Shown: piece by piece, positions 1-64,000 of the stretch
Layout of the letters: every line of letters begins with the position of its first letter
Numbering within the stretch: position 1 is the first letter of the stretch
Assembly: GCA_004193555.1 (NCBI GenBank)
Contig: RPGP01000040.1
Location: 439,127-503,126, forward strand
Direction: 5' to 3'
Source of the DNA: Desulfobacteraceae bacterium Eth-SRB1
GTDB taxonomy: Bacteria; Desulfobacterota; Desulfobacteria; Desulfobacterales; ETH-SRB1
DNA length: 64,000 nucleotides
The notes under the pieces: model-generated
Databases searched by the model: none
What the model was told of the DNA's origin: nothing
The model's input: the letters and a program-made list of their open reading frames with translations, nothing else
Translations under genes and position numbers: made by a program

Positions 1-147
1 GATCACAGTTTACTTGCATCGATCAATACCCTGTTCCCTGAATGTGAAGTCCAGATTGTTTTCAAAGAGAATGAGACTATCGCGGTCTGTCCTGCCGGTA
101 TCTCTTCGGATCAATTAATGGCTCATACGGGAGATATTGAAATTTAA
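1..147 (+). CDS. C-terminal fragment of an unrecognised protein (5' end outside window)
   Basis: The frame is open from base 1 and stops at TAA 145-147, giving 48 residues that begin DHSLLASINTLFPECEV. The family was not recognised. The same C-terminus recurs as remnants at 2613-2774 and 7964-8017, each followed by the same noncoding block and miniprotein. This copy may be the 3' end of an intact gene, because its upstream part lies outside the window. Confidence 0.5.
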   Translation, partial: DHSLLASINTLFPECEVQIVFKENETIAVCPAGISSDQLMAHTGDIEI

Positions 148-225
148 TCCCGCCTTAATAACACTGTAACATTAGGATAAAATAAAACATTATTTTCAAT
201 TGCTCGTGCGCTGAAAGATAATAAT
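145..225 (+). promoter_or_regulatory. Conserved upstream block, copy 1 (possible Pho-box-like promoter)
   Basis: This stretch matches 2771-2852 and 8012-8095 closely and always precedes the TTG-started miniprotein. It includes CTTAATAACACTGTAACATT, which weakly resembles two PhoB half-sites, followed by an A/T-rich stretch that could hold a -10. Conservation between copies is seen directly; the PhoB reading is inferred from the neighbouring phosphate and phosphonate genes and is weak. Confidence 0.3.
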
Positions 226-303
226 TTGAAAGAAATACTTCTTATAATTTGTGCACTTCTTATTGTAGCGGGTTTGATCGTCTTGCAGTTTATATTAATG
301 TAA
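226..303 (+). CDS. One-helix membrane miniprotein, copy 1 (25 aa)
   Basis: TTG start at 226 after AAAGATAATAA, stop TAA 301-303. The product begins LKEILLIICALLIVAGLIVL, a single hydrophobic helix with almost nothing else. It is shorter than the copies at 2853 (79 aa) and 8096 (71 aa), which have a charged tail, so this one may be truncated. The TTG start is inferred because all three copies share it. Confidence 0.4.
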   Translation: MKEILLIICALLIVAGLIVLQFILM

Positions 304-427
304 AGATCGAAACCCTAATGCTGAGCCGTTGTCGGTAGAATTTTTGCTATGGGGATGAGGACGAAATAACTTCCTCATTTAAGTATCAGCAGGTTGGAGG
401 ATCGACGTTGGAAAAAAGGTATGAATC

Positions 428-1294
428 ATGAAAACCAGAGCAATATGGATTATTATTTCTGTGGTTGCAGCAGCCGGAATAATCAACCTGCCGCTATTTT
501 TTAATGATGAACAGAATAACAGACTGGACATAAAAGGCTCCACAACGGTGTGCCCGATAATCATGCGGTGTCTTGATCTATTCAAAAAAGATTATTCCGA
601 GGCCCTGATTACAGTTACTAAAAGCGGTTCAGGTTCAGGCATTGCAGCGCTATTGGATGGCACTGCCGACATTGCCATGTCCTCCAGGCCTTTAACAGAA
701 AAAGAGAAAAGCATTATTGCTGAAAAAGGGCTGAAAATCGACAGGATAGTTATAGGTCTGGATGGCATTGCGATTATTGTTCATGCCCAAAACCCGATAG
801 ACCAAATCAGTATCAAACAATTGCGCGATATCTACACAGGTAAGATTACTGACTGGAAAGAATTGGGGTGTACGCCAGGAAAGATTATCCCTGTTTCACG
901 GGATGTATCCTCCGGCACTTTTGTAATCTTCGGCAAAAAAATACTCGGGTCAGAAAAACTCAGGCCGGATGTCCAGTTGGTTCCCTCCAACCGGGTTATG
1001 GTGCAGTCAGTGGCCGCGAATAAAGAAAGCATTGGTTATGCAGGATTGGGCTATGTTGACAAGAGTGTAAAAGCCCTTGCTGTTAACGGATGTCATACTG
1101 ATCCAACCACTATTAAGAGCGGAAAATATCCTCTATCCAGAGAGCTTTTCCTTTTTACCAGAGATGATTTTTCTGAATTAAAGAAGAATTTTCTTGAATT
1201 TGTCCTCAGTCCTGAGGGGCAGCGTATCGTAAGAGAGGAAGGCTTTGTTGCAGCAACAAATCAATCAAATTCCAAAAAGCGGCATAAAGGCTGA
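428..1294 (+). CDS. PstS-like phosphate-binding protein, copy 1
   Basis: This is a 288-aa periplasmic binding protein of the PstS (PBP-like) family. Residues 1-25 form an uncleaved anchor or signal helix without a lipobox cysteine. The ligand-binding part starts at IKGSTTVCP, and SGSGSGI around residue 66 is the phosphate-binding loop. No PstA, PstB or PstC permease is present, so a sensing role is as likely as transport. The gene is nearly identical to the one at 3096-3962, with the centre differing by about one base. A truncated sensor kinase overlaps its 3' end, matching the arrangement of the intact copy. Confidence 0.85.
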   Translation: MKTRAIWIIISVVAAAGIINLPLFFNDEQNNRLDIKGSTTVCPIIMRCLDLFKKDYSEALITVTKSGSGSGIAALLDGTADIAMSSRPLTEKEKSIIAEKGLKIDRIVIGLDGIAIIVHAQNPIDQISIKQLRDIYTGKITDWKELGCTPGKIIPVSRDVSSGTFVIFGKKILGSEKLRPDVQLVPSNRVMVQSVAANKESIGYAGLGYVDKSVKALAVNGCHTDPTTIKSGKYPLSRELFLFTRDDFSELKKNFLEFVLSPEGQRIVREEGFVAATNQSNSKKRHKG

Positions 1295-1577
1295 TCTTGT
1301 CATTGGATTTGGGCTTTGCCTGTGTATCCTGCTGGCATTATCCGGACTCTACCTTTGGAAAACAGATATATACAAGAAACAGTTCAATACTCTTATTGAG
1401 CAACAGCAGTCTTTTTCTCTCTGCGGCCGGATATCCCTGGAATTAGAACAACAGTCCCGATTTGTACTCTTCCTGGTTCATCAAAATAATTCTGGCAGCA
1501 AAGAGAAGTTCTATCAATCCAGGGAAAGAATAATCGACCTGATGCAAAAGGTCTGGTTGGAAGCCTTGGGCTTATAA
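1245..1577 (+). pseudogene. Truncated sensor kinase, 5' end only
   Basis: The first ~100 codons match the N-terminus of the intact hybrid kinase at 3913-6096: TTG start inside the PstS-like gene, a transmembrane helix, and the start of the periplasmic region. Homology ends abruptly near 1550, where the frame runs into unrelated sequence and stops at 1577. PAS, HisKA, ATPase and receiver domains are all missing, so it cannot signal. Confidence 0.8.
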
Positions 1578-1678
1578 TGGTCGCTCCATTTAGTGCATTT
1601 GCCGGCGGTATTATATTTAATTTCCGCAAGAAAGCAGGGAGCGGGGAGTTGGACGTTCATCTTTCAAAACAACCCTGA
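1550..1678 (+). pseudogene. C-terminal fragment of a membrane protein
   Basis: In a frame different from the truncated kinase, the codons from 1550 read GLVGSLGLIMVAPFSAFAGG and continue to TGA 1676-1678. This is a hydrophobic, glycine-rich segment ending in a positively charged tail, typical of the last helix of a polytopic membrane protein (YibE/F-like ends look similar). It marks the junction where the kinase copy was joined to foreign sequence. Family assignment is tentative. Confidence 0.35.
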
Positions 1679-1706
1679 ACCTTGAACCCTGAACAAAGGA
1701 ATATCT

Positions 1707-2480
1707 ATGGAATTTAGAATACCCTTACACGGCAATAAAAAATTGCAGGTTCTGGTGAATCGAATCAATGCGGATCAAGAATTGTTTCAACTTTGGAAAT
1801 GCGCGAATGTCAATGCTGTGGATCGTTCAGGCATTAGTGATCATGGCGAGGTGCATGTTCGTATTGTGGCCAATGCCGCCTTGCGCATTATCCGATTGTT
1901 GGTGAAAGGTGGTGTTGAGCCAAGTGTAGTTGCACATCATGGATTGACCAGCGAAGATGCAGAGTTGATTGTGGTACTGGCAGCCTGCCTGCACGACACG
2001 GGAATTTCGGTGCACCGAAATTATCATGAAAGATATAGTCTGTTTATAGGTTTTCGCAAAGCACGTGAGTTGCTGGAAGGGATCTACGATGAACCGGATT
2101 TGACGACGATGGTATCCGAAACCTTGCATGCCATTGTTGCTCATGACGCAAACGAGGAATGCCTTACTATCGAAGCTGGTGTCCTGAAAATAGCCGACGC
2201 AACAGATATGACCTTGGGCCGTTCCCGGATTCCGTTTGAAGCAGGAAAAATAAATATCCATTCTGTGTCGGCACAGGCCGTGGATGGTGTAAACATTATA
2301 AAGGGTACAAAAAAACCGGTATGCATTGAAATTAAACTGGCTAATTCTGCCGGGATTTTTCAAGTTGATGAGTTGTTGAAGAACAAGTTGAAAAATTCCC
2401 CCCTGACGCCTTTCGTGGAAGTGACTGCCAGGATTGAAGGGAAAGTAGAGCGCCGGCTGTTTGAATCATATACGATATAG
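1707..2480 (+). CDS. HD-domain phosphohydrolase-like protein
   Basis: This is a 257-aa protein with an HD metal-dependent phosphohydrolase domain. HGEVH near residue 47 and LHDTG near residue 95 supply the metal ligands, with further conserved His/Asp in HAIVAHD and KIADATDM. The C-terminal ~60 residues form a mixed alpha/beta region of unknown role. The start ATG has AAAGGA seven bases upstream. It sits between the two duplicated PstS-like units and has no obvious operon partner. The substrate cannot be read from sequence; HD proteins act on nucleotides or cyclic nucleotides. Confidence 0.75.
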   Translation: MEFRIPLHGNKKLQVLVNRINADQELFQLWKCANVNAVDRSGISDHGEVHVRIVANAALRIIRLLVKGGVEPSVVAHHGLTSEDAELIVVLAACLHDTGISVHRNYHERYSLFIGFRKARELLEGIYDEPDLTTMVSETLHAIVAHDANEECLTIEAGVLKIADATDMTLGRSRIPFEAGKINIHSVSAQAVDGVNIIKGTKKPVCIEIKLANSAGIFQVDELLKNKLKNSPLTPFVEVTARIEGKVERRLFESYTI

Positions 2481-2612
2481 ATTAAGCCGGATTCAGAGCG
2501 CTCGGCGCTTCTTTGTTCGGGTTTTCTTTTCAGGTTCTCTGTCCAGCGCTAAAGGCCATCTGACTATAACTATAACAGAAAAAACTTTAGAGAGCGCAGC
2601 AATCCGCAGACA

Positions 2613-2774
2613 CCTGATCGTGGTTTGCTTGCATCGCTCAATACGTTGTTTCCTGACTGTGGGATTCATGTTGTTTTCAAAAAGAGTAAGACTGTTGTGC
2701 AGTATCCTGCGAGCTGCTCTTCAGATCGGTTAATTGTGCATGCAGGAGATATTGAGCATCTAACAGAAATTTAA
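2613..2774 (+). pseudogene. C-terminal fragment, copy 2
   Basis: In-frame codons read RGLLASLNTLFPDCGI and onwards to TAA 2772-2774, homologous to residues 1-48 of the fragment at position 1. No start codon or upstream homologous body is present. The stretch 2481-2612 before it holds no convincing gene. It was carried here as part of the repeated block. Confidence 0.5.
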
Positions 2775-2852
2775 TACTGCCTTAATAGCACTGTAACATT
2801 AGGGCGGGATAAATCATTATTTTCAATTGTTCGTGCGCTGAAAGATAAGAGA
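2771..2852 (+). repeat. Conserved upstream block, copy 2
   Basis: Second copy of the block at 145-225, with CTGTAACATTAGGGCGGGAT and TTCAATTGTTCGTGCGCTG conserved. It ends in the AAAGATAAGAG that precedes the TTG start at 2853. Confidence 0.55.
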
Positions 2853-3092
2853 TTGAAAGAAATACTTCTTATAATTTTTGTGCTTCTTTTTGTAGTGGGG
2901 TTGATCGTCTTCAGGTTTAGGAGCATTGAGCGTCTGACTCCTGAGACTGAGCTGTTGATTGATTTGTTAAGACGTATCAGTACGAATAAAAAGGAAGGAA
3001 CATCAAACGGCTCGGAACATGGCGTTTTCGTTCAGGCACTATTTAATCAAACAACGAGTCTTAATAACGAAGAAATTGCGAAAGAGAAATAA
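2853..3092 (+). CDS. One-helix membrane miniprotein, copy 2 (79 aa)
   Basis: TTG start behind a purine-rich AAAGATAAGAG. Residues 1-20 (LKEILLIIFVLLFVVGLIVF) form one transmembrane helix, followed by a basic FRFRS stop-transfer signal and a soluble charged tail containing ELLIDLLRRI. The stop is three bases before the PstS-like gene at 3096, so it is the first gene of the PstS-kinase-EAL/GGDEF operon. It matches no family I recognise. A role as a small partner of the membrane sensor is a guess from position. Confidence 0.5.
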   Translation: MKEILLIIFVLLFVVGLIVFRFRSIERLTPETELLIDLLRRISTNKKEGTSNGSEHGVFVQALFNQTTSLNNEEIAKEK

Positions 3093-3095
3093 CCC

Positions 3096-3962
3096 ATGAA
3101 AACCAAAGCAATATGGATTATTATTTCTGTGGTTGCGGCAGCCGGAATAATCAGCCTGCCGCTATTTTTTAATGGTGAACAGAATAACAGAGTGGACATA
3201 AAAGGCTCCACAACGGTGTGCCCGATAATCATGCGGTGTCTTGATCTATTCAAAAAAGATTATTCCGAGGCCCTGATTACAGTTACTAAAAGCGGTTCAG
3301 GTTCAGGCATTGCAGCGCTATTGGATGGCACTGCCGACATTGCCATGTCCTCCAGGCCTTTAACAGAAAAAGAGAAAAGCATTATTGCTGAAAAAGGGCT
3401 GAAAATCGACAGGATAGTTATAGGTCTGGATGGCATTGCGATTATTGTTCATGCTCAAAACCCGATAGACCAAATCAGTATCAAACAATTGCGCGATATC
3501 TACACAGGTAAGATTACTGACTGGAAAGAATTGGGGTGTACGCCAGGAAAGATTATCCCTGTTTCACGGGATGTATCCTCCGGCACTTTTGTAATCTTCG
3601 GCAAAAAAATACTCGGGTCAGAAAAACTCAGGCCGGATGTCCAGTTGGTTCCCTCCAACCGGGTTATGGTGCAGTCAGTGGCCGCGAATAAAGAAAGCAT
3701 TGGTTATGCAGGATTGGGCTATGTTGACAAGAGTGTAAAAGCCCTTGCTGTTAACGGATGTCATACTGATCCAACCACTATTAAGAGCGGAAAATATCCT
3801 CTATCCAGAGAGCTTTTCCTTTTTACCAGAGATGATTTTTCTGAATTAAAGAAGAATTTTCTTGAATTTGTCCTCAGTCCTGAGGGGCAGCGTATCGTAA
3901 GAGAGGAAGGCTTTGTTGCAGCAACAAATCAATCAAATTCCAAAAAGCGGCGTAAAGGCTGA
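3096..3962 (+). CDS. PstS-like phosphate-binding protein, copy 2 (operon-linked)
   Basis: A 288-aa PstS-family binding protein, near-identical to 428-1294. The N-terminal helix (residues 6-25) shows substitutions, while the central ligand-binding region is almost unchanged, as expected after gene conversion. Its last 50 bases overlap the start of the hybrid kinase at 3913. Translational coupling and the absence of Pst permease genes suggest it presents phosphate or a similar anion to the kinase rather than feeding a transporter. Confidence 0.85.
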   Translation: MKTKAIWIIISVVAAAGIISLPLFFNGEQNNRVDIKGSTTVCPIIMRCLDLFKKDYSEALITVTKSGSGSGIAALLDGTADIAMSSRPLTEKEKSIIAEKGLKIDRIVIGLDGIAIIVHAQNPIDQISIKQLRDIYTGKITDWKELGCTPGKIIPVSRDVSSGTFVIFGKKILGSEKLRPDVQLVPSNRVMVQSVAANKESIGYAGLGYVDKSVKALAVNGCHTDPTTIKSGKYPLSRELFLFTRDDFSELKKNFLEFVLSPEGQRIVREEGFVAATNQSNSKKRRKG

Positions 3963-6096
3963 TCTTGTCATTGGATTTATGCTTTGCCTGTGTATCCTGT
4001 TGGCATTGTCCGGATTGCATCTGTGGAAAACAGATATATACAAGAAACAGTTCAATACTCTTATTGAGCAACAGCAGTCTTTTTCCCTCTGCGGCCGGAT
4101 ATCCCTGGAATTAGAACAACAGTGCCAATTTGTACTCTTTCTGGTTTATCAAAATAATTCCGGCAGCAAAGAGAAGTTCTATCAATCCAGGGAAAGAATA
4201 ATCGACCTGATGCAAAAGATTCGGTCTGATGAGAGGCTTCTTGATGGGATGACCGAGACAACCGGTCTGCAATTACTTAAACTTCAGCAGATCAGCCGAC
4301 ATCTGAACGAAACTGCCGAGTATGTTTTTAATCTCATGGCCAAGGGCGAAACCCGTGAAGCTAAAAAGACAGTAGATGTTTTTGTTCGGTCAGTCTTAGA
4401 AAATGAAATTCAAAAGCAGACCCTGTTCTTTTTTGATGGGGGACAGGAAAGGTTCGAGCATACTGGGAAAAAGTGGCGCCAGAGGGAAAAGATGCTGGCT
4501 GTTGTTTTAAATGCCGCTGTGATCGTTTCCTTGGCTTTTACTTTGTTCATCGCCGTAAATCTGGCCAAAAAAACACTTCGTGTAGAACAGGAAATCCTAA
4601 AGGCCTCAGAAAAAAAGTACAGATCTATCTTTGAAAACTCACTTGATGGTATCTACAGAAGCACCCCGGAAGGAAGATTCATTGATGTGAACCCTGCATT
4701 TGTAAAAATGCTTGGTTATGAAAGCAAAGAGGAACTCCTTTCGATCTCTATATCAAAAGATCTTTATTTTTCAGAATCGGACAGACTGGCCTCCACCGAA
4801 AGAGACAAGATGTTTCGTACCCGCTTCAAGCGAAAAAACGGCGCCGAAATATGGGTGGAAGTTAACTCCCGGGCCTTTTTCGACAAAAAAAGGGGTGCCA
4901 TTTACCATGAAGGAATAGTTCGAGATACTACCAGAAGGAATGATATGGAGAAACGGCTTCACCAGTCGCAAAAGATGGAGGCAATCGGTACACTGGCCGG
5001 GGGCATTGCCCATGATTTTAACAACATACTGGTGCCAATTCTCGGTTATACGGAGATGTCAATTAACAATCTTCCTGTCAACAGCAAGGCAAACGGATAC
5101 CTTTCTCAAGTGCAGAAGGCTGGAGAGCGGGCCAGAGACCTGGCAGCTCAAATTCTTACCTTCAGCCAGCAGACCGAAGGGAAGCAAAGGCCGATTCAGC
5201 TTGTTCCAATTGTCAAAGAGGCGCTTAAACTGCTGCGGGCAACGCTCCCAGCTACGATTGAGATACATCAGAACATCGCAAAGGATATGGGCATAGTCGA
5301 CGCGAACCCGGTACAGATCCACCAGATATTGATGAACCTGTGCATAAATGCTGGTCATGCTATGCCCGAAGGCGGAGTGCTGGAGGTTTCGCTCGTTAAT
5401 GTCGAGCTTAACGAGGAATTTTGTGCAAAATACAAAGGTCTGACAGCCGGTCCTCATGTAAGGCTCACTGTCACAGACACAGGTTGTGGTATGGATAAAG
5501 AAATTCTGCCGCGTGTTTTTGAACCCTTTTTTACGACTAAAGGCCCGGGCAAAGGAACAGGAATGGGACTTTCGGTTGTGCACGGCATCGTGAAGAGCCA
5601 CAAAGGACACATCTCTGTGTACAGTGAACCCGGCATCGGGACAACCTTGCACATTTACCTTCCGGTAGTCGAGTCGATTGCCGAAGCCCGACCTGAAACC
5701 GCGGAACCGGCGCAACAAGGGTCCGAGTCGATACTCTTCGTAGACGACGAGGCGGTAGTGGTGGAGATAGGCAAAACAACACTTGAGCGGCTGGGCTACT
5801 GCGTCACCACGCGGACCAGCAGTATCGAGGCACTGGAACTGTTTCGTATGAAACCGATGGGATTCAATCTTGTCATAACTGACCAGACAATGCCGCGAAT
5901 GACAGGGGCAGCACTTGCAAAGGAGATTCTGCATATCCGGCCTAACATCCCGATCATCCTCTGCACCGGCTTCAGCCATACCATCACCGAAGAAAAGGCG
6001 CGTGTCCAGGGCATCCGCGAATTTGTCATGAAACCTATTGTTGGCGCCGAGCTTGGTCGAGTTGTAAGGAGAGCGCTGGATGAAGCATTCTGCTGA
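3913..6096 (+). CDS. Hybrid sensor histidine kinase with PAS and receiver domains
   Basis: A 727-aa inner-membrane kinase. Helix one is near residues 18-37, followed by a helical periplasmic region to about 195 and a second helix near 196-220. A PAS domain begins at KKYRSIFENSLDGIY. The HisKA phosphoacceptor is in GGIAHDFNN, the N box is LMNLCINAGHAM, and ATP-lid motifs are DTGCGM and GTGMGLSVVHG. A C-terminal receiver starts at SILFVDDEA with acceptor Asp in VITDQTMP. The TTG start behind GAGAGGAAGG lies inside the PstS-like gene. No separate output response regulator is adjacent; the next gene is a c-di-GMP enzyme. Confidence 0.9.
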   Translation: MLQQQINQIPKSGVKADLVIGFMLCLCILLALSGLHLWKTDIYKKQFNTLIEQQQSFSLCGRISLELEQQCQFVLFLVYQNNSGSKEKFYQSRERIIDLMQKIRSDERLLDGMTETTGLQLLKLQQISRHLNETAEYVFNLMAKGETREAKKTVDVFVRSVLENEIQKQTLFFFDGGQERFEHTGKKWRQREKMLAVVLNAAVIVSLAFTLFIAVNLAKKTLRVEQEILKASEKKYRSIFENSLDGIYRSTPEGRFIDVNPAFVKMLGYESKEELLSISISKDLYFSESDRLASTERDKMFRTRFKRKNGAEIWVEVNSRAFFDKKRGAIYHEGIVRDTTRRNDMEKRLHQSQKMEAIGTLAGGIAHDFNNILVPILGYTEMSINNLPVNSKANGYLSQVQKAGERARDLAAQILTFSQQTEGKQRPIQLVPIVKEALKLLRATLPATIEIHQNIAKDMGIVDANPVQIHQILMNLCINAGHAMPEGGVLEVSLVNVELNEEFCAKYKGLTAGPHVRLTVTDTGCGMDKEILPRVFEPFFTTKGPGKGTGMGLSVVHGIVKSHKGHISVYSEPGIGTTLHIYLPVVESIAEARPETAEPAQQGSESILFVDDEAVVVEIGKTTLERLGYCVTTRTSSIEALELFRMKPMGFNLVITDQTMPRMTGAALAKEILHIRPNIPIILCTGFSHTITEEKARVQGIREFVMKPIVGAELGRVVRRALDEAFC

Positions 6097-7957
6097 AATG
6101 ACCCAATACGATTATTGCGGGTTTAAAGAAAAAAGACGAGATATGGAACTAAAAAAGCAACTGACTGCTTCGGTTGTAGATCATACTGGCCTGCCAATGC
6201 CTGGCGAGGGCGGGCAGGCATACAATGATCTGTCAGATATCATACAACACGGACGTATCCGGACAGTTTTTCAGCCGGTTATTTCCCTCAAATCAGCCAA
6301 AGTATATGGCTATGAGGCTTTGAGCAGGATTACCGGCCCATCTGTTTTTAAGGGGCCCGAAGAATTATTTCAGGCTGCCATACAATATAACTTGACCTAT
6401 AAGCTTGAGCGGCTCTGCCGCACCAGGGCGCTGGTTCGCGCGCATGATCTCGGCATTGATAAAATAATCTTCTTAAATATCTGCCCCTCTGCACTGGAGC
6501 TTCCTGATCATGAACGCGGTGTAACTGCGGCGCTGATTAAGGAGCTTTTTCATATGCGGGCAAACGTGATCCTCGAAATAACGGAACATCGCTATATTGA
6601 TGATGACAGGTTGTTTCGAAAGGCGGTTGCTTATTATCGGGATCAGGGTTTTATGATCGCCATCGATGATTTAGGGGCCGGATTTGCGGGTCTGAAAATG
6701 CTGGCGCAAATTGAACCGGATATTGTCAAGGTTGACCGTTTTTTAATTTCCGACATCCATCGGTCCACGAAAAAAAAGTTGTTACTGGAGGCCATCGTGA
6801 CCTTCTGTCACAAAATCAACACAAAAGTCGTGGCAGAGGGGATCGAGACCAAAGAAGAACTTGATGTAATTACCGGTATGAAGGTTGATTTTGGTCAGGG
6901 TTATTGTCTGGCAAAACCTGCAAAAGACCTTCAGTACTGTTCCAAAGAGGCGTGTGAACGGATTCTTAAACTCAACACTAATAGATACATTAAGAAGCAA
7001 GAGGGGAATTTCATAGGCACCATAGTCGATACAGTTCCGCCCATAGAAACTAAAGAGGCTGTATCCAGTATCACCCAATTCTTTAAAAATGATCAGCATC
7101 TTTTTGCCCTGCCGGTTGTAAACGATGAAGGGATTCCGGCAGGTATTATACATAAAAACAGACTGTTTTATAAGCTGGGGCAACAGTTTGGTTTTGCTCT
7201 GCTTAACAAAAAATCAGCGGAACATATCATGGAAAAACCGTTGGTCTTTGAGTCGGGTCATCTTCTGGAAGACGTCTCACTCAAGTCTCTTGATCGGAAC
7301 AAAACCCATGTGTACGACGCTATTATCGTAGTCAAAAACGGTGTCTACGTCGGCATAGTACATATACATGAACTCCTGTCTAAAATCACAGAACAGAAAA
7401 TAAACATGGCAATCCAGGCCAACCCCTTAACCGGCCTGCCAGGTAATAACATCATTAAGGAAGAAATCATAACCCGCCTGGGACGCAACCAGCTCTTTGC
7501 AGTTTTATATTTCGATCTCGATAATTTCAAACCCTTTAACGACAACTATGGATTCAAAAAAGGGGATAGCGTTCTTCGGTTTCTGGGAAATCTTTTACAG
7601 GAGAAAATCCATGAGCGAGATACAGAAGGTTTTGTCGGGCACATAGGCGGTGATGACTTTGTTGCAGTGTGCCGGCCCACGGATATTAAAATCTTGTGTG
7701 AAGAGATTCTTCGATTATTTGATAAAGGCGTCAAAAAAATTTTCGACAAAGAAACCCTAAAAAAAGGGTATTACAAAAGCATGAGTCGTAAAGGCAAAAT
7801 TGAAAGGATCCCTTTGCTTTCATTGTCGATTGGAGTCGTCAGCACCAGAGATAGAGCGATCAGTTCATACGGAGAACTGGCTTCCGTAGCCTCTGAGGTG
7901 AAAAAAAAGACAAAACAAACACCCGGCAGTTCCTATTGCATTGATCTAAGGAGGTAG
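6080..7957 (+). CDS. EAL-CBS-GGDEF c-di-GMP signalling protein
   Basis: A 625-aa cytoplasmic protein. The EAL domain (about 50-295) keeps YEALSR, EITEHR, AIDDLGAGFAG and AEGIE, consistent with active c-di-GMP phosphodiesterase. A CBS pair lies at about 310-440. The GGDEF domain (about 450-620) has the signature GGDDF in place of GGDEF, which may weaken or retain cyclase activity. The ATG overlaps the kinase stop by 17 bases, so the genes are coupled. Together with the binding protein and kinase this suggests phosphate status is converted into c-di-GMP output. A second possible start is ATG 6143. Confidence 0.88.
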   Translation: MKHSAEMTQYDYCGFKEKRRDMELKKQLTASVVDHTGLPMPGEGGQAYNDLSDIIQHGRIRTVFQPVISLKSAKVYGYEALSRITGPSVFKGPEELFQAAIQYNLTYKLERLCRTRALVRAHDLGIDKIIFLNICPSALELPDHERGVTAALIKELFHMRANVILEITEHRYIDDDRLFRKAVAYYRDQGFMIAIDDLGAGFAGLKMLAQIEPDIVKVDRFLISDIHRSTKKKLLLEAIVTFCHKINTKVVAEGIETKEELDVITGMKVDFGQGYCLAKPAKDLQYCSKEACERILKLNTNRYIKKQEGNFIGTIVDTVPPIETKEAVSSITQFFKNDQHLFALPVVNDEGIPAGIIHKNRLFYKLGQQFGFALLNKKSAEHIMEKPLVFESGHLLEDVSLKSLDRNKTHVYDAIIVVKNGVYVGIVHIHELLSKITEQKINMAIQANPLTGLPGNNIIKEEIITRLGRNQLFAVLYFDLDNFKPFNDNYGFKKGDSVLRFLGNLLQEKIHERDTEGFVGHIGGDDFVAVCRPTDIKILCEEILRLFDKGVKKIFDKETLKKGYYKSMSRKGKIERIPLLSLSIGVVSTRDRAISSYGELASVASEVKKKTKQTPGSSYCIDLRR

Positions 7958-7963
7958 TAAAAG

Positions 7964-8017
7964 TCAGATCGGTTAATGGTTCATGCAGGAGATATTGCGC
8001 ATTTAACGAAAATTTAA
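7964..8017 (+). pseudogene. C-terminal fragment, copy 3
   Basis: The shortest copy: codons for SDRLMVHAGDIAHLTKI and a TAA stop at 8015-8017, directly after the GGDEF gene. Only the last 17 codons of the element's coding part remain. Confidence 0.4.
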
Positions 8018-8095
8018 TACCGCCTTAATAACACTGTAACATTAGGGCGGGATAAGACGTTATTCTCAATTGCTGGTGCGCTGAAAGATAAGAGA
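8012..8095 (+). repeat. Conserved upstream block, copy 3
   Basis: Third copy of the block at 145-225, again with CACTGTAACATTAGGGCGGG and again ending directly before a TTG-started miniprotein. It would place a promoter ahead of the GNAT and phosphonate genes. Confidence 0.5.
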
Positions 8096-8311
8096 TTGAA
8101 AGAAATACTTCTTATAATTTTTGGGCTTCTTTTTGTAGTGGGTTTGATTGTTTTCAGGCTCAGATTCATCAAAGATAGAAATCCTAATGCTGAATTGTTG
8201 ATTGATCTGTTTAAATGGATGAGCGCAAATGGAAGCGAGGCTATACAAAAGAAAGAGTCTGAAGATGGGAGACATGGCAGGTCGCATAGAACTGCGCCCG
8301 GCACAGACTAA
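8096..8311 (+). CDS. One-helix membrane miniprotein, copy 3 (71 aa)
   Basis: TTG start as in the other copies. Residues 1-20 match LKEILLIIFGLLFVVGLIVF, followed by RLRF and a tail with ELLIDLFKWM. The final ~15 residues overlap the next gene in another frame and do not resemble copy 2, so the natural end may have been lost or replaced. Confidence 0.4.
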   Translation: MKEILLIIFGLLFVVGLIVFRLRFIKDRNPNAELLIDLFKWMSANGSEAIQKKESEDGRHGRSHRTAPGTD

Positions 8312-8744
8312 TGACTTGGAAACCATTGCCTTGATGATGGATTATCTCGGTTACCCTGTCCTTCCATCTGAGTTGAAACCTATACTTTCAGATATCCTGA
8401 GTAATCCGGCGGTGAAGGTATTTTTGGGTGTCAACGAAGATGGCAAACCGATGGGATTGATAAGTTTGCACTGTTACCCGGCTCTAAGACTGAAAGGGTA
8501 TCAGGTCTCCTTAGAGGAATTAGTAGTTCATCCTGACTTTCGAGGCCAAGGGGTGGGCAAAAAGCTTTTAAATTTTGCACGGGAATACGCAGAAGAAAAA
8601 AGAGCTGTTAGATTGGAAGTTACAACCAGTAATAAAAGAAAAAGTTTCAGACGAAAATTCTATGGAAAAAACGGCTTTGAATATGCTGGAAGTTCTGTCT
8701 ATCGGATCAACCTTAAACTAGAGGATTACCGTGCCATTGCGTAA
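8265..8744 (+). CDS. GNAT-family N-acetyltransferase, possibly PhnO-like
   Basis: A 159-aa GNAT enzyme that transfers acetyl from acetyl-CoA to an amine. The acetyl-CoA pyrophosphate loop is visible as HPDFRGQGVGKKLL near residue 92, followed by the usual FYGKNGFEY beta strand near the C-terminus. I prefer ATG 8265 because homology begins at RIELRPA; an upstream ATG at 8229 would overlap the miniprotein. Its stop overlaps the phnG start by 14 bases. GNAT enzymes in C-P lyase operons (PhnO) acetylate aminoalkylphosphonates, so that role is plausible from context. Confidence 0.75.
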   Translation: MGDMAGRIELRPAQTNDLETIALMMDYLGYPVLPSELKPILSDILSNPAVKVFLGVNEDGKPMGLISLHCYPALRLKGYQVSLEELVVHPDFRGQGVGKKLLNFAREYAEEKRAVRLEVTTSNKRKSFRRKFYGKNGFEYAGSSVYRINLKLEDYRAIA

Positions 8745-9257
8745 AAACGGATATACAAAAAAAGAGCGGCAACAGTGGATGACTATTCTGGCCAAGTCTT
8801 CATCCCGGGAACTTGAAGATGCATGGCAAGAGGTGCCTGAAAGGCCGGAGTACAGGCATTTGCACAAACCGCAAACAGGCAGCATAATGCTTCGCGCCCG
8901 CGCAGGGGGGGGGGTCAGTTAACCCCGCTCCTGGCAAAGCTGGGAGCAACTATACTTCGCGCCCGCGCAGGGGGGTCAGGCGTCAGGTTTAACTTTGGCG
9001 AGGTGACGGCTACCCGCTGCACGATACAAATCGAGAAAGGACATGTCGGCAGCGCTCATGTATTAGGGCGTGATCATAGACATGCTGAACTTGCCGCTCT
9101 CTTTGATGCCTTGCTGCAAGACCCTTTGCATCATCCTGAAATTTCAAACAGAGTCGTTTCCAGACTCAAGGTTTCTTATGATAAGCGTAAGGAAGAAGTT
9201 TCAAAGAAGTCCGCTGCAACGAAGGTCGATTTTTTTACTATGGTTAGAGGAGAATAA
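8731..9257 (+). pseudogene. phnG: phnG, C-P lyase subunit, broken by an insertion
   Basis: The first frame (GTG 8731) gives residues such as RQQWMTILAKS and ELEDAWQEVPERPEYRHL, typical of the PhnG N-terminus. The second frame from about 8965 gives GVRFNFGEVTATRC, VLGRDHRHAELAALFDALLQ and the rest of PhnG to TGA/TAA near 9257. A 65-bp insertion between two copies of CTTCGCGCCCGCGCAGGGGG (8890 and 8955) shifts the frame and brings a TAA at 8920-8922. Removing 65 bp restores one continuous PhnG of about 150 aa. PhnG is part of the PhnGHIJ core that cleaves phosphonates. Confidence 0.85.
8890..8975 (+). repeat. 65-bp insertion flanked by 21-bp direct repeats
   Basis: The repeat CTTCGCGCCCGCGCAGGGGG occurs at 8890 and 8955. 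Between them lie GGGGTCAGTTAACCCC and a GCTCC...GGGAGC hairpin. The first copy carries a run of ten G (8905-8914). Two short palindromes between direct repeats look like a tiny mobile element with target duplication, or a slippage product. Confidence 0.6.
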
Positions 9258-9340
9258 AAAAAACATAATTTCCTATACAATAGAAGATGAAAAAGCAATT
9301 TAACAGGCAAAGTGAAACAAAAAGCGGCCATTCGTGCCTC

Positions 9341-9421
9341 ATGGAGGGATACAATTTTGCTTACTTAGATGAGCAGACTAAAAGGATGATCCGCCGTACA
9401 ATTTTAAAAGCCACAGATTAG
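9341..9421 (+). pseudogene. phnJ: phnJ N-terminal stub (26 codons)
   Basis: ATG 9341 opens MEGYNFAYLDEQTKRMIRRT and stops after 26 codons at TAG 9419-9421. The start of PhnJ, the radical-SAM C-P lyase, is strongly conserved and reads GYNFAYLDEQTKRMIRRAIL in E. coli as I recall it, so recognition is firm. The radical-SAM cysteines and the rest of the ~280-aa protein are absent, as are phnH and phnI that normally lie between phnG and phnJ. Confidence 0.85.
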
Positions 9422-9573
9422 ACGCTGCCATATTTTACAAAAAATTAACTTTTCCCTCATTAAGATCAAATATAGATGCAGTTGAATATGAAAAAAAGCA
9501 AAGGTCAATAATGACCCTAAGCTGAAATTTGAAAACGTGAAGTTGTTTTTGAGTAAACCATAAGGAGCAACTG

Positions 9574-10446
9574 ATGAAAACCATTCTGGTGATTATTGAT
9601 GGATGCCGTTCAGACGGCTTGGAGCAGGCAAAAACGCCAAATATTGATTATATGATCGAAAACGGTACGCACACCTTGAACGCCCGGACCGTGACCCCCT
9701 CTGTTACCCTGCCTGCCCATTTCAGCATCTTCACATCTCTGCCGCCAATAGCGCATAATGTGCTTGCCAATACCGGATCTCCCAACCCGTCATCCACAGC
9801 AAGAAGCATTATAGATGTGGCAAAAGATTTCGGCAAAAAGACCGCGGCTTTTTACTCCTGGGAGCAACTTAGAAATCTTTCAGCGCCCGGTTCTTTGGAC
9901 CACTCACATTTTATTAACAGCGGTTCTATAGAAAATCTCGATCTTGAGGTGGCACAGGTTGCCGCCGGTTGCCTGAAGTCCTGCTGTCCCGACTTTTGTT
10001 TTATTTATTTCGAAGGAACCGATATTGCCGGACACAGGTCAGGGTTCATGTCAACGGAGTACCTTGATGCCATCGAGACGGCGGATACAGCGATTGGCAT
10101 CATCTTAAATGAGCTGAAAAAAGCAAATCTGTCTGACTGTTACAGTATCATACTACATAGTGATCATGGCGGTATCAATCATCATCATACGGAAAATACG
10201 CCTGAGGTAATGACTGTCCCATGGATTGCATTTGGCCCTGAAGTGAGACAAAAACACATAATTACAGACAAGGTAAATATTATTGACACAGCTCCGACCC
10301 TTGCCGGTTTAATGGGTATCCCTGTGCACCATACATGGCAAGGCAGGGTTATAACTGAAATATTCAAAACGAGTGTTTTTGAAATGGTTCAGCCTGCGTT
10401 TTTGCACTCTGAATTTGACTTCCGCCCCTTTGTTCATTGCAATTGA
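9574..10446 (+). CDS. Type I phosphodiesterase / alkaline-phosphatase superfamily protein
   Basis: A 290-aa metal-dependent hydrolase of the Phosphodiest family (alkaline phosphatase superfamily). Metal ligands and nucleophile are visible: IIDGCRSD near residue 8, the Thr in SVTLPAH near 45, D-x-x-GH in TDIAGHRSG near 150, HSDHGG near 198, and a C-terminal His in VHHTWQG. There is no signal peptide, so it is cytoplasmic. AAGGAG precedes the ATG. It lies between phnJ and phnM remnants, so a phosphonate or phosphodiester substrate is plausible. It looks intact, unlike its neighbours. Confidence 0.8.
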   Translation: MKTILVIIDGCRSDGLEQAKTPNIDYMIENGTHTLNARTVTPSVTLPAHFSIFTSLPPIAHNVLANTGSPNPSSTARSIIDVAKDFGKKTAAFYSWEQLRNLSAPGSLDHSHFINSGSIENLDLEVAQVAAGCLKSCCPDFCFIYFEGTDIAGHRSGFMSTEYLDAIETADTAIGIILNELKKANLSDCYSIILHSDHGGINHHHTENTPEVMTVPWIAFGPEVRQKHIITDKVNIIDTAPTLAGLMGIPVHHTWQGRVITEIFKTSVFEMVQPAFLHSEFDFRPFVHCN

Positions 10447-10563
10447 TAACAGCAGATAGTTTTTTCTTGTCATCGCAGCGTTGTTTTTTAATGAAGACCA
10501 GGAATTGAAGACTATATTTTGGCATGTGATAAAAACTATCTGATTTGAACAATATTGAGAAAC

Positions 10564-11517
10564 ATGGAAAAAACTATTTGCCTCTATGGAGGCTCCATAT
10601 TTAACGGCGAACGGCTCTATCCAAAAGGGGGAGTTCTTTTTAGCAAGAAAGGAATTATACAGGTAATAGAGGGAGATGATATGCCGCCGGCAGAAGATTC
10701 CGTTAACGTACACGGCCGGCTTATTGCCCCCGGACTTGTTGATCTTCATTCCGATGCTCTGGAAAAATGCATTGAGATCAGACCGGGTGTCTATTTTGAT
10801 GAAGAATTCGCCTTGCAAAATCTCGACAGAAGACTTGCCCTTTGCGGCATTACAACCTTTTGTAATGCCATAAGCTTTGCCGAAGATGAGTTTGGACTTC
10901 GCTCACCTCAAAAGGCAGAAGAATTGGTGAGCGTGGTTCATAAATTTAAAAATTCGGCCAGGGCTTCTATACATCACCTGGTACATGCCCGTTTTGAAAT
11001 AAGCAATCTGAGTGGGGAATCAATTCTTAACAGGCTAATCAAAGAAGACCTCATAGATATTGTTTCACTTATGGATCACACCCCGGGACAGGGACAGTTT
11101 AAAACACTCGAGGCGTATACCACTTATCAAGCCGGTGTACATAAGGTCACGCCGGAGCAGATATCCGCTTTGGTTGACAAAAAGGTCGCCCAGAGAGAAC
11201 GGGGCCTGAAACAGGTGGGTAAAGTAGCTCAACTGGTAAAAGATGCCGATATGCCATTTTTAAGCCACGATGATGACACAGAAGATAAGGTCTCCTTTGT
11301 CCGAAATCTTGGAGTTAATGCAAGTGAATTTCCCGTTTCAATGGAAGCGGCACTGGCAGCCAAAAGATACGACATGATGGTTTTTATGGGCGCCCCGAAT
11401 CTAATCCGCGGCCGTTCATCAAACAGCCATTTGAAAGCATCAGAGGCTTTGTTAAGCGGAGTAAAAAGGGGGACGGGGTTGAAATTACGCGTTTCTATCC
11501 TTTCAGGGGAATTTTAG
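10564..11517 (+). pseudogene. phnM: phnM, C-terminally truncated
   Basis: PhnM is an amidohydrolase-fold diphosphatase that removes pyrophosphate from ribose 1-methylphosphonate 5-triphosphate. The N-terminus is normal: PGLVDLHSDALEK supplies metal ligands near residue 62, HHLVHARFE and MDHTPGQGQF follow, then SHDDDTEDK and MGAPNLIRGRSSN. After EALLSGV the frame becomes KRGTGLKLRVSIL and stops, at 317 residues. PhnM is usually about 380 aa, and the missing part holds the VDILSSDY-type metal-site Asp. I use ATG 10564; TTG 10555 is also possible. The sequence after the junction looks like dispersed repeat DNA. Confidence 0.8.
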
Positions 11518-12007
11518 GAAGTTAGGCGACATTGTTGACTTTTTAGTACAGCGGGACATCCCATGATTTTATGAGTCTCTCATTTTATTTTTGGTCTTTT
11601 AGGTAGTACAGCGGGAGTGGATTCAGGCACGTACATTAGTTTATAAATTAACGTGGCAATTGAACTGAAGAACGTAGTTGACCCCAGTTAAATAAAAGCA
11701 AATATGATTTCACAGGGCAGGCTATGTTGAATAATTGAAGGAAATGGGGTCACCCATTAAAGGGCCTGTCAAGAAAAAAAACACCTCTCCCTTAAAAAAA
11801 ATACATCCCTTTTTGCTTGTCCTCTTACTTTCGCCACAGCACAGCCTCGCTTTATCACCTTTTTTCGCACCCGTTATTTCTTTTCATAGGTTAGCAGTCA
11901 GCCCAAGCTGATCCGCACCAGTCACCCATCAGGTTCAAGGCAATTGTATTTTAAGCGCAATGCTTAAAGCACGGCCCATTACCGGTTCACTGCCGCACCC
12001 AAACTGA
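11518..12007. other. Gene-free stretch with repeats
   Basis: No gene was recognised. TAGTACAGCGGGA occurs twice (about 11545 and 11604), and TGACCCCAGTTAA (about 11680) faces AATGGGGTCACCCATT (about 11742) as an inverted repeat. This resembles debris of small palindromic elements between the truncated phnM and the transposase. Confidence 0.4.
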
Positions 12008-13024
12008 TTAACGAAAAAGCATCTCTTCATTAAAGGGCACACAATCACGCATGATGTAATAGGATGCCCTGCAAATCTTATTGGCTAATGCTTTAATTGC
12101 AACTATACCGTTTCTTTAGGCTTTTTTACGTTGATAAAAACTATGTGCTTTTACACTATGCCTGATCGCAAAGTTCGCTGCTTCTACATATGCCCAGGAT
12201 AAATATTTATTTCCGTTCTTTTTGTTGTTCTCTCCTTTTTTCTTGCCATTAGAAAGTCTCTCGCTTTTCACACACCGGCAATATGAAGAATAGTTTCCAA
12301 CTTCAGCAAAACGGTTTATGTCTCCTACTTCCAGCATTATGGTAAGTCCTAAAATATTCCCAATCCCCGTGATCGTCAGCAGCATCTTAAATTCTTTTCG
12401 AAGCTTTACCTGGGACTTTACTTGTTTTTCAATATCCTTAACTATTTTCTTTAAAAACTGAATGGTCGCTGTATTATTTTGGGCCATAAAGACCAGATTG
12501 GAAGAATCAAACATTCCTTCAACTTCTTCTTCTTTAAGCTTCTTTATCGCATTGCCGGACATCTTTAATCCAATATTCCTTGTTATCATGCTTTGAAGAC
12601 TTAAAATGTGGGATGTGCTGTGCTGAACAAACAAAAGCCTTCTGCGCAGCAAATCCCTTACAGGACGTTCCTCTTTTGGATATATATAACCTTCGGGCAA
12701 AATATCCAAACGCTTCAAGTGGGCCAGCCAGAACGCGTCCCATTTGTCATCTGTATGTTTCAGACCTTCGTATTGCTTAATCGCTGCCGGATTAGCTAAA
12801 TGCAATTTGTATCCATGCTCCTGCAAACCGTCTACCAGCCAGTACCAGTTGTATGTTGATTCTACGACTACACCTTTCAGTGTATCCTTGAATGGTTCCA
12901 GCGCCATCAAAACTCTATCCAATTGGTTTGGTATCCGTTTCCCATAAAGTCTCTGATTTTGCTCATTGATAATACCGATGTAATTATTACTTGAATGTAA
13001 ATCGATTCCAGCGTATGTTTCCAT
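12008..13024 (-). pseudogene. IS110-family transposase with an in-frame stop near its 3' end
   Basis: From ATG 13024 the frame encodes a 302-aa DEDD-type IS110 transposase: YAGIDLHSSN (first Asp), VVVESTYNWYW (Glu), DKWDAFWLA (Asp), then the C-terminal Transposase_20 part with LTITGIGNILG and GNKYLSWAYVEAA. It stops at TAA 12116-12118 after YQRKKA. The same frame continues past the stop as RNGIVAIKALANKICRASYY to TAA 12008-12010, matching the usual IS110 C-terminus. A single A-to-T change of AAA to TAA would explain this. Whether the 302-aa form is still active is unknown. Confidence 0.85.
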
Positions 13025-13113
13025 ATGACACCTCCTAAAACCATAAAATTAATGTTACGTACTTACGTACTGGTACCCTTAGCACCTTTTGCTAAGGGTT
13101 AGGGAGGTGTCAT
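13025..13113 (-). promoter_or_regulatory. Nested hairpins masking the transposase ribosome-binding site
   Basis: Read on the - strand, ATGACACCTCC (13113-13103) is perfectly complementary to GGAGGTGTCAT (13035-13025), which contains the Shine-Dalgarno sequence and directly touches the ATG. Inside lies a perfect 10-bp hairpin (13075-13099, loop of five). Transcripts entering from outside would fold the RBS away, a known way for IS elements to limit transposase translation. Confidence 0.65.
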
Positions 13114-13123
13114 TTCATTTTAA

Positions 13124-13186
13124 ACTCGTCAGGCTGTAGTGACATTTAGCGAAGCGTTCCGTAGGAAAATGTCACGCTTGACGAGT
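13124..13186 (-). ncRNA. Structured RNA candidate, possible IS110 bridge RNA
   Basis: Two nested perfect stems surround an 19-nt loop: ACTCGTCA (13124-13131) with TGACGAGT (13179-13186), and GTGACATTT (13139-13147) with AAATGTCAC (13167-13175), separated by asymmetric internal loops. IS110 elements of the IS621 type encode a bridge RNA in the noncoding end upstream of the recombinase, which is where this lies. The fold is seen; the bridge-RNA role is inference. Element ends were not determined. Confidence 0.4.
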
Positions 13187-13336
13187 ATGCCTCGTGCACC
13201 TACAAAGTAAAGCACTTGGCGATGATTTTGCTCCAGCTCAACACTAAGCCCTTTATATGATTATCAGATCTTGACGGACTGTTGCCCAAATCGGATTTAT
13301 GAAACCGGTGCAAAAATGAACCAAGCCGGAATAAAA

Positions 13337-13500
13337 AATTGATCCGTAAAGGAGAAGGCATATCCATCGAATTTAAGGAATTCCGGCATTATTCAGGGGG
13401 GGGGTAAGACGCCTGAACTGATTGAAGGAGACATTTTTATGTCAATTATACCTCTTACCCCGCAAGTTACCCCGCAAGATGAACGACACCGCAAGCATCG
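13337..13500 (+). pseudogene. AlbA_2 (divergent AAA-4) type gene remnant
   Basis: The first part reads LIRKGEGISIEFKEFRHYSG, which resembles the GE-x-x-x-EFKE start of Schlafen/AlbA_2 DNA-binding proteins. After a run of nine G (13397-13405), a different part reads TPELIEGDIFMSIIPLTPQ, resembling the region near the end of the ATPase-like part of the same proteins. The middle is missing, so this is an internally deleted relic. Confidence 0.45.
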
Positions 13501-13620
13501 TTTTTTTCATTCCCAGGCTCTGCCTTGGAATGCATACCCAAAGGGGGTAGTTGGAATAAAAATGCTAATTTAAAAGCACATAAGTGAATCTCCAAATATA
13601 CTAAAATGGAAAGCAGATAA

Positions 13621-13911
13621 ATGGAACAAACCTCAGAAATATTAATTTACCAGACAGAAGACAATGAAACCCGAATTGAAACACGCTTGCTGAATGAAAC
13701 GGTTTGGCTGACCCAACAACAAATGGCAGAGTTGTTTGCAAAGGATAAACGCACGATTTCAGAACATATCGGTAATATTTATAAAGAATGGGAACTTGTG
13801 AAAGAATCAACTGTCCGGAAATTCCGGACAGTTCAAAAGGAAGGACCTCGCACTGTAGAACGGGACAAAAATCATTTTAAGCTGGATGTCATCATTTCAC
13901 AAGCATTTTAA
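13621..13911 (+). pseudogene. RhuM-like protein, N-terminal fragment
   Basis: The 96-aa frame matches the N-terminus of the RhuM virulence/Fic-associated family: ILIYQTEDNETRIETRLLNE, VWLTQQQMAELFAKDKRTIS and HFKLDVIISQAF. RhuM proteins are usually over 300 aa and continue VIISVGYRV at this point. Here the frame ends, and HigB begins 41 bases later. The truncation probably accompanied arrival of the toxin-antitoxin module. Confidence 0.7.
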
Positions 13912-13914
13912 CAG

Positions 13915-13956
13915 TTGACAATATCCCAGAATGAGATATAAGCATATTTCTTATGC
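13915..13956 (+). promoter_or_regulatory. higBA promoter and operator
   Basis: TTGACA (13915-13920) and TATAAG (13937-13942) are 16 bases apart. A palindrome GCATA-TTTCT-TATGC (13942-13956) overlaps the expected start site and the first codon of higB, a suitable HigA operator. The predicted transcription start lies a few bases from the ATG, so higB may be translated leaderless. Confidence 0.5.
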
Positions 13957-14243
13957 ATATAATTACTCGAAAGCGAATTGTTGATTTTGCAAATAAATAT
14001 CCCAATTGCTCCAGTGCTCTTGATTCTTGGTATAGAATTTTACGATATTCAACTGTATCTAATTTTTCTGAATTAAGGGCAATCTTTCCAAGCGCAGACC
14101 AAGTAGAAGGATTAACGGTTTTCAATATTGGAGGTAATAAAGCAAGGTTAATTGCAGCAATTCACTACAACACACAACGCCTCTATATTCGTCATATTCT
14201 TACGCATAGCGAGTATGACAAAAACAAATGGAAGAAGGAGTAA
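13953..14243 (+). CDS. higB: HigB-type toxin (mRNA interferase)
   Basis: A 96-aa HigB_toxin family protein, starting MHIITRKRIVDFANKYP as usual for the family, with ALDSWYR, FSELRAIFP and the C-terminal GNKARLIAAIHYN...YIRHILTHSEYDK, which carries the RelE-like basic residues and terminal His. It is expected to cleave mRNA at the ribosome. No Shine-Dalgarno is visible ahead of the ATG. The antitoxin gene follows three bases after the stop. Confidence 0.9.
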   Translation: MHIITRKRIVDFANKYPNCSSALDSWYRILRYSTVSNFSELRAIFPSADQVEGLTVFNIGGNKARLIAAIHYNTQRLYIRHILTHSEYDKNKWKKE

Positions 14244-14246
14244 AAA

Positions 14247-14657
14247 ATGGAGACACAATTAGAAGATATTGCAAATGTTTGGCCAACAATTAAAAATATT
14301 TTTTCTGTCCCTCATACTGAAGCCGAATATAAAAATCTTGTCTCTCTGTTGGACAGTCTAATTGACAAAGTAGGTGAAAACGAGAACCATCCCCTATCTT
14401 CCTTAATGGAGAGTATTGGTAATTTGATAGAAACATACGAAAACAATTATATTCCGCTTATATCAGGCACTCCTATCGAAGCACTACACTATTTAATGGA
14501 AGAACATAATTTAAAACAATCTGATCTTTCTGAAATTGGCAGCCAGGGGGTAGTATCTGAACTATTGAAAGGGAAAAGAAATTTAAATATTAGACAAATC
14601 AAAAAATTAAGTTCTAAATTCAACATATCACCTCTCGTATTTATCCAAGATAATTAG
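14247..14657 (+). CDS. higA: HigA-type antitoxin
   Basis: A 136-aa antitoxin: an N-terminal helical region (about 1-75) and a C-terminal Xre-type helix-turn-helix with MEEHNLKQSDLSEIGSQGVVSELLKG near residues 86-112. Long HigA proteins of this layout pair with HigB toxins of the 95-aa class. AAGGAG precedes the ATG. It should bind HigB and repress the operon at the palindrome over the higB start. Confidence 0.9.
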   Translation: METQLEDIANVWPTIKNIFSVPHTEAEYKNLVSLLDSLIDKVGENENHPLSSLMESIGNLIETYENNYIPLISGTPIEALHYLMEEHNLKQSDLSEIGSQGVVSELLKGKRNLNIRQIKKLSSKFNISPLVFIQDN

Positions 14658-14796
14658 TAAATTGGGAAAACCAACATGGTCACCCATCTTTTTTTTCGTT
14701 CACAGTCTCTGCCTCGGAACAAGGGCTAAAATGGCAGGGATGAAACATCATAATCTTCATAAAAGAATTATCCCTTAACACATAACACTTTTTTAT

Positions 14797-15993
14797 ATGC
14801 TTACCCTTTCTAAAACAAACAAAAGTTCCGCAGTTCACAGGGCAGGATGGATACTTGTTGACCCATGGACAATAATAAAAAACGGATATGTGAGGGTCTG
14901 TAACGGACTGATTGAAGAGGTCGGCCAGGGACATCCCGGCGGTGGCCAGGTAATTGATCATGGCCCCGGCGTTATTATGCCTTGCTTTGTCAATGCGCAT
15001 ACACATCTTGAGCTGTGCGCTTTAAAGGGACGGGCGCTGTCTGACAAGGGATTCAGGCTCTGGGTCGAACAATTAATAAACCTGCGTGACGCAGAAGAGA
15101 TGGAAAATCTGCTCAAAGGCGCAAAACAAGGTGTAAAGGAGCTGATTGAATCAGGCACAGGGGTTGTCGGAGAGATATCCACCCTGGGCATTACAAAAGA
15201 TATCCTGATAAGTTCCAGCCTGGCCGGTATATGGTTCAAAGAATATCTTGGGAATAATTTTAGCGCAGAGATAAGATGTAATGAAAAAAAAAGGCGCATC
15301 GTAACATCGCTGGCTGCGCATGCTCCACATACCACAGCCCCTGAACTTCTCATGAATTTAAAAAATGTGGCCAAAAAAAATAATCTTCCCCTGTCAATAC
15401 ATGTTGCAGAGTCGGAAGATGAAATCCGGTTTTTATCAACAGGAAAAGGCGAGTGGGCCGATTTTCTGTCAGAGCGAGGTATCGGCTTTTCAGGCTGGGG
15501 TTTGCCGGTTGAAAGCTCTGTAAAATATCTTAACCGCCTCGGGCTTCTTGATAAAAAAACACTAACTGTTCATTTGATACATGCTGATAAAGATGATTTT
15601 GAAATACTTCTGCGTAATAATGTTTTTGTATGCTTGTGCTTCAGGAGTAATCATTATCTTCATCAAAGGCTGCCCGACCTCACAGGAATGCTGGATGTTG
15701 GATTAAAACCATGTCTTGGCACAGACAGTTTAGCCTGTGTGGATTCATTAAGCATGTTCGACGAAACAGCATTTATATCCAATGCATTCCCTTTGATTCC
15801 GCCGTCTGAAATATTAGCTATGGCAACAATAAACGGCGCTAACGCCTTAAACGTCGAAGACAGGTTCGGCACACTCGATCCTGGGAAAAACGGCCAATTC
15901 TTTTACGTGCCGGTGAATGTTTCCGGCAGAAAAAATCTTCTGGAAGCTATCGTAAACAAAGAATTTACGAGTGATTGCAAAGTAATAACTTAA
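14797..15993 (+). CDS. mqnX: Aminodeoxyfutalosine deaminase
   Basis: A 398-aa amidohydrolase. Metal ligands are NAHTHLE near residue 68, HAPHTT near 175, IHVAESEDE near 201, LIHAD near 252 and GTDSLACVDSL near 309, all typical of the MtaD/TRZ deaminase group. Presence beside mqnA, mqnD and mqnB identifies it as the enzyme converting 6-amino-6-deoxyfutalosine to futalosine for menaquinone synthesis. Alternatives such as guanine or S-adenosylhomocysteine deaminase are less likely in this context. The ATG lacks a clear RBS. Confidence 0.82.
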   Translation: MLTLSKTNKSSAVHRAGWILVDPWTIIKNGYVRVCNGLIEEVGQGHPGGGQVIDHGPGVIMPCFVNAHTHLELCALKGRALSDKGFRLWVEQLINLRDAEEMENLLKGAKQGVKELIESGTGVVGEISTLGITKDILISSSLAGIWFKEYLGNNFSAEIRCNEKKRRIVTSLAAHAPHTTAPELLMNLKNVAKKNNLPLSIHVAESEDEIRFLSTGKGEWADFLSERGIGFSGWGLPVESSVKYLNRLGLLDKKTLTVHLIHADKDDFEILLRNNVFVCLCFRSNHYLHQRLPDLTGMLDVGLKPCLGTDSLACVDSLSMFDETAFISNAFPLIPPSEILAMATINGANALNVEDRFGTLDPGKNGQFFYVPVNVSGRKNLLEAIVNKEFTSDCKVIT

Positions 15994-16079
15994 ACAGATA
16001 ATTATCTTATCTTAACACCTAACACTTAACACCTAACACCTGATGAATTCGACTTTTACGAATTCATCAAATTTAAACA

Positions 16080-16955
16080 ATGAAAAACAAATCTAAACAA
16101 TATCGTAAGCAATCACCGGTCAAGATCGGACGGATAAGTTATATAAATGCTGCGCCGGTATATTATGGGCTTGACAAGGGGCTGAAACCCGAATGGCTGA
16201 ACATGGTCACCGCGCCTCCGTCGGTTTTAAACAAGATGATGGCAAATGGGGAGATTGACATAAGCCCTGTCTCTTCTGTGGCTTATGCGCGGCATCAAAA
16301 GGATTGGCTGTTGCTGCCCGATCTTTCAATCGCATGTTCCGGAGATGTAATGAGCGTTATCCTTGTCAGCAAATATCCATTTGATAAGCTTAATAATAAA
16401 AAAATAATTCTAATCAACGAGTCGGCTACCACTGTTGAGCTTTTAAAACTTTTTTTTATCATAAAAAAGATAAAGCCGATTTTTGAAATCAATGCGATCC
16501 AGCATCCAAGCGATATCCCAAAAAATGCAGACGCAGCCCTTATCATAGGAGATACGGCGCTCAAGGAAAAATGGAGCGATCACTATGATTACATATTTGA
16601 CATGGGGAATATGTGGATGGAATTAACCGGTCTTCCATTTGTATTTGCCGTGTGGGCAGTACAAAAATCATTTGCGCACAAAAGGCCGGAAGCGTTATCT
16701 GCAATAATTAACCTTTTTCATATTTCAAAAAAAGATGGAAACCGACATCTCAAACAGATCGCCGCATCAGCTTCATCAAAGCTTGGGATCAGCCTTGATA
16801 TGGCTGAAAAATACTATGACCAACTGTGCTGCGATCTCAGACCAATACAAATAAGAGGGCTTGAAAACTTTTTCAGCAGTCTTTACAGGGAAAAAATACT
16901 TTCCGAAAAGGTAAGCCTGTCCTTTGTTGGTCAGGGGTCAGGGATTAGGGATTAG
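16080..16955 (+). CDS. mqnA: Chorismate dehydratase MqnA
   Basis: A 291-aa MqnA-family protein with a periplasmic-binding-protein-like fold but no signal peptide. The family start KIGRISYINAAPVYYGL and the motif MANGEIDISPVSSVAYAR are clear, as is LPFVFAVWAV. It removes water from chorismate to make 3-enolpyruvylbenzoate, the first step of the futalosine route. The last ~10 residues (VGQGSGIRD) run into intergenic repeat sequence and may not be native. It converges on mqnD. Confidence 0.9.
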   Translation: MKNKSKQYRKQSPVKIGRISYINAAPVYYGLDKGLKPEWLNMVTAPPSVLNKMMANGEIDISPVSSVAYARHQKDWLLLPDLSIACSGDVMSVILVSKYPFDKLNNKKIILINESATTVELLKLFFIIKKIKPIFEINAIQHPSDIPKNADAALIIGDTALKEKWSDHYDYIFDMGNMWMELTGLPFVFAVWAVQKSFAHKRPEALSAIINLFHISKKDGNRHLKQIAASASSKLGISLDMAEKYYDQLCCDLRPIQIRGLENFFSSLYREKILSEKVSLSFVGQGSGIRD

Positions 16956-17032
16956 GGGCTGGAGCGTAACGACTCATTAACTTTAGGCACTTTAGACACT
17001 TTAGCTCACTTTAGGCACTTGTAATTTAACAC
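16956..17032. repeat. Short intergenic repeat cluster
   Basis: TTAGGCACTTT-type units recur (ACTTTAGGCACTTTAGACAC, then CTCACTTTAGGCACTTG), followed by TTAACACTTAAC. The same two sorts of unit recur at 16010-16055, 20137-20176, 44370-44410, 44511-44565 and 61799-61817, always between genes. Confidence 0.55.
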
Positions 17033-17869
17033 TTAACATACAAAAACAGGCAATTCGCTTTCAGGCAGGATCTTCCTGTCCCTTGCCATGGAAAAAAGAG
17101 CCTCAATAGCCTCTTCCCCTTCCCTGCCTGTATTTATCGTAAATTCATTAACATAAAGATCTATGTGCCTGCGTATCACATCCGGCGCCATCTCCATTGC
17201 ATACTTTTTTATATATGGACCGGTTTCAACCCGATGATTAGAGGCGTATTCCACGCTTTGTCTTATGGCTGTTTCCACTTTCTTTGTGATGTCACAGGCG
17301 ATATCTCTCCGGATAACAATTCCTCCAAGTGGAACAGGTAGGGATGTCTTTTGTTCCCACCACTTGCCAAGATCGAGAAGACCGACAAGACCATGTTCCC
17401 TGAATGTAAACCTGCCCTCATGAATAACCACGCCAAAATCAAAATCACCTCTTGCAACAGCGGGCATGATACGGTCAAAGGGGATGGGAATTGCAACAGG
17501 TTTTGCTCCGAGATAAAGACCCAGCAACATGCATGCGGTAGTCCACATGCCGGGCACCGCTATTTTTTTTGAATCAAGACCGTCAAGATTACAGCCTTTT
17601 CTTGCCACAACAATGGGCCCGCAGCCACGACCTATAGCCGATCCGCTGCGAAGAACTCCATATGTATCAAGCAGATGACCTATCGCGGCAAAAGACAGTT
17701 TAGATATATCCAAAATGCCGTCTCCGGCACGCTGGTTCAACGTTTCAATATCTGCAAGCTCAATATTGAACGTAAGGCCGCCGCAATCCACCAGGTTATG
17801 AGCAAGCGCATAAAAAATAAAGGTATCATTGGGACAGGTAGAATAACCAAGTTTCAAGTTAGTATTCAT
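17033..17869 (-). CDS. mqnD: 1,4-dihydroxy-6-naphthoate synthase MqnD
   Basis: A 278-aa MqnD-family enzyme that opens cyclic dehypoxanthine futalosine to give 1,4-dihydroxy-6-naphthoate. The N-terminal signature LGYSTCPNDTFIFYAL (Cys and Asp in PND), then LDISKLSFAAIGHLL, GCGPIVVARKG and FDFGVVIHEGRFTF are all present. Length fits the family. It is divergent from mqnX-mqnA but beside mqnB on the same strand. The radical-SAM steps (mqnE, mqnC) are not in this window. Confidence 0.92.
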   Translation of the reverse strand: MNTNLKLGYSTCPNDTFIFYALAHNLVDCGGLTFNIELADIETLNQRAGDGILDISKLSFAAIGHLLDTYGVLRSGSAIGRGCGPIVVARKGCNLDGLDSKKIAVPGMWTTACMLLGLYLGAKPVAIPIPFDRIMPAVARGDFDFGVVIHEGRFTFREHGLVGLLDLGKWWEQKTSLPVPLGGIVIRRDIACDITKKVETAIRQSVEYASNHRVETGPYIKKYAMEMAPDVIRRHIDLYVNEFTINTGREGEEAIEALFSMARDRKILPESELPVFVC

Positions 17870-18024
17870 ATCTCATAATTTTCTATAATGTTGAGGGTTT
17901 TTTAAAAAGTCCAAAAATCGAGTCTCTCTCGCGGAAACAGGAAAATATTTTATCTTATCTTAACACCTGACACATGATGGCCTCGTAAGCTTTTTCGTGT
18001 TTTTGTACTTTCGTGTTTTCGTGA

Positions 18025-18810
18025 TTAATCTTTTTTCTCTGTGTTCTCCGCGATCTCTGTGGTAAAAATCCGATCTGACAAGTTGCCAATCAAAGCAAAA
18101 ACAGCCATGTTCCCCCTCTCAAAGGCAAGGGGAAGATTCCATGCAGTCAAATCTCTTTTCCCAACAATATTACTCACAGAACGTATTTCCAGAAATGGAA
18201 TGTCATAGTACAGCGACAGGTATGCGGCTCCGGATCCTTCCATGCTTTCTATACACGGTCGGAAATGTTTATAAATATCTTTTGCTCTTTTTTCGGTTGC
18301 AGTTATTGTCGACACAGTAATAAACGGCCCTTTTTTAAATCTGACCTTATCAGAACCTGAAGCCTTTTTTACAACTTGCAACGCTATTTCAACCAGTTCA
18401 TTATTGATCGAATACCGATTTTTAACATTTAGACCATGTCGCTTTATTAATGAAAAAGGCAGATCCTTTAACAACAGGCTTCCATTTTCCGGCTCTATTC
18501 CAAGATGCAAGTCTATCTCTTCTGTTGCAATCCCGATATCACCGATTCTCAAACCCGACTCCTTAAAAGCTCCCGCACACCCTGTTTGAATGATCAGCGC
18601 CGGCCTGAAATTTTCTATGGCCGCTGTTAAAGACTGGACTGTGTTTACAAGCCCCGGCCCTGTAACCAGGAGCCTTACAGCCTTTCCCTCTATGCGCCCG
18701 GAAACAATCTCTCTGCCCCCAACTCTTGAAACAACCGGCTTTTCAACCCTGTCAAGAAGTTGGGACAATTCTTCATAAACCGCTGCTGCAATAATAATAT
18801 CAGAATGCAT
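18025..18810 (-). CDS. mqnB: Futalosine hydrolase MqnB
   Basis: A 261-aa nucleoside phosphorylase-fold enzyme: GPGLVNTVQSL near residue 48, QTGCAGAF near 76, GDIGIATEEIDLHLG, and MEGSGAAYLS near 187 with the purine-binding Glu. It removes hypoxanthine from futalosine. Having both this enzyme and the deaminase at 14797 means the organism uses the three-step amino-deoxyfutalosine to futalosine route rather than direct MTA/SAH nucleosidase cleavage. The C-terminal ~12 residues (IFTTEIAENTEKKD) derive from repeat-like sequence. Confidence 0.9.
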   Translation of the reverse strand: MHSDIIIAAAVYEELSQLLDRVEKPVVSRVGGREIVSGRIEGKAVRLLVTGPGLVNTVQSLTAAIENFRPALIIQTGCAGAFKESGLRIGDIGIATEEIDLHLGIEPENGSLLLKDLPFSLIKRHGLNVKNRYSINNELVEIALQVVKKASGSDKVRFKKGPFITVSTITATEKRAKDIYKHFRPCIESMEGSGAAYLSLYYDIPFLEIRSVSNIVGKRDLTAWNLPLAFERGNMAVFALIGNLSDRIFTTEIAENTEKKD

Positions 18811-18846
18811 TGAAAAAAATTTACTCTCATGTTAAAAGAAAAAATT

Positions 18847-18950
18847 ACTCAGGTTGTTAGGTTGTTAGGTTGTAGGCTGAAGGCTTTTAGGGAAAAGTGC
18901 GTTTTGAAGCCATGTTCTTCTGACCCCCTCCAGCCTTCAGGCTAATAACT
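18847..18950. repeat. Palindromic intergenic repeat, copy 1
   Basis: GTAGGCTGAAGGCTTTTAGG and AAAAGTGCGTTTTGAAGCC are followed by CTCCAGCCTTCAGGCTAAT, forming an imperfect long hairpin. The same units occur at 62578-62700, and a partial one near 63945. Confidence 0.5.
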
Positions 18951-19019
18951 TGAGCAATTACAAAGGTCTGTGTTCGTCCGTGTGTGTCTGTGGCTAAAAT
19001 ATCAATTTAGGAGATTTTT

Positions 19020-20117
19020 TTGAAAAATACAATCGAAAACAGGATTGCCCTGCTCAGAAAATCACTTTCTGAGAAAAAAATTGATACATTCATGGTGCTT
19101 GTGGAGGAAAACCGCCGTTATTTAAGCGGCTTTACCGGTGAAGACACAGCTTTTGACGAATCAGCGGGCGCTCTCTTTATTACCGGCACAAAACTTGTCC
19201 TCGCTACTGATTCGCGATACGAACTCCAGGCAAAAAATGAAGCCCCTCTTTACGAGACAATCTATTATAAAAAAGGGCTGGCAAATGAGCTCCCGAATAT
19301 ACTCAGGAATCTTAAAACAAAACATCTCGGTTTTGAATCTGTACGAATGTCATATATGCAGCATGACAAAATAATAAAGCAGATAAAGGCTGACGGCATA
19401 AAGGTTAAACTCGTTGGGACAGAAGATGTTGTTGAAAATCTTCGTATTATAAAAGAAGAAGGCGAAATTGAAAATATTAAAAAGGCTCTTTTTATCGCTG
19501 AATCGACCTTTAGAAATTTTATCACGAATAATATTCTGACGGGCATGACGGAAAAAGAGGCTGCATGGGAAATTGAGAAAGGAATGCGGGAAGCAGGGGC
19601 CGACTCGCTCTCCTTTCCGGTAATTGCGGCATCAGGCCCAAACAGCGCCCTGCCCCATGCAATACCTGGAAATCGCAAAATAAATAAGGGAGAGCCGATT
19701 CTATTCGACTGGGGCGCAAGAATAAACGGTTACTGTTCAGACATATCCAGAACAGTTGTAACAGGCGAACCTGACAAAACATTTGTTAAGGTTTATGAAA
19801 CAGTGCTGACTGCCCAGCGCATGGCTATTGATGCCATAAAACCAGGCATTAGTTCAAAAGCTGTTGACGAAATCGCTCGAAACCACATTGAAAAAATGGG
19901 CTTCAAGGGCAGATTCGGTCATGGCCTGGGCCATGGAACAGGGCTTGCCATCCACGAATATCCCGGACTTAATCCAAATAAAGACACAATACTTGACAAA
20001 GGCATGGTTTTTACAATCGAACCTGGAATATATCTGCCCGGCTGGGGAGGTATCAGGCTCGAAAACATGGTGGTTGTAAGGGAAAACGGAGCAGAAGTCC
20101 TAAACAAACTTGATTGA
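19020..20117 (+). CDS. M24-family Xaa-Pro aminopeptidase
   Basis: A 365-aa cytosolic metallopeptidase with an N-terminal creatinase-like domain (1-130) and a pita-bread catalytic domain. All five metal ligands are visible: FDWGAR (Asp, ~227), CSDISR (Asp, ~238), FGHGLGHG (His, ~302), FTIEPGIYLP (Glu, ~336) and IRLENMV (Glu). It should release N-terminal residues before proline. The start is TTG 19020 behind TAGGAG, since no ATG precedes the conserved N-terminus. Confidence 0.9.
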   Translation: MKNTIENRIALLRKSLSEKKIDTFMVLVEENRRYLSGFTGEDTAFDESAGALFITGTKLVLATDSRYELQAKNEAPLYETIYYKKGLANELPNILRNLKTKHLGFESVRMSYMQHDKIIKQIKADGIKVKLVGTEDVVENLRIIKEEGEIENIKKALFIAESTFRNFITNNILTGMTEKEAAWEIEKGMREAGADSLSFPVIAASGPNSALPHAIPGNRKINKGEPILFDWGARINGYCSDISRTVVTGEPDKTFVKVYETVLTAQRMAIDAIKPGISSKAVDEIARNHIEKMGFKGRFGHGLGHGTGLAIHEYPGLNPNKDTILDKGMVFTIEPGIYLPGWGGIRLENMVVVRENGAEVLNKLD

Positions 20118-20129
20118 GCATTACATTGG

Positions 20130-20176
20130 GGTCACACTTAACACCTAACACTTAACACCTAACACCTAACACTTAA
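20130..20176 (+). repeat. Short tandem-like intergenic repeat
   Basis: Alternating CTTAACAC and CTAACAC units fill the gap between the peptidase and the recombinase, ending 7 bases before its ATG. Similar units are at 16010-16055 and 61799-61817. Confidence 0.5.
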
Positions 20177-20182
20177 GACATT

Positions 20183-21073
20183 ATGTTAGATAATCTTGTG
20201 GATCAGTATATAAACTATCTTCTTGTCGAAAAAGGCCTTTCAAACAATACCATTGAATCATACAGCAGCGACCTTGCCGTATATCTTGACTTCCTTAAAA
20301 AAAAGAGGATAAAAAAAATTGCTGCTGCAGACACAACCATTATCTTAAAACATCTGACAGCATTGAAAGATGCCGGACTAAGAGCAAAATCCAGGGCGAG
20401 ACATCTAATTGCTCTAAGGGGATTTTACAAATTTATAGTGCAGGAAAAGATGATGGAACATAATCCCACAAAGATTATCGACCTGCCAAAGGAAGGGCTT
20501 AAACTACCGGATGTTCTATCTGTTGAAGATGTAAAATTGCTTTTAAACACACCAAATACGAAAAAACCGATTGGAATAAGAGATGCGGCAATGCTCGAAC
20601 TTCTTTACGGAACAGGCACAAGAGTTTCTGAACTTGTGAATTTGAAACTCCAGAATGTAAACATGGAAGCCTGCTTTGTCAGGATATTCGGGAAAGGATC
20701 AAAAGAACGGGTTGTTCCAATGGGCCTTTATGCAAAGGAAAAAATCGACAGATATATAAAAGAATCCAGGCCGCTGCTGTTAAAAAAGAATGTCAGCCAA
20801 CACCTTTTTGTCAGCAGATTAGGCAAAGCAATGACTCGGCAGAGTTTCTGGAAGTTGTTAAAGCAATACGGGCAGCAAACCGGAATCAAAAAAAAAATAA
20901 CCCCTCACAGCTTAAGACACTCTTTTGCGAGCCATCTGTTAGAAGGAGGCGCTGATTTAAGAGCTGTCCAGGTAATGTTAGGTCATGTTGATATTTCAAC
21001 CACTCAGATTTACACACACGTGGCGCGCAAACATCTTGTAAATATGCATAAAAAATATCATCCGAGGGGATAA
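20183..21073 (+). CDS. xerD: Tyrosine recombinase of the XerC/XerD type
   Basis: A 296-aa tyrosine recombinase. The N-terminal SAM-like domain (QYINYLLVEKGLSNNTIESY) precedes a catalytic domain with Arg in YGTGTRVSELVNL, His-x-x-Arg in HSLRHSFASHLL, His in MLGHVDISTTQIY and the nucleophilic Tyr in IYTHV. Length and layout match the chromosome-dimer resolvases. No integrase-type neighbours or att sites were seen, so a housekeeping role is favoured; XerC versus XerD was not settled. Confidence 0.88.
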   Translation: MLDNLVDQYINYLLVEKGLSNNTIESYSSDLAVYLDFLKKKRIKKIAAADTTIILKHLTALKDAGLRAKSRARHLIALRGFYKFIVQEKMMEHNPTKIIDLPKEGLKLPDVLSVEDVKLLLNTPNTKKPIGIRDAAMLELLYGTGTRVSELVNLKLQNVNMEACFVRIFGKGSKERVVPMGLYAKEKIDRYIKESRPLLLKKNVSQHLFVSRLGKAMTRQSFWKLLKQYGQQTGIKKKITPHSLRHSFASHLLEGGADLRAVQVMLGHVDISTTQIYTHVARKHLVNMHKKYHPRG

Positions 21074-21075
21074 TA

Positions 21076-21217
21076 GAGACCTTTGAAAAATGTTCAATTT
21101 TGTTCGAGTACAAGGAAGGCGAAAATTTCACCCGGAGGAATATATTGAATATTTCGAGGATTGAAATTTGAGCCTGACGCAGTAATCGGGCAAAAGGGGA
21201 CGTTTTTCATAAGTCTC
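21076..21217 (+). mobile_element. 142-bp MITE-like element, copy 1
   Basis: It begins GAGACCTTTGAAAAATGTTC and ends with ACGTTTTTCATAAGTCTC, imperfect terminal inverted repeats. A copy of identical length at 54716-54857 differs at only a few bases. There is no coding capacity, and no target duplication was evident. It lies between xerD and pfaD. Confidence 0.75.
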
Positions 21218-21228
21218 GGGGAGATAAA

Positions 21229-22854
21229 ATGATATCAAGCTGGTGGACACAAGGAAATACTCCCCCTGAATCAGGGAATCAGGCTGTTAAAGCCGCAATC
21301 TATCGTGTGACAAAATCGATATTTCTGATTAATATGAAGGGCGAATCCGCGGTGGGCAATGGCGGCACAATTTCAATCGGCGATTTGCCGGTGTCCAAGT
21401 CAAATGGCTATCCCCTTTACGCGTTTGCTCCTCCCCTGCCCCCTGAGAATCTCGGCGACCCGCGTTTTAAAAAAAGGCACAATCTTCGCTATGCTTATGT
21501 TGCCGGCGCCATGGCTAACGGTATTACCTCCGTTAATATGGTTGAAGAAACCGCGCGCGCCGGAATGCTTGGTTTTTTTGGCTCTGCCGGCCTTCCCCTT
21601 GATAAAATAGAATCAGCAATTAACAGTCTGCAACCTAATATAAAAAATCTTCCCTTTGGTTTTAATCTTATCCACAGCCCCAACGATCCGGAACTTGAAG
21701 CTGCTGTGGTTGATCTGTATATCAAGCAGGGCATAAGTCTTGTCAGCGCTTCAGCATATATGAATATAACTCTCCCTCTTGTTTACTTCCGCGTAAAAGG
21801 GATTCATCTTGACCCTGACGGAAACATAGTCTGCCCGAATAAAATTATCGCAAAAGTTTCACGGATTGAAGTCGCAAGAAAATTTTTCTCTCCTCCTCCT
21901 GAAAAACTGCTGGCCGAACTTGTTGCAAATAAAATGATAACAGCAGACGAAGCGGCTCTTGCCGGATCAGTGCCCCTCGCTGAAGATCTGACAGCGGAAG
22001 CCGATTCAGGCGGTCATACCGACAACAGGCCTGCTATTTCGCTACTTCCGACCATGCTTGCTTTGCGAAATGAAATGGCTGATAAATACAAATACAAGAT
22101 GCCCCTGTGCGTCGGGCTTGGCGGAGGTATTGCAACACCTTATTCAGCAGCCGCGGCGTTTGCAATGGGCGCAGCCTACATACTGACCGGCTCCATAAAC
22201 CAGTCCTGCGTTGAGGCCGGCACATCGGAAACTGTCCGCCAGATGCTCTCAGAGGCAGCTCAGGCAGACGTAACAATGGCTCCCGCCGCCGACATGTTTG
22301 AAATGGGCGTAAAGGTTCAGGTGTTAAAACGCGGGACAATGTTCCCTTTCAGGGCTTTGAAACTGTACGATCTTTATTGCATGTACGACAGTTATGAAAC
22401 TATCCCTGAAAAGCAAAAAACTGTTCTGGAGCGGGACATTTTTCGTTGCGGGTTTGAAGATAACTGGGAACAGACAAAGAAATTTTTTCTAAAATGTGAT
22501 CCAAAACAGGTAGAGCGTGCTGAAAAAGACCCCAGGCACAAGATGGCTCTTGTATTTCGTTCCTATCTCGGCCAGAGTTCAAGATGGGCAACAACAGGCG
22601 ATCCATCAAGAAGGATAGACTATCAGATCTGGTGCGGCCCCTCCATGGGCGCCTTTAATGAATGGACCAAAGGTTCTTTTCTTGAAAAACCTGAAAACAG
22701 AAAAACAGTCACACTCGCGATGAATCTTCTTTTAGGCGCCTCTGTCACAACCCGTATAAACTGGCTTCGCAACCAGGGAGTTTCTCTGCCTTCAGATACA
22801 GAACGATTTTGTCCCCTGGAGCTTTCAAAAATTTATAAATATACTAAAAAGTAA
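21229..22854 (+). CDS. pfaD: PfaD-family enoyl reductase / nitronate monooxygenase-like
   Basis: A 541-aa TIM-barrel flavoprotein of the PfaD group, the trans-acting enoyl reductase of polyunsaturated fatty acid and polyketide synthases. Seen: MANGITSVNMVEETARAGML, GFNLIHSPNDPELE, SASAYMNITLPLV, the FMN phosphate region GLGGGIATPYSAAAAFAMGA, and the C-terminal YQIWCGPSMGAFNEW. GGGGAG precedes the ATG. No pfaA, pfaB or pfaC lies within the window, so either the synthase is elsewhere or this enzyme works alone. Confidence 0.88.
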   Translation: MISSWWTQGNTPPESGNQAVKAAIYRVTKSIFLINMKGESAVGNGGTISIGDLPVSKSNGYPLYAFAPPLPPENLGDPRFKKRHNLRYAYVAGAMANGITSVNMVEETARAGMLGFFGSAGLPLDKIESAINSLQPNIKNLPFGFNLIHSPNDPELEAAVVDLYIKQGISLVSASAYMNITLPLVYFRVKGIHLDPDGNIVCPNKIIAKVSRIEVARKFFSPPPEKLLAELVANKMITADEAALAGSVPLAEDLTAEADSGGHTDNRPAISLLPTMLALRNEMADKYKYKMPLCVGLGGGIATPYSAAAAFAMGAAYILTGSINQSCVEAGTSETVRQMLSEAAQADVTMAPAADMFEMGVKVQVLKRGTMFPFRALKLYDLYCMYDSYETIPEKQKTVLERDIFRCGFEDNWEQTKKFFLKCDPKQVERAEKDPRHKMALVFRSYLGQSSRWATTGDPSRRIDYQIWCGPSMGAFNEWTKGSFLEKPENRKTVTLAMNLLLGASVTTRINWLRNQGVSLPSDTERFCPLELSKIYKYTKK

Positions 22855-22873
22855 TACCAAACACAACCGCAAT

Positions 22874-22975
22874 TTATACCAGCAGCGCATATATCGCCAG
22901 AAAAAGCATACTTGCCAGGCTACCGATATATGCGATCCATCCGATTCTGTCCAGTTTATCGATTGTTTCCATCAT
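22874..22975 (-). CDS. 33-aa single-helix membrane protein
   Basis: ATG 22975 opens METIDKLDRIGWIAYIGSL after MM and continues through a hydrophobic stretch ending FLAIYALLV. AAGGAGG lies seven bases upstream. The start overlaps the stop of the 60-aa gene as ATGA, so the two are coupled. The family was not recognised. One helix with a charged N-terminus suggests an inner-membrane partner of the two preceding proteins. Confidence 0.6.
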   Translation of the reverse strand: MMETIDKLDRIGWIAYIGSLASMLFLAIYALLV

Positions 22976-23154
22976 GCATGGCCTCCTTTTATCGCAAGGT
23001 CGATTTCAGTTCTCAACCTGACTTTCAAGCTGTTTTCATGATCCAGGCGTGAACCGAAATTGATATGTCCCGGCCGGGCGCCTTGTTCCTGCCCGGAAAA
23101 TTTATCTGAAAAAATATGTTTTTTGCCCGTCAATTTTGTGTCTTTGGCTCTCAT
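22972..23154 (-). CDS. 60-aa hypothetical protein
   Basis: A basic, soluble protein containing KDTKLTGKKHIFSDKF and RPGHINFGSRLDHENSL with no cysteines and no membrane segment. It overlaps the stop of the preceding HTH gene and the start of the following membrane gene, both by ATGA, so all three are one operon. No family was recognised; the tight coupling is the best evidence that it is real. Confidence 0.6.
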   Translation of the reverse strand: MRAKDTKLTGKKHIFSDKFSGQEQGARPGHINFGSRLDHENSLKVRLRTEIDLAIKGGHA

Positions 23155-23945
23155 AATACCTCCTTTGTCCGATTTTTATGGTTTAACAAATGCCACGCCT
23201 CCTTGAACCGGGCGTACTTACTTTCGCCAGGCCCTGCCCCGGGTAAAAGGTAAACTCCGTATTTTGGCATGACATGCCTCGGAATAACGTAATGGAAGCT
23301 TTCTCCGTTGTTTCTGCAAAGACAAATGATAAAGTCAATATCCGTCGGGCCGGCGCCGGTTGTGATGTGAAAATATTGCTTCTTTCCGATCGTGACAGTC
23401 GTTAAGGCATGCCTGACAAGAAGTTTGTACCCATTTGTCAAAATTGCATACGAGTGCTTCCGAATCCTGAGATGTAGATTCAAGCCGAGAGATTCCATTT
23501 TTTCTTTGAGTGTTATCAACAGATCAAGATGTTTAGACTTCTTCCTCTCAGCAAGCATTTTGCGTTTTCTAAGCTGCAGCTTGTTTTGGAAGGCTCCAGT
23601 ATAGGGGCATCCATAGAGCTTTTCATACACCTGCCTGGCGTATTCCCTGGAAAATCCGAAATGTCCGGCCACGTCAACCAGGGTCTTGTGTGGATTTTCT
23701 ATTATTTTTTCAAATCTCTCCACAGCGCCGGCGCCGTGGGTCCGTTCAAACCGCCTTGGAAATCCGGCAGATCTCTTCACTCCAAAGCTGTTTCTCAACT
23801 TTCCGATGAATGACCCACTTACATTTAATATGCCGGCGAGCTCATAATCGTAAAGACTTTCCTTATCTACTTTCTGTTTGACGAATTCATACAGTCCCAT
23901 ATTAAATTGTTCTTTTACGTAAGTTTCCAGTTGTATTGTCGTCAT
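23151..23945 (-). CDS. HTH protein with unknown C-terminal domain
   Basis: A 264-aa protein starting at ATG 23945 behind GTGAGG; GTG 23957 is a less likely alternative. Two helix-turn-helix-like stretches are visible: YELAGILNVSGSFIGKLRNS near residue 36 and VDVAGHFGFSREYARQVYEK near 89, the second recalling sigma region 4. A basic linker (KRKMLAERKKSK) leads to a beta-rich domain with LLVRHALTTVTIG, TDIDFIICLCRNNG and YVIPRHVMPKYGVYLLP, which loosely resembles restriction-nuclease-like folds. No firm family. It is preceded by a leader RNA and DtxR-like palindromes, so it may belong to the iron regulon. Confidence 0.6.
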   Translation of the reverse strand: MTTIQLETYVKEQFNMGLYEFVKQKVDKESLYDYELAGILNVSGSFIGKLRNSFGVKRSAGFPRRFERTHGAGAVERFEKIIENPHKTLVDVAGHFGFSREYARQVYEKLYGCPYTGAFQNKLQLRKRKMLAERKKSKHLDLLITLKEKMESLGLNLHLRIRKHSYAILTNGYKLLVRHALTTVTIGKKQYFHITTGAGPTDIDFIICLCRNNGESFHYVIPRHVMPKYGVYLLPGAGPGESKYARFKEAWHLLNHKNRTKEVL

Positions 23946-24073
23946 TTTAAACCTCACATTTTTCAGTTTATGTAGATTTTCAGATATATAATCTCACTGC
24001 GCTATTACCTAAATTAGTCAAAATCCCCGACGACGTATAACCAGTACAAGTTGCTCAGATTTCTCCTTTTCAA

Positions 24074-24162
24074 TCAAAAAAAGGCATGATAGAAACCGGT
24101 TATATGCTGTTCCCAATCATGCCTTCACTTTTTCCGCCTCTGCGAAAACCGTAAGACATTCT
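24074..24162 (-). ncRNA. Leader RNA A with terminator (candidate riboswitch/attenuator)
   Basis: Read on the - strand: AATGTCTTACGGTTTTCGC, a four-base loop, GCGGAAAAAGTGAAGG, then GGCATGAT...ATCATGCC followed by seven T, an intrinsic terminator. CUUAC near the start can pair with GU(G)AAG, whose GGC neighbour is also the foot of the terminator stem, so two folds compete. It lies 129 nt upstream of the HTH gene. The core recurs at 47381-47480 and 50852-50939. Confidence 0.65.
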
Positions 24163-24270
24163 TTTGCTTTTTTAATTTATAATAATTCTGCCACTAAGTC
24201 ACAAAGCTTTGTGGCTGAACTTTTCCTGCCTAATTTAATGATTGTTCCGCCATGATTTCCATGCTGATAA

Positions 24271-24303
24271 TTAGATTATCTAAATTATGTTAGATATTTC
24301 TAA
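24271..24303 (-). promoter_or_regulatory. DtxR-type operator pair upstream of leader A
   Basis: TTAGATTATCTAA (24271-24283) and TTAGATATTTCTAA (24290-24303) are palindromes about 19.5 bases apart centre to centre, or two helical turns. They resemble GTTAGATTTATCTAAC at 51279-51294. They lie upstream of leader A on the - strand, where a promoter would be. Confidence 0.5.
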
Positions 24304-24430
24304 TTCATGGAAAACATTTTGTCAACCTTTTTTTGATGGGTTAATAAAATCTGGTGAGGAAGAAGGTCTGTTTTGCTATTGGAGAGTTCACCACCTGAAT
24401 TTTCAAGCGGTAACTGCCATGCCAATTGTT

Positions 24431-24799
24431 TCAAAAAAAATCGGTCGGGTGATCGGATTCATTATTCTGATAACGCTGAAATATATCGGCGACAGGTATA
24501 AGAACATTTTTGGGGAAGGTTTCAAGAAATCTCCTGCCATCTTTTTCAAAAATCACATCGACATTGTATTCGCCTCCAGAAGCTTCCGCTACATGGAGCA
24601 CTGCTCCTGTTCCGAGCTCGGAACGATATTGGACTTTTACTTTTGTGTCTTTTGTGAAAAGCGCTCGACCCAATTCAGTAGCTCGATCCAATAATGCTGG
24701 ATCGTTCATATCATCAGCGCTGTCTTCATAGGCTGTAATAACATCTATATCACGTAAGCGAAGTCCCTCGGTTATAGCTCGCGGCACATTATGATCCAT
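24431..24799 (-). CDS. DUF5615-like PIN toxin fragment fused to a helicase-tail-like domain
   Basis: The first ~50 residues read MDHNVPRAITEGLRLRDIDV and DPALLDRATELGRALFTKD, the N-terminal half of DUF5615 (PIN-like toxin). The expected second half (DDLL, HxG motifs) is missing. Instead, residues 52-110 read VQYRSELGTGAVLHVAEAS and FEKDGRRFLETFPKNVLIPV, which resembles the SH3-like tail of UvrD/Rep-type helicases. The ATG is in the middle of the first beta strand, because a 90-bp hairpin element lies directly upstream. It is probably a chimeric relic, not an active toxin. Confidence 0.55.
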   Translation of the reverse strand: MDHNVPRAITEGLRLRDIDVITAYEDSADDMNDPALLDRATELGRALFTKDTKVKVQYRSELGTGAVLHVAEASGGEYNVDVIFEKDGRRFLETFPKNVLIPVADIFQRYQNNESDHPTDFF

Positions 24800-24808
24800 A
24801 TATAGACC

Positions 24809-24898
24809 GTCATATAAATAATTTCACTGCGTTATCGGTCGGAGATATACTATTAGTATTATCTCCTCTCTCTGGCCTTGTGAAATTTATTATATGAC
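24809..24898. mobile_element. 90-bp hairpin element (MITE-like)
   Basis: The ends GTCATATAAATAATTTCAC and GTGAAATTTATTATATGAC are inverted repeats with two mismatches. Inside, GGAGATA and TATCTCC pair around another perfect hairpin (24841-24866). It separates the antitoxin and toxin genes, which normally abut. A partial relative (ATAATCTCACTGCGCTAT) lies near 23981. Confidence 0.6.
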
Positions 24899-24920
24899 AA
24901 TCTATAGAGCGCAAGCATAA

Positions 24921-25250
24921 TCAGATCAATCCCTTGGATTTCAGCCGGGCAGTGAGGGGCGTTTGTTCTGTAATTTTCCGGGTCTGATTTACAAAAGCAA
25001 GCCTTTGTTCGATATCCCGATCAAGCACATCCCGATGATCCCAGTAGTAGGCTAATGCCGAGTATATTTGCCCCAGGGTAAGATAGGGATGCTGGAAATG
25101 CAGTTCTTCCGGACTCCAGCCGTAAGCTGTTTTTTCCAGGACTATCTCAATTACCTTCATGTTTGTCCCTGCAATAATTGGGACGCCTTTTTCATCTAAG
25201 ACCACATGTTCATATTTTGTTTTTGCAGAAGTCAAAGGCATAATTGACAC
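24921..25250 (-). CDS. DUF433 antitoxin-like protein
   Basis: A 109-aa protein with a DUF433 domain: PIIAGTNMKVIEIVLEKTAY, WSPEELHFQHPYLTLGQIYSAL and AYYWDHRDVLD are the family's winged-HTH motifs. DUF433 proteins pair with DUF5615 PIN-like toxins (VapBC45-type modules). The partner is downstream at 24431 but is broken and separated by the hairpin element, so this may be an orphan antitoxin. A TAGATATCTA palindrome at about 25298 may be its operator. Confidence 0.8.
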   Translation of the reverse strand: MSIMPLTSAKTKYEHVVLDEKGVPIIAGTNMKVIEIVLEKTAYGWSPEELHFQHPYLTLGQIYSALAYYWDHRDVLDRDIEQRLAFVNQTRKITEQTPLTARLKSKGLI

Positions 25251-25480
25251 CTCATATTAAGAAATTTTCCATATTCACATATATCATAAAATTAGATATC
25301 TATCCAACACAATTATTAAGATTCAATCTGTCCGCTTCTCAGCTCGATAGATTAAAGCTGACAGTATAAACCGGGAACCCTCTGTTTTCCTGTTTTCTGG
25401 GTATGCCAAAGATGAAATCAAGAGGGAGGGTTTCTCCTCGATATTCCACCCAGAAAGAGTTTTCCTTAACCAGCCTGCCA

Positions 25481-26796
25481 TTACCCTATCCCGCCTTTTT
25501 TCAAATCTGCAATCCAGCCCGGAAAATGATGGGGTGTAAGCAAATCGAAAGTGTAATACTGCTTTGCACCTGCTCTGTATTGACTCTCAATATCTGCCAG
25601 GTTTAATGTATTCAATTTGCTGTTCACCTGTTCAAAGTGAGCCTTTGCATACTCCTCTTTTTTCGGAGTTGCTTCATCCTGCTCTTCATCTGACTTGATT
25701 TCTACTACCTTGATGATGGTTTCTATTCCTTCATCCTGAAGCTTTTTCAGGTTTTCAAGATGCGCTATCTTTCCTTCACTTTCAAGCTTTAAGATGTAAT
25801 TGTCCAGATCGATCTTTATGAAAAAATCGGGATTAAAACTTCGTCTGGCCCTGTCCTTGCCGCGTTTCCAGTATTCGTAATCAATGGAGTAAAAATTCTT
25901 GTCAGGTGATTTTATCCAGGAATCTATGTAATCAGAACTGTCTATCAATTGAAAAACAAACTCTTTTTCCGGTGAATGGGAAACCAGAACGATATTTTGG
26001 TGTTTTCCTGCAAAAACTGCATCCACAGCCGTTCATCTCTTGCTTCACTCTTCTTCCCATCCGGCCCTTCTTCCTTATCAAGCACAAGACGATTGTCCGC
26101 ATATTTTAAATGCGAATAGGCATGGTGGATTTCATCTCCAAGGACAAGGACTTCATCCGTGTTTTTGAACAAGGTGTCGGTAATACCGCCAAATGTATAA
26201 ACTGCGTTGATGTTTTCAATGACAATAGAGTCGTCTTCTATGGGGTCGTTGTCTGTGAGCAGGTTAATGGCTTTTCCCCGGTATCTTTGCGGGAGCTTGC
26301 TGTTGAATTCTCTTTTATTTATCAGTTCCTTGAATTTTTCGCGCAGACCCTGTTCGATAATGGTTGAGGACGGACCAAGCACAAGCACCCGTTTTGTGAG
26401 CCCCATGACAAGAGAAAGCCAGGCGATTGCAAAAATTACATAAGATTTCCCTGTACCGGTGGCCATGTGAACGACCCCGGAAAGCCGCTCAGGAAGGGGG
26501 AGTTGGTGGAGGAAATTTTCTTCTGTTCCGAACCGCTGTTGAATCTGCAATTTCTGTTTATAGTTTTCTCTTCCAAGTTCAGAAATGCTCTTGTAACTGC
26601 CGCCCCAGAGATAGATCATGATCTGTTTAATGGCATCATACTGATAGTCGCGCGAACCAACCAGCTCGCTGACATAGTCCTCTATATCTGAAAAACTGAA
26701 CTTGTTGTAATTGCATTTCCGGATATTTATATCCAGAGTGTGATCGGACAAATTCAGTCTTTTGATCGCTTTTTGTCTTTTCGGTCTCTTTGCCAT
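25481..26796 (-). pseudogene. Type III restriction subunit (Res), internally deleted and frameshifted
   Basis: The 5' part from ATG 26796 encodes the SF2 motor start: Walker A in HMATGTGKSYVIFAIAW, GPSSTIIEQGL and the DEIHH box, then stops after KISFWFPIHRKK near 25945. The 3' part, in another frame from about 26026, encodes HSPEKEFVFQLI, FNPDFFIKI and VVEIK, the PD-(D/E)xK endonuclease end of Res, to 25481. Roughly 500 residues covering the rest of the helicase are missing, with a junction near 25985. Normal Res proteins are around 900-1000 aa. DNA cleavage by this subunit should be impossible. Confidence 0.85.
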
Positions 26797-26968
26797 TTCA
26801 ACTCACTTTAATCCACAGATTTCGCAGATTACACAGATTACTATAATCACTTGAAGTGCGAGAGTGTCATATGTCATAACCTCCTAAATGCAAAATCTGT
26901 AGGGGGTTAATTCCCCGCAGCCTTCTGCACTCATTATCCCTTTTCAATCGAGTGAAGAAAATCTATAT

Positions 26969-27409
26969 TTATTCTCTCTCTTCCATCGAGTGAAAATCTA
27001 CATTTCTTCTCCCTCTCCCCTCGGGGAGAGGGCCGGGGTGAGGGGGATGAGGGTAAGAGGGAGCAACATTCCCATCCAAAGAAGAAAGAATCACAGTCAA
27101 AACAGACTCTGTTTCTTTCAAAACTTCATTATTCCAGAAACGCATAACCATGTATCCTTTTTCTTTCAAATAACCAGATCGCTTAGCATCTAATTCCATC
27201 TGCCCGGCATGCCGGCCACCATCAACCTCAATGACAAGTTTTTTCTCCAAACAGACGAAATCAACTATGTACGAGCCAACAGGGCGTTGCCGACGGAATT
27301 TATATCCACCGAGTTCACGATTACGAAGATGTCGCCATAAAAGTCTTTCGGCATCAGTCATATTCTTTCTAAGTTTTTTGGCAAGATGCTTCATTGTTTC
27401 ACCCCTCAC
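26969..27409 (-). CDS. DUF559 endonuclease-like protein
   Basis: A 146-aa protein with a DUF559 (Vsr-like PD-(D/E)xK) domain: LRKNMTDAERLLWRHLRNRE, VGSYIVDFVCLEKKLVIEVDGG (Asp, Glu, Asp catalytic set) and GYMVMRFWNNEVL. The last ~25 residues (PHPPHPGPLPEGRGRR onward) are translated from a palindromic REP element at 27010-27050, so the native end is probably near residue 118. It sits between mod and res, where it may have been inserted. Confidence 0.8.
   Translation of the reverse strand: MRGETMKHLAKKLRKNMTDAERLLWRHLRNRELGGYKFRRQRPVGSYIVDFVCLEKKLVIEVDGGRHAGQMELDAKRSGYLKEKGYMVMRFWNNEVLKETESVLTVILSSLDGNVAPSYPHPPHPGPLPEGRGRRNVDFHSMEERE
27010..27050. repeat. REP palindrome, copy 1
   Basis: CTCTCCCCTCGGGGAGAGGG and GGGGTGAGGGGG form a perfect hairpin with a tail. 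Related units are at 27398-27432 (CCCCTCACCCTAACCCTCTC) and 27692-27731 (CTCCCTTGGGGGAGAGGG), so DUF559 is bracketed by these elements. Confidence 0.7.
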
Positions 27410-27432
27410 CCTAACCCTCTCCCCAAGGGGCG
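27398..27432. repeat. REP palindrome, copy 2
   Basis: CACCCTAACCCTCTCCCCAA followed by GGGGCGAGGG, inverted relative to copy 1, close to the start of DUF559. Confidence 0.6.
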
Positions 27433-27517
27433 AGGGAACTTATGAAGTAGTCACCCAAGAAAAAAGGAGATTTCAGGAAAAATTTGCATCAGAGAAAGAA
27501 GTTTGAGCCCGATTCGT

Positions 27518-27549
27518 TTTTAAACAGGTCGAATTCGACCTGTTTAAAA
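27518..27549. repeat. Perfect 32-bp palindrome
   Basis: TTTTAAACAGGTCGAA is followed directly by its exact reverse complement. It is flanked by CCCGA and TCGGG, which extend the stem. It lies between mod and DUF559 and could form a cruciform, a bidirectional terminator, or a protein-binding site. Confidence 0.7.
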
Positions 27550-27691
27550 TTCGGGTTATGAATTTGTCCCCAAATTCCGATAAATTCAATAGTGCTTCGG
27601 CTTTTCATCCAATTTTGGATAATATAATTTGTCCTTTTCGAATCTTTGTACCTTGCTATAGATTTTCAAATAAATAGTTTTACACCGTTTA

Positions 27692-27731
27692 TTTCCCTCT
27701 CCCTTGGGGGAGAGGGTCAGGGTGAGGGGGA
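27692..27731. repeat. REP palindrome, copy 3
   Basis: CCCTCTCCCTTGGGGGAGAG with a GGTGAGGGGG tail, just past the stop of mod on the - strand, where it could also act as a 3' hairpin. Confidence 0.6.
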
Positions 27732-27746
27732 TTCCATTCGCTACTC

Positions 27747-29813
27747 TCATACTATAAAAACTTTGCTCTCATTGCCATGTTTATCAATGGCGATAACGGC
27801 AATGCTTTCCGTTAAACCGGTCATTTTAATCACGCCGTCATCGCCAATATCTTTGGCAAATACGGTTCTGTCTATATCAAAAATCTCCCCGTCATAATCA
27901 ACATCCACAAGCAGCATCGCAAGCCCGTCAAGCTCTTTTAAACGCTCGCCTTGTTTATCCAGTATCTTTGTCTCAAATCTGGTAATCTTCAAGCCCTGTT
28001 TGGTTCTCTCAACTTCAATCTCAACATTATCATTAAAATAAAACCCTGTCGAATTGATAAGGTTGTTGACATTTTCCTGGGAGCTTGGCTGCTGCTGTAT
28101 CTGAAAATTGCGGGAAACATCTTCCAGTATTTTGTAAGGAAACTTCAGCATCTTAAAATGCACATCATTACCGGCGCTGTTTTTCATGGTTGTATCACCA
28201 ACAAGGGTGCAGGTCTCCGGCGTGATGATATAATAATTGCCCTTTAGCTTGCCGCGGGACTGCAAAATAATCCCTTTGAGATACTTCTCATCAATCCTGA
28301 TGTTTTTCAAATACTCGCCATTCCACACAGGGTAAACCTCAACCGGATCGCCATCCTTTTCGCCAAAAATATTGGCAAGCCTGTATTTGCCCGACAAATC
28401 CTTTTCATCCCTGCTGCTCTGAAAAAGCCCAAGCACAAAATCGACATAGGCATCCCTGTTTTCCCGGAGCTTCATAATGCGGGAAAAATCATAGGCGCCA
28501 GTGGAAACCACGCAGAACGGTTTTGGAGGCTTGCCGTATTTTTGGTTTTTCTTTACATTCTTACCAAGCGCCTTTGATTCTCTGATCCTAAGCATCCTCT
28601 TTTGCATGGTGTAGATAGCATGTTTGCCAAAATCGCAGACGATCCATCGTCTGCCAAGCTTTTCCGCAACTGCCGCGGTGGTGCCGGAACCGGCAAAAAT
28701 GTCCATAACTATGTCGCCAGGGTTGGAGGAGGCAAGGATGATACGTTCGAGAAGGGTTTCGGGTTTTTGGGTTGGGTAGTTTGTATCTTCTTTAGCTTGA
28801 GAGTTAACTGGGGAAATATCTGTCCATATATTATCAATAATTACACCCTTCCCTTCAAATAGATAATTTTTCATCCTCGGTTTTGCGTTTGGATTTTTTG
28901 GATATTTTATTCTGTCTTCTGCTTCGAGTTTTTTTAACCTTTCTTCCGAATAACTCCCAATATTGTCCCAAAAATAAGGACCTCTTTCATCGCTCAGCGT
29001 AAAACGCTTCTTATATTCTTCGGAATAATCTTGATATTGAGGAGTAATCTTATGGTTTCCATTTGTATAAACCAATATTATGTCGTCTACAGCGAGCCAT
29101 TTATAAGAGGTCGCTTTACGTCCGCTTGAAATACGTTTCCAAATAATGTTGCACATAAAATCTGATTTACCGAAGACTTCGTCTAACATAACTTTGACAT
29201 AATGAATTGTTCTCCAATCAAGATGAACGTAAAGACACCCGTCTTTAGTTATTATTTCACGTATCAGAATCAGACGCTCTCGCAAATTTTCAATAAACTC
29301 AGTCGAATCAACCTTATCAGAGTAACTTTTTTCATCCCCCGAACCTTTCAAATCCCCCCTCGTCGCAAATGGCGGGTCAATATAAATCAGCTTCACCTTC
29401 CCCTTGACCCTGTCCTTGATCAGCGGATCAGCATTCCGGCAACAGGTCTTTAGAAATTGCAGATTATCCCCCTGCACAATCAGGTTCTGCCAGTTATCCT
29501 CAGTACCGTCCTTTGCTTTCTTAAACAGATCAAGCTGGGTTTCGCCCGTCAGGCTGCCGCCTTTAAAACACCGTTCAACCTGAAGCGGCGAGCCGGCATC
29601 CGTCGGAGACGCCTGGTTCAGAATGGCGGCCTCGCTTCTTTTCCCCGCATATTCAAGTGTAACAATTTTAGCCCTGTCCAGTTTGGCCACATCGAATTTT
29701 TCAGCCAACCCCGGAAAGAGCTTTATCATCAGCTCTGGAGGCAGTTCAGTATTGTTATTAAGCGCCTCAATAATCAGCTTCTTTTCTTCGTATGTAAGGT
29801 CGGTCTTTACCAT
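27747..29813 (-). CDS. Type III adenine-specific DNA methyltransferase (Mod)
   Basis: A 688-aa beta-class N6-adenine methyltransferase. Motif IV is [12 protein letters not shown] near residue 139; the AdoMet motif [17 protein letters not shown] near 367 comes after it, as in type III Mod subunits, with [12 protein letters not shown] near the start. The N-terminal ~90 and C-terminal ~250 residues probably carry target recognition and Res contacts. It appears intact although its Res partner is destroyed, so it may persist as an orphan methylase with epigenetic effects. Confidence 0.9.
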
Positions 29814-30041
29814 GAAATACTCCTGGTTTCTAAGTGGTCATAGACATTCAGCTAATGAAAAATTCTGCTGCAAGCTGTGCATGGCCAACGTTAATTTAAC
29901 CTGCTGGAACATACGGCGTACTGTATTTCAATATTTTTAAAAGCTTATTGCGAGTACCGAAAAATCAAATTCGCCAATCACTGTTTCAGTCAGGCTGAAA
30001 TTTTTGTTAGCACGACGGACTTGAACCAACGCACAAAATTA

Positions 30042-30458
30042 TTAATGAACCACCGAACTTTTTTTAAGCAATTTTAATTTTTCTTTATTTTTTTCCTTAA
30101 TTTCACATTCCCAAATTCTAATAACTTTCCAACCTTTTCGTTCTAATCTTTCATTAATCTGCTTATCTCGAATTCTGTTATTTTCAATTTTCTTTTGCCA
30201 GTATTCTGAGTTCTGTTTTGGTGTTAGATTTCTACAATTATGTCCATGCCAAAAACAACCATCGGCGAAAATAGCAATTCGCTTTTTTAGAAAAACAAAA
30301 TCCGGTATTGCACCAACGATTTTATAGTTCCTTCTCCAGCCCTTCAAACCTAACTGCTTGAAAAGCTGAATGAGTTTCAATTCAGTTGATTTGTTACCCT
30401 TAGGTTTATTAGCCTTCATTATCTCGGATCGCTTCTTTTTGGAAACCGTATCCGTCAT
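30042..30458 (-). CDS. vsr: Very-short-patch repair endonuclease Vsr
   Basis: A 138-aa Vsr protein. Family motifs are MKANKPKGNKSTEL near the start, the catalytic Asp in IPDFVFLKKRIAIFADGCFW, HGHNC with metal/zinc residues, EYWQKKIENNRIRD and WKVIRIWECE. Vsr nicks next to T:G mismatches created when 5-methylcytosine deaminates. It belongs with the C5 methyltransferase at 32169-33245, from which it is separated by a GHKL ATPase gene. Confidence 0.92.
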   Translation of the reverse strand: MTDTVSKKKRSEIMKANKPKGNKSTELKLIQLFKQLGLKGWRRNYKIVGAIPDFVFLKKRIAIFADGCFWHGHNCRNLTPKQNSEYWQKKIENNRIRDKQINERLERKGWKVIRIWECEIKEKNKEKLKLLKKSSVVH

Positions 30459-30502
30459 ATTCTTCTAATTCGATCCTTTCACCAGTTGCTGATCAAAACA
30501 AT

Positions 30503-32179
30503 CTATTCACCACTCGACAATAACGTCCTAATTCTTCCCTTTATATTATCGTAAACTGAAGTCAGTTTTAATTTTGCTTCTTCGGTCAAACGAGCAGTAT
30601 GCATAAGTGCGTCTCTAATTGGCTTGTATTGCTTTGAATCGTTATGAAGACAGTTTGTCTGACCCCTCGTATCAACTAGACCTGCGAGCCTAGTCATATC
30701 AAGGTAGCTTATATCGATGTTCGCCTGTCTAATTTCGATATTAATATTACCTGCCGCCTTGTTTCGACTTTCTTTTTGTTTTAGGTCGTCTATATGATCT
30801 TGAACACCGGATATATCATTACTATTCTCTATGATTAATTTCCGAACCAGATTTTCAGAAATAAAACACTCTGCATAAGAACCGAAATTAAATTGTGCAT
30901 CTTCACCTAATTCATTCACCCAATTTTCTACTCGTTCTCTGTAGTCAGTGTCATCTGGAGAAATGATACCATCACCACTGGGCGGGGTAGTATATTCTTC
31001 TGATACAACATCAAAAAGTCTTTTGGAAATTCTATCTCTTTTCTTTATTCGCATGTTTTCAGAATCACCGTCCATCCGATGTTTTACTCTCCACTTGTCC
31101 CAATCTTCAATGATTTTGTTTATAATCGTATTCTGGAGTTTTTTTAATAAACTCTCGAACTTAGGATCATTTGCTACGATTCCTTCACGAGCTGTAGCAA
31201 ACCTATCTTTACTATCATCTAACCCGTCAAAATGGATTTGTCCGTATAAATAGTTTTCTACGATTCTTGAAGTGGGTATTTGCTTTAAGATATTTCTCTC
31301 TCTTACTCTACCATTAACAAAAAGGTCGATACCTACCCTTTCATCTGAAGAAATAATCGAAAGGTTTCTCGGTTTTTCGACAGTTGCAATAAATCCCGTA
31401 AAATTGTCTTCAACTGCAAACTTGCCTTCTTCGAGTGGGGGGGATTTTTCTTTAAGTCTCTGGATGTATGGGTCCTGAATATCGTTTATTAGCCATATGA
31501 ATTGTGTTTTTGATGCCAAGTCATCCAAGCATTCGATAGTAATTGGTTCGTCGTTAAGAAATAAGTTGAAGGAATCGTCTGAAAGGGAAAATCTGAAATA
31601 CAAAGCGATAGATTTTTTTAGATAATCTACCGTATTTTTTATTCCGTCTTTTATGTTTTCAAAATAAACGATAGTTCCTTTTTGATGGTCTTCGATATAG
31701 GGTTCGAAGATACTTTTTTCCCAATTGCCCAGCGGATATTCCTGAGGTGTTAAATCCTCATTTATCGCTCTATTTAATCCAGAATTATCTATAGTTCCAC
31801 CGATATATTCCTCATTTTCTTTCTTTGATATAATAGAAATTTTATCCGCACAAGATAACAACGCTAATTTCCCTATCCCTTTCCTGCCAATGTAAGGTCT
31901 TCCCTTTGCAGATTCAGTCTCTCCATATTTTCTCTTCGTGTATCCAATTTTTAGAAATTTATCCTGAAAGTCATCTGCGGTCATTCCATCCCCGTCGTCT
32001 TTTATAACAAGACAGTTTTTATCCCTATCGATATAAATCCACACATTGTCAGCATCGGCATCCCAAGAATTAGAAACCGCTTCCCCTAGAACAGTTATAA
32101 AGCTTCGATATAAATTCCTCCCCAAGTGATTTAAAACGCTTAAAGAAATTTCGAAGGTAAATTGTCTTTCATCCGTCAT
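30503..32179 (-). CDS. GHKL (MORC/Hsp90-like) ATPase of the Dcm cassette
   Basis: A 558-aa protein with an N-terminal Bergerat-fold ATPase: N box GEAVSNSWDADADNVWI near residue 30, G1 box KDDGDGMTADDF near 57, and G2 box YIGRKGIGKLALLS near 97. A transducer-like middle domain follows (FVNGRVRERNI, RFATAREGIV) and then a helical C-terminal region. It overlaps the Dcm gene by 11 bases and is followed by vsr. Comparative work has linked MORC-like ATPases to restriction-modification systems, so a restriction or anti-phage role is likely. No nuclease motif was recognised in it. Confidence 0.85.
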   Translation of the reverse strand: MTDERQFTFEISLSVLNHLGRNLYRSFITVLGEAVSNSWDADADNVWIYIDRDKNCLVIKDDGDGMTADDFQDKFLKIGYTKRKYGETESAKGRPYIGRKGIGKLALLSCADKISIISKKENEEYIGGTIDNSGLNRAINEDLTPQEYPLGNWEKSIFEPYIEDHQKGTIVYFENIKDGIKNTVDYLKKSIALYFRFSLSDDSFNLFLNDEPITIECLDDLASKTQFIWLINDIQDPYIQRLKEKSPPLEEGKFAVEDNFTGFIATVEKPRNLSIISSDERVGIDLFVNGRVRERNILKQIPTSRIVENYLYGQIHFDGLDDSKDRFATAREGIVANDPKFESLLKKLQNTIINKIIEDWDKWRVKHRMDGDSENMRIKKRDRISKRLFDVVSEEYTTPPSGDGIISPDDTDYRERVENWVNELGEDAQFNFGSYAECFISENLVRKLIIENSNDISGVQDHIDDLKQKESRNKAAGNINIEIRQANIDISYLDMTRLAGLVDTRGQTNCLHNDSKQYKPIRDALMHTARLTEEAKLKLTSVYDNIKGRIRTLLSSGE

Positions 32180-33245
32180 TATATTCCTCCAAATGTTTCA
32201 TTATGCTTTTACCAATGATTTTACCTAATCTAACAGGAACTGCATTGCCGATATGTTTTCCAAGGCACTTAATGGAAAAGGGCAGTTTTGGATTGATGAA
32301 TTTATAATATTTAGGAAATGTCTGCAAAAGTGCCCCTTCTCTTAAAGATAATGCTCTATTCTGCTCTGGATGTCCAAAACGACCTGTCCCAAAATTGTAG
32401 AATTGTGTCGTAATTGTGGGAGCGGGTTTGTCACATTCCATTCTGGAATAGACAGAAACATAGCTTTTGCCCGAAGGTTTTCGATGGCAAGGGGTGCGCA
32501 GTTCTTTGTCCCAATCTCGCCAAGTTCCTCCTGGTTTAGACTTATGAATTCGTTTTTTATTGATTGTTGTAAGCTTACACGCCCTGTGTAAGGGATCTTT
32601 AATAGAAGTTTCTCCATCCCTTATAGGTTCAAGATTTCCAATGGTTTTTTTAACGGTGCGATATTGAGAGGGTGTATGAGTTTTGGATATTAGTTGGATA
32701 TTTCCAAGCTTTGAAGCTAACAGAACCAAACGTGTTCTTGTCTGTGGTATTCCATAGTCGGGACAATACACAAATTGCCAAGACATATGATAATCAAGCT
32801 CTTTTAGATTTCTAATAAAATCTGAGAATATCTCTTGCTTTTCAATTTGAGGTACATTTTCCATAGAGACAATATCGGGTTCTATCTTTTTTATTAATCT
32901 TGAGAATGAATGCAACAAACCCCATTTCTCGTCTTCATTTCTTTTGCTATTTTTTTGCGTATGGGTCGAGAATGGTTGACATGGTGCGCAACCTGCAAGT
33001 ATTCTGATCCCATTATCTGGATATAGCCTTGCCAATTCGGTTCCGGTAATTGCTCTAATATCTTTGTTGATGAATTTTGTATTATTATTTTTTTCATACG
33101 CGTATTTACATGTTTCATCGGTATCGATGCCTGCAATTACAGGTATCCCGGCTTTTATAAAGCCGTGTGTCATTCCGCCAGCTCCACAGAACAAATCCAC
33201 AGCAACTACAGACAATTTATTATTTTTATAAGATTCTTCCTTCAT
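32169..33245 (-). CDS. DNA (cytosine-5) methyltransferase
   Basis: A 358-aa C5 methyltransferase with motif I DLFCGAGGMTHGF near residue 17, the catalytic PCQ in AGCAPCQPFSTH near 88, ENVP motif VSMENVPQIEKQ near 129, and the C-terminal HIGNAVPVRLG (motif X). The variable target-recognition region is short (about 200-290), so the site cannot be predicted. It is coupled to the GHKL ATPase and vsr, and together these form a small R-M-like cassette. No classical restriction endonuclease is adjacent. Confidence 0.92.
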   Translation of the reverse strand: MKEESYKNNKLSVVAVDLFCGAGGMTHGFIKAGIPVIAGIDTDETCKYAYEKNNNTKFINKDIRAITGTELARLYPDNGIRILAGCAPCQPFSTHTQKNSKRNEDEKWGLLHSFSRLIKKIEPDIVSMENVPQIEKQEIFSDFIRNLKELDYHMSWQFVYCPDYGIPQTRTRLVLLASKLGNIQLISKTHTPSQYRTVKKTIGNLEPIRDGETSIKDPLHRACKLTTINKKRIHKSKPGGTWRDWDKELRTPCHRKPSGKSYVSVYSRMECDKPAPTITTQFYNFGTGRFGHPEQNRALSLREGALLQTFPKYYKFINPKLPFSIKCLGKHIGNAVPVRLGKIIGKSIMKHLEEYNDG

Positions 33246-33284
33246 CTGCCCTCCGATAAATTACTCCTCATAAAAACTCTCAGT

Positions 33285-33351
33285 AATTCCAGGGACAGTA
33301 CACCTATTCCCCGAAGACAAAAGGCAATAATATGTGTGCTGCCCCCGATTC
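33285..33351. repeat. Dispersed palindromic repeat, copy 1
   Basis: AATTCCAGGGACAGTACACC and CCGAAGAC...AATAATATGTG share layout with copies at 33685-33754 and 35211-35272. Arms GACAGTACAC and GTGTGCTG can pair. Confidence 0.65.
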
Positions 33352-33361
33352 TATACGGCAT

Positions 33362-33658
33362 TTATAGTTTGCGTATTGATGGCTTTACGATGTTCCCCTG
33401 GCTATCCATAACGCCAACAGTTGTCCCTTTTGTTGTCTCCATAGCTTTATTGACAGCTTCTTTGTTCGTACCGGCAATATAAACCGGGCCACGGTGACCT
33501 TGTAACTGTCCCAAGGCATCGCCTACGGTTTGTGGAGTTTCTACCTCTATGGTTGCCTTTTTTGACCTGATATCGACGCCCTTTCCATCGTTATATTCAG
33601 TATTCATCTTTTTAGCGATACGGTTTGCTGTGGTTTTGTGAGATCGACTTTCAGCCAT
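33362..33658 (-). CDS. 98-aa hypothetical protein, possible small nuclease
   Basis: A 98-aa protein with no membrane segment. KTTANRIAKKMNTEYN is followed by KGVDIRSKKATIEVET, whose Asp-x(n)-Glu-x-Glu spacing recalls PD-(D/E)xK-like folds, then GPVYIAGTNKEAVNKAM, a strand-helix unit. AAGGAGG precedes the ATG. It is bracketed by two copies of the dispersed repeat, suggesting insertion as a unit. No firm family; the nuclease reading is weak. Confidence 0.5.
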   Translation of the reverse strand: MAESRSHKTTANRIAKKMNTEYNDGKGVDIRSKKATIEVETPQTVGDALGQLQGHRGPVYIAGTNKEAVNKAMETTKGTTVGVMDSQGNIVKPSIRKL

Positions 33659-33684
33659 TTTTACCTCCTTTCTTCCACGTTTTT

Positions 33685-33754
33685 GAATTCCAGGAACAGT
33701 ATACCTATTTTCCGAAGAAAAAAACCAATAATATGTACACCATCCCCCGATTCC
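33685..33754. repeat. Dispersed palindromic repeat, copy 2
   Basis: GAATTCCAGGAACAGTATAC and CCAATAATATGTACAC, in the same orientation as copies 1 and 3, lying between the 98-aa gene and the ATPase gene. Confidence 0.65.
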
Positions 33755-33755
33755 C

Positions 33756-35195
33756 TTATTCTGTAACCAGAAAATTTTCTACCACCTTCTTGCCGAGGAA
33801 ATCGGCCATTTTGCCTTCAGAATAAGTATGGTTATTTGATTCTGCAATTGAAGCTATTGCCTTCCCAACGACCACTTCCCATGGTTTATCACAGCCGAGT
33901 ATTCCGAGAATGTCATTTCTAATAGTTTTGATATTAGATAATCTCCTGTCAAAAGATGATTGAGCAAAAGAACGCATTGCATCAAAATGCGGGTGCGAGG
34001 TATTGTCCTGCATCCATTTCTCAATCCCCACTCTGGCCGAATCCCAACAGCTACCAATAATTGCCAATGCTTCGTCGGTAAGAAGCAAGTTTTCAGATGA
34101 GTAACAGTTTAACCTCGCCCTAACAAGGGGCGGCTTGTCTGATATATCCTCGTCAATGCCGTCACCGTCCCTTAAGGAAAATGCCTTTGCTTTTTCATAA
34201 ACAGCTTTCATAATGCTGACGGCCTCATCCTCATGCTCATTTAGGTTCGCTTTACCACCCACAGAGCAGGGATAGAGCTTGAGTTTTGCATTGGCTGTTC
34301 TCACAGCCTGTTGCCATATTCTTTCTTCATCTTCTCCTTCGACAAGTAGAAGCGGTTTCTCATTAAAGACGTTTGAGAGCGGATGAGCACCAAAAATGGG
34401 TAGTATTTTATTATAAGCCTCTCTTATGGTTTTGAAGTTGAATTTTTTCTGGCCTAATGTCATAAATTCGAAACGCGTGTATGACTCTTCAGCTAATGCA
34501 GATAGTAATGCAGTGCTGTGTGTTGCGATCAAAATGTAGGTGTTTTCGATAGAGCAGATACTTTTCAACAAGATTCCAAATCGGTATTGCAGGTCTGGAT
34601 GCAAATGCATATCTGGCTCGTCTAACAGTAATAAATTGGGTTTGTTCGGGACAACCTCTTTCTGAAATACAAGGCATTCAATCGACAATGAAATAAGCTC
34701 GGATTCACCGCTACTAATTTTATCTGACGAGATTTCAGTACCATTTGTTTGCAGAATTATCTTGAATCCTGATTTTGCTCTTATAATTTCTACCGAGTCT
34801 AAAAGCATATTGATTTTGTCAACGTAGGTATCAAAGGTGTGGTCAAGATCTAAACGTAACTTCTTGTCCTTTTCAATCTCGCGAAGTGAGAGAAGTTCAA
34901 GATTGCGGTACTGTGCCATACTCTGTTGTCTAAATTGATCAAAACGGTTTGTTCTTCTTGTGTCCATTAACCAAGTTGGGTTCTGTGAAATGGTGTTGTC
35001 GATACCAGGATCGTATATTAGGTTTCCGCCACGTTCAGGAGTGATATACTTTACTTTTCCGATAGTGCCTTTATTAAATAAACACTTATCAATCGATCTT
35101 AAAAGAGAACTTTTACCACAACCGTTCTTCCCAAGGACAAGATTAATTCTGTCCAGATTTTGAAGTATGTAACCATTGAGGGGCGGTAAATCCAT
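33756..35195 (-). CDS. OLD-like AAA ATPase
   Basis: A 479-aa ATPase of the AAA_21/OLD group. Walker A is LVLGKNGCGKSSLLRS near residue 20, the ABC-like signature region SSGESELISLS near 163, and Walker B LLLLDEPDMHLHPDL near 192 with IATHSTALLSAL after it. A TOPRIM-like segment starts FNEKPLLLVEGEDEERIW near 277. Such proteins (OLD, GajA relatives) act in phage defence, often with a partner. No second subunit is adjacent, and it is flanked by repeat copies, so it may act alone. Confidence 0.82.
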   Translation of the reverse strand: MDLPPLNGYILQNLDRINLVLGKNGCGKSSLLRSIDKCLFNKGTIGKVKYITPERGGNLIYDPGIDNTISQNPTWLMDTRRTNRFDQFRQQSMAQYRNLELLSLREIEKDKKLRLDLDHTFDTYVDKINMLLDSVEIIRAKSGFKIILQTNGTEISSDKISSGESELISLSIECLVFQKEVVPNKPNLLLLDEPDMHLHPDLQYRFGILLKSICSIENTYILIATHSTALLSALAEESYTRFEFMTLGQKKFNFKTIREAYNKILPIFGAHPLSNVFNEKPLLLVEGEDEERIWQQAVRTANAKLKLYPCSVGGKANLNEHEDEAVSIMKAVYEKAKAFSLRDGDGIDEDISDKPPLVRARLNCYSSENLLLTDEALAIIGSCWDSARVGIEKWMQDNTSHPHFDAMRSFAQSSFDRRLSNIKTIRNDILGILGCDKPWEVVVGKAIASIAESNNHTYSEGKMADFLGKKVVENFLVTE

Positions 35196-35210
35196 TATCT
35201 AATCTCCTTT

Positions 35211-35272
35211 GAATTCCATGGACAATATAGCTGTTTCCCGAAGAAAAAGGCAATAATATGTGTACTGTCTTC
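35211..35272. repeat. Dispersed palindromic repeat, copy 3
   Basis: GAATTCCATGGACAATATAG and GGCAATAATATGTGTACTG, just 5' of the OLD-like ATPase gene. Confidence 0.6.
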
Positions 35273-35284
35273 TAATTTACTTTA

Positions 35285-35410
35285 TCACCCTGACATCATT
35301 TGGATTCTGTGTTGCACTACGCAGGTTTTTGCCTCCAGCCGTTTCCGCGCCAATTCAACTGCTTTGTGAAGCCTCTGCTCCAGCAGTTTGCGTTTTGGTA
35401 GTTCGGTCAT
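35285..35410 (-). other. 41-codon open frame of doubtful status
   Basis: ATG 35410 opens TELPKRKLLEQRLHKAVELA and ends at TGA 35285. It is amphipathic and basic. It sits at the end of a chain of gene fragments and probably is a remnant rather than a gene. Confidence 0.25.
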
Positions 35411-35414
35411 GTAG

Positions 35415-35645
35415 TTAGCCACTTAACACGCCTTTGCCGGGCAGGCCGTTAAAATCGGAAAAAAGATCCATCAGCCGGAACATCCCGGACTTTTCCTGTG
35501 TTTCGGTCTGTTTGATCAAATCGTCAATCAAGACCTTGGGATGAACCTTTTCCTGGATGTATAAGGGCGGCGCATTCGCTATTAAATCCGACCAGTCCTG
35601 TTCATCCTTGCCGCGCCACTCAAGTTGAAGGTCCAGATCGCGGTT
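35415..35645 (-). pseudogene. N-terminal fragment of a second type III mod gene
   Basis: In a frame shifted from the DinD-like gene, codons read [39 protein letters not shown] and MDLFSDFNGLPGKG before TAA 35415. This resembles the start of large type III Mod proteins (HP-x-x-L-IDDLI ... ADFNGLP). Everything after, including the methylase motifs, is gone. Confidence 0.6.
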
Positions 35646-36265
35646 GCAAAGTCCTTGGCTTTAAGGATAATGGTTGGCGCAAAATCAGCCAACGGCCGAT
35701 TATCAGGAACTTTCCATTGGGATTTCATTGCCCGTGTGGATTTGCCGAATAAAGCCTGGTCGCCTTTACTGCGTATCAAGGCAAAATTATGGCTGCCGCC
35801 GGTTTGCTCATAAATAACCCGCGACAATTCTTTTTCTGTCCGGGTCAGTTTTTTACGTGCAGAAACACGCTCTGTTTCCAATAGACGCTGTTCAATGAGT
35901 TCCGCACGTCGGGTCTGCACGGCAAAGTAGGTCTGAGCAAAAGCGATCTCCGGCTTTCTTGGATCGCCGTTCTGGGCGATGAGGTAGCAGGCATAGCGGG
36001 TAAGCATGATGTCATCTATCTCCCGCCGGCTTTCGGAGCCAAGATCAACCATTTTGTTGACGTCAACAAAATGGTCCTTTATGGCATGTTCCGATACCTC
36101 ACAAGCGGTTTTGGCTTTGCTGATAACAGTGGTAAAATTGCGCCATTCCGCATAGCCGAGAAGATGTTGCAGGTCACGGGCGAGCCAAAATTCAACGTCA
36201 TTCTCGGTTTGTTGGGCGTGAGCTTCAAAGGTGGCGGTCAATGTGTGGACCATCTTAGTTTCCAT
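35582..36265 (-). pseudogene. DinD-like (BRO-N) protein, 3' end replaced
   Basis: The 227-aa frame matches DNA-damage-inducible protein [21 protein letters not shown] near residue 27, [39 protein letters not shown] and [16 protein letters not shown] near 195. It should continue about 60 more residues, but after WTFNLS it enters the mod fragment in a different frame and stops. A non-functional chimera is likely, though the BRO-N part could still fold. Confidence 0.75.
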
Positions 36266-36385
36266 CTGTTATTCTTTCGATCATTTTATTAAATTCCTCT
36301 TCAACCTTGACTTCAAAGTCAGCTTCGATCCGGCAAAGTTCAGTAAATTCAACAAACGCCCAACGGCCATAATGCACGTGGTCCA
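36255..36385 (-). pseudogene. C-terminal fragment of a second type III res gene
   Basis: Codons read HVHYGRWAFVEFTELCRIEA and [15 protein letters not shown] to TAA 36255. This resembles the extreme C-terminus of type III Res proteins (GRWAFAEFT ... EFNKMI). With the mod fragment next to it, a second type III system once stood here, in which DinD may have lain between mod and res. Confidence 0.55.
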
Positions 36386-36473
36386 GACTGTGTATTATAT
36401 GATGTACTTTTCGTCATTAGTCAATTATTGGTCAATTGATAGGCAATTCCCTTGCCGGCCTTGCCTATCCTCT

Positions 36474-36650
36474 CTAACACACTTTTTTGACCATCTCTGA
36501 CAGATCGATTGTTGACATTTGGCGTGATACTCCAGTCAATTCCTGATATTCTTCGAAATGAGGTACCGGAATGCCTGCCAAAGGGCAAAGATTCTGCATT
36601 TTACCTATGCCGCTGCCCCATTGTTCGATTAACCCCATGTCATATAAAAC
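36474..36650 (-). pseudogene. AlbA_2/RecG-like C-terminal fragment
   Basis: Codons read LIEQWGSGIGKMQNLCPLAG then IPVPHFEEYQELTGVSRQ, matching the HATPase_c_4 part of AlbA_2-type proteins (IEQWGRGI...AGLPEPEF). It joins the DUF1016 fragment out of frame. Confidence 0.5.
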
Positions 36651-36811
36651 GGCGCCAATTTCTTCTTTACCAATTTTTCAGGTTTCTTTGATATGGCGGT
36701 GCGCTCATAAAGCATGCCATCAATTTTATTTCGCAATGTCCGAACACTCCAGCGTTCTATCCGAAGGAATTTTCCAACAAGTTGTGGAGAAATGATTTCA
36801 ATCCGTATCAT
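36629..36811 (-). pseudogene. DUF1016 (YhcG-type) internal fragment
   Basis: The 60-codon frame contains ERWSVRTLRNKIDGMLYERT and AISKKPEKLVKKKL, the core of the DUF1016 N-terminal domain (WSVRQLDRQINSMLYERTALSKKPE). Both ends are missing. Its ATG overlaps the stop of the helicase-nuclease as ATGA. Confidence 0.65.
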
Positions 36812-39800
36812 TCAACTGCAAAGGCATTCCTTAAAAATCTATCCAAAACATCCGTCTTTGTTTCACCATCCTGCTCCGGCCGCAGGTTGAACTTATTCAG
36901 CCTCAAAAACCGGTAGCCGTAGCTTTCAAGCTCTATCTGACGGCTGATGTCATAATCAAGGTACTCTTGGGAAAAATTATGTTTGGTCACAGTATCGGGG
37001 TTTTTTGTATGGTATTCCACGCCGTCATATTCCAGAATCAGGGCCTGCTCTTTGCCGCCTTTTGAAAAGGTCATGAGAAAATCAACCCTGTATTTCGGTA
37101 TCTGCTTTGCGTATTCGGCCCTGATGTATTCTCCGATTTTAAACTGGGGAATGATTTTTACATACTCCCTGTGGGTTTTTACAAAATTCGTGCTGATCAA
37201 AAGATTGTACAGATCTTTTTCCGGTGGCGATTCAAAAATTGCCGTGTCTTCGATGAAAAAATCATTCTTTTTGTTTTCGTCAAGAAGCTTGTCATAATGC
37301 CGTATGGCATCGCCAAGCCTGGTTTTACCATACTTATTAACCGGCATGCTGTGTACAAAAACCATTGTGTCTTTGGCACGGCTGAACCCCACATTGAGCC
37401 TCTGCATCTTTAGGCTCCTGATATTGTCCGCCGTTCCGTCAATGACCGGATAAATGCTTCGCAAATTAGCGTTGCCGTATTTGCTGTCTTCTACAAGGGA
37501 GTAATATACAATATCACGTTCTTCGCCCTGGACATCTCCGACAAACCATACTGCCAGATCATAGTTCCTTTTCAGTTCCGGCATGTTAAGCTTTTCGTTC
37601 AGCGCCTGCTCCATTCTTGCCTGCTGTTCACGGAAAGAGGTAATAATGCCTGCGCTTCCCTTAAAACCGTTTTTGATACGGCTGTCCAGGTCATGAATAA
37701 CGGCGTCTATTTCATCATAGTTTACATTGCTGCCGGAATTTCCTTTGGTTTGCACGGGAATAAACTGCAAGACTTCGCCTATCGGTTTAGTGCGGATGCG
37801 GTTGATGCTGAGATCGAGCAGTGCGGGTTTGTAAAAGAATTCATTTGAATAATCTATGATTTCAGGGAAACTCCGGTAATGCTCACGGAGAGAAGTGGTG
37901 TAATTTGCAATGGCTCTGGCAAAACTTAGTGTTGATGTGCGGATATTGAAGGTTTTGAGCCACAGGACTGCGCCTGCGTTATCCTCCATAGGGCGCAATG
38001 CCTGTTCAGCTTCCTGTTCATCCTCATCTATCTCTTTGGAGACGTCTTCAATCAGCTCATTTACCTCCTGATCTGTTGCAGATGCGCTGTAATCATCTTG
38101 ATACGCATTTACGATGTCCCTGAAATATGCGGCGGAATATTTTGAGTTCACGTTAATTGCGCCGACAGCGCCGTACTGGTATTCATCGCCAAAAACAACT
38201 ACCTGCTTTGCCCGCAGGATAAGGGAGATTGATTCGGCAATAGAGACCTGGGAGGCCTCGTCAATAACAAGAAGATCGATCAGGTCTTCATCCATTGGAA
38301 AGTGCTTCGATATCATGTCGGGTTCGGCAATAATTCCTGATACGTTTTCCAGGAGCACCCTGGCCTGCGTGCTTGTCAGCCTTTGCCCTCCGGCAAAAGA
38401 AGCCTTAATCCTGGCGACATCCCCCAAAACGGTGTTGAGATTTTTCATCCGAAGATCGTTTTTGTGTTCAACCTGTTTCTGCCTGAGTTTATTGAAGGCA
38501 TCGAGATCATCTTTGTTAAATGAATCAACAGCCGTTTTTGGGGAAAGCGCATGGTGGAGTTGAATCCATCTCCAGATATCGGCTTCAGTGCCCGTAAGAT
38601 TGTTTAGCCGTGATAAAGCGCCTAATTTTTCGCTTGAAATTTTGAGCCTGGCAAGCATTGTTCCATAGTTTTTGAAAAGGGAATTGATGGAGTTGAAAAG
38701 CACTGCGTCCATTTTTTGAAGAGCCTCTTTCACGCTATCAAGGGTATCATAGACTTCGGAAATGCTTTTTTCTTTGTTTCCGGCCACTTCGCGGTATTCG
38801 TCAATGATGTCCCTGTGCTTCTTCAGAGAGATGGCTGTTTGAAGCGCTGAAATTCCTTCAGAAGCCATATCCAAAGTGAGTTCGTTTGCCGGCACGTTTT
38901 TCAAGCGCACAATTTCTTCAATAATATTTGCGTGTTTCAAACTCTTTAAAGATTTGATCAGTTGTTCCAGAACCTTCCTGTCAGGAGCCTTTCCGAACAA
39001 CTTTTTGAAGAATGCGCCGGGGATATCGCCGGACTGAAGCGCTGAAATGGGTATATCCATTTTAAGCGATTTTACGCACGCTTCTATTAGATCGACAAAA
39101 GATTTTGGGACTTCAGTGAGAGTTGTCTCAAAAGCAAGCTCTTCGCTGGAATGAAGATTGATTGCTTCACAGGCATTAAGAAACCTTGGAATATCTTTCC
39201 GGTGTTTTAGAAGAAAGCGAAATGCTGTTAGACCGATATCGCTGAAATTATCAATAATCGGATCTTCGGCAAATTTTTGTATCTTTTCAAAATCAATTAC
39301 AGCCGAAGCATCGCCTTTGGGAAGAGCAAAATCGTCATCTGAGAACTCACAGGAACTAATAAGCCTGCTCTGTATCTGCTCAAATTCAAACAGATCGTGA
39401 ATCTTTTCTCTGTACTTGCCGGATGAAGAAATCTGCTTTTCTATTTTTTCGGAGACAGATTTTTTTAACTCTTTTTCATCCTGCTCAACAGCCTGGCTGT
39501 TGTAGTCATTTGCCCGGTCACCCGCAGCGTTTATCACCGCATTCTGAAGGGAGTTTTCAAGTGCGTTTATTGATTTGCCATTTTTAGACAGCCTGATGAT
39601 TGATGGTTTGGCATTGGGATGCAAGTCGCGGAACTTGTCTGTAAGCATCCGGTCGATCACGTCAAGGGCCTGTTTTTTGTGAGAGGTGATTACAACAGAT
39701 TTCCCTTCCTGATTGGCCCAGTAAGTTATTGCTGCAATCGTGTGGGATTTGCCGGTTCCGGGCGGGCCATCAACAACAATAATCTTATTCTTTGGCTTAT

Positions 39801-41163
39801 TGAGAGCAAGGAGAATTCTCTTTTGAGAAATATTCAGATTTAAAGAATTATCAGAAATGTATCTGCCGGCGCTTTTGATCGGGTATCTCTCGATAAATTC
39901 CCTGTCAACTGCGTCCTGTGTGTTTTCCACATTTCCGTCAATATAATCCGAGATAAAATCGACGAATTTGTTTTTTTCGTCTGATTTAAGCCGCGTCATT
40001 ATTTCTGAATAATCGAGAAGTTTTTTATTTTCGTTCCTGACAACCTGAAATCCGATGCGGCATCTGATATCCGGGTAAATATCTTGTTGGGCTTTTATTG
40101 GTCTGAAATAAGGCTCCAGCACAAATGGTTCATTCCAGCCGTACTGAGCCTGCAAAAAAACCTCCATCCCGCCAAGGTTGGAGACCGCGTTTTTGAGGGC
40201 AGATGATCTTGAGACTGTAAGAACCGATGGAAATTTGAAATAATTAACAGCAGGGGTGTTAATCAGCAAAAGATCTCTTGGAAATGAAATTTCTACTTTC
40301 TCAGCGGCAGGCGCTAAATTAAGCTCAATAAAGAATATCGGATATCCCTCAACCGCGTCATTATCGGTTCGCCTGCTTAACTCGTGAAAAAATAGATAGA
40401 TTGTTCCGACAGTGTTGTATCTGGCATATTTTTGTATGCTGATAAACAGATCATATAGAACGATGTCATCAATACCTTCCTTGAAATACTGTCTGACAGT
40501 GCTGATATATTCTTCTTGGGACTTGGTCTCCCGCGCAATAGACTGGAGCGCATCAAAATGTTTTTTCAGATAATTGGCAGGATTGAAGGTTGAGGCGGGA
40601 ACATGCTCAATACCCAATTCATCTTTTAAACGGTCAATCTGTTTTCTCTGTAGCTCAACAAGGATATTTTCTATCTGCTTTCTAAGGGCAAGGTTGTATT
40701 TACGGCAGCCGTCAAGGAATGTCTGTAAATTCTGTTTTTCGATCTCTTGTTCTGAAAGGTCGGTGTTGTCGGCGGCCTGCAATCCTTTTTCGGTTGCAAT
40801 AAAGACGACATCCCGTTCGGCCACCTTTTGAACTTCCTGCTCAATACATGATTTCAGATATTCCAGGCCAAATTTATCCGAAAGAGTCTTGTTGATCTCC
40901 AATAAGAGGTCGTCGCCTGAAAGCGAAAGAACGTGCTCATTATTTTTTACTGTAAGAGGAGCTCTGTCTCCGGCCTTTATTCTCTGTAAGAGTTTATCTT
41001 GAAAGTCCTGAAATATTCCCAAGTCGAGGGTCAGCTCATTGTTTGTCCATCGATAGTTTATCAGTGTCCTGAAATTAAATCTTGTTTCAGTAAATGCCGC
41101 AAAGTAATTGAGGATGTTTGCAGATAATCTGGTTGCGCTTTTTTTGTTTGGCATTGGATTCAT
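36808..41163 (-). CDS. SF1 (UPF1/Dna2-like) helicase fused to a nuclease domain
   Basis: A 1451-aa protein. Walker A VVDGPPGTGKSHTIAAITYW is near residue 467, and Walker B LLVIDEASQVSIAES near 960; motifs III-VI follow, ending SLKMQRLNVGFSRAKDTMVF near 1262. The final ~100 residues carry RVDFLMTFSKGG and LILEYDGVEYHTK, a DUF559/Vsr-like nuclease site, followed by LRLNKFNL. The ~450-residue N-terminal region and a ~400-residue coiled insertion between motifs I and II are uncharacterised. Large helicase-nucleases of this layout are common in defence islands, so a single-protein anti-phage role is likely. Confidence 0.82.
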   Translation of the reverse strand: MNPMPNKKSATRLSANILNYFAAFTETRFNFRTLINYRWTNNELTLDLGIFQDFQDKLLQRIKAGDRAPLTVKNNEHVLSLSGDDLLLEINKTLSDKFGLEYLKSCIEQEVQKVAERDVVFIATEKGLQAADNTDLSEQEIEKQNLQTFLDGCRKYNLALRKQIENILVELQRKQIDRLKDELGIEHVPASTFNPANYLKKHFDALQSIARETKSQEEYISTVRQYFKEGIDDIVLYDLFISIQKYARYNTVGTIYLFFHELSRRTDNDAVEGYPIFFIELNLAPAAEKVEISFPRDLLLINTPAVNYFKFPSVLTVSRSSALKNAVSNLGGMEVFLQAQYGWNEPFVLEPYFRPIKAQQDIYPDIRCRIGFQVVRNENKKLLDYSEIMTRLKSDEKNKFVDFISDYIDGNVENTQDAVDREFIERYPIKSAGRYISDNSLNLNISQKRILLALNKPKNKIIVVDGPPGTGKSHTIAAITYWANQEGKSVVITSHKKQALDVIDRMLTDKFRDLHPNAKPSIIRLSKNGKSINALENSLQNAVINAAGDRANDYNSQAVEQDEKELKKSVSEKIEKQISSSGKYREKIHDLFEFEQIQSRLISSCEFSDDDFALPKGDASAVIDFEKIQKFAEDPIIDNFSDIGLTAFRFLLKHRKDIPRFLNACEAINLHSSEELAFETTLTEVPKSFVDLIEACVKSLKMDIPISALQSGDIPGAFFKKLFGKAPDRKVLEQLIKSLKSLKHANIIEEIVRLKNVPANELTLDMASEGISALQTAISLKKHRDIIDEYREVAGNKEKSISEVYDTLDSVKEALQKMDAVLFNSINSLFKNYGTMLARLKISSEKLGALSRLNNLTGTEADIWRWIQLHHALSPKTAVDSFNKDDLDAFNKLRQKQVEHKNDLRMKNLNTVLGDVARIKASFAGGQRLTSTQARVLLENVSGIIAEPDMISKHFPMDEDLIDLLVIDEASQVSIAESISLILRAKQVVVFGDEYQYGAVGAINVNSKYSAAYFRDIVNAYQDDYSASATDQEVNELIEDVSKEIDEDEQEAEQALRPMEDNAGAVLWLKTFNIRTSTLSFARAIANYTTSLREHYRSFPEIIDYSNEFFYKPALLDLSINRIRTKPIGEVLQFIPVQTKGNSGSNVNYDEIDAVIHDLDSRIKNGFKGSAGIITSFREQQARMEQALNEKLNMPELKRNYDLAVWFVGDVQGEERDIVYYSLVEDSKYGNANLRSIYPVIDGTADNIRSLKMQRLNVGFSRAKDTMVFVHSMPVNKYGKTRLGDAIRHYDKLLDENKKNDFFIEDTAIFESPPEKDLYNLLISTNFVKTHREYVKIIPQFKIGEYIRAEYAKQIPKYRVDFLMTFSKGGKEQALILEYDGVEYHTKNPDTVTKHNFSQEYLDYDISRQIELESYGYRFLRLNKFNLRPEQDGETKTDVLDRFLRNAFAVE

Positions 41164-41169
41164 CCCTCA

Positions 41170-41251
41170 GGTTCGCCAGGCTGATAATTCCTTCAATTCC
41201 TTCTTTAGAAATCGACTCTTGCCGCGGTTTCAGGTATGCTGAGTAGCCCAT
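41170..41251 (-). pseudogene. N-terminal fragment of another island gene
   Basis: ATG 41251 opens GYSAYLKPRQESISKEGIEG and IISLANLRDES before running into the helicase start in another frame. The pattern (SxYLKPRxExxSxEGIEGIIxLANL) is one I associate with large ATPases of defence islands, but the family name is uncertain. Confidence 0.3.
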
Positions 41252-41259
41252 TGAAAGCC

Positions 41260-41727
41260 TTTCACAAAAAAATGAACAATTGATATTATAAACAAGGTCA
41301 TCAGGATTGTAATTTTTGTATTAAAGCACAGATAGCGGTTTTGTGTCAATTTGTTCTGTATTGACCAAAAAATATTGAATGTCCGATTGTTCTAAACCTG
41401 ATTTTTACAAATGAACCAGCGATGAAACATATTGCGCTATTGGTATGGCGCTACCTGAATGCAGAGTGAAAAAAAGCGATAGGTGTTGAAGACAAGCGGA
41501 AAACACGGTGTCTTGAACAAAGTTCTCACGCTTTGGTTGAAAAATAAGCCCAAAACCCCTTGCGCTGCTGATTGAGGAAACTCGTGCCTCTGTACAGGAC
41601 ATGCAGGCACGAATTGTCGGGAGTCGGCCCGTCAGGGATCAATTAAAGATGGCCAAACTTGCCCTCTTCCCTGATCCCCGACTCCTGACCGCCGACCCCG
41701 CCAGACTAATGGCGGGCAAGCTCTGAC
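41260..41727. other. Gene-free stretch
   Basis: No gene was recognised. GGGAGTCGGCCCGTCAGGG at about 41618 and CCCTGATCCCCGACTCCTG at about 41672 form an imperfect inverted repeat just past the porin stop, perhaps a terminator-like or REP-type element. Confidence 0.4.
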
Positions 41728-42834
41728 TTAGAATTCTATTGCCAGTTTGGCAAAAAATTCATCCACAGTATCATCATCTGTGCTGCCAGCAGGTTTTTCA
41801 TTATGGCTTCCGCGATATTCAACCATAACGGTAGTGACAAAATTATCTTTTTCAAAAAGCGTGTAGTTGGCGCCAATTGAGTATCTCTTTTCCAGAGTCC
41901 CATCCGTATCACCACTTATATCATCATCATAAGCTTCATACCTGAGCGCTATTTCCAGAGGATCAATAACCTGGCAGGCAATTGCGCCAAACCATGCTGA
42001 TTCCTTCTGTTCTACTCCGGTATTGGCCTTCTCTTTGTTGAGAGCACCGATATACTCGCCATCGAAGGTAAACATGCCGATCTGATATTCGATTGCTCCG
42101 CCAGCGGTTTTATTACGAGCGCCGTCACCTGGCTCAGAATTGTAATAGGCGCTAAGGGTCAGACCCTCTACAGGAGCGATTGAAATGCTGGCAATATAAG
42201 ATTCTACATCATCAGTTGCTGTATAACCACCGCTTTGATTTTTTGCGACACCGATTGTTTCGCCCCTATATGCTGTAGCAGATATATCGAGTCCGAGAAA
42301 ATCCGGCGTAAATCCCAGTGTCGCGCCTGTTTCAACGATTTCGTAATCCTTGGTTATAGGATCACTGATCAAATGGCTGTTGAATACGCCAAAGGGCTGA
42401 CCTCTCTTGCCACCTACAAAGTAAAGAGGAAATCCCTCTTTCTGTATGGTAATTGTCGCTTCATCCCAGAATACCCTGTCAGTGGTATCAAGGTTTTCTC
42501 CCTTGAGAACAAAATTACCGGTTACGCATTCGTGAAAATTTACCTCGACGCCAAGTTGTGCTGTCCCGATATCGAGGTCAGATGTGGAATCACTGTTTAC
42601 ATCCGTGGTATCCCTTGGATTCGTGTAGGAATAATCAAGTTCAATAGCGCCGCTGAAGGTTATATTTTCACTTAGATCGTCCAGACCGCCGCTTTTTTCA
42701 GCTTTTGCTTCCAGCGCTTCAATGCGTTTATTGAGGGCTTCAATACCTCCGGCATCTCCGGCAAAGGCCGGAGAAGAGCCAAGAAACAGTAACCCGAAAA
42801 TCAATACAAACATCGTAACTAATGATTTTTTCAT
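41728..42834 (-). CDS. LbtU-like siderophore porin
   Basis: A 368-aa outer-membrane beta-barrel. I choose ATG 42834, ten bases after AGGAGG, because it opens a standard signal peptide (MKKSLVTMFVLIFGLLFLG...SPAFA). A short coiled segment (IEALNKRIEALEAKAEKSGG) precedes barrel strands of alternating hydrophobic residues, ending with ..FFAKLAIEF, a C-terminal Phe typical of BAM substrates. It resembles the LbtU family, named for a Legionella legiobactin importer. Its position beside feo genes supports iron uptake. Confidence 0.8.
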   Translation of the reverse strand: MKKSLVTMFVLIFGLLFLGSSPAFAGDAGGIEALNKRIEALEAKAEKSGGLDDLSENITFSGAIELDYSYTNPRDTTDVNSDSTSDLDIGTAQLGVEVNFHECVTGNFVLKGENLDTTDRVFWDEATITIQKEGFPLYFVGGKRGQPFGVFNSHLISDPITKDYEIVETGATLGFTPDFLGLDISATAYRGETIGVAKNQSGGYTATDDVESYIASISIAPVEGLTLSAYYNSEPGDGARNKTAGGAIEYQIGMFTFDGEYIGALNKEKANTGVEQKESAWFGAIACQVIDPLEIALRYEAYDDDISGDTDGTLEKRYSIGANYTLFEKDNFVTTVMVEYRGSHNEKPAGSTDDDTVDEFFAKLAIEF

Positions 42835-43010
42835 TCTATTCTTTTCCTCCTTAGTGCTTTTTCTTTGACATTTTTCAAAGAAACTCTTATTTAAAAAAAG
42901 AGCCCCAAAAGGCACAGAATTCTCCTTCGGGAAAATCTGCCTTTGAGGACTTACGAGGGGTCTGCGAGGGGAATGGCCGCCAAACCGATACCCCTTGCCG
43001 ACCCTTTCAC

Positions 43011-43826
43011 CTATTTCATATCAACTGCCTTGATCCAGATGACCGCATCTGCATTGAATTTTTCACCTTTATGTTCTTTTTCAGGACCCACACCAAGGGC
43101 TGCAAAACCCCACCAGCCAGCCCTGGGGATACCGAAAGAAAACTCGCCGTTTGCATTGGCTTTAATAGTCATGGTGACAAACGCGTCCTGGGGGGCCTCA
43201 ACATAGTTCGACCTGGCAAAGGCGTTTTTATCCATGAGCACATCGTGATTGATATATTCCACCTCGATATCGCAATTCGGAACAGGTTTGCCTTTGCTGA
43301 GGACAACCCCGCGAAATACATTGCCGGTCCACAGGGCATAGGGCTTGTCCAGAGGAACAATTTCAGTTTCCAGACCTGCCGGCTCAGCCCAGTTGCCCGG
43401 GATGCCGCCGACATTGACGATCGTTTTTGTGATCTGCTGCATCCAGGCTTCTTCATGCTTGTCATAGTAAGGCCCGGGAACAAAGCAAAACATGTGGTCG
43501 CCCATGCTTCTTACTTTAACGGACGCCTCATAGGCCCTGGCAGAGTTTGCCTTTCCTGTCCAGGTAATGGGTTTCAATTTACCCTTCATGTCCGTTTTCT
43601 TTACTTTCCCCTCGCCTCTCTGTGAGAGAACATAAAATGCCACTGGGGTAGTCATTTCCATGGTGTGTTCATCGGCAAAGGGATGAGTCCACACGATTTT
43701 AAAATCCAGTTTTCCGCCCTTTTCCAGCGCAATCTCAGGGGTGTATAACATCTGAAAATGTGCATAAGCCGGAACGCTTAAAAATAATACCGCTAATCCA
43801 ACAAAAATAAACATCAACTTCTTCAT
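43011..43826 (-). CDS. DUF4198-family periplasmic protein
   Basis: A 271-aa secreted protein: signal peptide MKKLMFIFVGLAVLFLSVPA-YAHF, then FKIVWTHPFADEHTMEMTTP, GDHMFCFVPGPYYDKHEEAW, and a C-terminal beta-sandwich with GEFSFGIPRAGWWGF. DUF4198 proteins occur with nickel, cobalt and iron transporters and are thought to bind or deliver metal. Histidines after the signal cleavage site are typical. It lies between the porin and a small periplasmic protein in the same orientation. Confidence 0.8.
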   Translation of the reverse strand: MKKLMFIFVGLAVLFLSVPAYAHFQMLYTPEIALEKGGKLDFKIVWTHPFADEHTMEMTTPVAFYVLSQRGEGKVKKTDMKGKLKPITWTGKANSARAYEASVKVRSMGDHMFCFVPGPYYDKHEEAWMQQITKTIVNVGGIPGNWAEPAGLETEIVPLDKPYALWTGNVFRGVVLSKGKPVPNCDIEVEYINHDVLMDKNAFARSNYVEAPQDAFVTMTIKANANGEFSFGIPRAGWWGFAALGVGPEKEHKGEKFNADAVIWIKAVDMK

Positions 43827-43951
43827 TGTTCTCCTCCTTTACTAATTGTTATTTGTTCAATTCCTCAATCCCATCCACAGATTTCGCTGATTTCCGCAGA
43901 TTATTAAAAAACAATTCCATCTAATCCGTGTAATCTGCGGATTCTAAATCT

Positions 43952-44281
43952 CTATTCCGTGATCTCTGAACCCGGCACCTCCACCACATGACCGGGACCG
44001 GCGTCAAACTCCACCTTGTAAGATCCATCCGGTTTCTTGAAGGTAAACTCGCTGTCCTCGTTCATTCTGCCTTTTATGAGGACATTTCCAGATGAATTCA
44101 ACACCCTCATTTCCACCCCGGCTGCCGAAGATCCATCTGAAAACCCTCCTTCACACGTAATGGTTCCATCCCCATTGTCATAGCATGAGCAAAGCGGGGT
44201 ATGGGCAAACGCCTGACCTGCCATTAAAAGGCCAAACACCAATAATCCGACTATGAAGATTTTTTTTCGCATAATTTCCAC
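43952..44281 (-). CDS. Small secreted protein with beta-sandwich domain
   Basis: A 109-aa protein with signal peptide (RKKIFIVGLLVFGLLMAGQA-FAH). The mature part starts HTPLCSCYDNGDGTITCEGG with three cysteines, then GVEMRVLNSSGNVLIKGRMN and DGSYKVEFDAGPGHVVEV, like a carboxypeptidase-regulatory-type sandwich. It probably works with the DUF4198 protein downstream. MRKK (codon 4) may be the true start. Confidence 0.65.
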   Translation of the reverse strand: MEIMRKKIFIVGLLVFGLLMAGQAFAHTPLCSCYDNGDGTITCEGGFSDGSSAAGVEMRVLNSSGNVLIKGRMNEDSEFTFKKPDGSYKVEFDAGPGHVVEVPGSEITE

Positions 44282-44633
44282 CTCCTTTTTTAACTCGATA
44301 GTATAGGAATTTCCATTTCATGCTCAATGAATCCAGAATCATAGGATAGATGGATTGCTGGGCAAAAAGTGCCTAAAGTATATTAAAGTGCCTAAAATGC
44401 CTAAAGTTGTGGTACGCCTTCGGCGTGTTAATTGATAACCCAAAGATAGAAGGAGCTTGCTCCCCTGTGCATTGATGGCTTAAGAAACGTATATAAACTG
44501 CCAGAATTCCTTAACTTTAGGCATTTTAGGCACTTTAGGCACTTTAGCTCACTTTAGGCACTTATAAGTTTTCAACCCACCAGGGGTAAACACCTGTATA
44601 TTAATTACGTTATTGTATTTGCGAATCAAAACA
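44282..44633. repeat. Intergenic inverted cluster of short repeats
   Basis: AAAGTGCCTAAAG units (44367-44406) are mirrored by ACTTTAGGCATTTTAGGCAC and further TTTAGGCACTTTAG units (44511-44565), so the region can fold into a long imperfect hairpin. No gene was seen. Confidence 0.55.
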
Positions 44634-47141
44634 CTAAGCAAATTCCTGCTCTCTCTTGATGAGACCCATTAATACAAGAACAATTAAGGCTAAAATATAA
44701 AAAGCGAACATGGCCTGCATACCGGATAAACCCAATAAATTTCCGCCGGTAAATATAAAAACAGCTATGATTGACCCTAAAACAATCGGATAAAAAGTAG
44801 CAAAAAGCATCCATTTTATGCTTCCGGTCTCAACCTTGATCATTAGCAATGTGGGAATGCAAGGAGGATACATGGCCATAAAAAGCATTATGGCCAGCAC
44901 ATGCAGAGCTGTCCAACCCTTCTCTTTTTCCTTCATCCTATCTTCAAGCCTGTGCTTCTCCCCTGGTGGCGACTGGTAGATACCCCCCAAGGTTGCCACG
45001 CTGCTTTCCTTGGCAGCAAATGAACTCATGAGGGCAATATTTACGCGCCAATTAAAGCCTGCCCACCTTGTTAAGGGCTCTAAAAAAAGTCCGGCACGGC
45101 CCATGTAACTGGTTATAATTGTCTCTTCTTTTATTTCTCTTCGTAGTTTATTCGTAGTTTTACCAAGTTTTTTATAGGCAGTGTAAACTTTTTTGGCGTG
45201 TTTATCCTTTATCATCTCGCCTTTGACTTTATATTTTCCCCTTTTTACGATCTTGAAAAACTCAAGGTTTTTTTCTCTGAATCCTTGCTCAACAGCCTGT
45301 TTTGCCTTTTTGCCTTTAGCTCCCATCTTTGCCTTTTTATAATCTCTCCAATATCTTGTAAAATCCATCAGGTTGTCTCCGGCCATAAAACCGGCATAAG
45401 GGTTATCCTTCCCTGTTTTTTTGAAGAAAATCTTTTGTGCCTGTTCAGCTTGACTTATAAAATGAGCTTTTCTTTCTTCACTGATACCTGGGAAGTAAAT
45501 AAGCGCATAGACAATTACGGACACTAAAATAACGATAGTGATAATCTTTTTGACAAAGAGCCATGTTCTTTCCAGGCAGCGCCTGAGGACACCCCCTGTG
45601 GTGGGTATATGATAGGGCGGCATCTCCATGACAAACGGCGCTCTCAATCTTTTTCTCAGCACTGTAAGGTTTAAAAGCTTAGCGACGGAAAGGGCTATGA
45701 TTATGGTAATAGTTGCAATAAAAAACATGGCGATCCCTTTATATGCAGCAAAAAACATCCCGATTAAAAGCACATAAAAAGGAATTTTGGCCAGGCAATT
45801 CATCAAGGGTACAATCAGAATGGTTGCCAGCCTGGCTTTCTCATCTTTCATGCCCCGGCACGCTAAAACTCCCGGTATGGCACACCCGCCGACATACAGA
45901 CCGCCAATAACCATGGGCAGAACAGACTGACCATGGAGACCGAAATGTCTGAAAATCCTGTCTAAGATAAAGGCCATTCTGGCCATGTAACCGGTGTCTT
46001 CCAGGATGGCTATGAGGGCAAACAGGATAAGGAAGATAGGCACATAATTCAGCACGGCGATGGTCCCGTCTACCACCCATATTGGCATGGATCGAAAAAA
46101 AGGATCAAAAATAAATCCTTCAGAAGGAAGCAGCGAGGCGATAAGATCTCGGGACCAGGCAAGGAGAGGCCACGTGTATTCAGTGATCTTGTAGCCCTGG
46201 ACTATGGCAAGTTCATAAATGAGATAGATGGTGGCAACCAGAACAACCGGGCCAAAATAGCGGCTGCAAGCTACCTCGTCGATCCTGTCTGTGAGCGTCC
46301 TTGTTATCTCTTTACTGCGGGTGACACTCGCCTCCACGATCCTCTCGGCCTCCTGATGGCGCGTTATGGCTATAACCTTTTGCGGAGACTTCTTGTGCTC
46401 CAGCTTAAAGGCCTCTCTTTTTTCTTCTGCTAACTTCAGTATCACCCCGCTTTTTTGCGAATATTTTCTGACCAGCTTTTGCGCCTCTTCATCATTTTCC
46501 ATAAGCTTCACCGTTAGCCATCGAACCGGATAGCGGCTGGAAATTTCCATCTCTTCTGAAAGGCGTTTTTCCAGAGAATCTAAAATTGGTTCAAGATCAT
46601 CCCCATAGTTGATTCGAAAGTGGGCGGCCTGCCTCTTTTTTGAGGCTGACAGAATCGCCTCCTTTAGTCGCCTTTTCCCCTTGCCTTTGTTTCCCACTGT
46701 AGAGATTACAGGCGCTCCCAATTCCTGACTTAACTTTTGGGTGTCGATTTTAATGCCCCGTTTTTCCGCCACATCAATCATGTTAAGATCAATGACAAGG
46801 GAAATATCCATTTCCGCTAATTGAAAAGTCAGATAGAGATTTCTTTCAAGATTGGAGGCATCCAGAACATCAACAACTGCCGCCGGCTTATCATTAAGCA
46901 GGAAATCCCTTGCAATGCGCTCTTCCAGTGTGTAGGAGGTTAGGCTGTGTGTCCCTGGGAGGTCAACCAACTCAACCCGATCGTCTTGAAGGCGAAAAGA
47001 ACCGGTCTTTTTTTCCACGGTTACGCCTGGATAATTGGCAACATGCTGCCTTGCACCGGTAAGGATATTGAAAATTGTTGACTTGCCGGAATTGGGCTGG
47101 CCAGCTAAAGCTACCATGATTTTCTGGGATTTATCGCTCAT
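44634..47141 (-). CDS. feoB: Ferrous iron transporter FeoB
   Basis: An 835-aa inner-membrane Fe(II) transporter. The N-terminal G-domain has G1 AGQPNSGKSTIFN near residue 13, G3 VDLPGTHSL near 59 and G4 LNMID near 119. Gate motifs include GGCAIPGVLACRGMKDEKAR near 415 and SFAAKESSVATLGGIYQ near 723. A lysine-rich loop (about 600-690, with KKAKMGAKGKKAKQA) interrupts the membrane domain and lengthens it beyond the ~750-770 aa of classical FeoB. The start overlaps feoA by four bases. Confidence 0.95.
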   Translation of the reverse strand: MSDKSQKIMVALAGQPNSGKSTIFNILTGARQHVANYPGVTVEKKTGSFRLQDDRVELVDLPGTHSLTSYTLEERIARDFLLNDKPAAVVDVLDASNLERNLYLTFQLAEMDISLVIDLNMIDVAEKRGIKIDTQKLSQELGAPVISTVGNKGKGKRRLKEAILSASKKRQAAHFRINYGDDLEPILDSLEKRLSEEMEISSRYPVRWLTVKLMENDEEAQKLVRKYSQKSGVILKLAEEKREAFKLEHKKSPQKVIAITRHQEAERIVEASVTRSKEITRTLTDRIDEVACSRYFGPVVLVATIYLIYELAIVQGYKITEYTWPLLAWSRDLIASLLPSEGFIFDPFFRSMPIWVVDGTIAVLNYVPIFLILFALIAILEDTGYMARMAFILDRIFRHFGLHGQSVLPMVIGGLYVGGCAIPGVLACRGMKDEKARLATILIVPLMNCLAKIPFYVLLIGMFFAAYKGIAMFFIATITIIIALSVAKLLNLTVLRKRLRAPFVMEMPPYHIPTTGGVLRRCLERTWLFVKKIITIVILVSVIVYALIYFPGISEERKAHFISQAEQAQKIFFKKTGKDNPYAGFMAGDNLMDFTRYWRDYKKAKMGAKGKKAKQAVEQGFREKNLEFFKIVKRGKYKVKGEMIKDKHAKKVYTAYKKLGKTTNKLRREIKEETIITSYMGRAGLFLEPLTRWAGFNWRVNIALMSSFAAKESSVATLGGIYQSPPGEKHRLEDRMKEKEKGWTALHVLAIMLFMAMYPPCIPTLLMIKVETGSIKWMLFATFYPIVLGSIIAVFIFTGGNLLGLSGMQAMFAFYILALIVLVLMGLIKREQEFA

Positions 47142-47362
47142 AACAGGGTTACCTCCACCTGTTTTGCCTCGGAATGGCGCAGGCTGATATTATATCCCTT
47201 TAGTAAAAACTCAACAGGGTCCACAAGAGGCGCGTTTCGTACAACTTTTATACGGGTTCCAGGGATAAATCCCATATCGAGAAGCCGCTGTTCCATAATA
47301 CCCCCTGAAGTGGTATCCACAATCTCGCACTCCTGATCCGGCTTGATTTCGTCTAATGTCAT
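47138..47362 (-). CDS. feoA: FeoA, SH3-like partner of FeoB
   Basis: A 74-aa FeoA: CEIVDTTSGGIMEQRLLDMG, FIPGTRIKVVRNAPLVDPVE and FLLKGYNISLRHSEAKQVEV. It is cytosolic and is thought to bind FeoB. The ATG is preceded by GGGAGGGG, and upstream lie leader RNA B and a DtxR-like site, so both regulatory layers act on feoAB. Confidence 0.95.
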   Translation of the reverse strand: MTLDEIKPDQECEIVDTTSGGIMEQRLLDMGFIPGTRIKVVRNAPLVDPVEFLLKGYNISLRHSEAKQVEVTLL

Positions 47363-47380
47363 TATTCATTCCCCTCCCTT

Positions 47381-47480
47381 AAAAACAAAAAAGGCGCAAC
47401 TCGATTGTTTGTTCAATCGTAAGTTACGCCTTCACTTTCCCCGCACCCCTTAAAAGACCGAAGACCGTAAGCCATCCCTT
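47381..47480 (-). ncRNA. Leader RNA B with terminator, upstream of feoAB
   Basis: On the - strand: ATGGCTTACGGTCTTCGG, a longer G-rich loop, GGGGAAAGTGAAGG, then GGCGTAACTT...GAGTTGCGCC and TTTTTTG. The inner terminator hairpin is CGATTG/CAATCG. Compared with A and C, the core is kept but its internal stem is less clear. It ends about 20 nt before the feoA start. Confidence 0.65.
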
Positions 47481-47487
47481 ATAAAAC

Positions 47488-47530
47488 TTTATTTATCTAA
47501 TTTAATTAGAAGCTACTAATAATCTAAAAG
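47488..47530 (-). promoter_or_regulatory. DtxR-type site upstream of leader B
   Basis: TTTATCTAATTTAATTAGA contains the perfect palindrome TCTAAT-TTA-ATTAGA (47496-47510), and AATCTAAAA follows at 47520. It shares TTTATCTAA with the palindrome at 51279-51294. Confidence 0.45.
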
Positions 47531-47674
47531 AAAAATGATGTCAAGATTTTTTTAAAAAAATTTGAATCATGGTTGAAGGGAGCCATATGAGTGAGGGATA
47601 CATCAAAACCTGTGCAGAATAATATGATTCATCCTATAAAAAAATCGCTCAATTTAGATTCAATAGCACTATTA

Positions 47675-48655
47675 TCAATTACCTAAAGCATTGGCCCATG
47701 TTTTTAAAATGCCCGGATACTCGATCACGCTTGAATCTCCGTAAAAGGGCAGACTATAGATTGCCAGGTCTTTGATAGCCGGCACATTTGCCAAAGCCGG
47801 ATTTTTTTCCACCGCAGCAGCGAGAGCCTTTTGTACTGCAAAGGGGTTTCCGGTCATGACGATTATATCAGGTTTTGCCCTTACCAGGGCATCCAGCTTT
47901 CTAATAGAAAAGTGCCCCTTATTCACTTTTTTGTTTTCAGATTTAAGAACGTCGCCTACGTTTACACAGCCAAGTGGTTCGAGCAGATACTGATCGGAGT
48001 AACCTCCTGCTGCCTCGATCCTGAGAAATGACTTGCCGGTAGAGCCCTGGTATGTTCCATTAATAATGACCACCTTTTTACCCGGTTTTGCCTTGGGCAA
48101 ACCTTTTTTGGCCTTTGCCATAGCTTTGTTATAGCGATCGATCAAGGCATCGGCTTTAGACGGACATCCCAGCAATTTGGCCGTCTGGCGGATGGCTGAC
48201 TCTAAGCCATTGGAAAAATCAACATACTCAATGGTCAGGCCCTTTCCTTCAAGTAAAGGGACGACATTGGCCGGCTTGACCTTTGGTTTGTAAATACAGA
48301 AATTTGGATGCTTCTCGATAATGATTCGCTTGATGCCTCGTTTCTTTGCCGTGTTTGGAACGATGGATGGGTTTTTGTCAACTATGCATTTTGGGCAACC
48401 CAGTATCTGGGAAGTATTTAAGAGCTGCTTGCACATTGGCCACATGGAGCAGCGAACAGACATGGCTTCGGGAAGAACCCCAAGATTAAAAGCAACATCT
48501 ACCAGCCGGTCGCCAATCATGATAACGTTAACCTTCTCTGGCGCTATCCTGGGTTTGGCCTCAGCCGGCTGGGAGAAAAATAGAAGCAATCCAAGGCTAA
48601 AGGTAAATAAAAGAGCCAGAGTCTTTAAAATGGTTTGTTTACCAACGCTTTTCAT
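47675..48655 (-). CDS. Metal/siderophore-type ABC substrate-binding protein
   Basis: A 326-aa periplasmic binding protein of the TroA/BtuF (class III) type. The signal peptide ends near SQPAEAKP. KVNVIMIGDRLVDVAFNLGV opens the first lobe, and ARAKPDIIVMTGNPFAV near 265 with YPGILKTWANALG close the second. Unusual for the family is a cluster of cysteines (RCSMWPMCKQLL, LGCPKCIV), which may bind metal directly. No permease or ATPase gene is nearby. Its start overlaps the upstream gene by four bases. Confidence 0.75.
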   Translation of the reverse strand: MKSVGKQTILKTLALLFTFSLGLLLFFSQPAEAKPRIAPEKVNVIMIGDRLVDVAFNLGVLPEAMSVRCSMWPMCKQLLNTSQILGCPKCIVDKNPSIVPNTAKKRGIKRIIIEKHPNFCIYKPKVKPANVVPLLEGKGLTIEYVDFSNGLESAIRQTAKLLGCPSKADALIDRYNKAMAKAKKGLPKAKPGKKVVIINGTYQGSTGKSFLRIEAAGGYSDQYLLEPLGCVNVGDVLKSENKKVNKGHFSIRKLDALVRAKPDIIVMTGNPFAVQKALAAAVEKNPALANVPAIKDLAIYSLPFYGDSSVIEYPGILKTWANALGN

Positions 48656-49056
48656 AATTCAGTTCTCCTTTCAGCGCAATAAACCTTCAATTCATTAAAA
48701 GGTTTACTTTCAAGAAAAGTTAAACCGCCTCTTTTGGCGTCACTTTCAATCATTTCATGAGTAAAGAGTGTTATTACCTGGTTTTGAGAGCACAGGATAT
48801 AATAATCGGATTTAAAAAGGCTGATTTTATATAATTGCTTTATCTTCTGCTTGCCATTATATCCTTCGGCTTTAATTTCGACATTCCGGCCCTGGTCTCT
48901 TACTTTATTCAGCGCCCTGGCAATGACAGTGCATATTTCCTTGGATTTTCTTCTTTTACGTTTTACTGCCGGATCGCCGACCCTGGCTTTATAGGAATTA
49001 ACGGTATGAGCGCCGATACGCCAATTGCTTAGAACGCGCTTGCCGACTTTTGCCAT
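48652..49056 (-). CDS. 134-aa hypothetical basic protein
   Basis: I choose ATG 49056, four bases after AGGAGG; ATG 49089 has no such signal. It starts AKVGKRVLSNWRIGAHTVNS with a lysine/arginine-rich stretch VKRKRRKSKEI, then strands EIKAEGYNGKQKIKQLYKIS and YYILCSQNQVITLFTHEMIE. No family was recognised. The stop overlaps the binding-protein start as ATGA, so they are co-translated. Confidence 0.6.
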   Translation of the reverse strand: MAKVGKRVLSNWRIGAHTVNSYKARVGDPAVKRKRRKSKEICTVIARALNKVRDQGRNVEIKAEGYNGKQKIKQLYKISLFKSDYYILCSQNQVITLFTHEMIESDAKRGGLTFLESKPFNELKVYCAERRTEL

Positions 49057-49075
49057 GCTACCTCCTTTGCAGATG

Positions 49076-49399
49076 TCACACGAGTTCAAAAATCTCTTTA
49101 ACTATCTGCTTTTTTGCTGTCAGTCTTTTAATAATATCGGTTCTTCCTGTTGCAGCTTTTTCTTCAACAAGGATCAGTTTTAATCCAAGGGGCACAATTT
49201 CTTTATGCCACCTTATCATGTCGATTAAAATCGATTCAAAATTATTGATTAAACGTTCCATAAATCCATTCAGCCTGAACCTGTTTTCCCTGAAATATTT
49301 CAACAAACAACCGCTGAAATTCCAGTTGAAATTTTCAGGGTCCCACCATTTTGCAAAATCGGAAATAGAGCAAAGATCAGAACGTATCTGATTCATCAT
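49076..49399 (-). CDS. 107-aa hypothetical protein
   Basis: A helical, cytosolic protein with FAKWWDPENFNWNFSGCLLK and a charged C-terminus KRLTAKKQIVKEIFELV. No family was recognised. Its start lies within the tail of a receiver-domain fragment, and its stop is 20 bases before the next gene, in the same orientation. Confidence 0.5.
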   Translation of the reverse strand: MMNQIRSDLCSISDFAKWWDPENFNWNFSGCLLKYFRENRFRLNGFMERLINNFESILIDMIRWHKEIVPLGLKLILVEEKAATGRTDIIKRLTAKKQIVKEIFELV

Positions 49400-49475
49400 C
49401 CAGCATTCCCCTGACCATTTTCAGCATTGCCTTCATCTGATAAGGTTTTGCGATAAATCCCCTGGCTCCGAATGG
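49382..49475 (-). pseudogene. Response-regulator receiver fragment
   Basis: Codons read FGARGFIAKPYQMKAMLKMV then RGMLDDES, the end of a CheY-like receiver with its conserved Lys-Pro (KPY). There is no upstream body; unrelated sequence precedes it. Confidence 0.55.
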
Positions 49476-49536
49476 CAAGCGCTACAGAAAACGTGGCGCA
49501 AGAACACATGACACTTTGCATGGTGTGCCCTGCGCT

Positions 49537-50811
49537 CTAATGTATGCTCGCACCTTTTTGAGATTCCAGAAGCGCTTGTGAAATGGCGTTCAAACCGGAA
49601 CCGGCAAGCATATGAACCGGCTTGCGGTATTTTTTGCCTAATTTTTTTGCTGCCAAACAGGCATTGTGGCTGTTTATATTAACAGGGCATAGGACAATAT
49701 CAGCCCGCCTTATCCGATTCTCAAGCGCTCTTTTGCCTCCGTTCAAGTGGCCGTCACAGTATTCAAACAGGCCCCCTTTCTTCTCAATCAACTGACGGTA
49801 AAGGGATTCCATCCTGTTTATACCACCTACGATCAGGATCCGTTTCCGGCAGAGATCAAAGGACGGGCAAGTTTTATCACAACAATTCAGTGCGGAAATC
49901 CGGGCAATAATTCCTTCCGTCTCCTCTTTCAAATGATTGTTCGTCTCGCGCTGGCTCTCAAGTTTTAATAGCAACTTATTATTTTGATTCTGGAGGACTT
50001 CAAGGCGTTGCTGGTAATCCACTATCTCTCCTGTCAAGTTCGCCAGTTCATCCTGTAATTGCTGGTTTTCAGCCTCAAAATCGAGCATCCCGGTATTTTC
50101 CCGCAGATTTGACAGATCCTCTTCAGTCGCAAGTTTGTCTTTTTCAAGGAAGGCGTATCTTCGCCCTAATTCCACGGCTTCCTTCTCAAATCTTTTATTT
50201 TCCTTTTTTAGCACTCTCCTCATGGCGCTCTCTTGTTGAAGCCGTTCTTTTAGCTTTCGGTTCTCTTCCTCTTTGCAGCATAGGCACTGTTTTGCTTTCA
50301 TACTCTTTTCAACATTCAGATGCATTTGCATATGGACATCCCTGAAAATCAAACGCATATGCTCTGCCTTGAGGTTCGGTCGTGTTGCGGCAACCCAATA
50401 AATTCCTGCTATCTCACCTTTTTGAAAACGTGTTTTCCAGACATTTAAAAACATAGAGCCATCAAGGCTGGAAAATTCGGATATCTCATTATTAAACTTC
50501 TTGTTCAGATATGAATCCAGGCGAATAGAAATCTTGTTTTCAGATGACAGACTTTTTACAAATGTTTCGTGAATCTCATAGTCCCTGCTATGCTTTATGG
50601 AATGCCCTGTTTTCCTGAGAATCCTCTTTTGTTCCTCTAAACTCAAACAGAGGCCCACAACAGAACATTTAAGAAAACTGTGGATCATCCAGGCCCGATG
50701 ACGTAAATGATTATTGTTATACTTTGCCTGAACCGCTTTAACCGGCAAAAAAGGATTGCCATTTTGGTTCAAATCTATCTGACTCATAATATTACTCCCT
50801 GGCATTTCCAT
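49537..50811 (-). CDS. DUF2325 protein with coiled coil and cysteine motifs
   Basis: A 424-aa cytosolic protein. The N-terminal third is novel; CLCCKEEENRKL near residue 178 begins a long coiled coil (about 180-310). CCDKTCPSFDLC near 312 could bind a metal. The C-terminal DUF2325 domain reads KRILIVGGINRMESLYRQLI, HLNGGKRALENRIRRADIVL and NINSHNACLAAKKLGKK. It has leader RNA C in its 5' region, the same element found at feoAB, so a role in iron or metal homeostasis is inferred. Codon 9 Met is an alternative start. Confidence 0.75.
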   Translation of the reverse strand: MEMPGSNIMSQIDLNQNGNPFLPVKAVQAKYNNNHLRHRAWMIHSFLKCSVVGLCLSLEEQKRILRKTGHSIKHSRDYEIHETFVKSLSSENKISIRLDSYLNKKFNNEISEFSSLDGSMFLNVWKTRFQKGEIAGIYWVAATRPNLKAEHMRLIFRDVHMQMHLNVEKSMKAKQCLCCKEEENRKLKERLQQESAMRRVLKKENKRFEKEAVELGRRYAFLEKDKLATEEDLSNLRENTGMLDFEAENQQLQDELANLTGEIVDYQQRLEVLQNQNNKLLLKLESQRETNNHLKEETEGIIARISALNCCDKTCPSFDLCRKRILIVGGINRMESLYRQLIEKKGGLFEYCDGHLNGGKRALENRIRRADIVLCPVNINSHNACLAAKKLGKKYRKPVHMLAGSGLNAISQALLESQKGASIH

Positions 50812-50851
50812 ACAAAAACCCCCTTTCCTCTTTCTTTACTTCCCTCCAGAT

Positions 50852-50939
50852 AAATAAAAAGGCGCAACCTGATCTGATCTCAAGTTACGCCTTCACTTCC
50901 TTCGCTTTATTTACAAAGCGGAAACCGTAAGACATCCCT
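50852..50939 (-). ncRNA. Leader RNA C with terminator, upstream of the DUF2325 gene
   Basis: On the - strand: ATGTCTTACGGTTTCCGC, then the CGCTTT...AAAGCG stem, GGAAGTGAAGG, and terminator GGCGTAAC...GTTGCGCC with TTTTTA. The internal stem differs in sequence from copy A but keeps pairing (covariation). It ends about 40 nt before the DUF2325 start, and GGAGGG lies in between. Confidence 0.65.
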
Positions 50940-50963
50940 AAAAAGCCTAAAATAAAGCTTTTA

Positions 50964-51257
50964 TTATCCCGATTCTATCAATACATGTGTAAGTTTTTTG
51001 CGTAAGGCCTCCAGCCTTTTAGATTTAAATGCCTTCCTGCTCTCTTCCAGGACATCTACGGTTTCCTTGACAGCCTCTTTCAGCCTGGCTTCTTTAGGAT
51101 AACATGATGGCAAAAAGAGTTCTTTTATATTCCCGCCGCCCAGATCTTGTTCCAGTATAGCGGTCATAAGATGGCACTGCATGTCTATTTTCAGGTGCAG
51201 CTCTTCAGCGCTTTTATCAATAACATTCATCAGATCTTTTTTATTGGCGTACTTCAT
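50964..51257 (-). CDS. 97-aa hypothetical helical protein
   Basis: A soluble helical protein: DKSAEELHLKIDMQCHLMTA, DLGGGNIKELFLPSCYPKEA and SRKAFKSKRLEALRKKL. No family was recognised. It lies directly upstream of leader C and immediately behind a perfect DtxR-like palindrome, so it is probably iron-regulated and may be co-transcribed with the DUF2325 gene when leader C reads through. Confidence 0.55.
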   Translation of the reverse strand: MKYANKKDLMNVIDKSAEELHLKIDMQCHLMTAILEQDLGGGNIKELFLPSCYPKEARLKEAVKETVDVLEESRKAFKSKRLEALRKKLTHVLIESG

Positions 51258-51278
51258 CGGTTAGTATTACCTATTTTG

Positions 51279-51294
51279 GTTAGATTTATCTAAC
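51279..51294 (-). promoter_or_regulatory. DtxR-type operator (perfect palindrome)
   Basis: GTTAGATTTATCTAAC is a perfect 16-bp inverted repeat, 22 bases upstream of the 97-aa gene. A 14/16 match (GTTAGATTTTTCAAAC on the - strand) precedes the DtxR-family gene itself. Confidence 0.55.
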
Positions 51295-51311
51295 TTCTAA
51301 AAGAAAAAAAA

Positions 51312-51527
51312 TTATTCTACGATTATCTTCTCCGCCATCCCGCGACCGATGGCGAGCCTGGAATCCTTTACCTCAATCATTAGAGGTCCTGAACCGCTCC
51401 GGTTTAAGATCCTAAGGGTTACCCCAGGCACAAGCCCCATGCTGTAAAGCTTCGACCTGACCCCTCTTCCTCCACGTATATCTATAAGGATAACCTCTTC
51501 CCCTGAATCAATCATGCTCAGCACCAT
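51312..51527 (-). CDS. FeoA/SH3-like domain protein coupled to the DtxR-family regulator
   Basis: A 71-aa FeoA-domain protein. I start at ATG 51527, which shares one base with the regulator's TAA; a longer frame to 51608 only translates the regulator gene in another frame. IDSGEEVILIDIRGGRGVRS, KLYSMGLVPGVTLRILNRSG and IGRGMAEKIIVE fit FeoA. In classical DtxR the SH3-like domain is the C-terminal part of the same chain, so this may be a detached domain that works with the regulator, or a FeoB partner. Confidence 0.85.
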   Translation of the reverse strand: MVLSMIDSGEEVILIDIRGGRGVRSKLYSMGLVPGVTLRILNRSGSGPLMIEVKDSRLAIGRGMAEKIIVE

Positions 51528-52078
51528 TATTTTTCTCCCCCCACCTCTTTCATAGTCTTTATCCTGACCCTGAATCCCTTTGCAAATTCTTTCATCCTGG
51601 CGAGACATTTATCCGGTTCCTGACCATGAAGCCGATATTCATCAAAATATTTCAGCCATTCTAACCCTACCCTCGGGCAAAATTGAATAAATTCCATAAA
51701 CTCTATAAACCTGTCCAGCGTTGAGGCGCTGACAGCGTGTTCCATTTTGCAGGCCTCTTCATCGGCGTTTTTAAAATCTATATTTAAAATATCCGTCAAA
51801 AAGCCCCGTAAGATATGATGCCTCCGATGTATTTCTTTGCCGACATCAAGCCCTTTTTTTGTCAGTTCCAGGTACTCATATTTTTCGTAATCGATTAATT
51901 TTCTTTTGCTAAGGGACTTGAGCATACTTGTAACCGTAGGCATCTTTACCCCAAGCCTTTTGGCAATATCCTTTACCCTGACAACCTTTTTTTCCTTACC
52001 CAGATTAAAAATAGCCTCCAGGTAATCTTCCATAGCCGGCGTCAGAGGCTTTTTTGAGATATCGTCTTTATTTTGCAT
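51527..52078 (-). CDS. DtxR-family metal-dependent regulator
   Basis: A 183-aa DtxR/MntR-family repressor. The winged HTH is PAMEDYLEAIFNLGKEKKVV and AKRLGVKMPTVTSMLKSLSK; the metal-binding and dimer domain follows with EIHRRHHILRGFL and DEEACKMEHAVSASTLDRF, containing the expected His, Glu and Cys ligands. It lacks the third SH3-like domain, which is the next gene. It is the likely reader of the TTAGAT...ATCTAA palindromes in this window. Fe(II) rather than Mn(II) is inferred from feoAB. Confidence 0.9.
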   Translation of the reverse strand: MQNKDDISKKPLTPAMEDYLEAIFNLGKEKKVVRVKDIAKRLGVKMPTVTSMLKSLSKRKLIDYEKYEYLELTKKGLDVGKEIHRRHHILRGFLTDILNIDFKNADEEACKMEHAVSASTLDRFIEFMEFIQFCPRVGLEWLKYFDEYRLHGQEPDKCLARMKEFAKGFRVRIKTMKEVGGEK

Positions 52079-52106
52079 AAAACCTTATTAGTAAATACGA
52101 ACTATG

Positions 52107-52122
52107 TTTGAAAAATCTAACT
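52107..52122 (-). promoter_or_regulatory. Putative autoregulatory DtxR site
   Basis: GTTTGAAAAATCTAAC (+ strand) matches the perfect palindrome at 51279-51294 in 14 of 16 positions and lies 29 bases upstream of the regulator's ATG. Confidence 0.45.
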
Positions 52123-52173
52123 ATCACCCGGAAAATTCCAAGTCAAGCTTTTTTATTATTTTTTATAACCTAA

Positions 52174-52331
52174 GGGCTCGACAAAAAAATAACTTTACAT
52201 TTCAGGCGCCGATGCATCCCGCCTGACTGCGTTGCGAAAATTCTGAATATGCTTGATATTCATGCTTTTTCGCGCCTTGTCAGCCGAGCGCCTCAACACC
52301 TGAAATTGCGAACTTATTTTTTGCCGAACCC
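52174..52331. repeat. 158-bp palindromic element
   Basis: GGGCTCGACAAAAAAATAAC at the left mirrors TATTTTTTGCCGAACCC at the right, and CATTTCAGGCGCC mirrors GCGCCTC...CCTGAAATTG. It has terminal inverted repeats but no gene. Part of it is open in the frame of the next gene, which would add a spurious N-terminus. Confidence 0.6.
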
Positions 52332-52464
52332 TAAGTTGAGCGATTTTTTGCGAAGATATGTGCCAGGCAAATCGTCTTCCTGCGCCCCGCTCAATTCGCG
52401 CTCATGCGCAAAACTTTTTTATCTTGTGCTTGCAACCGACCCTGAACGGCTATATACTATTTTA

Positions 52465-53676
52465 ATGGAAAATAATACTATTCATATCGTCCCTGAAAAA
52501 GAAATTTCAAAAAGGATTTTATCCCTTCAGGCCAAACTTGGCGCGTGCAATCTGCCCGGCTGCCTGATTCAGGATAAAATCAATATTTTTTACTACAGCG
52601 GAACAATGCAGAACGGGGCGCTTTTTATCCCTGATTCGGGCGAGCCTGTTTTTTTTATACGCCGCAGCCTTGAAAGGGGAAAGCAAGAATCCCCTCTTGA
52701 AAACCTGATACAATTTATAAGGTTCAAAGATATCCCGCCTGCACTCGAAGCTTATGGTTACAACTTTTCCAGGTTAGGCATTGATGAAAATACCACCCCG
52801 CTGCGCCTGTTCAGGATGCTCAAAGATGCGCTTCCGGCCACTGCGTTCAGCAACATCGGCTTTGCTCTGACAGAAATACGGTCTGTAAAATCAGCCTATG
52901 AGATCGCGCAGATCAGAGAGGCCGGCAAACGACACGAAACGGTTTACACAATCATACCTGATCTGATCCGCGAAGGGATGACGGAATGGGAGTTAGGAAC
53001 TTTGATCGTATGCGAAATGTTGAAGTTAGGTTCCATGGGTATCGCGCGCCTGGCCGGATTCAACAGCGAGCTGTTCGGCGGGAATATCTGCTTCGGCGAA
53101 TCCGGTAATTATCCCTCTGCCTTTGACGGCCCAGGCGGCATCGCTAATCAGTCCCCGGCCTTTCCTCTTCTCGGTGGAAATAAAAGATTAAAAAGAGGAG
53201 ATATCATTTATATTGATACCGGCTTCGGGTATAATGGGTATTATACGGATAAAACAAGAATATTCTCTCTTGGTAAACCACGGCAGGAGGCCCTGGATGC
53301 CCATGCAATCTGTCTTGCCATTCAGAAAAAGATTCAGGGGCTTTTAAGGCCGGGAGAGCTGCCTTCAAGGATATTCGAGCAGATATATGATGAAATTATT
53401 GTTCCGGAAAGCTTTGAATCAAATTTCATGGGTTTTGGGGGCAATCAGGTCCGGTTTATCGGGCACGGCATCGGACTGGTCGTTGACGAGTTTCCCGCCA
53501 TAGCAAAAAAGATAGATTATCCGCTCAAAGAAAATATGGTAATAGCTGTGGAGCCAAAAAAAGGGATTGAAGGGATAGGGCTTGTGGGCATAGAAAACAC
53601 CTTCCAGGTAACCCCTGAAGGCGGAAAAAGGCTTACGCCGGGTTTGGATGAAATAAAAATAGTGTATACCGGTTAG
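52465..53676 (+). CDS. M24-family peptidase-like protein
   Basis: I start at ATG 52465, giving 403 aa; the longer frame from 52249 would translate the palindromic element. An N-terminal creatinase domain is followed by the pita-bread domain: YIDTGFGYNGYYTDKTR (two Asp), FIGHGIGLVVDEF (His), VIAVEPKKGI (Glu) and VGIENTF (Glu). All five metal ligands are present. Substrate is unknown; family members are Xaa-Pro peptidases or ectoine/creatine hydrolases. It is the second M24 gene in the window but only distantly similar to the one at 19020. Confidence 0.82.
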   Translation: MENNTIHIVPEKEISKRILSLQAKLGACNLPGCLIQDKINIFYYSGTMQNGALFIPDSGEPVFFIRRSLERGKQESPLENLIQFIRFKDIPPALEAYGYNFSRLGIDENTTPLRLFRMLKDALPATAFSNIGFALTEIRSVKSAYEIAQIREAGKRHETVYTIIPDLIREGMTEWELGTLIVCEMLKLGSMGIARLAGFNSELFGGNICFGESGNYPSAFDGPGGIANQSPAFPLLGGNKRLKRGDIIYIDTGFGYNGYYTDKTRIFSLGKPRQEALDAHAICLAIQKKIQGLLRPGELPSRIFEQIYDEIIVPESFESNFMGFGGNQVRFIGHGIGLVVDEFPAIAKKIDYPLKENMVIAVEPKKGIEGIGLVGIENTFQVTPEGGKRLTPGLDEIKIVYTG

Positions 53677-53758
53677 CCCCCCTGCCAATGTAAATGGGAA
53701 ACTCAAAGCAATGACGCCGATCATAAACACCCCAAAAGCCAGCGAGCCAACACCCAGA

Positions 53759-54352
53759 TTAGCCTTTCCCTTTTGTTTTTTCTAAAACATATCCAAGCCA
53801 GATATCATCGGGTCGGATGGCGGATACCTGCCGCGAAAAATGGAGGATTTTGAATCCCGAATCGGTAAATATCTCTCTCAGCTCTGTATCTTGCCACAGA
53901 TAAAAGACACGGCCGTGTTCGTCTGTTGATGTGCCTTTGCCCTGTTTCAGGTTCACCAGTACTTTTCCGTATTTGCTAATTTCTGATGTTATATGTTCAA
54001 AAACAGGCTTTAATTTTTTGTGTGGCAAATGAACCAGCGCGCCTACTAATATTATCGCATCAAAAAATAAAGTAGAAAAATCAAATGTCTCAAAATCACC
54101 TTCAATGACTTTACATCCGGCGTTTTCTCCGGCCAGTTCCGCCAGCCCTTTTGAGCGTTCAAAACCGATAACCTTAAAACCACGATTTTTCAGCCATAAA
54201 AGATCCCGGCCTGATCCGCAGCCCACATCGAGTATTAATGAACCTTCAGATAGACGGCCGGCAAAAGGTTCCAGGAATGAAGATGGATCAATTGAAAAGG
54301 TTTTTTCATGATATTTTCTATAATTATTTTGGTAAAAACCGGACATTTGCAT
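53759..54352 (-). CDS. SAM-dependent methyltransferase
   Basis: A class I methyltransferase of about 197 aa from ATG 54352 (QMSGFYQNNYRKY); ATG 54346 is also possible. Motif I is LILDVGCGSGRDLLWLKNRG, then GFERSKGLAELAG, VIEGDFETFDF and AIILVGALVHLPHKKLKPVF. It resembles tellurite-resistance/Methyltransf_11-type enzymes. The substrate cannot be read from sequence. The frame extends upstream to 54442, but without support. Confidence 0.8.
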   Translation of the reverse strand: MQMSGFYQNNYRKYHEKTFSIDPSSFLEPFAGRLSEGSLILDVGCGSGRDLLWLKNRGFKVIGFERSKGLAELAGENAGCKVIEGDFETFDFSTLFFDAIILVGALVHLPHKKLKPVFEHITSEISKYGKVLVNLKQGKGTSTDEHGRVFYLWQDTELREIFTDSGFKILHFSRQVSAIRPDDIWLGYVLEKTKGKG

Positions 54353-54442
54353 TTCTTGACAATCCCCTTTTTTTCTTCTTATGTCCGTTATTCGTTTCAA
54401 AAGCAAATATTTTGATGGCCGGCAGTGATAAATGAGCATCAC

Positions 54443-54715
54443 CGTTATCTTTACCCGTACGATTGCGGCGATAGTTGTTTTGAGTATTTTCTGCAGACAG
54501 GGTGATATTTTCCCGTGATTTTTTCATATGTATTGTTCATCTGTGCGGCGTATTCACAGGTGCTTGATTATATTAATATTTTACAGGACAAACCGGTTTT
54601 TTTCTAAAATATCAAATTCATCTGTTTTTTTCTTTACTTTACAATCGGTTATTGATAAAAAATAACATTTATTAATAAAGGTATTTTGGTTTACTATTTA
54701 AAAAAATTTTACATT
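54443..54715. other. Gene-free stretch
   Basis: A/T-rich region with no convincing ORF. Runs of T and A dominate 54640-54710, before the MITE. Confidence 0.4.
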
Positions 54716-54857
54716 GAGACCTTTGAAAAATGTTCAATTTTGTTCGAGTACAAGGAAGGCGAAAATTTCAACCGCAGGAATATATTGAATATTTCGAGGA
54801 TTGCAATTTGAGCCTGACGCAGTAATCGGGCAAAAGGGGACGTTTTTCAAAGGTCTC
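54716..54857 (+). mobile_element. 142-bp MITE-like element, copy 2
   Basis: Terminal inverted repeats GAGACCTTTGAAAAA and TTTTTCAAAGGTCTC are perfect here (15 bp). The interior contains ATATATTGAATATTTCGAGG. Same length as copy 1 at 21076-21217, and fewer end mutations, so probably the more recent insertion. Flanks show no target duplication. Confidence 0.8.
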
Positions 54858-54890
54858 GCATAGCTATCACGCTCACAGGAGGTTAACATA

Positions 54891-55046
54891 ATGGACATCG
54901 CCAGGAAGATAGGTATTTTGGTTTTTTGTGCTGTTCCGGCCATTGTCGGCGGAGGCATTGTTTACGCAATTTTTGGCAGCTATACTCCGGTTTTTATATT
55001 TGAAACCCTTCTTTTTTTTACGGCCATCGGCATTATCAGCAAATAA
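54891..55046 (+). CDS. 51-aa membrane protein with two helices
   Basis: AGGAGG lies eight bases upstream of ATG 54891. Residues 7-27 (IGILVFCAVPAIVGGGIVYA) and 33-50 form two hydrophobic helices with a short loop GSYTP. It stops at TAA 55044-55046. No family was recognised. The strong RBS and full-length hydrophobic pattern argue that it is real. Confidence 0.55.
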   Translation: MDIARKIGILVFCAVPAIVGGGIVYAIFGSYTPVFIFETLLFFTAIGIISK

Positions 55047-55444
55047 ATAATGCTGAGCAATCTCGCTTCAGTGGGATTACAGCACTTTCGCTGTCCACCG
55101 ACGATCTCTGACGGACAGATTCCCCGAAGGCGGGGAGTCCCCTGAACGGAAACTCTGCTTTCTTGTAGATTGGGTTGAGCCCCGCCTGGATTCCGGCTTT
55201 CGCCGGAATGACAAAAGTATATGTTTTTGACTTTTTACGAAGCCATTAACAAATCAATTTGGTGGTTTTTCGTTCAGGCGATAATTATAGGCGAGTCCCT
55301 AATCCCGGCCATTCTACGTATCGAGCCCTTCTCTATTTATTAGGAAGGGCCGGTTTCGTTAAACAGGTCTTTAAAAAGTCATTTGCAGGCATAAAAAAGA
55401 CCGGAAACAGGCAGTTTGTTCTGTAAATTTAATATAGAGGCGCT
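55047..55444. other. Intergenic region with REP-type hairpin
   Basis: No gene was recognised. GGATTCCGGCTTTCGCCGGA (55189-55208) is a REP-like palindrome, and CCCCGAAGGCGGGGAGTCCC lies at about 55112. Confidence 0.45.
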
Positions 55445-56527
55445 ATGCTGGACAGATCTTCATATAATATTATTTTCTGGTTTTTTCTTATCCTGTTCAT
55501 AGCTTCTATTGCCATGCTTGGATGGCTTATATGGCCGTTTATATCGATTATCGTTCTTGCCGCTGTTGTAACAGGTATTTTTAATCCGGTTTACCGTTTT
55601 TTCCTAATTAAAGATAAGATCAATCCTCCTTTTGCATCTTTCTTAACCTGTGTGCTGATATTTTTTGTGCTGTTTATCCCCATTGTCTTTTTTGTAGGCA
55701 TATTATCAAAAGAGGCATTCGATCTATATACAACTGCAAAGAGCGCAATATTAAATGATCAGATAAAAAATCTTCTTGCGAACAGCGAAATTTTGGAAAA
55801 AGCAAACTTTCTGCTTTCACATTTCAATATAGAGTTTACCGGTGAACAGCTCAACAAGGCTATTTCAGAAGTTGGAAAAATTGTCGGCCTTTTTCTATAC
55901 GAGCAGGCCAGGTCGATCGCCTCGAATATGTTTGCATTCCTGGTAAACTTCTTTCTAATGCTCCTTGTTATCTATTTTCTGCTAATCGACATCGACAGGC
56001 TTATTTCGTTTATAACTGATCTCTCACCACTGCCCAGAGAACAGGATGAAAAGCTGATTCAAAAATTTAAGGATATGGGGGGCGCAGTTCTTATCGGCAA
56101 CGGATTAGGCGGTTTGATACAGGGCACACTTGGCGGAATCGTTTTTATGCTGTTTGGTTTCAAGTCGCCCTTCCTGTGGGGCTTCATAATGTCGCTGCTT
56201 GCATTTCTTCCCATCGTAGGGGTAGGGGCTGTATTTATTCCGGCAGCCATTTACCTTCTATTAACAGGGTGTATAGCTTCTGCTATTTTTTTCATTATAT
56301 TTTATGTAATCCTTTCCGGCGGCATTGAATATATATTTAAACCAAAACTGGTCGGCCACCGCGTTAAAATGCATCAGCTTCTGGTATTTTTTTCAATTAT
56401 CGGCGGATTAAAACTTTTTGGCATCCTCGGCATTATCTACGGCCCGCTTGTTGTTACCGCCTTTTTAACCTTAACGGACATTTATCATGCCAATTATCAG
56501 AAAATGGTTGGGAATAAAAAATGGTAG
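55445..56527 (+). CDS. AI-2E family membrane transporter
   Basis: A 360-aa polytopic protein of the AI-2E/PerM (YdiK) family, with eight hydrophobic segments. Two helices at 10-50, a soluble stretch (about 85-150), then paired helices with GNGLGGLIQGTLGGIVFMLF near 218, FLPIVGVGAVFIPAAIYLLL near 260 and FGILGIIYGPLVVTAFLTL near 325. Family members export diverse small molecules or act as Na+/H+ antiporters, so the substrate is unknown. The next gene is gyrA, 106 bases downstream. Confidence 0.85.
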   Translation: MLDRSSYNIIFWFFLILFIASIAMLGWLIWPFISIIVLAAVVTGIFNPVYRFFLIKDKINPPFASFLTCVLIFFVLFIPIVFFVGILSKEAFDLYTTAKSAILNDQIKNLLANSEILEKANFLLSHFNIEFTGEQLNKAISEVGKIVGLFLYEQARSIASNMFAFLVNFFLMLLVIYFLLIDIDRLISFITDLSPLPREQDEKLIQKFKDMGGAVLIGNGLGGLIQGTLGGIVFMLFGFKSPFLWGFIMSLLAFLPIVGVGAVFIPAAIYLLLTGCIASAIFFIIFYVILSGGIEYIFKPKLVGHRVKMHQLLVFFSIIGGLKLFGILGIIYGPLVVTAFLTLTDIYHANYQKMVGNKKW

Positions 56528-56581
56528 CCGTTCACGGCTTGAAACTTGAAATTGGAAAGTAGAAATGACTATCTGCTAACT

Positions 56582-56607
56582 CGTGTCCATCCACAAGTGG
56601 TAGGACA
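56582..56607 (+). promoter_or_regulatory. Hairpin in the gyrA leader
   Basis: GTGTCC (56582-56587) pairs with GGACAC (56602-56607), and CCAC with GTGG inside. It lies 26 bases upstream of the gyrA ATG. Function unknown; it could be a transcript-end hairpin of the preceding gene. Confidence 0.35.
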
Positions 56608-56633
56608 CTAACTCATCTATAGGTATTTAAATA

Positions 56634-59063
56634 ATGTATACTGAAAAACTTCCTGAAATCAGCATAGAAAAAGAAATGAAAAAATCTTATCTCGATTACG
56701 CCATGAGCGTCATCATCGGGAGAGCTTTGCCGGATGTTCGCGACGGTCTGAAACCTGTTCACCGCCGCGCGTTATTTGCAATGCGTGAGCTGAAAAATGA
56801 CTGGAATAAACCCTATAAAAAGTCTGCCCGCATCGTCGGTGATGTTATAGGTAAATATCATCCCCACGGCGACACTGCTGTTTACGATACTATTGTGAGG
56901 ATGGCGCAGGATTTTTCTTTAAGGTATCCGCTTGTTGACGGCCAGGGTAATTTTGGCTCTGTAGATGGAGACTCTCCCGCCGCAATGAGGTACACAGAAG
57001 TCAGGATGACTCTCCTGGCTCATGAAATGCTTGAGGACCTTGATAAAGAAACTGTAGAATGGGTGCCGAATTATGATGAATCGCTGATAGAACCATCTGT
57101 TCTCCCGTCTAAATTCCCGAATCTGCTGGTCAACGGTTCTTCAGGCATAGCGGTCGGCATGGCAACCAATATACCGCCCCATAATCTTTCCGAAATAATT
57201 TCGGCAATAATCGCCATAATAGATAATCACGACATTTCATTAGAGGAGCTTATGAAGCTCGTTCCCGGGCCGGACTTTCCCACAGCCGGCATTATTTGCG
57301 GAACCAGCGGAATAAAGCAGGCGTATAACACCGGCCGGGGAATAATCCGCATCCGGGCAAGGTCTCTAATTGAAAAAGATAAAAGAACTCAAAGGGAAAC
57401 AATTATAATCACAGAACTCCCTTATCAGGTCAACAAGGCAAGGCTTATCGAAAAAATATCGGTCATGATAAGGCATAAGGAGATCGAAGGAATAAGATTT
57501 GTCAGGGACGAATCTGACAGGGAAGGCATGCGGATCGCCATCGGCCTTAAAAAAGATCAGATCTCAGGAGTGGTCATCAACCAGCTTTATAAACGCACAC
57601 AGATGGAAAACACCTTCGGCATTATCTTTCTTGCCATAGTGAATAACCGGCCGGAACTGCTTACTTTTAAAGAAATCCTTGAACATTTCATACTTCACCG
57701 TAAAAATATAATCATAAGGAGAACAAGGTATGATCTGAAAAAGGCTGAAGCGCGCGCCCATATACTTGAAGGCCTGAAAATTGCCCTTGAAAATATTGAC
57801 GATGTTGTTGCCCTGATCCGGAAATCAAAATCGCCGGCTGAAGCAAAAGCCGGATTGATCGAAAAATTCGATTTGAGCGCTATACAGGCCCAGGCAATAC
57901 TTGATATGCGCCTCCAGAAGCTAACCGGGCTCGAACAGGAAAAGATATTAGAAGAATATAAAAATATCATCAAAGATATCGCCAGATTCAGAGAAATACT
58001 TGCGAGTGAACGCCTGGTGGAAAATATCATCAAAGAGGAGCTTGCCGGGATACGGGACAGATTTGGTGATTCCCGCCGCACAGAGATAACGCAATCTGCC
58101 GAAGAGATAACTATAGAGGATATGATTGTCGAAGAGGATATGGTTGTTACAATTTCCAACACCGGTTATATAAAACGCAATCCGATCACACTTTATCACA
58201 GCCAGCGCCGTGGCGGCAAAGGCAAGACTGCCATGGGAACAAAGGAGGAAGATTTTGTCAAACATCTGTTTGTGGCTTCCACCCATCACACACTCCTTTT
58301 TTTCACAAATTTAGGAAGGGTTTACTGGCAAAAAGTATATGATATTCCCCAGGCCGGCCGTTTGAGCCGCGGAAAGGCGATTGTTAATCTTCTAAATTTT
58401 GAAAAGGACGAAAAGCTTACAAACGTTCTTGACGTGAAATCGTTTGAGCCTGGTTTTTATGTGCTTATGGCTACAAAATACGGCCTTGTTAAAAAAACAG
58501 ATCTAATGGCATACAGCCATCCCAGGACAGGGGGCATAATAGCCTTAAAACTTGCTCCGGGCGACAAATTGATCGGAACAAGGCTCACCGATGGAACACA
58601 AAATGTCTTTATATGCTCTGCCATGGGTAAATCAATACGTTTTCACGAATCGGACATTCGTCCCACCGGCCGCGTTGCAGGAGGCGTGCGTGGTCTCAGG
58701 CTTGCGCAGAAAGACTGGATTGTAGGGATGGAGACCTTAAGCCATGGCCAGACCCTTTTCACGGCAACAGAAAACGGATACGGAAAAAGAACTTCCATAG
58801 ATGAGTACCCTGTTCATAAACGGGGCGGCAAGGGCGTGATTACGATTAAAACAAGTGAGCGAAACGGGCTTGTGGTTGCAATTCTTCTTGTTGAAGAGGA
58901 TGACGATCTCATGCTGATAACTGACAGCGGAAAGATTATACGCATGCCCATAAAAGGGATCTCGGTCATCAGTAGAAACACACAGGGTGTAAAATTGATG
59001 GGCATGGATACGGCGGAAAAGGTCGTTGGAGCAGCAAGGCTTGCTGAAAAAGAAGAGGAGTAA
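56634..59063 (+). CDS. gyrA: DNA gyrase subunit A
   Basis: An 809-aa type IIA topoisomerase subunit. The N-terminus ([20 protein letters not shown]) and HRRALFAM lead to [17 protein letters not shown], where quinolone-position 83 is Thr, and to the catalytic Tyr in [10 protein letters not shown] near residue 122. The GyrA box QRRGGKG near 524 identifies it as gyrA, not parC, and the CTD beta-pinwheel follows. It lacks the long acidic tail of E. coli GyrA. gpsA starts 15 bases downstream. Confidence 0.96.
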
Positions 59064-59078
59064 AAATAATACTATCAA

Positions 59079-60110
59079 ATGAATAATGTTGACGTAAATT
59101 CAATAAAAATCGGCGTTGTAGGGGCAGGAAGCTGGGGTACAACACTTGCCGATCTTCTTGGCGAAAAAGGATTTAAGGTTGATCACTGGGTTTTTGAAGC
59201 AGAAGTAAGGAAACAGATTCAAGAGCATAGAGAAAACAGGGTTTTTCTCCCTGGTTTTACCCTTTCACCAAACATATTCCCCACTGACGATCTCGCCCAT
59301 GTGGTCTCGGGCAAAGACATTGTATTGATTGTTGTTCCATCCCATTTTATGCGGGAAACAGCTAAAAAAACAGCCGGTAATATATCAAATAAAACAATCA
59401 TTGTGTCGGCCTCCAAGGGGATTGAGAACAAAACTCATTTAACCATGTCCGGAGTCCTGAAAGAAACACTTCCGGAAATTCCGGAAAATAATTTTGCAGT
59501 CCTCTCCGGCCCGAGTTTTGCCAAAGAGGTTGCCGCAAAAACGCCTACTCTGATTGCTGTGGCGTCAAATGATAAAAAAACGGCGGGCTTTGTGCAGCAT
59601 GTTTTTGCCACACCGAATTTCAGGGTTTACACAAGCAGCGATATAATCGGTGTTGAACTTGGCGGTTCCGTTAAGAATGTTATAGCCATAGCAGCCGGAA
59701 TAGCGGACGGCCTTGGGCTGGGATTAAACACGCGCGCCGCATTAATTACAAGAGGTCTTACAGAAATGCGGCGGCTGGGTTTAAAGCTTGGCGCAAACCC
59801 CCGCACATTCACCGGACTCGCCGGCGTCGGCGATCTGATCCTGACATGCACCGGCGATTTAAGCAGGAATCATACTGTAGGCAAACAAATCGGCGAGGGA
59901 AAAAAAATAAAGGCTATCCTGTCTGAAATGCGTATGGTTGCAGAGGGTGTAAAAACAGCCAGGTCTGTTTATAATCTGTCTAAAAAGCTTGGCGTTGAAA
60001 TGCCTATTTCTAATGAGATCTATCATATTCTTTATGATGACTTCTCTCCCAAAGAGGCTCTATACAGACTGATGACGAGAAATCTTAAACAGGAACTGGA
60101 TGAGAAATAA
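59079..60110 (+). CDS. gpsA: Glycerol-3-phosphate dehydrogenase [NAD(P)+]
   Basis: A 343-aa GpsA that reduces dihydroxyacetone phosphate to sn-glycerol-3-phosphate for phospholipids. The Rossmann signature VVGAGSWGTTLADLL is near residue 14, then VSASKGIENKTHL, SGPSFAKEVA and the catalytic Lys in GGSVKNVIAIAAG near 190. TGLAGVGDLILTCTG ends the substrate site. It overlaps the following small gene by 11 bases. Confidence 0.95.
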   Translation: MNNVDVNSIKIGVVGAGSWGTTLADLLGEKGFKVDHWVFEAEVRKQIQEHRENRVFLPGFTLSPNIFPTDDLAHVVSGKDIVLIVVPSHFMRETAKKTAGNISNKTIIVSASKGIENKTHLTMSGVLKETLPEIPENNFAVLSGPSFAKEVAAKTPTLIAVASNDKKTAGFVQHVFATPNFRVYTSSDIIGVELGGSVKNVIAIAAGIADGLGLGLNTRAALITRGLTEMRRLGLKLGANPRTFTGLAGVGDLILTCTGDLSRNHTVGKQIGEGKKIKAILSEMRMVAEGVKTARSVYNLSKKLGVEMPISNEIYHILYDDFSPKEALYRLMTRNLKQELDEK

Positions 60111-60390
60111 TTCAGACGAAAACAACAAATATCCCTCCTGTTTTGGAATGTTAGACAGGGTTTTTCCCATAGGGGAGGACGGCCTTAGAAGCAGCCCTGA
60201 GGCCTGTCTTGAATGCATTCACAAAACAGAATGTTTAAGATCCGCCATGGCCGGCTCCGGCGGGTTAACAGTCCATGAAGAACTGGTGGACAGGGCTTAT
60301 GAGTCCGGTATGATCGGTTTTTTAGGCAGATGGTCCAAAAAAAAAGACTTGGATCGCAAGACAAAGGCACAGAAGGTAAAAGATAAATAA
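60100..60390 (+). CDS. 96-aa cysteine-containing protein
   Basis: A small cytosolic protein with SCFGMLDRVFP and CLECIHKTECLRSAM, four cysteines that could bind zinc or an Fe-S cluster, and a lysine-rich tail. No family was recognised. Its ATG overlaps the gpsA stop region, so it is likely co-transcribed with gyrA-gpsA and leads into pgk. Confidence 0.65.
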   Translation: MRNNSDENNKYPSCFGMLDRVFPIGEDGLRSSPEACLECIHKTECLRSAMAGSGGLTVHEELVDRAYESGMIGFLGRWSKKKDLDRKTKAQKVKDK

Positions 60391-60501
60391 CCGCTTAAAG
60401 ATTCTGACAGGATAACAGGATAAACAAGATTTTATTTCAAGTGAACAAACTATCCTGAACATCACGTTAATCCTGTCAAAAAACAATTTCAGGAGTATGT
60501 T
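60391..60501. repeat. Palindromic intergenic repeat before pgk
   Basis: TCTGACAGGATAACAGGAT (about 60400) mirrors AATCCTGTCA (about 60470). This sort of unit is common between genes in these genomes. CAGGAG immediately precedes pgk. Confidence 0.45.
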
Positions 60502-61683
60502 ATGAAATCAATCAAAGAAGTAGACATTGCAAACAAAAAAATTTTTATCAGAGTCGATTTTAATGTTCCTATGGATGAGCTCCAGAATATTCAGAATGAT
60601 GCCAGGATAAAGGCTGTTTTGCCCACATTGAGATATGCTCTGGACAATAATGCAAAACTGATAATAGCTTCACATCTCGGCAGACCAAAAGGAAAATTTA
60701 TCCCTGAATTCAGCCTCGCCCCTGTAGCTAAACGATTAGGCAGGCTCCTTCATACTGATATCAAGATGGCGCCAGACTGCATCGGGCCTGAAGTTAAGGC
60801 GCTTGTGTCCGGCATGAAAGCAGGCGATATAGTACTTTTGGAAAATTTACGGTTTCATCCCGAAGAGCGGAAAAACGATGATGCTTTTGCAAAAGAGCTC
60901 GCAGACCTGTGTGACGTATATATCAATAATGCTTTTGCCGTATCTCACCGCATCAATGCATCGGTTGTGGCAATTACAAAATATGCGAAGGTATGCGCCG
61001 GCGGTTTTTTACTGCAAAAGGAAACCGGTTATTTTGAAAAGATAATGGCTGAACCGCAGCGCCCTGTTGTTGCAATTCTTGGCGGAGCTAAAGTGTCCGA
61101 CAAGTTGATGGCGCTTGATAATATGTCTGATCATGTTGACAAGTTCATAGTCGGCGGCGCAATGGCAAACACTTTTTTGAAAAGCACCGGCTGCTCTATG
61201 GGAAAATCAAAGATCGAAAAGGATCTTGTTGAAGCAGCAGGAGCCATAATTAGAAAGGCTGTAGAGCGCGGCATAAAGTTCTATCTGCCTGTAGATGCAG
61301 TGGTATCAAGACGTTTTGATGCAAAAGCAGCAACAAAGATCGTTCCTATTTATGAAATCCCTGAAAACTGGATGGCCATGGATATAGGGCCGGCCACGTC
61401 TCTGCTATTTACCGAAGTATTGTATGACGCAAAAACAGTAATCTGGAACGGTCCCATGGGGGTATTTGAAATCGATTCTTTCAGCAGGGGAACAATAGCC
61501 ATGGCGCACAGTGTGGCAAATTCCTATGCGCTTACAATTGTCGGCGGCGGCGATACAGATGTCGCTCTGCATAGAGAAGGTGTAACCGACAGGATAACAT
61601 ATATTTCTACAGGTGGAGGAGCTTTCCTTACCATGCTGGAAGGCAAGGAGCTTCCTGCGGTAGCTGCCCTGAATAATATCTGA
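60502..61683 (+). CDS. pgk: Phosphoglycerate kinase
   Basis: A 393-aa glycolytic kinase. [12 protein letters not shown] near residue 16, SHLGRPKG near 60, [13 protein letters not shown] near 155 (the family usually has NDAFGTAHR), [12 protein letters not shown] near 193 and the ATP-site GGGDTDVAL near 350 with [13 protein letters not shown] near the end. Single domain pair, full length. CAGGAG lies upstream of the ATG. Confidence 0.95.
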
Positions 61684-61854
61684 ACGAAAACTCAAATTTT
61701 CTGCGGGTTGGGTTAAGTTGGGTTTCGAAACTCAACCTGCAAGATTTTTTACGAAACGTGTTAAGTGTTAAGAGTTTGATATGAAAATTAAATGTTTTAT
61801 CTTAACGCCTAACACTTGATGAATTCGACTTTTTACGAGGCCATCAACATTATT

Positions 61855-62580
61855 ATGGCTCTTAAATCTTTTTCCGGTAAATATATAATCGTATCTCTTA
61901 CAGTTGTAAGCTTTCTTGCATTGCTGGGTTATCTGTACAGGGTTCCGCTAACTGAAATAGCAGCTAAATCTTTTAATCTTTTCTCAGACAGAGAAAGGAT
62001 CAGCACAATTATCGCATCCTTTGGAGCCGGCGCGCCAGTGGCGTTTATGATGGCGCAGTTACTCCAGGTGCTGTTTGCCCCTATTCCCGGTGAAGCCTCC
62101 GGTTTTATCGGCGGGTACTTGTTTGGAACGGCCCGGGGGTTTTTGTATTCAAGCATTGCCCTTGCGGCAGGGTCGTGGCTGAACTTTCTAATAGGCCGGT
62201 TTCTGGGAAAACGTTATGTCAGGAAACTGATACCTGCCGTCCATCTTACAAAGTTCGACACTCTTCTTAAGCGCCAGGGAATAATTGTTATTTTTCTTTT
62301 ATTTATCTTTCCCGGTTTCCCAAAAGACTATCTCTGCTTATTCCTTGGATTAAGCGCCATTCCCGCTAAGGTATTTATATTACTTGCCGCCATAGGACGC
62401 ATGCCCGGGACATTTATGCTGAGTCTTCAGGGGGCATCAATTTCTGAGCAGAACTATCCGTTGTTTGCGCTCATTATCGGCATAAGTCTTGTCATTGCCT
62501 TTTTTGCCTATCGTCATCGTGAATTTCTCTACCAATGGGTTGAAAGATTCAACAATAAATCTAACTGCTCAGGCGGATAG
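61855..62580 (+). CDS. VTT/DedA-type membrane protein (TVP38/TMEM64 family)
   Basis: A 241-aa polytopic protein from ATG 61855; the frame opens at 61816, but that stretch is intergenic repeat sequence. Helices are near residues 10-30, 50-75, 85-110, 145-170, 180-200 and 205-225. GEASGFIGGYLFGTARGFLY and GSWLNFLIGRFLGKRYVRKL carry the family's F-x-G-x-x motif. Related proteins act in lipid scrambling or transport. No operon partner is seen. Confidence 0.82.
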   Translation: MALKSFSGKYIIVSLTVVSFLALLGYLYRVPLTEIAAKSFNLFSDRERISTIIASFGAGAPVAFMMAQLLQVLFAPIPGEASGFIGGYLFGTARGFLYSSIALAAGSWLNFLIGRFLGKRYVRKLIPAVHLTKFDTLLKRQGIIVIFLLFIFPGFPKDYLCLFLGLSAIPAKVFILLAAIGRMPGTFMLSLQGASISEQNYPLFALIIGISLVIAFFAYRHREFLYQWVERFNNKSNCSGG

Positions 62581-62700
62581 GCTGAAGGCTGAAGACTGTT
62601 AGGAAAAAGTGCATTCTGAAGCCATGCTTGCCGCAAGAATCAGACATTTCCGCCAAAGTACGACAATCGTGCTCTTATGACCCCTTCAGCCTGACTACGT
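62578..62700. repeat. Palindromic intergenic repeat, copy 2
   Basis: ATAGGCTGAAGGCTGAAG, AAAAAGTGCATTCTGAAGCC and CCCTTCAGCCTGACT resemble the unit at 18847-18950, again in a gap and with a variable middle. Confidence 0.5.
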
Positions 62701-62763
62701 GAGTAGTTAACAATAAATAATGTTTTTTGGCGGTTGACGGTTGCCTGAAATAATGATAGTTAA

Positions 62764-62840
62764 ATTAAGGATTAAGGATTAAGGATTAAGGATTAAGGAT
62801 TAAGGATTAAGGATTAAGGATTAAGGATTAAGGATTAAGG
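62764..62840 (+). repeat. Eleven 7-bp tandem repeats (ATTAAGG)
   Basis: Eleven perfect ATTAAGG units run into ATTAATG, so the start codon of the next gene forms inside the decayed twelfth unit. Each repeat carries TAAGG, usable as a ribosome-binding site. Length changes would shift promoter or RBS spacing, not the reading frame, because stops occur in the array. Confidence 0.85.
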
Positions 62841-62844
62841 ATTA

Positions 62845-63930
62845 ATGTTAAGTGCTGGAGAAAAAAAGTTAGCATCCTGGAGTGTAAGGGAAGAACTCAG
62901 CCAGTCAAGCAGATTAAGGCGCTCTTATTATGAACTTTTGAGGGATGAGCTTGATCAATTCCTGCTTAAGTATGCCCTTGTTGATTCATATAATAATTTT
63001 CTCGCAAAAAAACTACCTTATCCTTTTGTGGAAAAAAGGGAGCTAAAACCCAGGGCTCGCATTCCTGACGTGGAATATGAGACTCAGAATGCCTTTCTGG
63101 TGATTTTTGTTGAAGATACAATTCCCGCTGCCCACAAAAAGTACATAAGATTCTTTGATGTTAACAAGACAATAAAAAGCAATCTTCTCACTTCAAAGAG
63201 CCTGACCCTTTCAGGCAAATTCGACAGAAACCAGAAATATCTGAATTCAGTCCATTTTTTTAATTTTTTAAGCACTCTGTTACCTGTCGATTATGCTCTC
63301 CTTATTCAAAGGGATCCTGTGAGTAAAAAAAAGGACAGATACGATCTTTCACATTTTCATGTGCGGATCGACTGGCCCATTGCAGAGGCAGCCGAAGATC
63401 TGGCCAAAAGCCTTCGCTACATATCAAAAGATCTTTATGAAAAAGAGGATAAATACGCAGAAGATGTCCAGAAAAAATTTTTTGGTTATTACGGCCTTCC
63501 CGTAATGTCGGGAGGAAGGAGGACCGCCGCTATTGTGGCCGCCCAGTATTTGAAAAGAATCCCGTGTATTACAACGGTATATACAGGAAGCAGTGAATCA
63601 AGGGCGCTTATACGTATTTCCGAAAGAGGAACATCCAAGTCTGTTCTCATGAAATTTACAAACACGGAGATAAACCGGATTGCAGAAGACAATAATATTG
63701 CTCCTCAGACCTTTAAAAGAAACTATGTAGTTGCTAGCAAAAAGAAGGATGGCATCTGTATTTTCCAGACTACATATTCCTTTACAACACATTCCAGACC
63801 GCCCGATGACGGCAAACTGCGGGAAATTAATCCCGATCATTACTGGCTGACGGTTGGCGGGCAGTATATCCTTCCAAAGCCGGGCGTGTGGAAGCACCAT
63901 CCTGTTCCGTTAAATGTAATCTATTCATAG
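62845..63930 (+). CDS. 361-aa hypothetical protein
   Basis: A soluble protein. RRSYYELLRDELDQFLLKYA is near the start, then beta-rich NAFLVIFVEDTIPAAHKKYI, and a helical region SLRYISKDLYEKEDKYAEDV near 200. RTAAIVAAQYLKRIPCITTV and SRALIRISERGTSKSVLMKF follow, with a Pro-rich end. No family was recognised. Its ATG directly follows the tandem repeat. It is intact and well coded, so it is probably expressed. Confidence 0.65.
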   Translation: MLSAGEKKLASWSVREELSQSSRLRRSYYELLRDELDQFLLKYALVDSYNNFLAKKLPYPFVEKRELKPRARIPDVEYETQNAFLVIFVEDTIPAAHKKYIRFFDVNKTIKSNLLTSKSLTLSGKFDRNQKYLNSVHFFNFLSTLLPVDYALLIQRDPVSKKKDRYDLSHFHVRIDWPIAEAAEDLAKSLRYISKDLYEKEDKYAEDVQKKFFGYYGLPVMSGGRRTAAIVAAQYLKRIPCITTVYTGSSESRALIRISERGTSKSVLMKFTNTEINRIAEDNNIAPQTFKRNYVVASKKKDGICIFQTTYSFTTHSRPPDDGKLREINPDHYWLTVGGQYILPKPGVWKHHPVPLNVIYS

Positions 63931-64000
63931 CTGCTCAGGTTATTAGACTGTAGGCTATAGGATAGTGGCTGTGCTATTATCGAGTTTTATGAGTCTTTTC

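Follow-up and report, generated by a model that had tools for sequence, protein, structure and literature searches.

The window (the whole 64,000-nucleotide stretch of DNA that was analysed) contains a cytosine methylase gene and a GHKL ATPase gene, and this dcm-ATPase pair is a conserved, co-inherited unit. The last ~150 residues of the ATPase carry an invariant HEPN-type motif, and for this reason we predict that the weapon of the unit is a ribonuclease. In our judgement, the pair is probably a mobile, methylation-guarded, ATP-switched restriction-like unit whose predicted HEPN RNase effector gives abortive infection.

Layout of the Genes

The genes are located on the minus strand and are read in the order dcm, ATPase, vsr; all three open reading frames (ORFs) are intact. 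The first gene of the unit, dcm (32169..33245), encodes a C5-cytosine DNA methyltransferase of 358 aa, identified by Pfam, NCBIfam and its catalytic motifs. The next gene (30503..32179) encodes a GHKL (paraMORC-like) ATPase of 558 aa with a C-terminal HEPN-like domain, assigned using Pfam, NCBIfam and an AlphaFold2 model. The optional third gene, vsr (30042..30458), starts 44 bases after the end of the ATPase gene and encodes a very-short-patch-repair type mismatch endonuclease of 138 aa, assigned by NCBIfam and a match to the structure 1cw0. It can be read directly from the DNA that the dcm stop and the ATPase start overlap by 11 bases (ATGACGGATGA, 32169..32179, minus strand), and that the ATPase ATG is preceded, at a distance of a few bases, by a GGAGG ribosome-binding site. 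The overlap suggests translational coupling of dcm and the ATPase gene. An earlier note on this DNA had described the three genes with the 11-base overlap, and the ORFs together with the Pfam and NCBIfam searches confirmed this description.

Conservation of the Methylase-ATPase Pair

When one genome per species was scanned, full-length ATPase relatives (47–84% identity) turned up at 80 loci, and additional relatives came from viral contigs and plasmids. The earlier note had proposed a survey of Dcm neighbourhoods and had named a lack of genomic association beyond this case as grounds for giving up its idea. It turned out that 79 of the 84 full-length relatives have a dcm of the same kind immediately upstream of the ATPase gene and on the same strand. 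The two ORFs overlap in 69 of these 79, where the start of the longest ORF may sometimes be upstream of the true start. In three more of the 84 relatives, dcm is downstream of the ATPase gene, and in two (L021 and L083) there is no family Dcm beside it. The L021 ATPase adjoins the DISARM genes drmB-drmC, and in its draft genome nothing resembles the family Dcm more closely than a weak 30% match. The neighbour of the L083 ATPase is an HNH Type IV-like enzyme, and the search of this draft genome found no family Dcm. The distances of Dcm and of ATPase correlate (Mantel r = 0.72; 0 of 2000 permutations). Clustering of the neighbours across loci revealed no third conserved partner gene beyond Vsr, and no other conserved nuclease. 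Dcm adjacency, the correlated distances, the patchy occurrence of Vsr and the absence of a third gene thus define the unit as Dcm plus ATPase, with Vsr optional.

An ATPase Module and a Methylase of the HgiDII Type

The GHKL + S5 ATPase module occupies residues 9–378 (31046..32155, minus strand), as determined by alignment with the MORC3 structure and by the invariant ATP motifs. Pfam detects HATPase_c_3 in it (2.9e-20). The NCBIfam model of the BbrUII/HgiDII restriction enzymes, NF050001, matches residues 7–375 only (3.5e-87), scoring 293 bits where the cut-off is 550, so the window ATPase does not give a full-length match above the curated cut-off. NF050001 members in other loci score 687–801 bits over their full length. 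In other words, 365 N-terminal residues are common to the ATPase and the BbrUII/HgiDII enzymes, and the C-terminus is unmatched. The GHKL motifs are intact (E33/N37, DDGDGM, GRKGIGKL, GT); none of the 85 sequences deviates at the catalytic Glu33, at Asn37 or in the G1 and G2 boxes.

The earlier note had called the ATPase MORC-like. At the level of the fold this was borne out, since the best structural match of the AlphaFold2 model (pLDDT 85) is the MORC3 ATPase 5ix2 (VIA-align Z 22.2, rmsd 3.5, 295 residues). The protein also combines a GHKL domain carrying all ATP motifs with an S5 domain, by which Iyer et al. 2008 recognise the MORC family. However, it is not a MORC proper. The S5 motif given in that paper, GhXhhpXXRhl, is not matched by the ATPase clade: in the corresponding stretch (consensus xIDLFVNGRLREK) the first G is not fixed, V stands at the polar position and R at the last aliphatic position. 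Therefore, we assign the ATPase to the paraMORCs.

The methylase was recognised by Pfam (DNA_methylase, 3.1e-61) and NCBIfam (TIGR00675, 136 bits), and its catalytic motifs DLFCGAGG, PCQ, ENV, QTRTR and GNAVPV are intact. It shares 47–54% identity with the Dcms that are partnered with HgiDII-type enzymes, which is as close as the median within its own family. The same holds for its target-recognition region (residues 185–285; 32391..32693, minus strand), which is 45–59% identical to that of eight HgiDII-type Dcms, with an own-family median of 51%. M.HgiDII is a characterised 5mC methylase with the site GTCGAC, and M.BbrUII is a homologous 5mC methylase (PMC5867850). Because the recognition region is shared with HgiDII-type methylases and M.HgiDII modifies GTCGAC, this site is the predicted target of Dcm. 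Depletion of GTCGAC in the window is weak (2 sites against 5.1 expected; 95 of 100 shuffles had at least as many), and genome-wide the host has 132 sites against 149 in the reversed control, which is no clear depletion. An imprint of the system on the site frequency was thus too weak in both the window and the genome, and we did not count it as support.

A HEPN-like Domain at the C-Terminus of the ATPase

The C-terminal domain is helical, about 150 residues long (residues 411–556; 30512..30949, minus strand), and its invariant motifs, helical model and fold matches point to a HEPN-like effector, a predicted ribonuclease. HEPN RNases are defined by an Rx4-6H motif in which the R is followed by a polar residue (N, D or H); the motif is placed at the end of helix 3, ahead of helix 4, and an Ex3[KR] motif is typically found upstream (PMC3710099). 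The domain has all three features. Its Rx4H motif, R522 D A L M H527 (30599..30616, minus strand), is the predicted RNase active site: all 85 sequences keep the R and the H and have D or N at the second position. Upstream lies an Ex3R motif, E442-N-L-V-R446 (30842..30856, minus strand), in which E, N and R are invariant in all 85 and position 444 (L) is not. R484 and T528 are also invariant in the 85 domains. When the domain was modelled alone (pLDDT 92.5), H527 came right after the penultimate helix; in the numbering of this model, the helix spans 117–132, the motif residues are R128 and H133, and the next helix spans 139–162.

The best VIA-align match of the domain is 2q00 (Z 8.1, rmsd 3.8, 103 aligned), which is listed as HEPN (PMC3710099). 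The HepT toxin 6m6w (Z 7.0, rmsd 3.8, 96 aligned) and the Csm6 segment 6tug (Z 6.6, rmsd 5.6, 103 aligned) are among the top eight, but Z values of 6.6–8.1 are within the chance range of helical bundles and are unconvincing alone. Foldseek gave no significant E-values for the domain. Pfam found no match in two C-termini at E 10, and no HEPN or other family in this domain of 48 clade members. A PDB profile search with the domain returned nothing, and hhalign gave a probability of 1% against the Ymh HEPN. HEPN families are poorly alike outside their motifs (PMC3710099). Since sequence-only detection gave nothing, we built the HEPN case on the motifs and the model. In 395 genomes of the window's phylum, the HEPN-like domain occurs only in the ~560-residue ATPase protein, in 4 genomes. 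On the ATPase tree, the HEPN clade is a single branch (SH-aLRT 97). A literature search of limited scope found no paper naming a HEPN domain of this ATPase clade, and the exchange for a HEPN end on an HgiDII-type module, which has so far gone unrecognised, appears to be new.

The protein could also belong to a Type II-like restriction-modification (R-M) system that still cuts DNA. In this case, the MORC-type ATPase would bind unmethylated sites, the DNA would be cleaved either by the C-terminal domain or by an unlinked nuclease, and the HEPN-like motifs would serve for dimerisation or DNA binding. The N-terminal module and the recognition region of Dcm are indeed common to HgiDII-type enzymes cutting GTCGAC, and PADLOC labels the ATPase protein REase_II. 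However, no PD-(D/E)xK or HNH signature is present in the C-terminal domain, and hhalign found no usable similarity between it and the HgiDII nuclease end. Its invariant residues of catalytic type are those of HEPN proteins, and the loci are without another conserved nuclease. We consider a DNA-cutting system unlikely. A "restriction enzyme" label derived from nothing but the ATPase part would be misleading. The earlier note had suggested an ATP-driven effector that replaces a classical endonuclease. Part of this stands, as the ATPase occupies the endonuclease slot of HgiDII-type R-M systems and has no other conserved nuclease partner. It is not a bare motor, however, since it carries the C-terminal HEPN-type motif.

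Genomic Surroundings and Spread

The trio sits in a minus-strand defence island, at about 25–41 kb of the window, next to Type III-like genes, an ABC/Toprim-like ATPase, a DinD fragment and a ProA/MkoA-like helicase. The G+C content drops to 0.356 at 30001–32000, compared with about 0.42–0.43 around. Carriers of the ATPase clade belong to about 20 phyla, archaea included. This patchy spread, which extends to plasmids and viral contigs, would also suit a regulatory or selfish role as an addiction (toxin-antitoxin-like) module. Methylation would then silence a HEPN toxin, and phage defence would be a side effect; HEPN domains are common toxins (PMC3710099). Such a module overlaps with the restriction-like unit that we prefer, but the position in a defence island with the ABC/Toprim-like ATPase, the helicase and the Type III-like genes favours defence, and we regard addiction as the main role as quite improbable.

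Vsr as an Accessory Gene

The third protein was identified as Vsr by Pfam (Vsr, 3.6e-18) and NCBIfam (TIGR00632, 118 bits; cut-off 98). It matches the E. coli Vsr structure 1cw0 at 4e-18, with the active-site stretches PDF and GCFWH aligned. The vsr gene is directly downstream of the ATPase gene in 20 of the 78 loci with enough flank, and because of this low number Vsr is accessory and outside the core. The earlier note had presented the trio as one cassette; the association of dcm with the ATPase gene is strong and widespread, but it does not extend to Vsr as a core component. Mapping gain and loss of Vsr on the ATPase tree gave about 12 changes, at least 5 of them on well-supported branches, which indicates that Vsr was recruited or lost repeatedly. 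The Vsr proteins of the relatives belong to visibly different subfamilies. Where it is present, in roughly one unit out of four, Vsr probably repairs T:G mismatches arising from deamination of 5-methylcytosine. The earlier note had expected Vsr to limit mutation, which it may do. We rejected Vsr as the required nuclease, as 58 of the 78 units lack it. A working trio, in which Vsr is the DNA-nicking nuclease of restriction driven by the ATPase motor, similar to MutL with Vsr or MutH, is very unlikely: it would suit the downstream position of vsr in the window and some relatives, its repeated recruitment or loss, and the MutL-Vsr analogy of Iyer et al. 2008 (PMC2292703), but Vsr is absent from roughly three in four of the units that are otherwise alike, and differing subfamilies fit accessory repair better than a required subunit.

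Comparison with Known Systems

Among the closest known systems are the BbrUII/HgiDII Type II R-M systems (GTCGAC; NF050001). They have the same GHKL-S5 module and the same kind of Dcm with its recognition region, and their dcm is often directly upstream, as in the clade of the window ATPase. The difference is in the C-terminus. The BbrUII/HgiDII enzymes have ~280 C-terminal residues with a PD-(D/E)xK DNase, whereas the window clade has an unrelated helical HEPN-like domain of ~150 residues. In the alignment of the HgiDII-type relatives, the end of the protein shows GRIDI...GKHIIIELKR, which marks a PD-(D/E)xK nuclease, and their C-termini give weak SduA_C and NucS matches. The GHKL + PD-(D/E)xK type of this family is labelled paraMORC3 in phage PhiR44_1.

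The trio is not a new kind of system, since Iyer et al. 2008 (PMC2292703) already described predicted R-M operons in which MORC/paraMORC GHKL-S5 ATPases stand with cytosine methylases and Vsr nucleases. The gene combination is the same as in the window, except that the window has no helicase partner. A HEPN-like C-terminal domain like that of the window ATPase is not named in the available part of that paper.

Anantharaman et al. 2013 (PMC3710099) reported R-M loci in which a paraMORC is fused to a Ymh-HEPN domain. These fusions also place a GHKL ATPase with a C-terminal HEPN beside a cytosine methylase, and locus L129 from the window's phylum, with the order ATPase-Ymh, dcm, vsr, has Vsr as well. 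However, Ymh is another HEPN family, and no Ymh match was found in the window clade. The L129 ATPase-Ymh is on a different branch of the ATPase tree, and its gene order differs from the dcm-ATPase-vsr of the window. Separate ATPase branches and HEPN domains that are not detectably similar make the two fusions look independent.

A GHKL ATPase fused to an effector is also found in the GHKL-Shedu protein VcSduA, for which phage protection was shown that, in the case examined, needs both the ATPase and the nuclease (PMC12137116). Unlike the window system, its effector is PD-(D/E)xK (DUF4263), and no methylase partner is named in the available part of that source. PrrC/RloC likewise link an ATPase to a HEPN RNase in antiviral defence (PMC3710099). 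Their ATPase is of the ABC type, in contrast to the GHKL ATPase with a C5-methylase in the window. ParaMORC-Ymh has already been proposed as a functional analogue of PrrC/RloC (PMC3710099).

Proposed Mechanism and Its Meaning

In the mechanism that we propose, Dcm would methylate a short site of the host DNA, probably GTCGAC, as its shared recognition region suggests. The co-translated ATPase would be both sensor and effector. Its GHKL-S5 clamp may dimerise with ATP and engage DNA without the methyl mark, and the clamp movement would free or align the HEPN domain at the C-terminus, predicted to be a ribonuclease that needs no metal. This domain would then cut RNA (tRNA, mRNA or phage RNA), bringing either the infected cell or the phage to a halt. 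The unit would retain methylation as its guard, as in a Type II system, with an RNase end in place of the usual DNase end. We give roughly an even chance to this full scheme, in which a GTCGAC-type methylase and a GHKL clamp drive a HEPN ribonuclease, foreign DNA lacking the methyl mark sets off RNA cleavage and abortive infection, and the effector was swapped on a Type II R-M chassis in one clade that is widespread in bacteria and archaea.

If this is true, the pair would be a two-gene restriction system with unmethylated DNA as the trigger and RNA as the target, in which a single protein unites R-M with abortive infection. The closely related methylases and ATPase clamps, with a DNase end in one case and a predicted RNase end in the other, offer a clean comparison. 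How GHKL/MORC clamps convert DNA recognition to the firing of an effector would become testable, which is relevant to the eukaryotic MORC proteins. The clade also represents widespread proteins whose effector domain is missed by the current family models of Pfam and NCBIfam.

Genes around the dcm unit

The dcm unit is immediately preceded by the gene of a 479-aa ABC-type ATPase (window 33756-35195, minus strand), which gives AriA/PtuA-like matches and may end in a Toprim domain. Further upstream, a 1451-aa SF1 helicase (36808-41163, minus strand), whose C-terminal end is possibly nuclease-like, has weak similarity to the anti-phage ProA, MkoA and Hhe proteins. Since its match scores lie far under the curated cut-offs, it is perhaps an undescribed relative.

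Downstream of vsr lie Type III-like R-M genes (25481-29813, minus strand). The N6-methylase (27747-29813, minus strand) is intact. The helicase/restriction gene looks broken, because its reading frame is divided between one ORF at 25945-26796 and another, overlapping it, at 25481-26026 (both minus strand). A small DUF559/Vsr-fold-like protein (26969-27409, minus strand) carries an HPGPLPEGRG-type repeat sequence at its C-terminal end, as if its gene had taken up a palindromic repeat.

Elsewhere in the window, two PstS-like phosphate-binding protein genes (428-1294 and 3096-3962, plus strand) are almost identical and lie 2.7 kb apart; the pair is a recent duplication.

Related loci

At L083, a locus in another genome (L083:4017-8572), the paraMORC-like ATPase with a predicted C-terminal HEPN-like domain has an HNH Type IV-like enzyme after it, and a DUF262-like gene is close by. 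No family Dcm, the C5-cytosine methylase usually directly upstream of this ATPase, was found in the draft genome carrying L083. At L021 in a further genome (L021:3-3251), drmB and drmC of DISARM directly precede the ATPase gene, in the place of dcm, which suggests exchange between system types. In the phylum of the window itself, the L129 operon has the order ATPase-Ymh(HEPN), dcm, vsr (L129:262-3363) and looks like another HEPN-paraMORC system, of independent origin, that likewise includes Dcm and Vsr.
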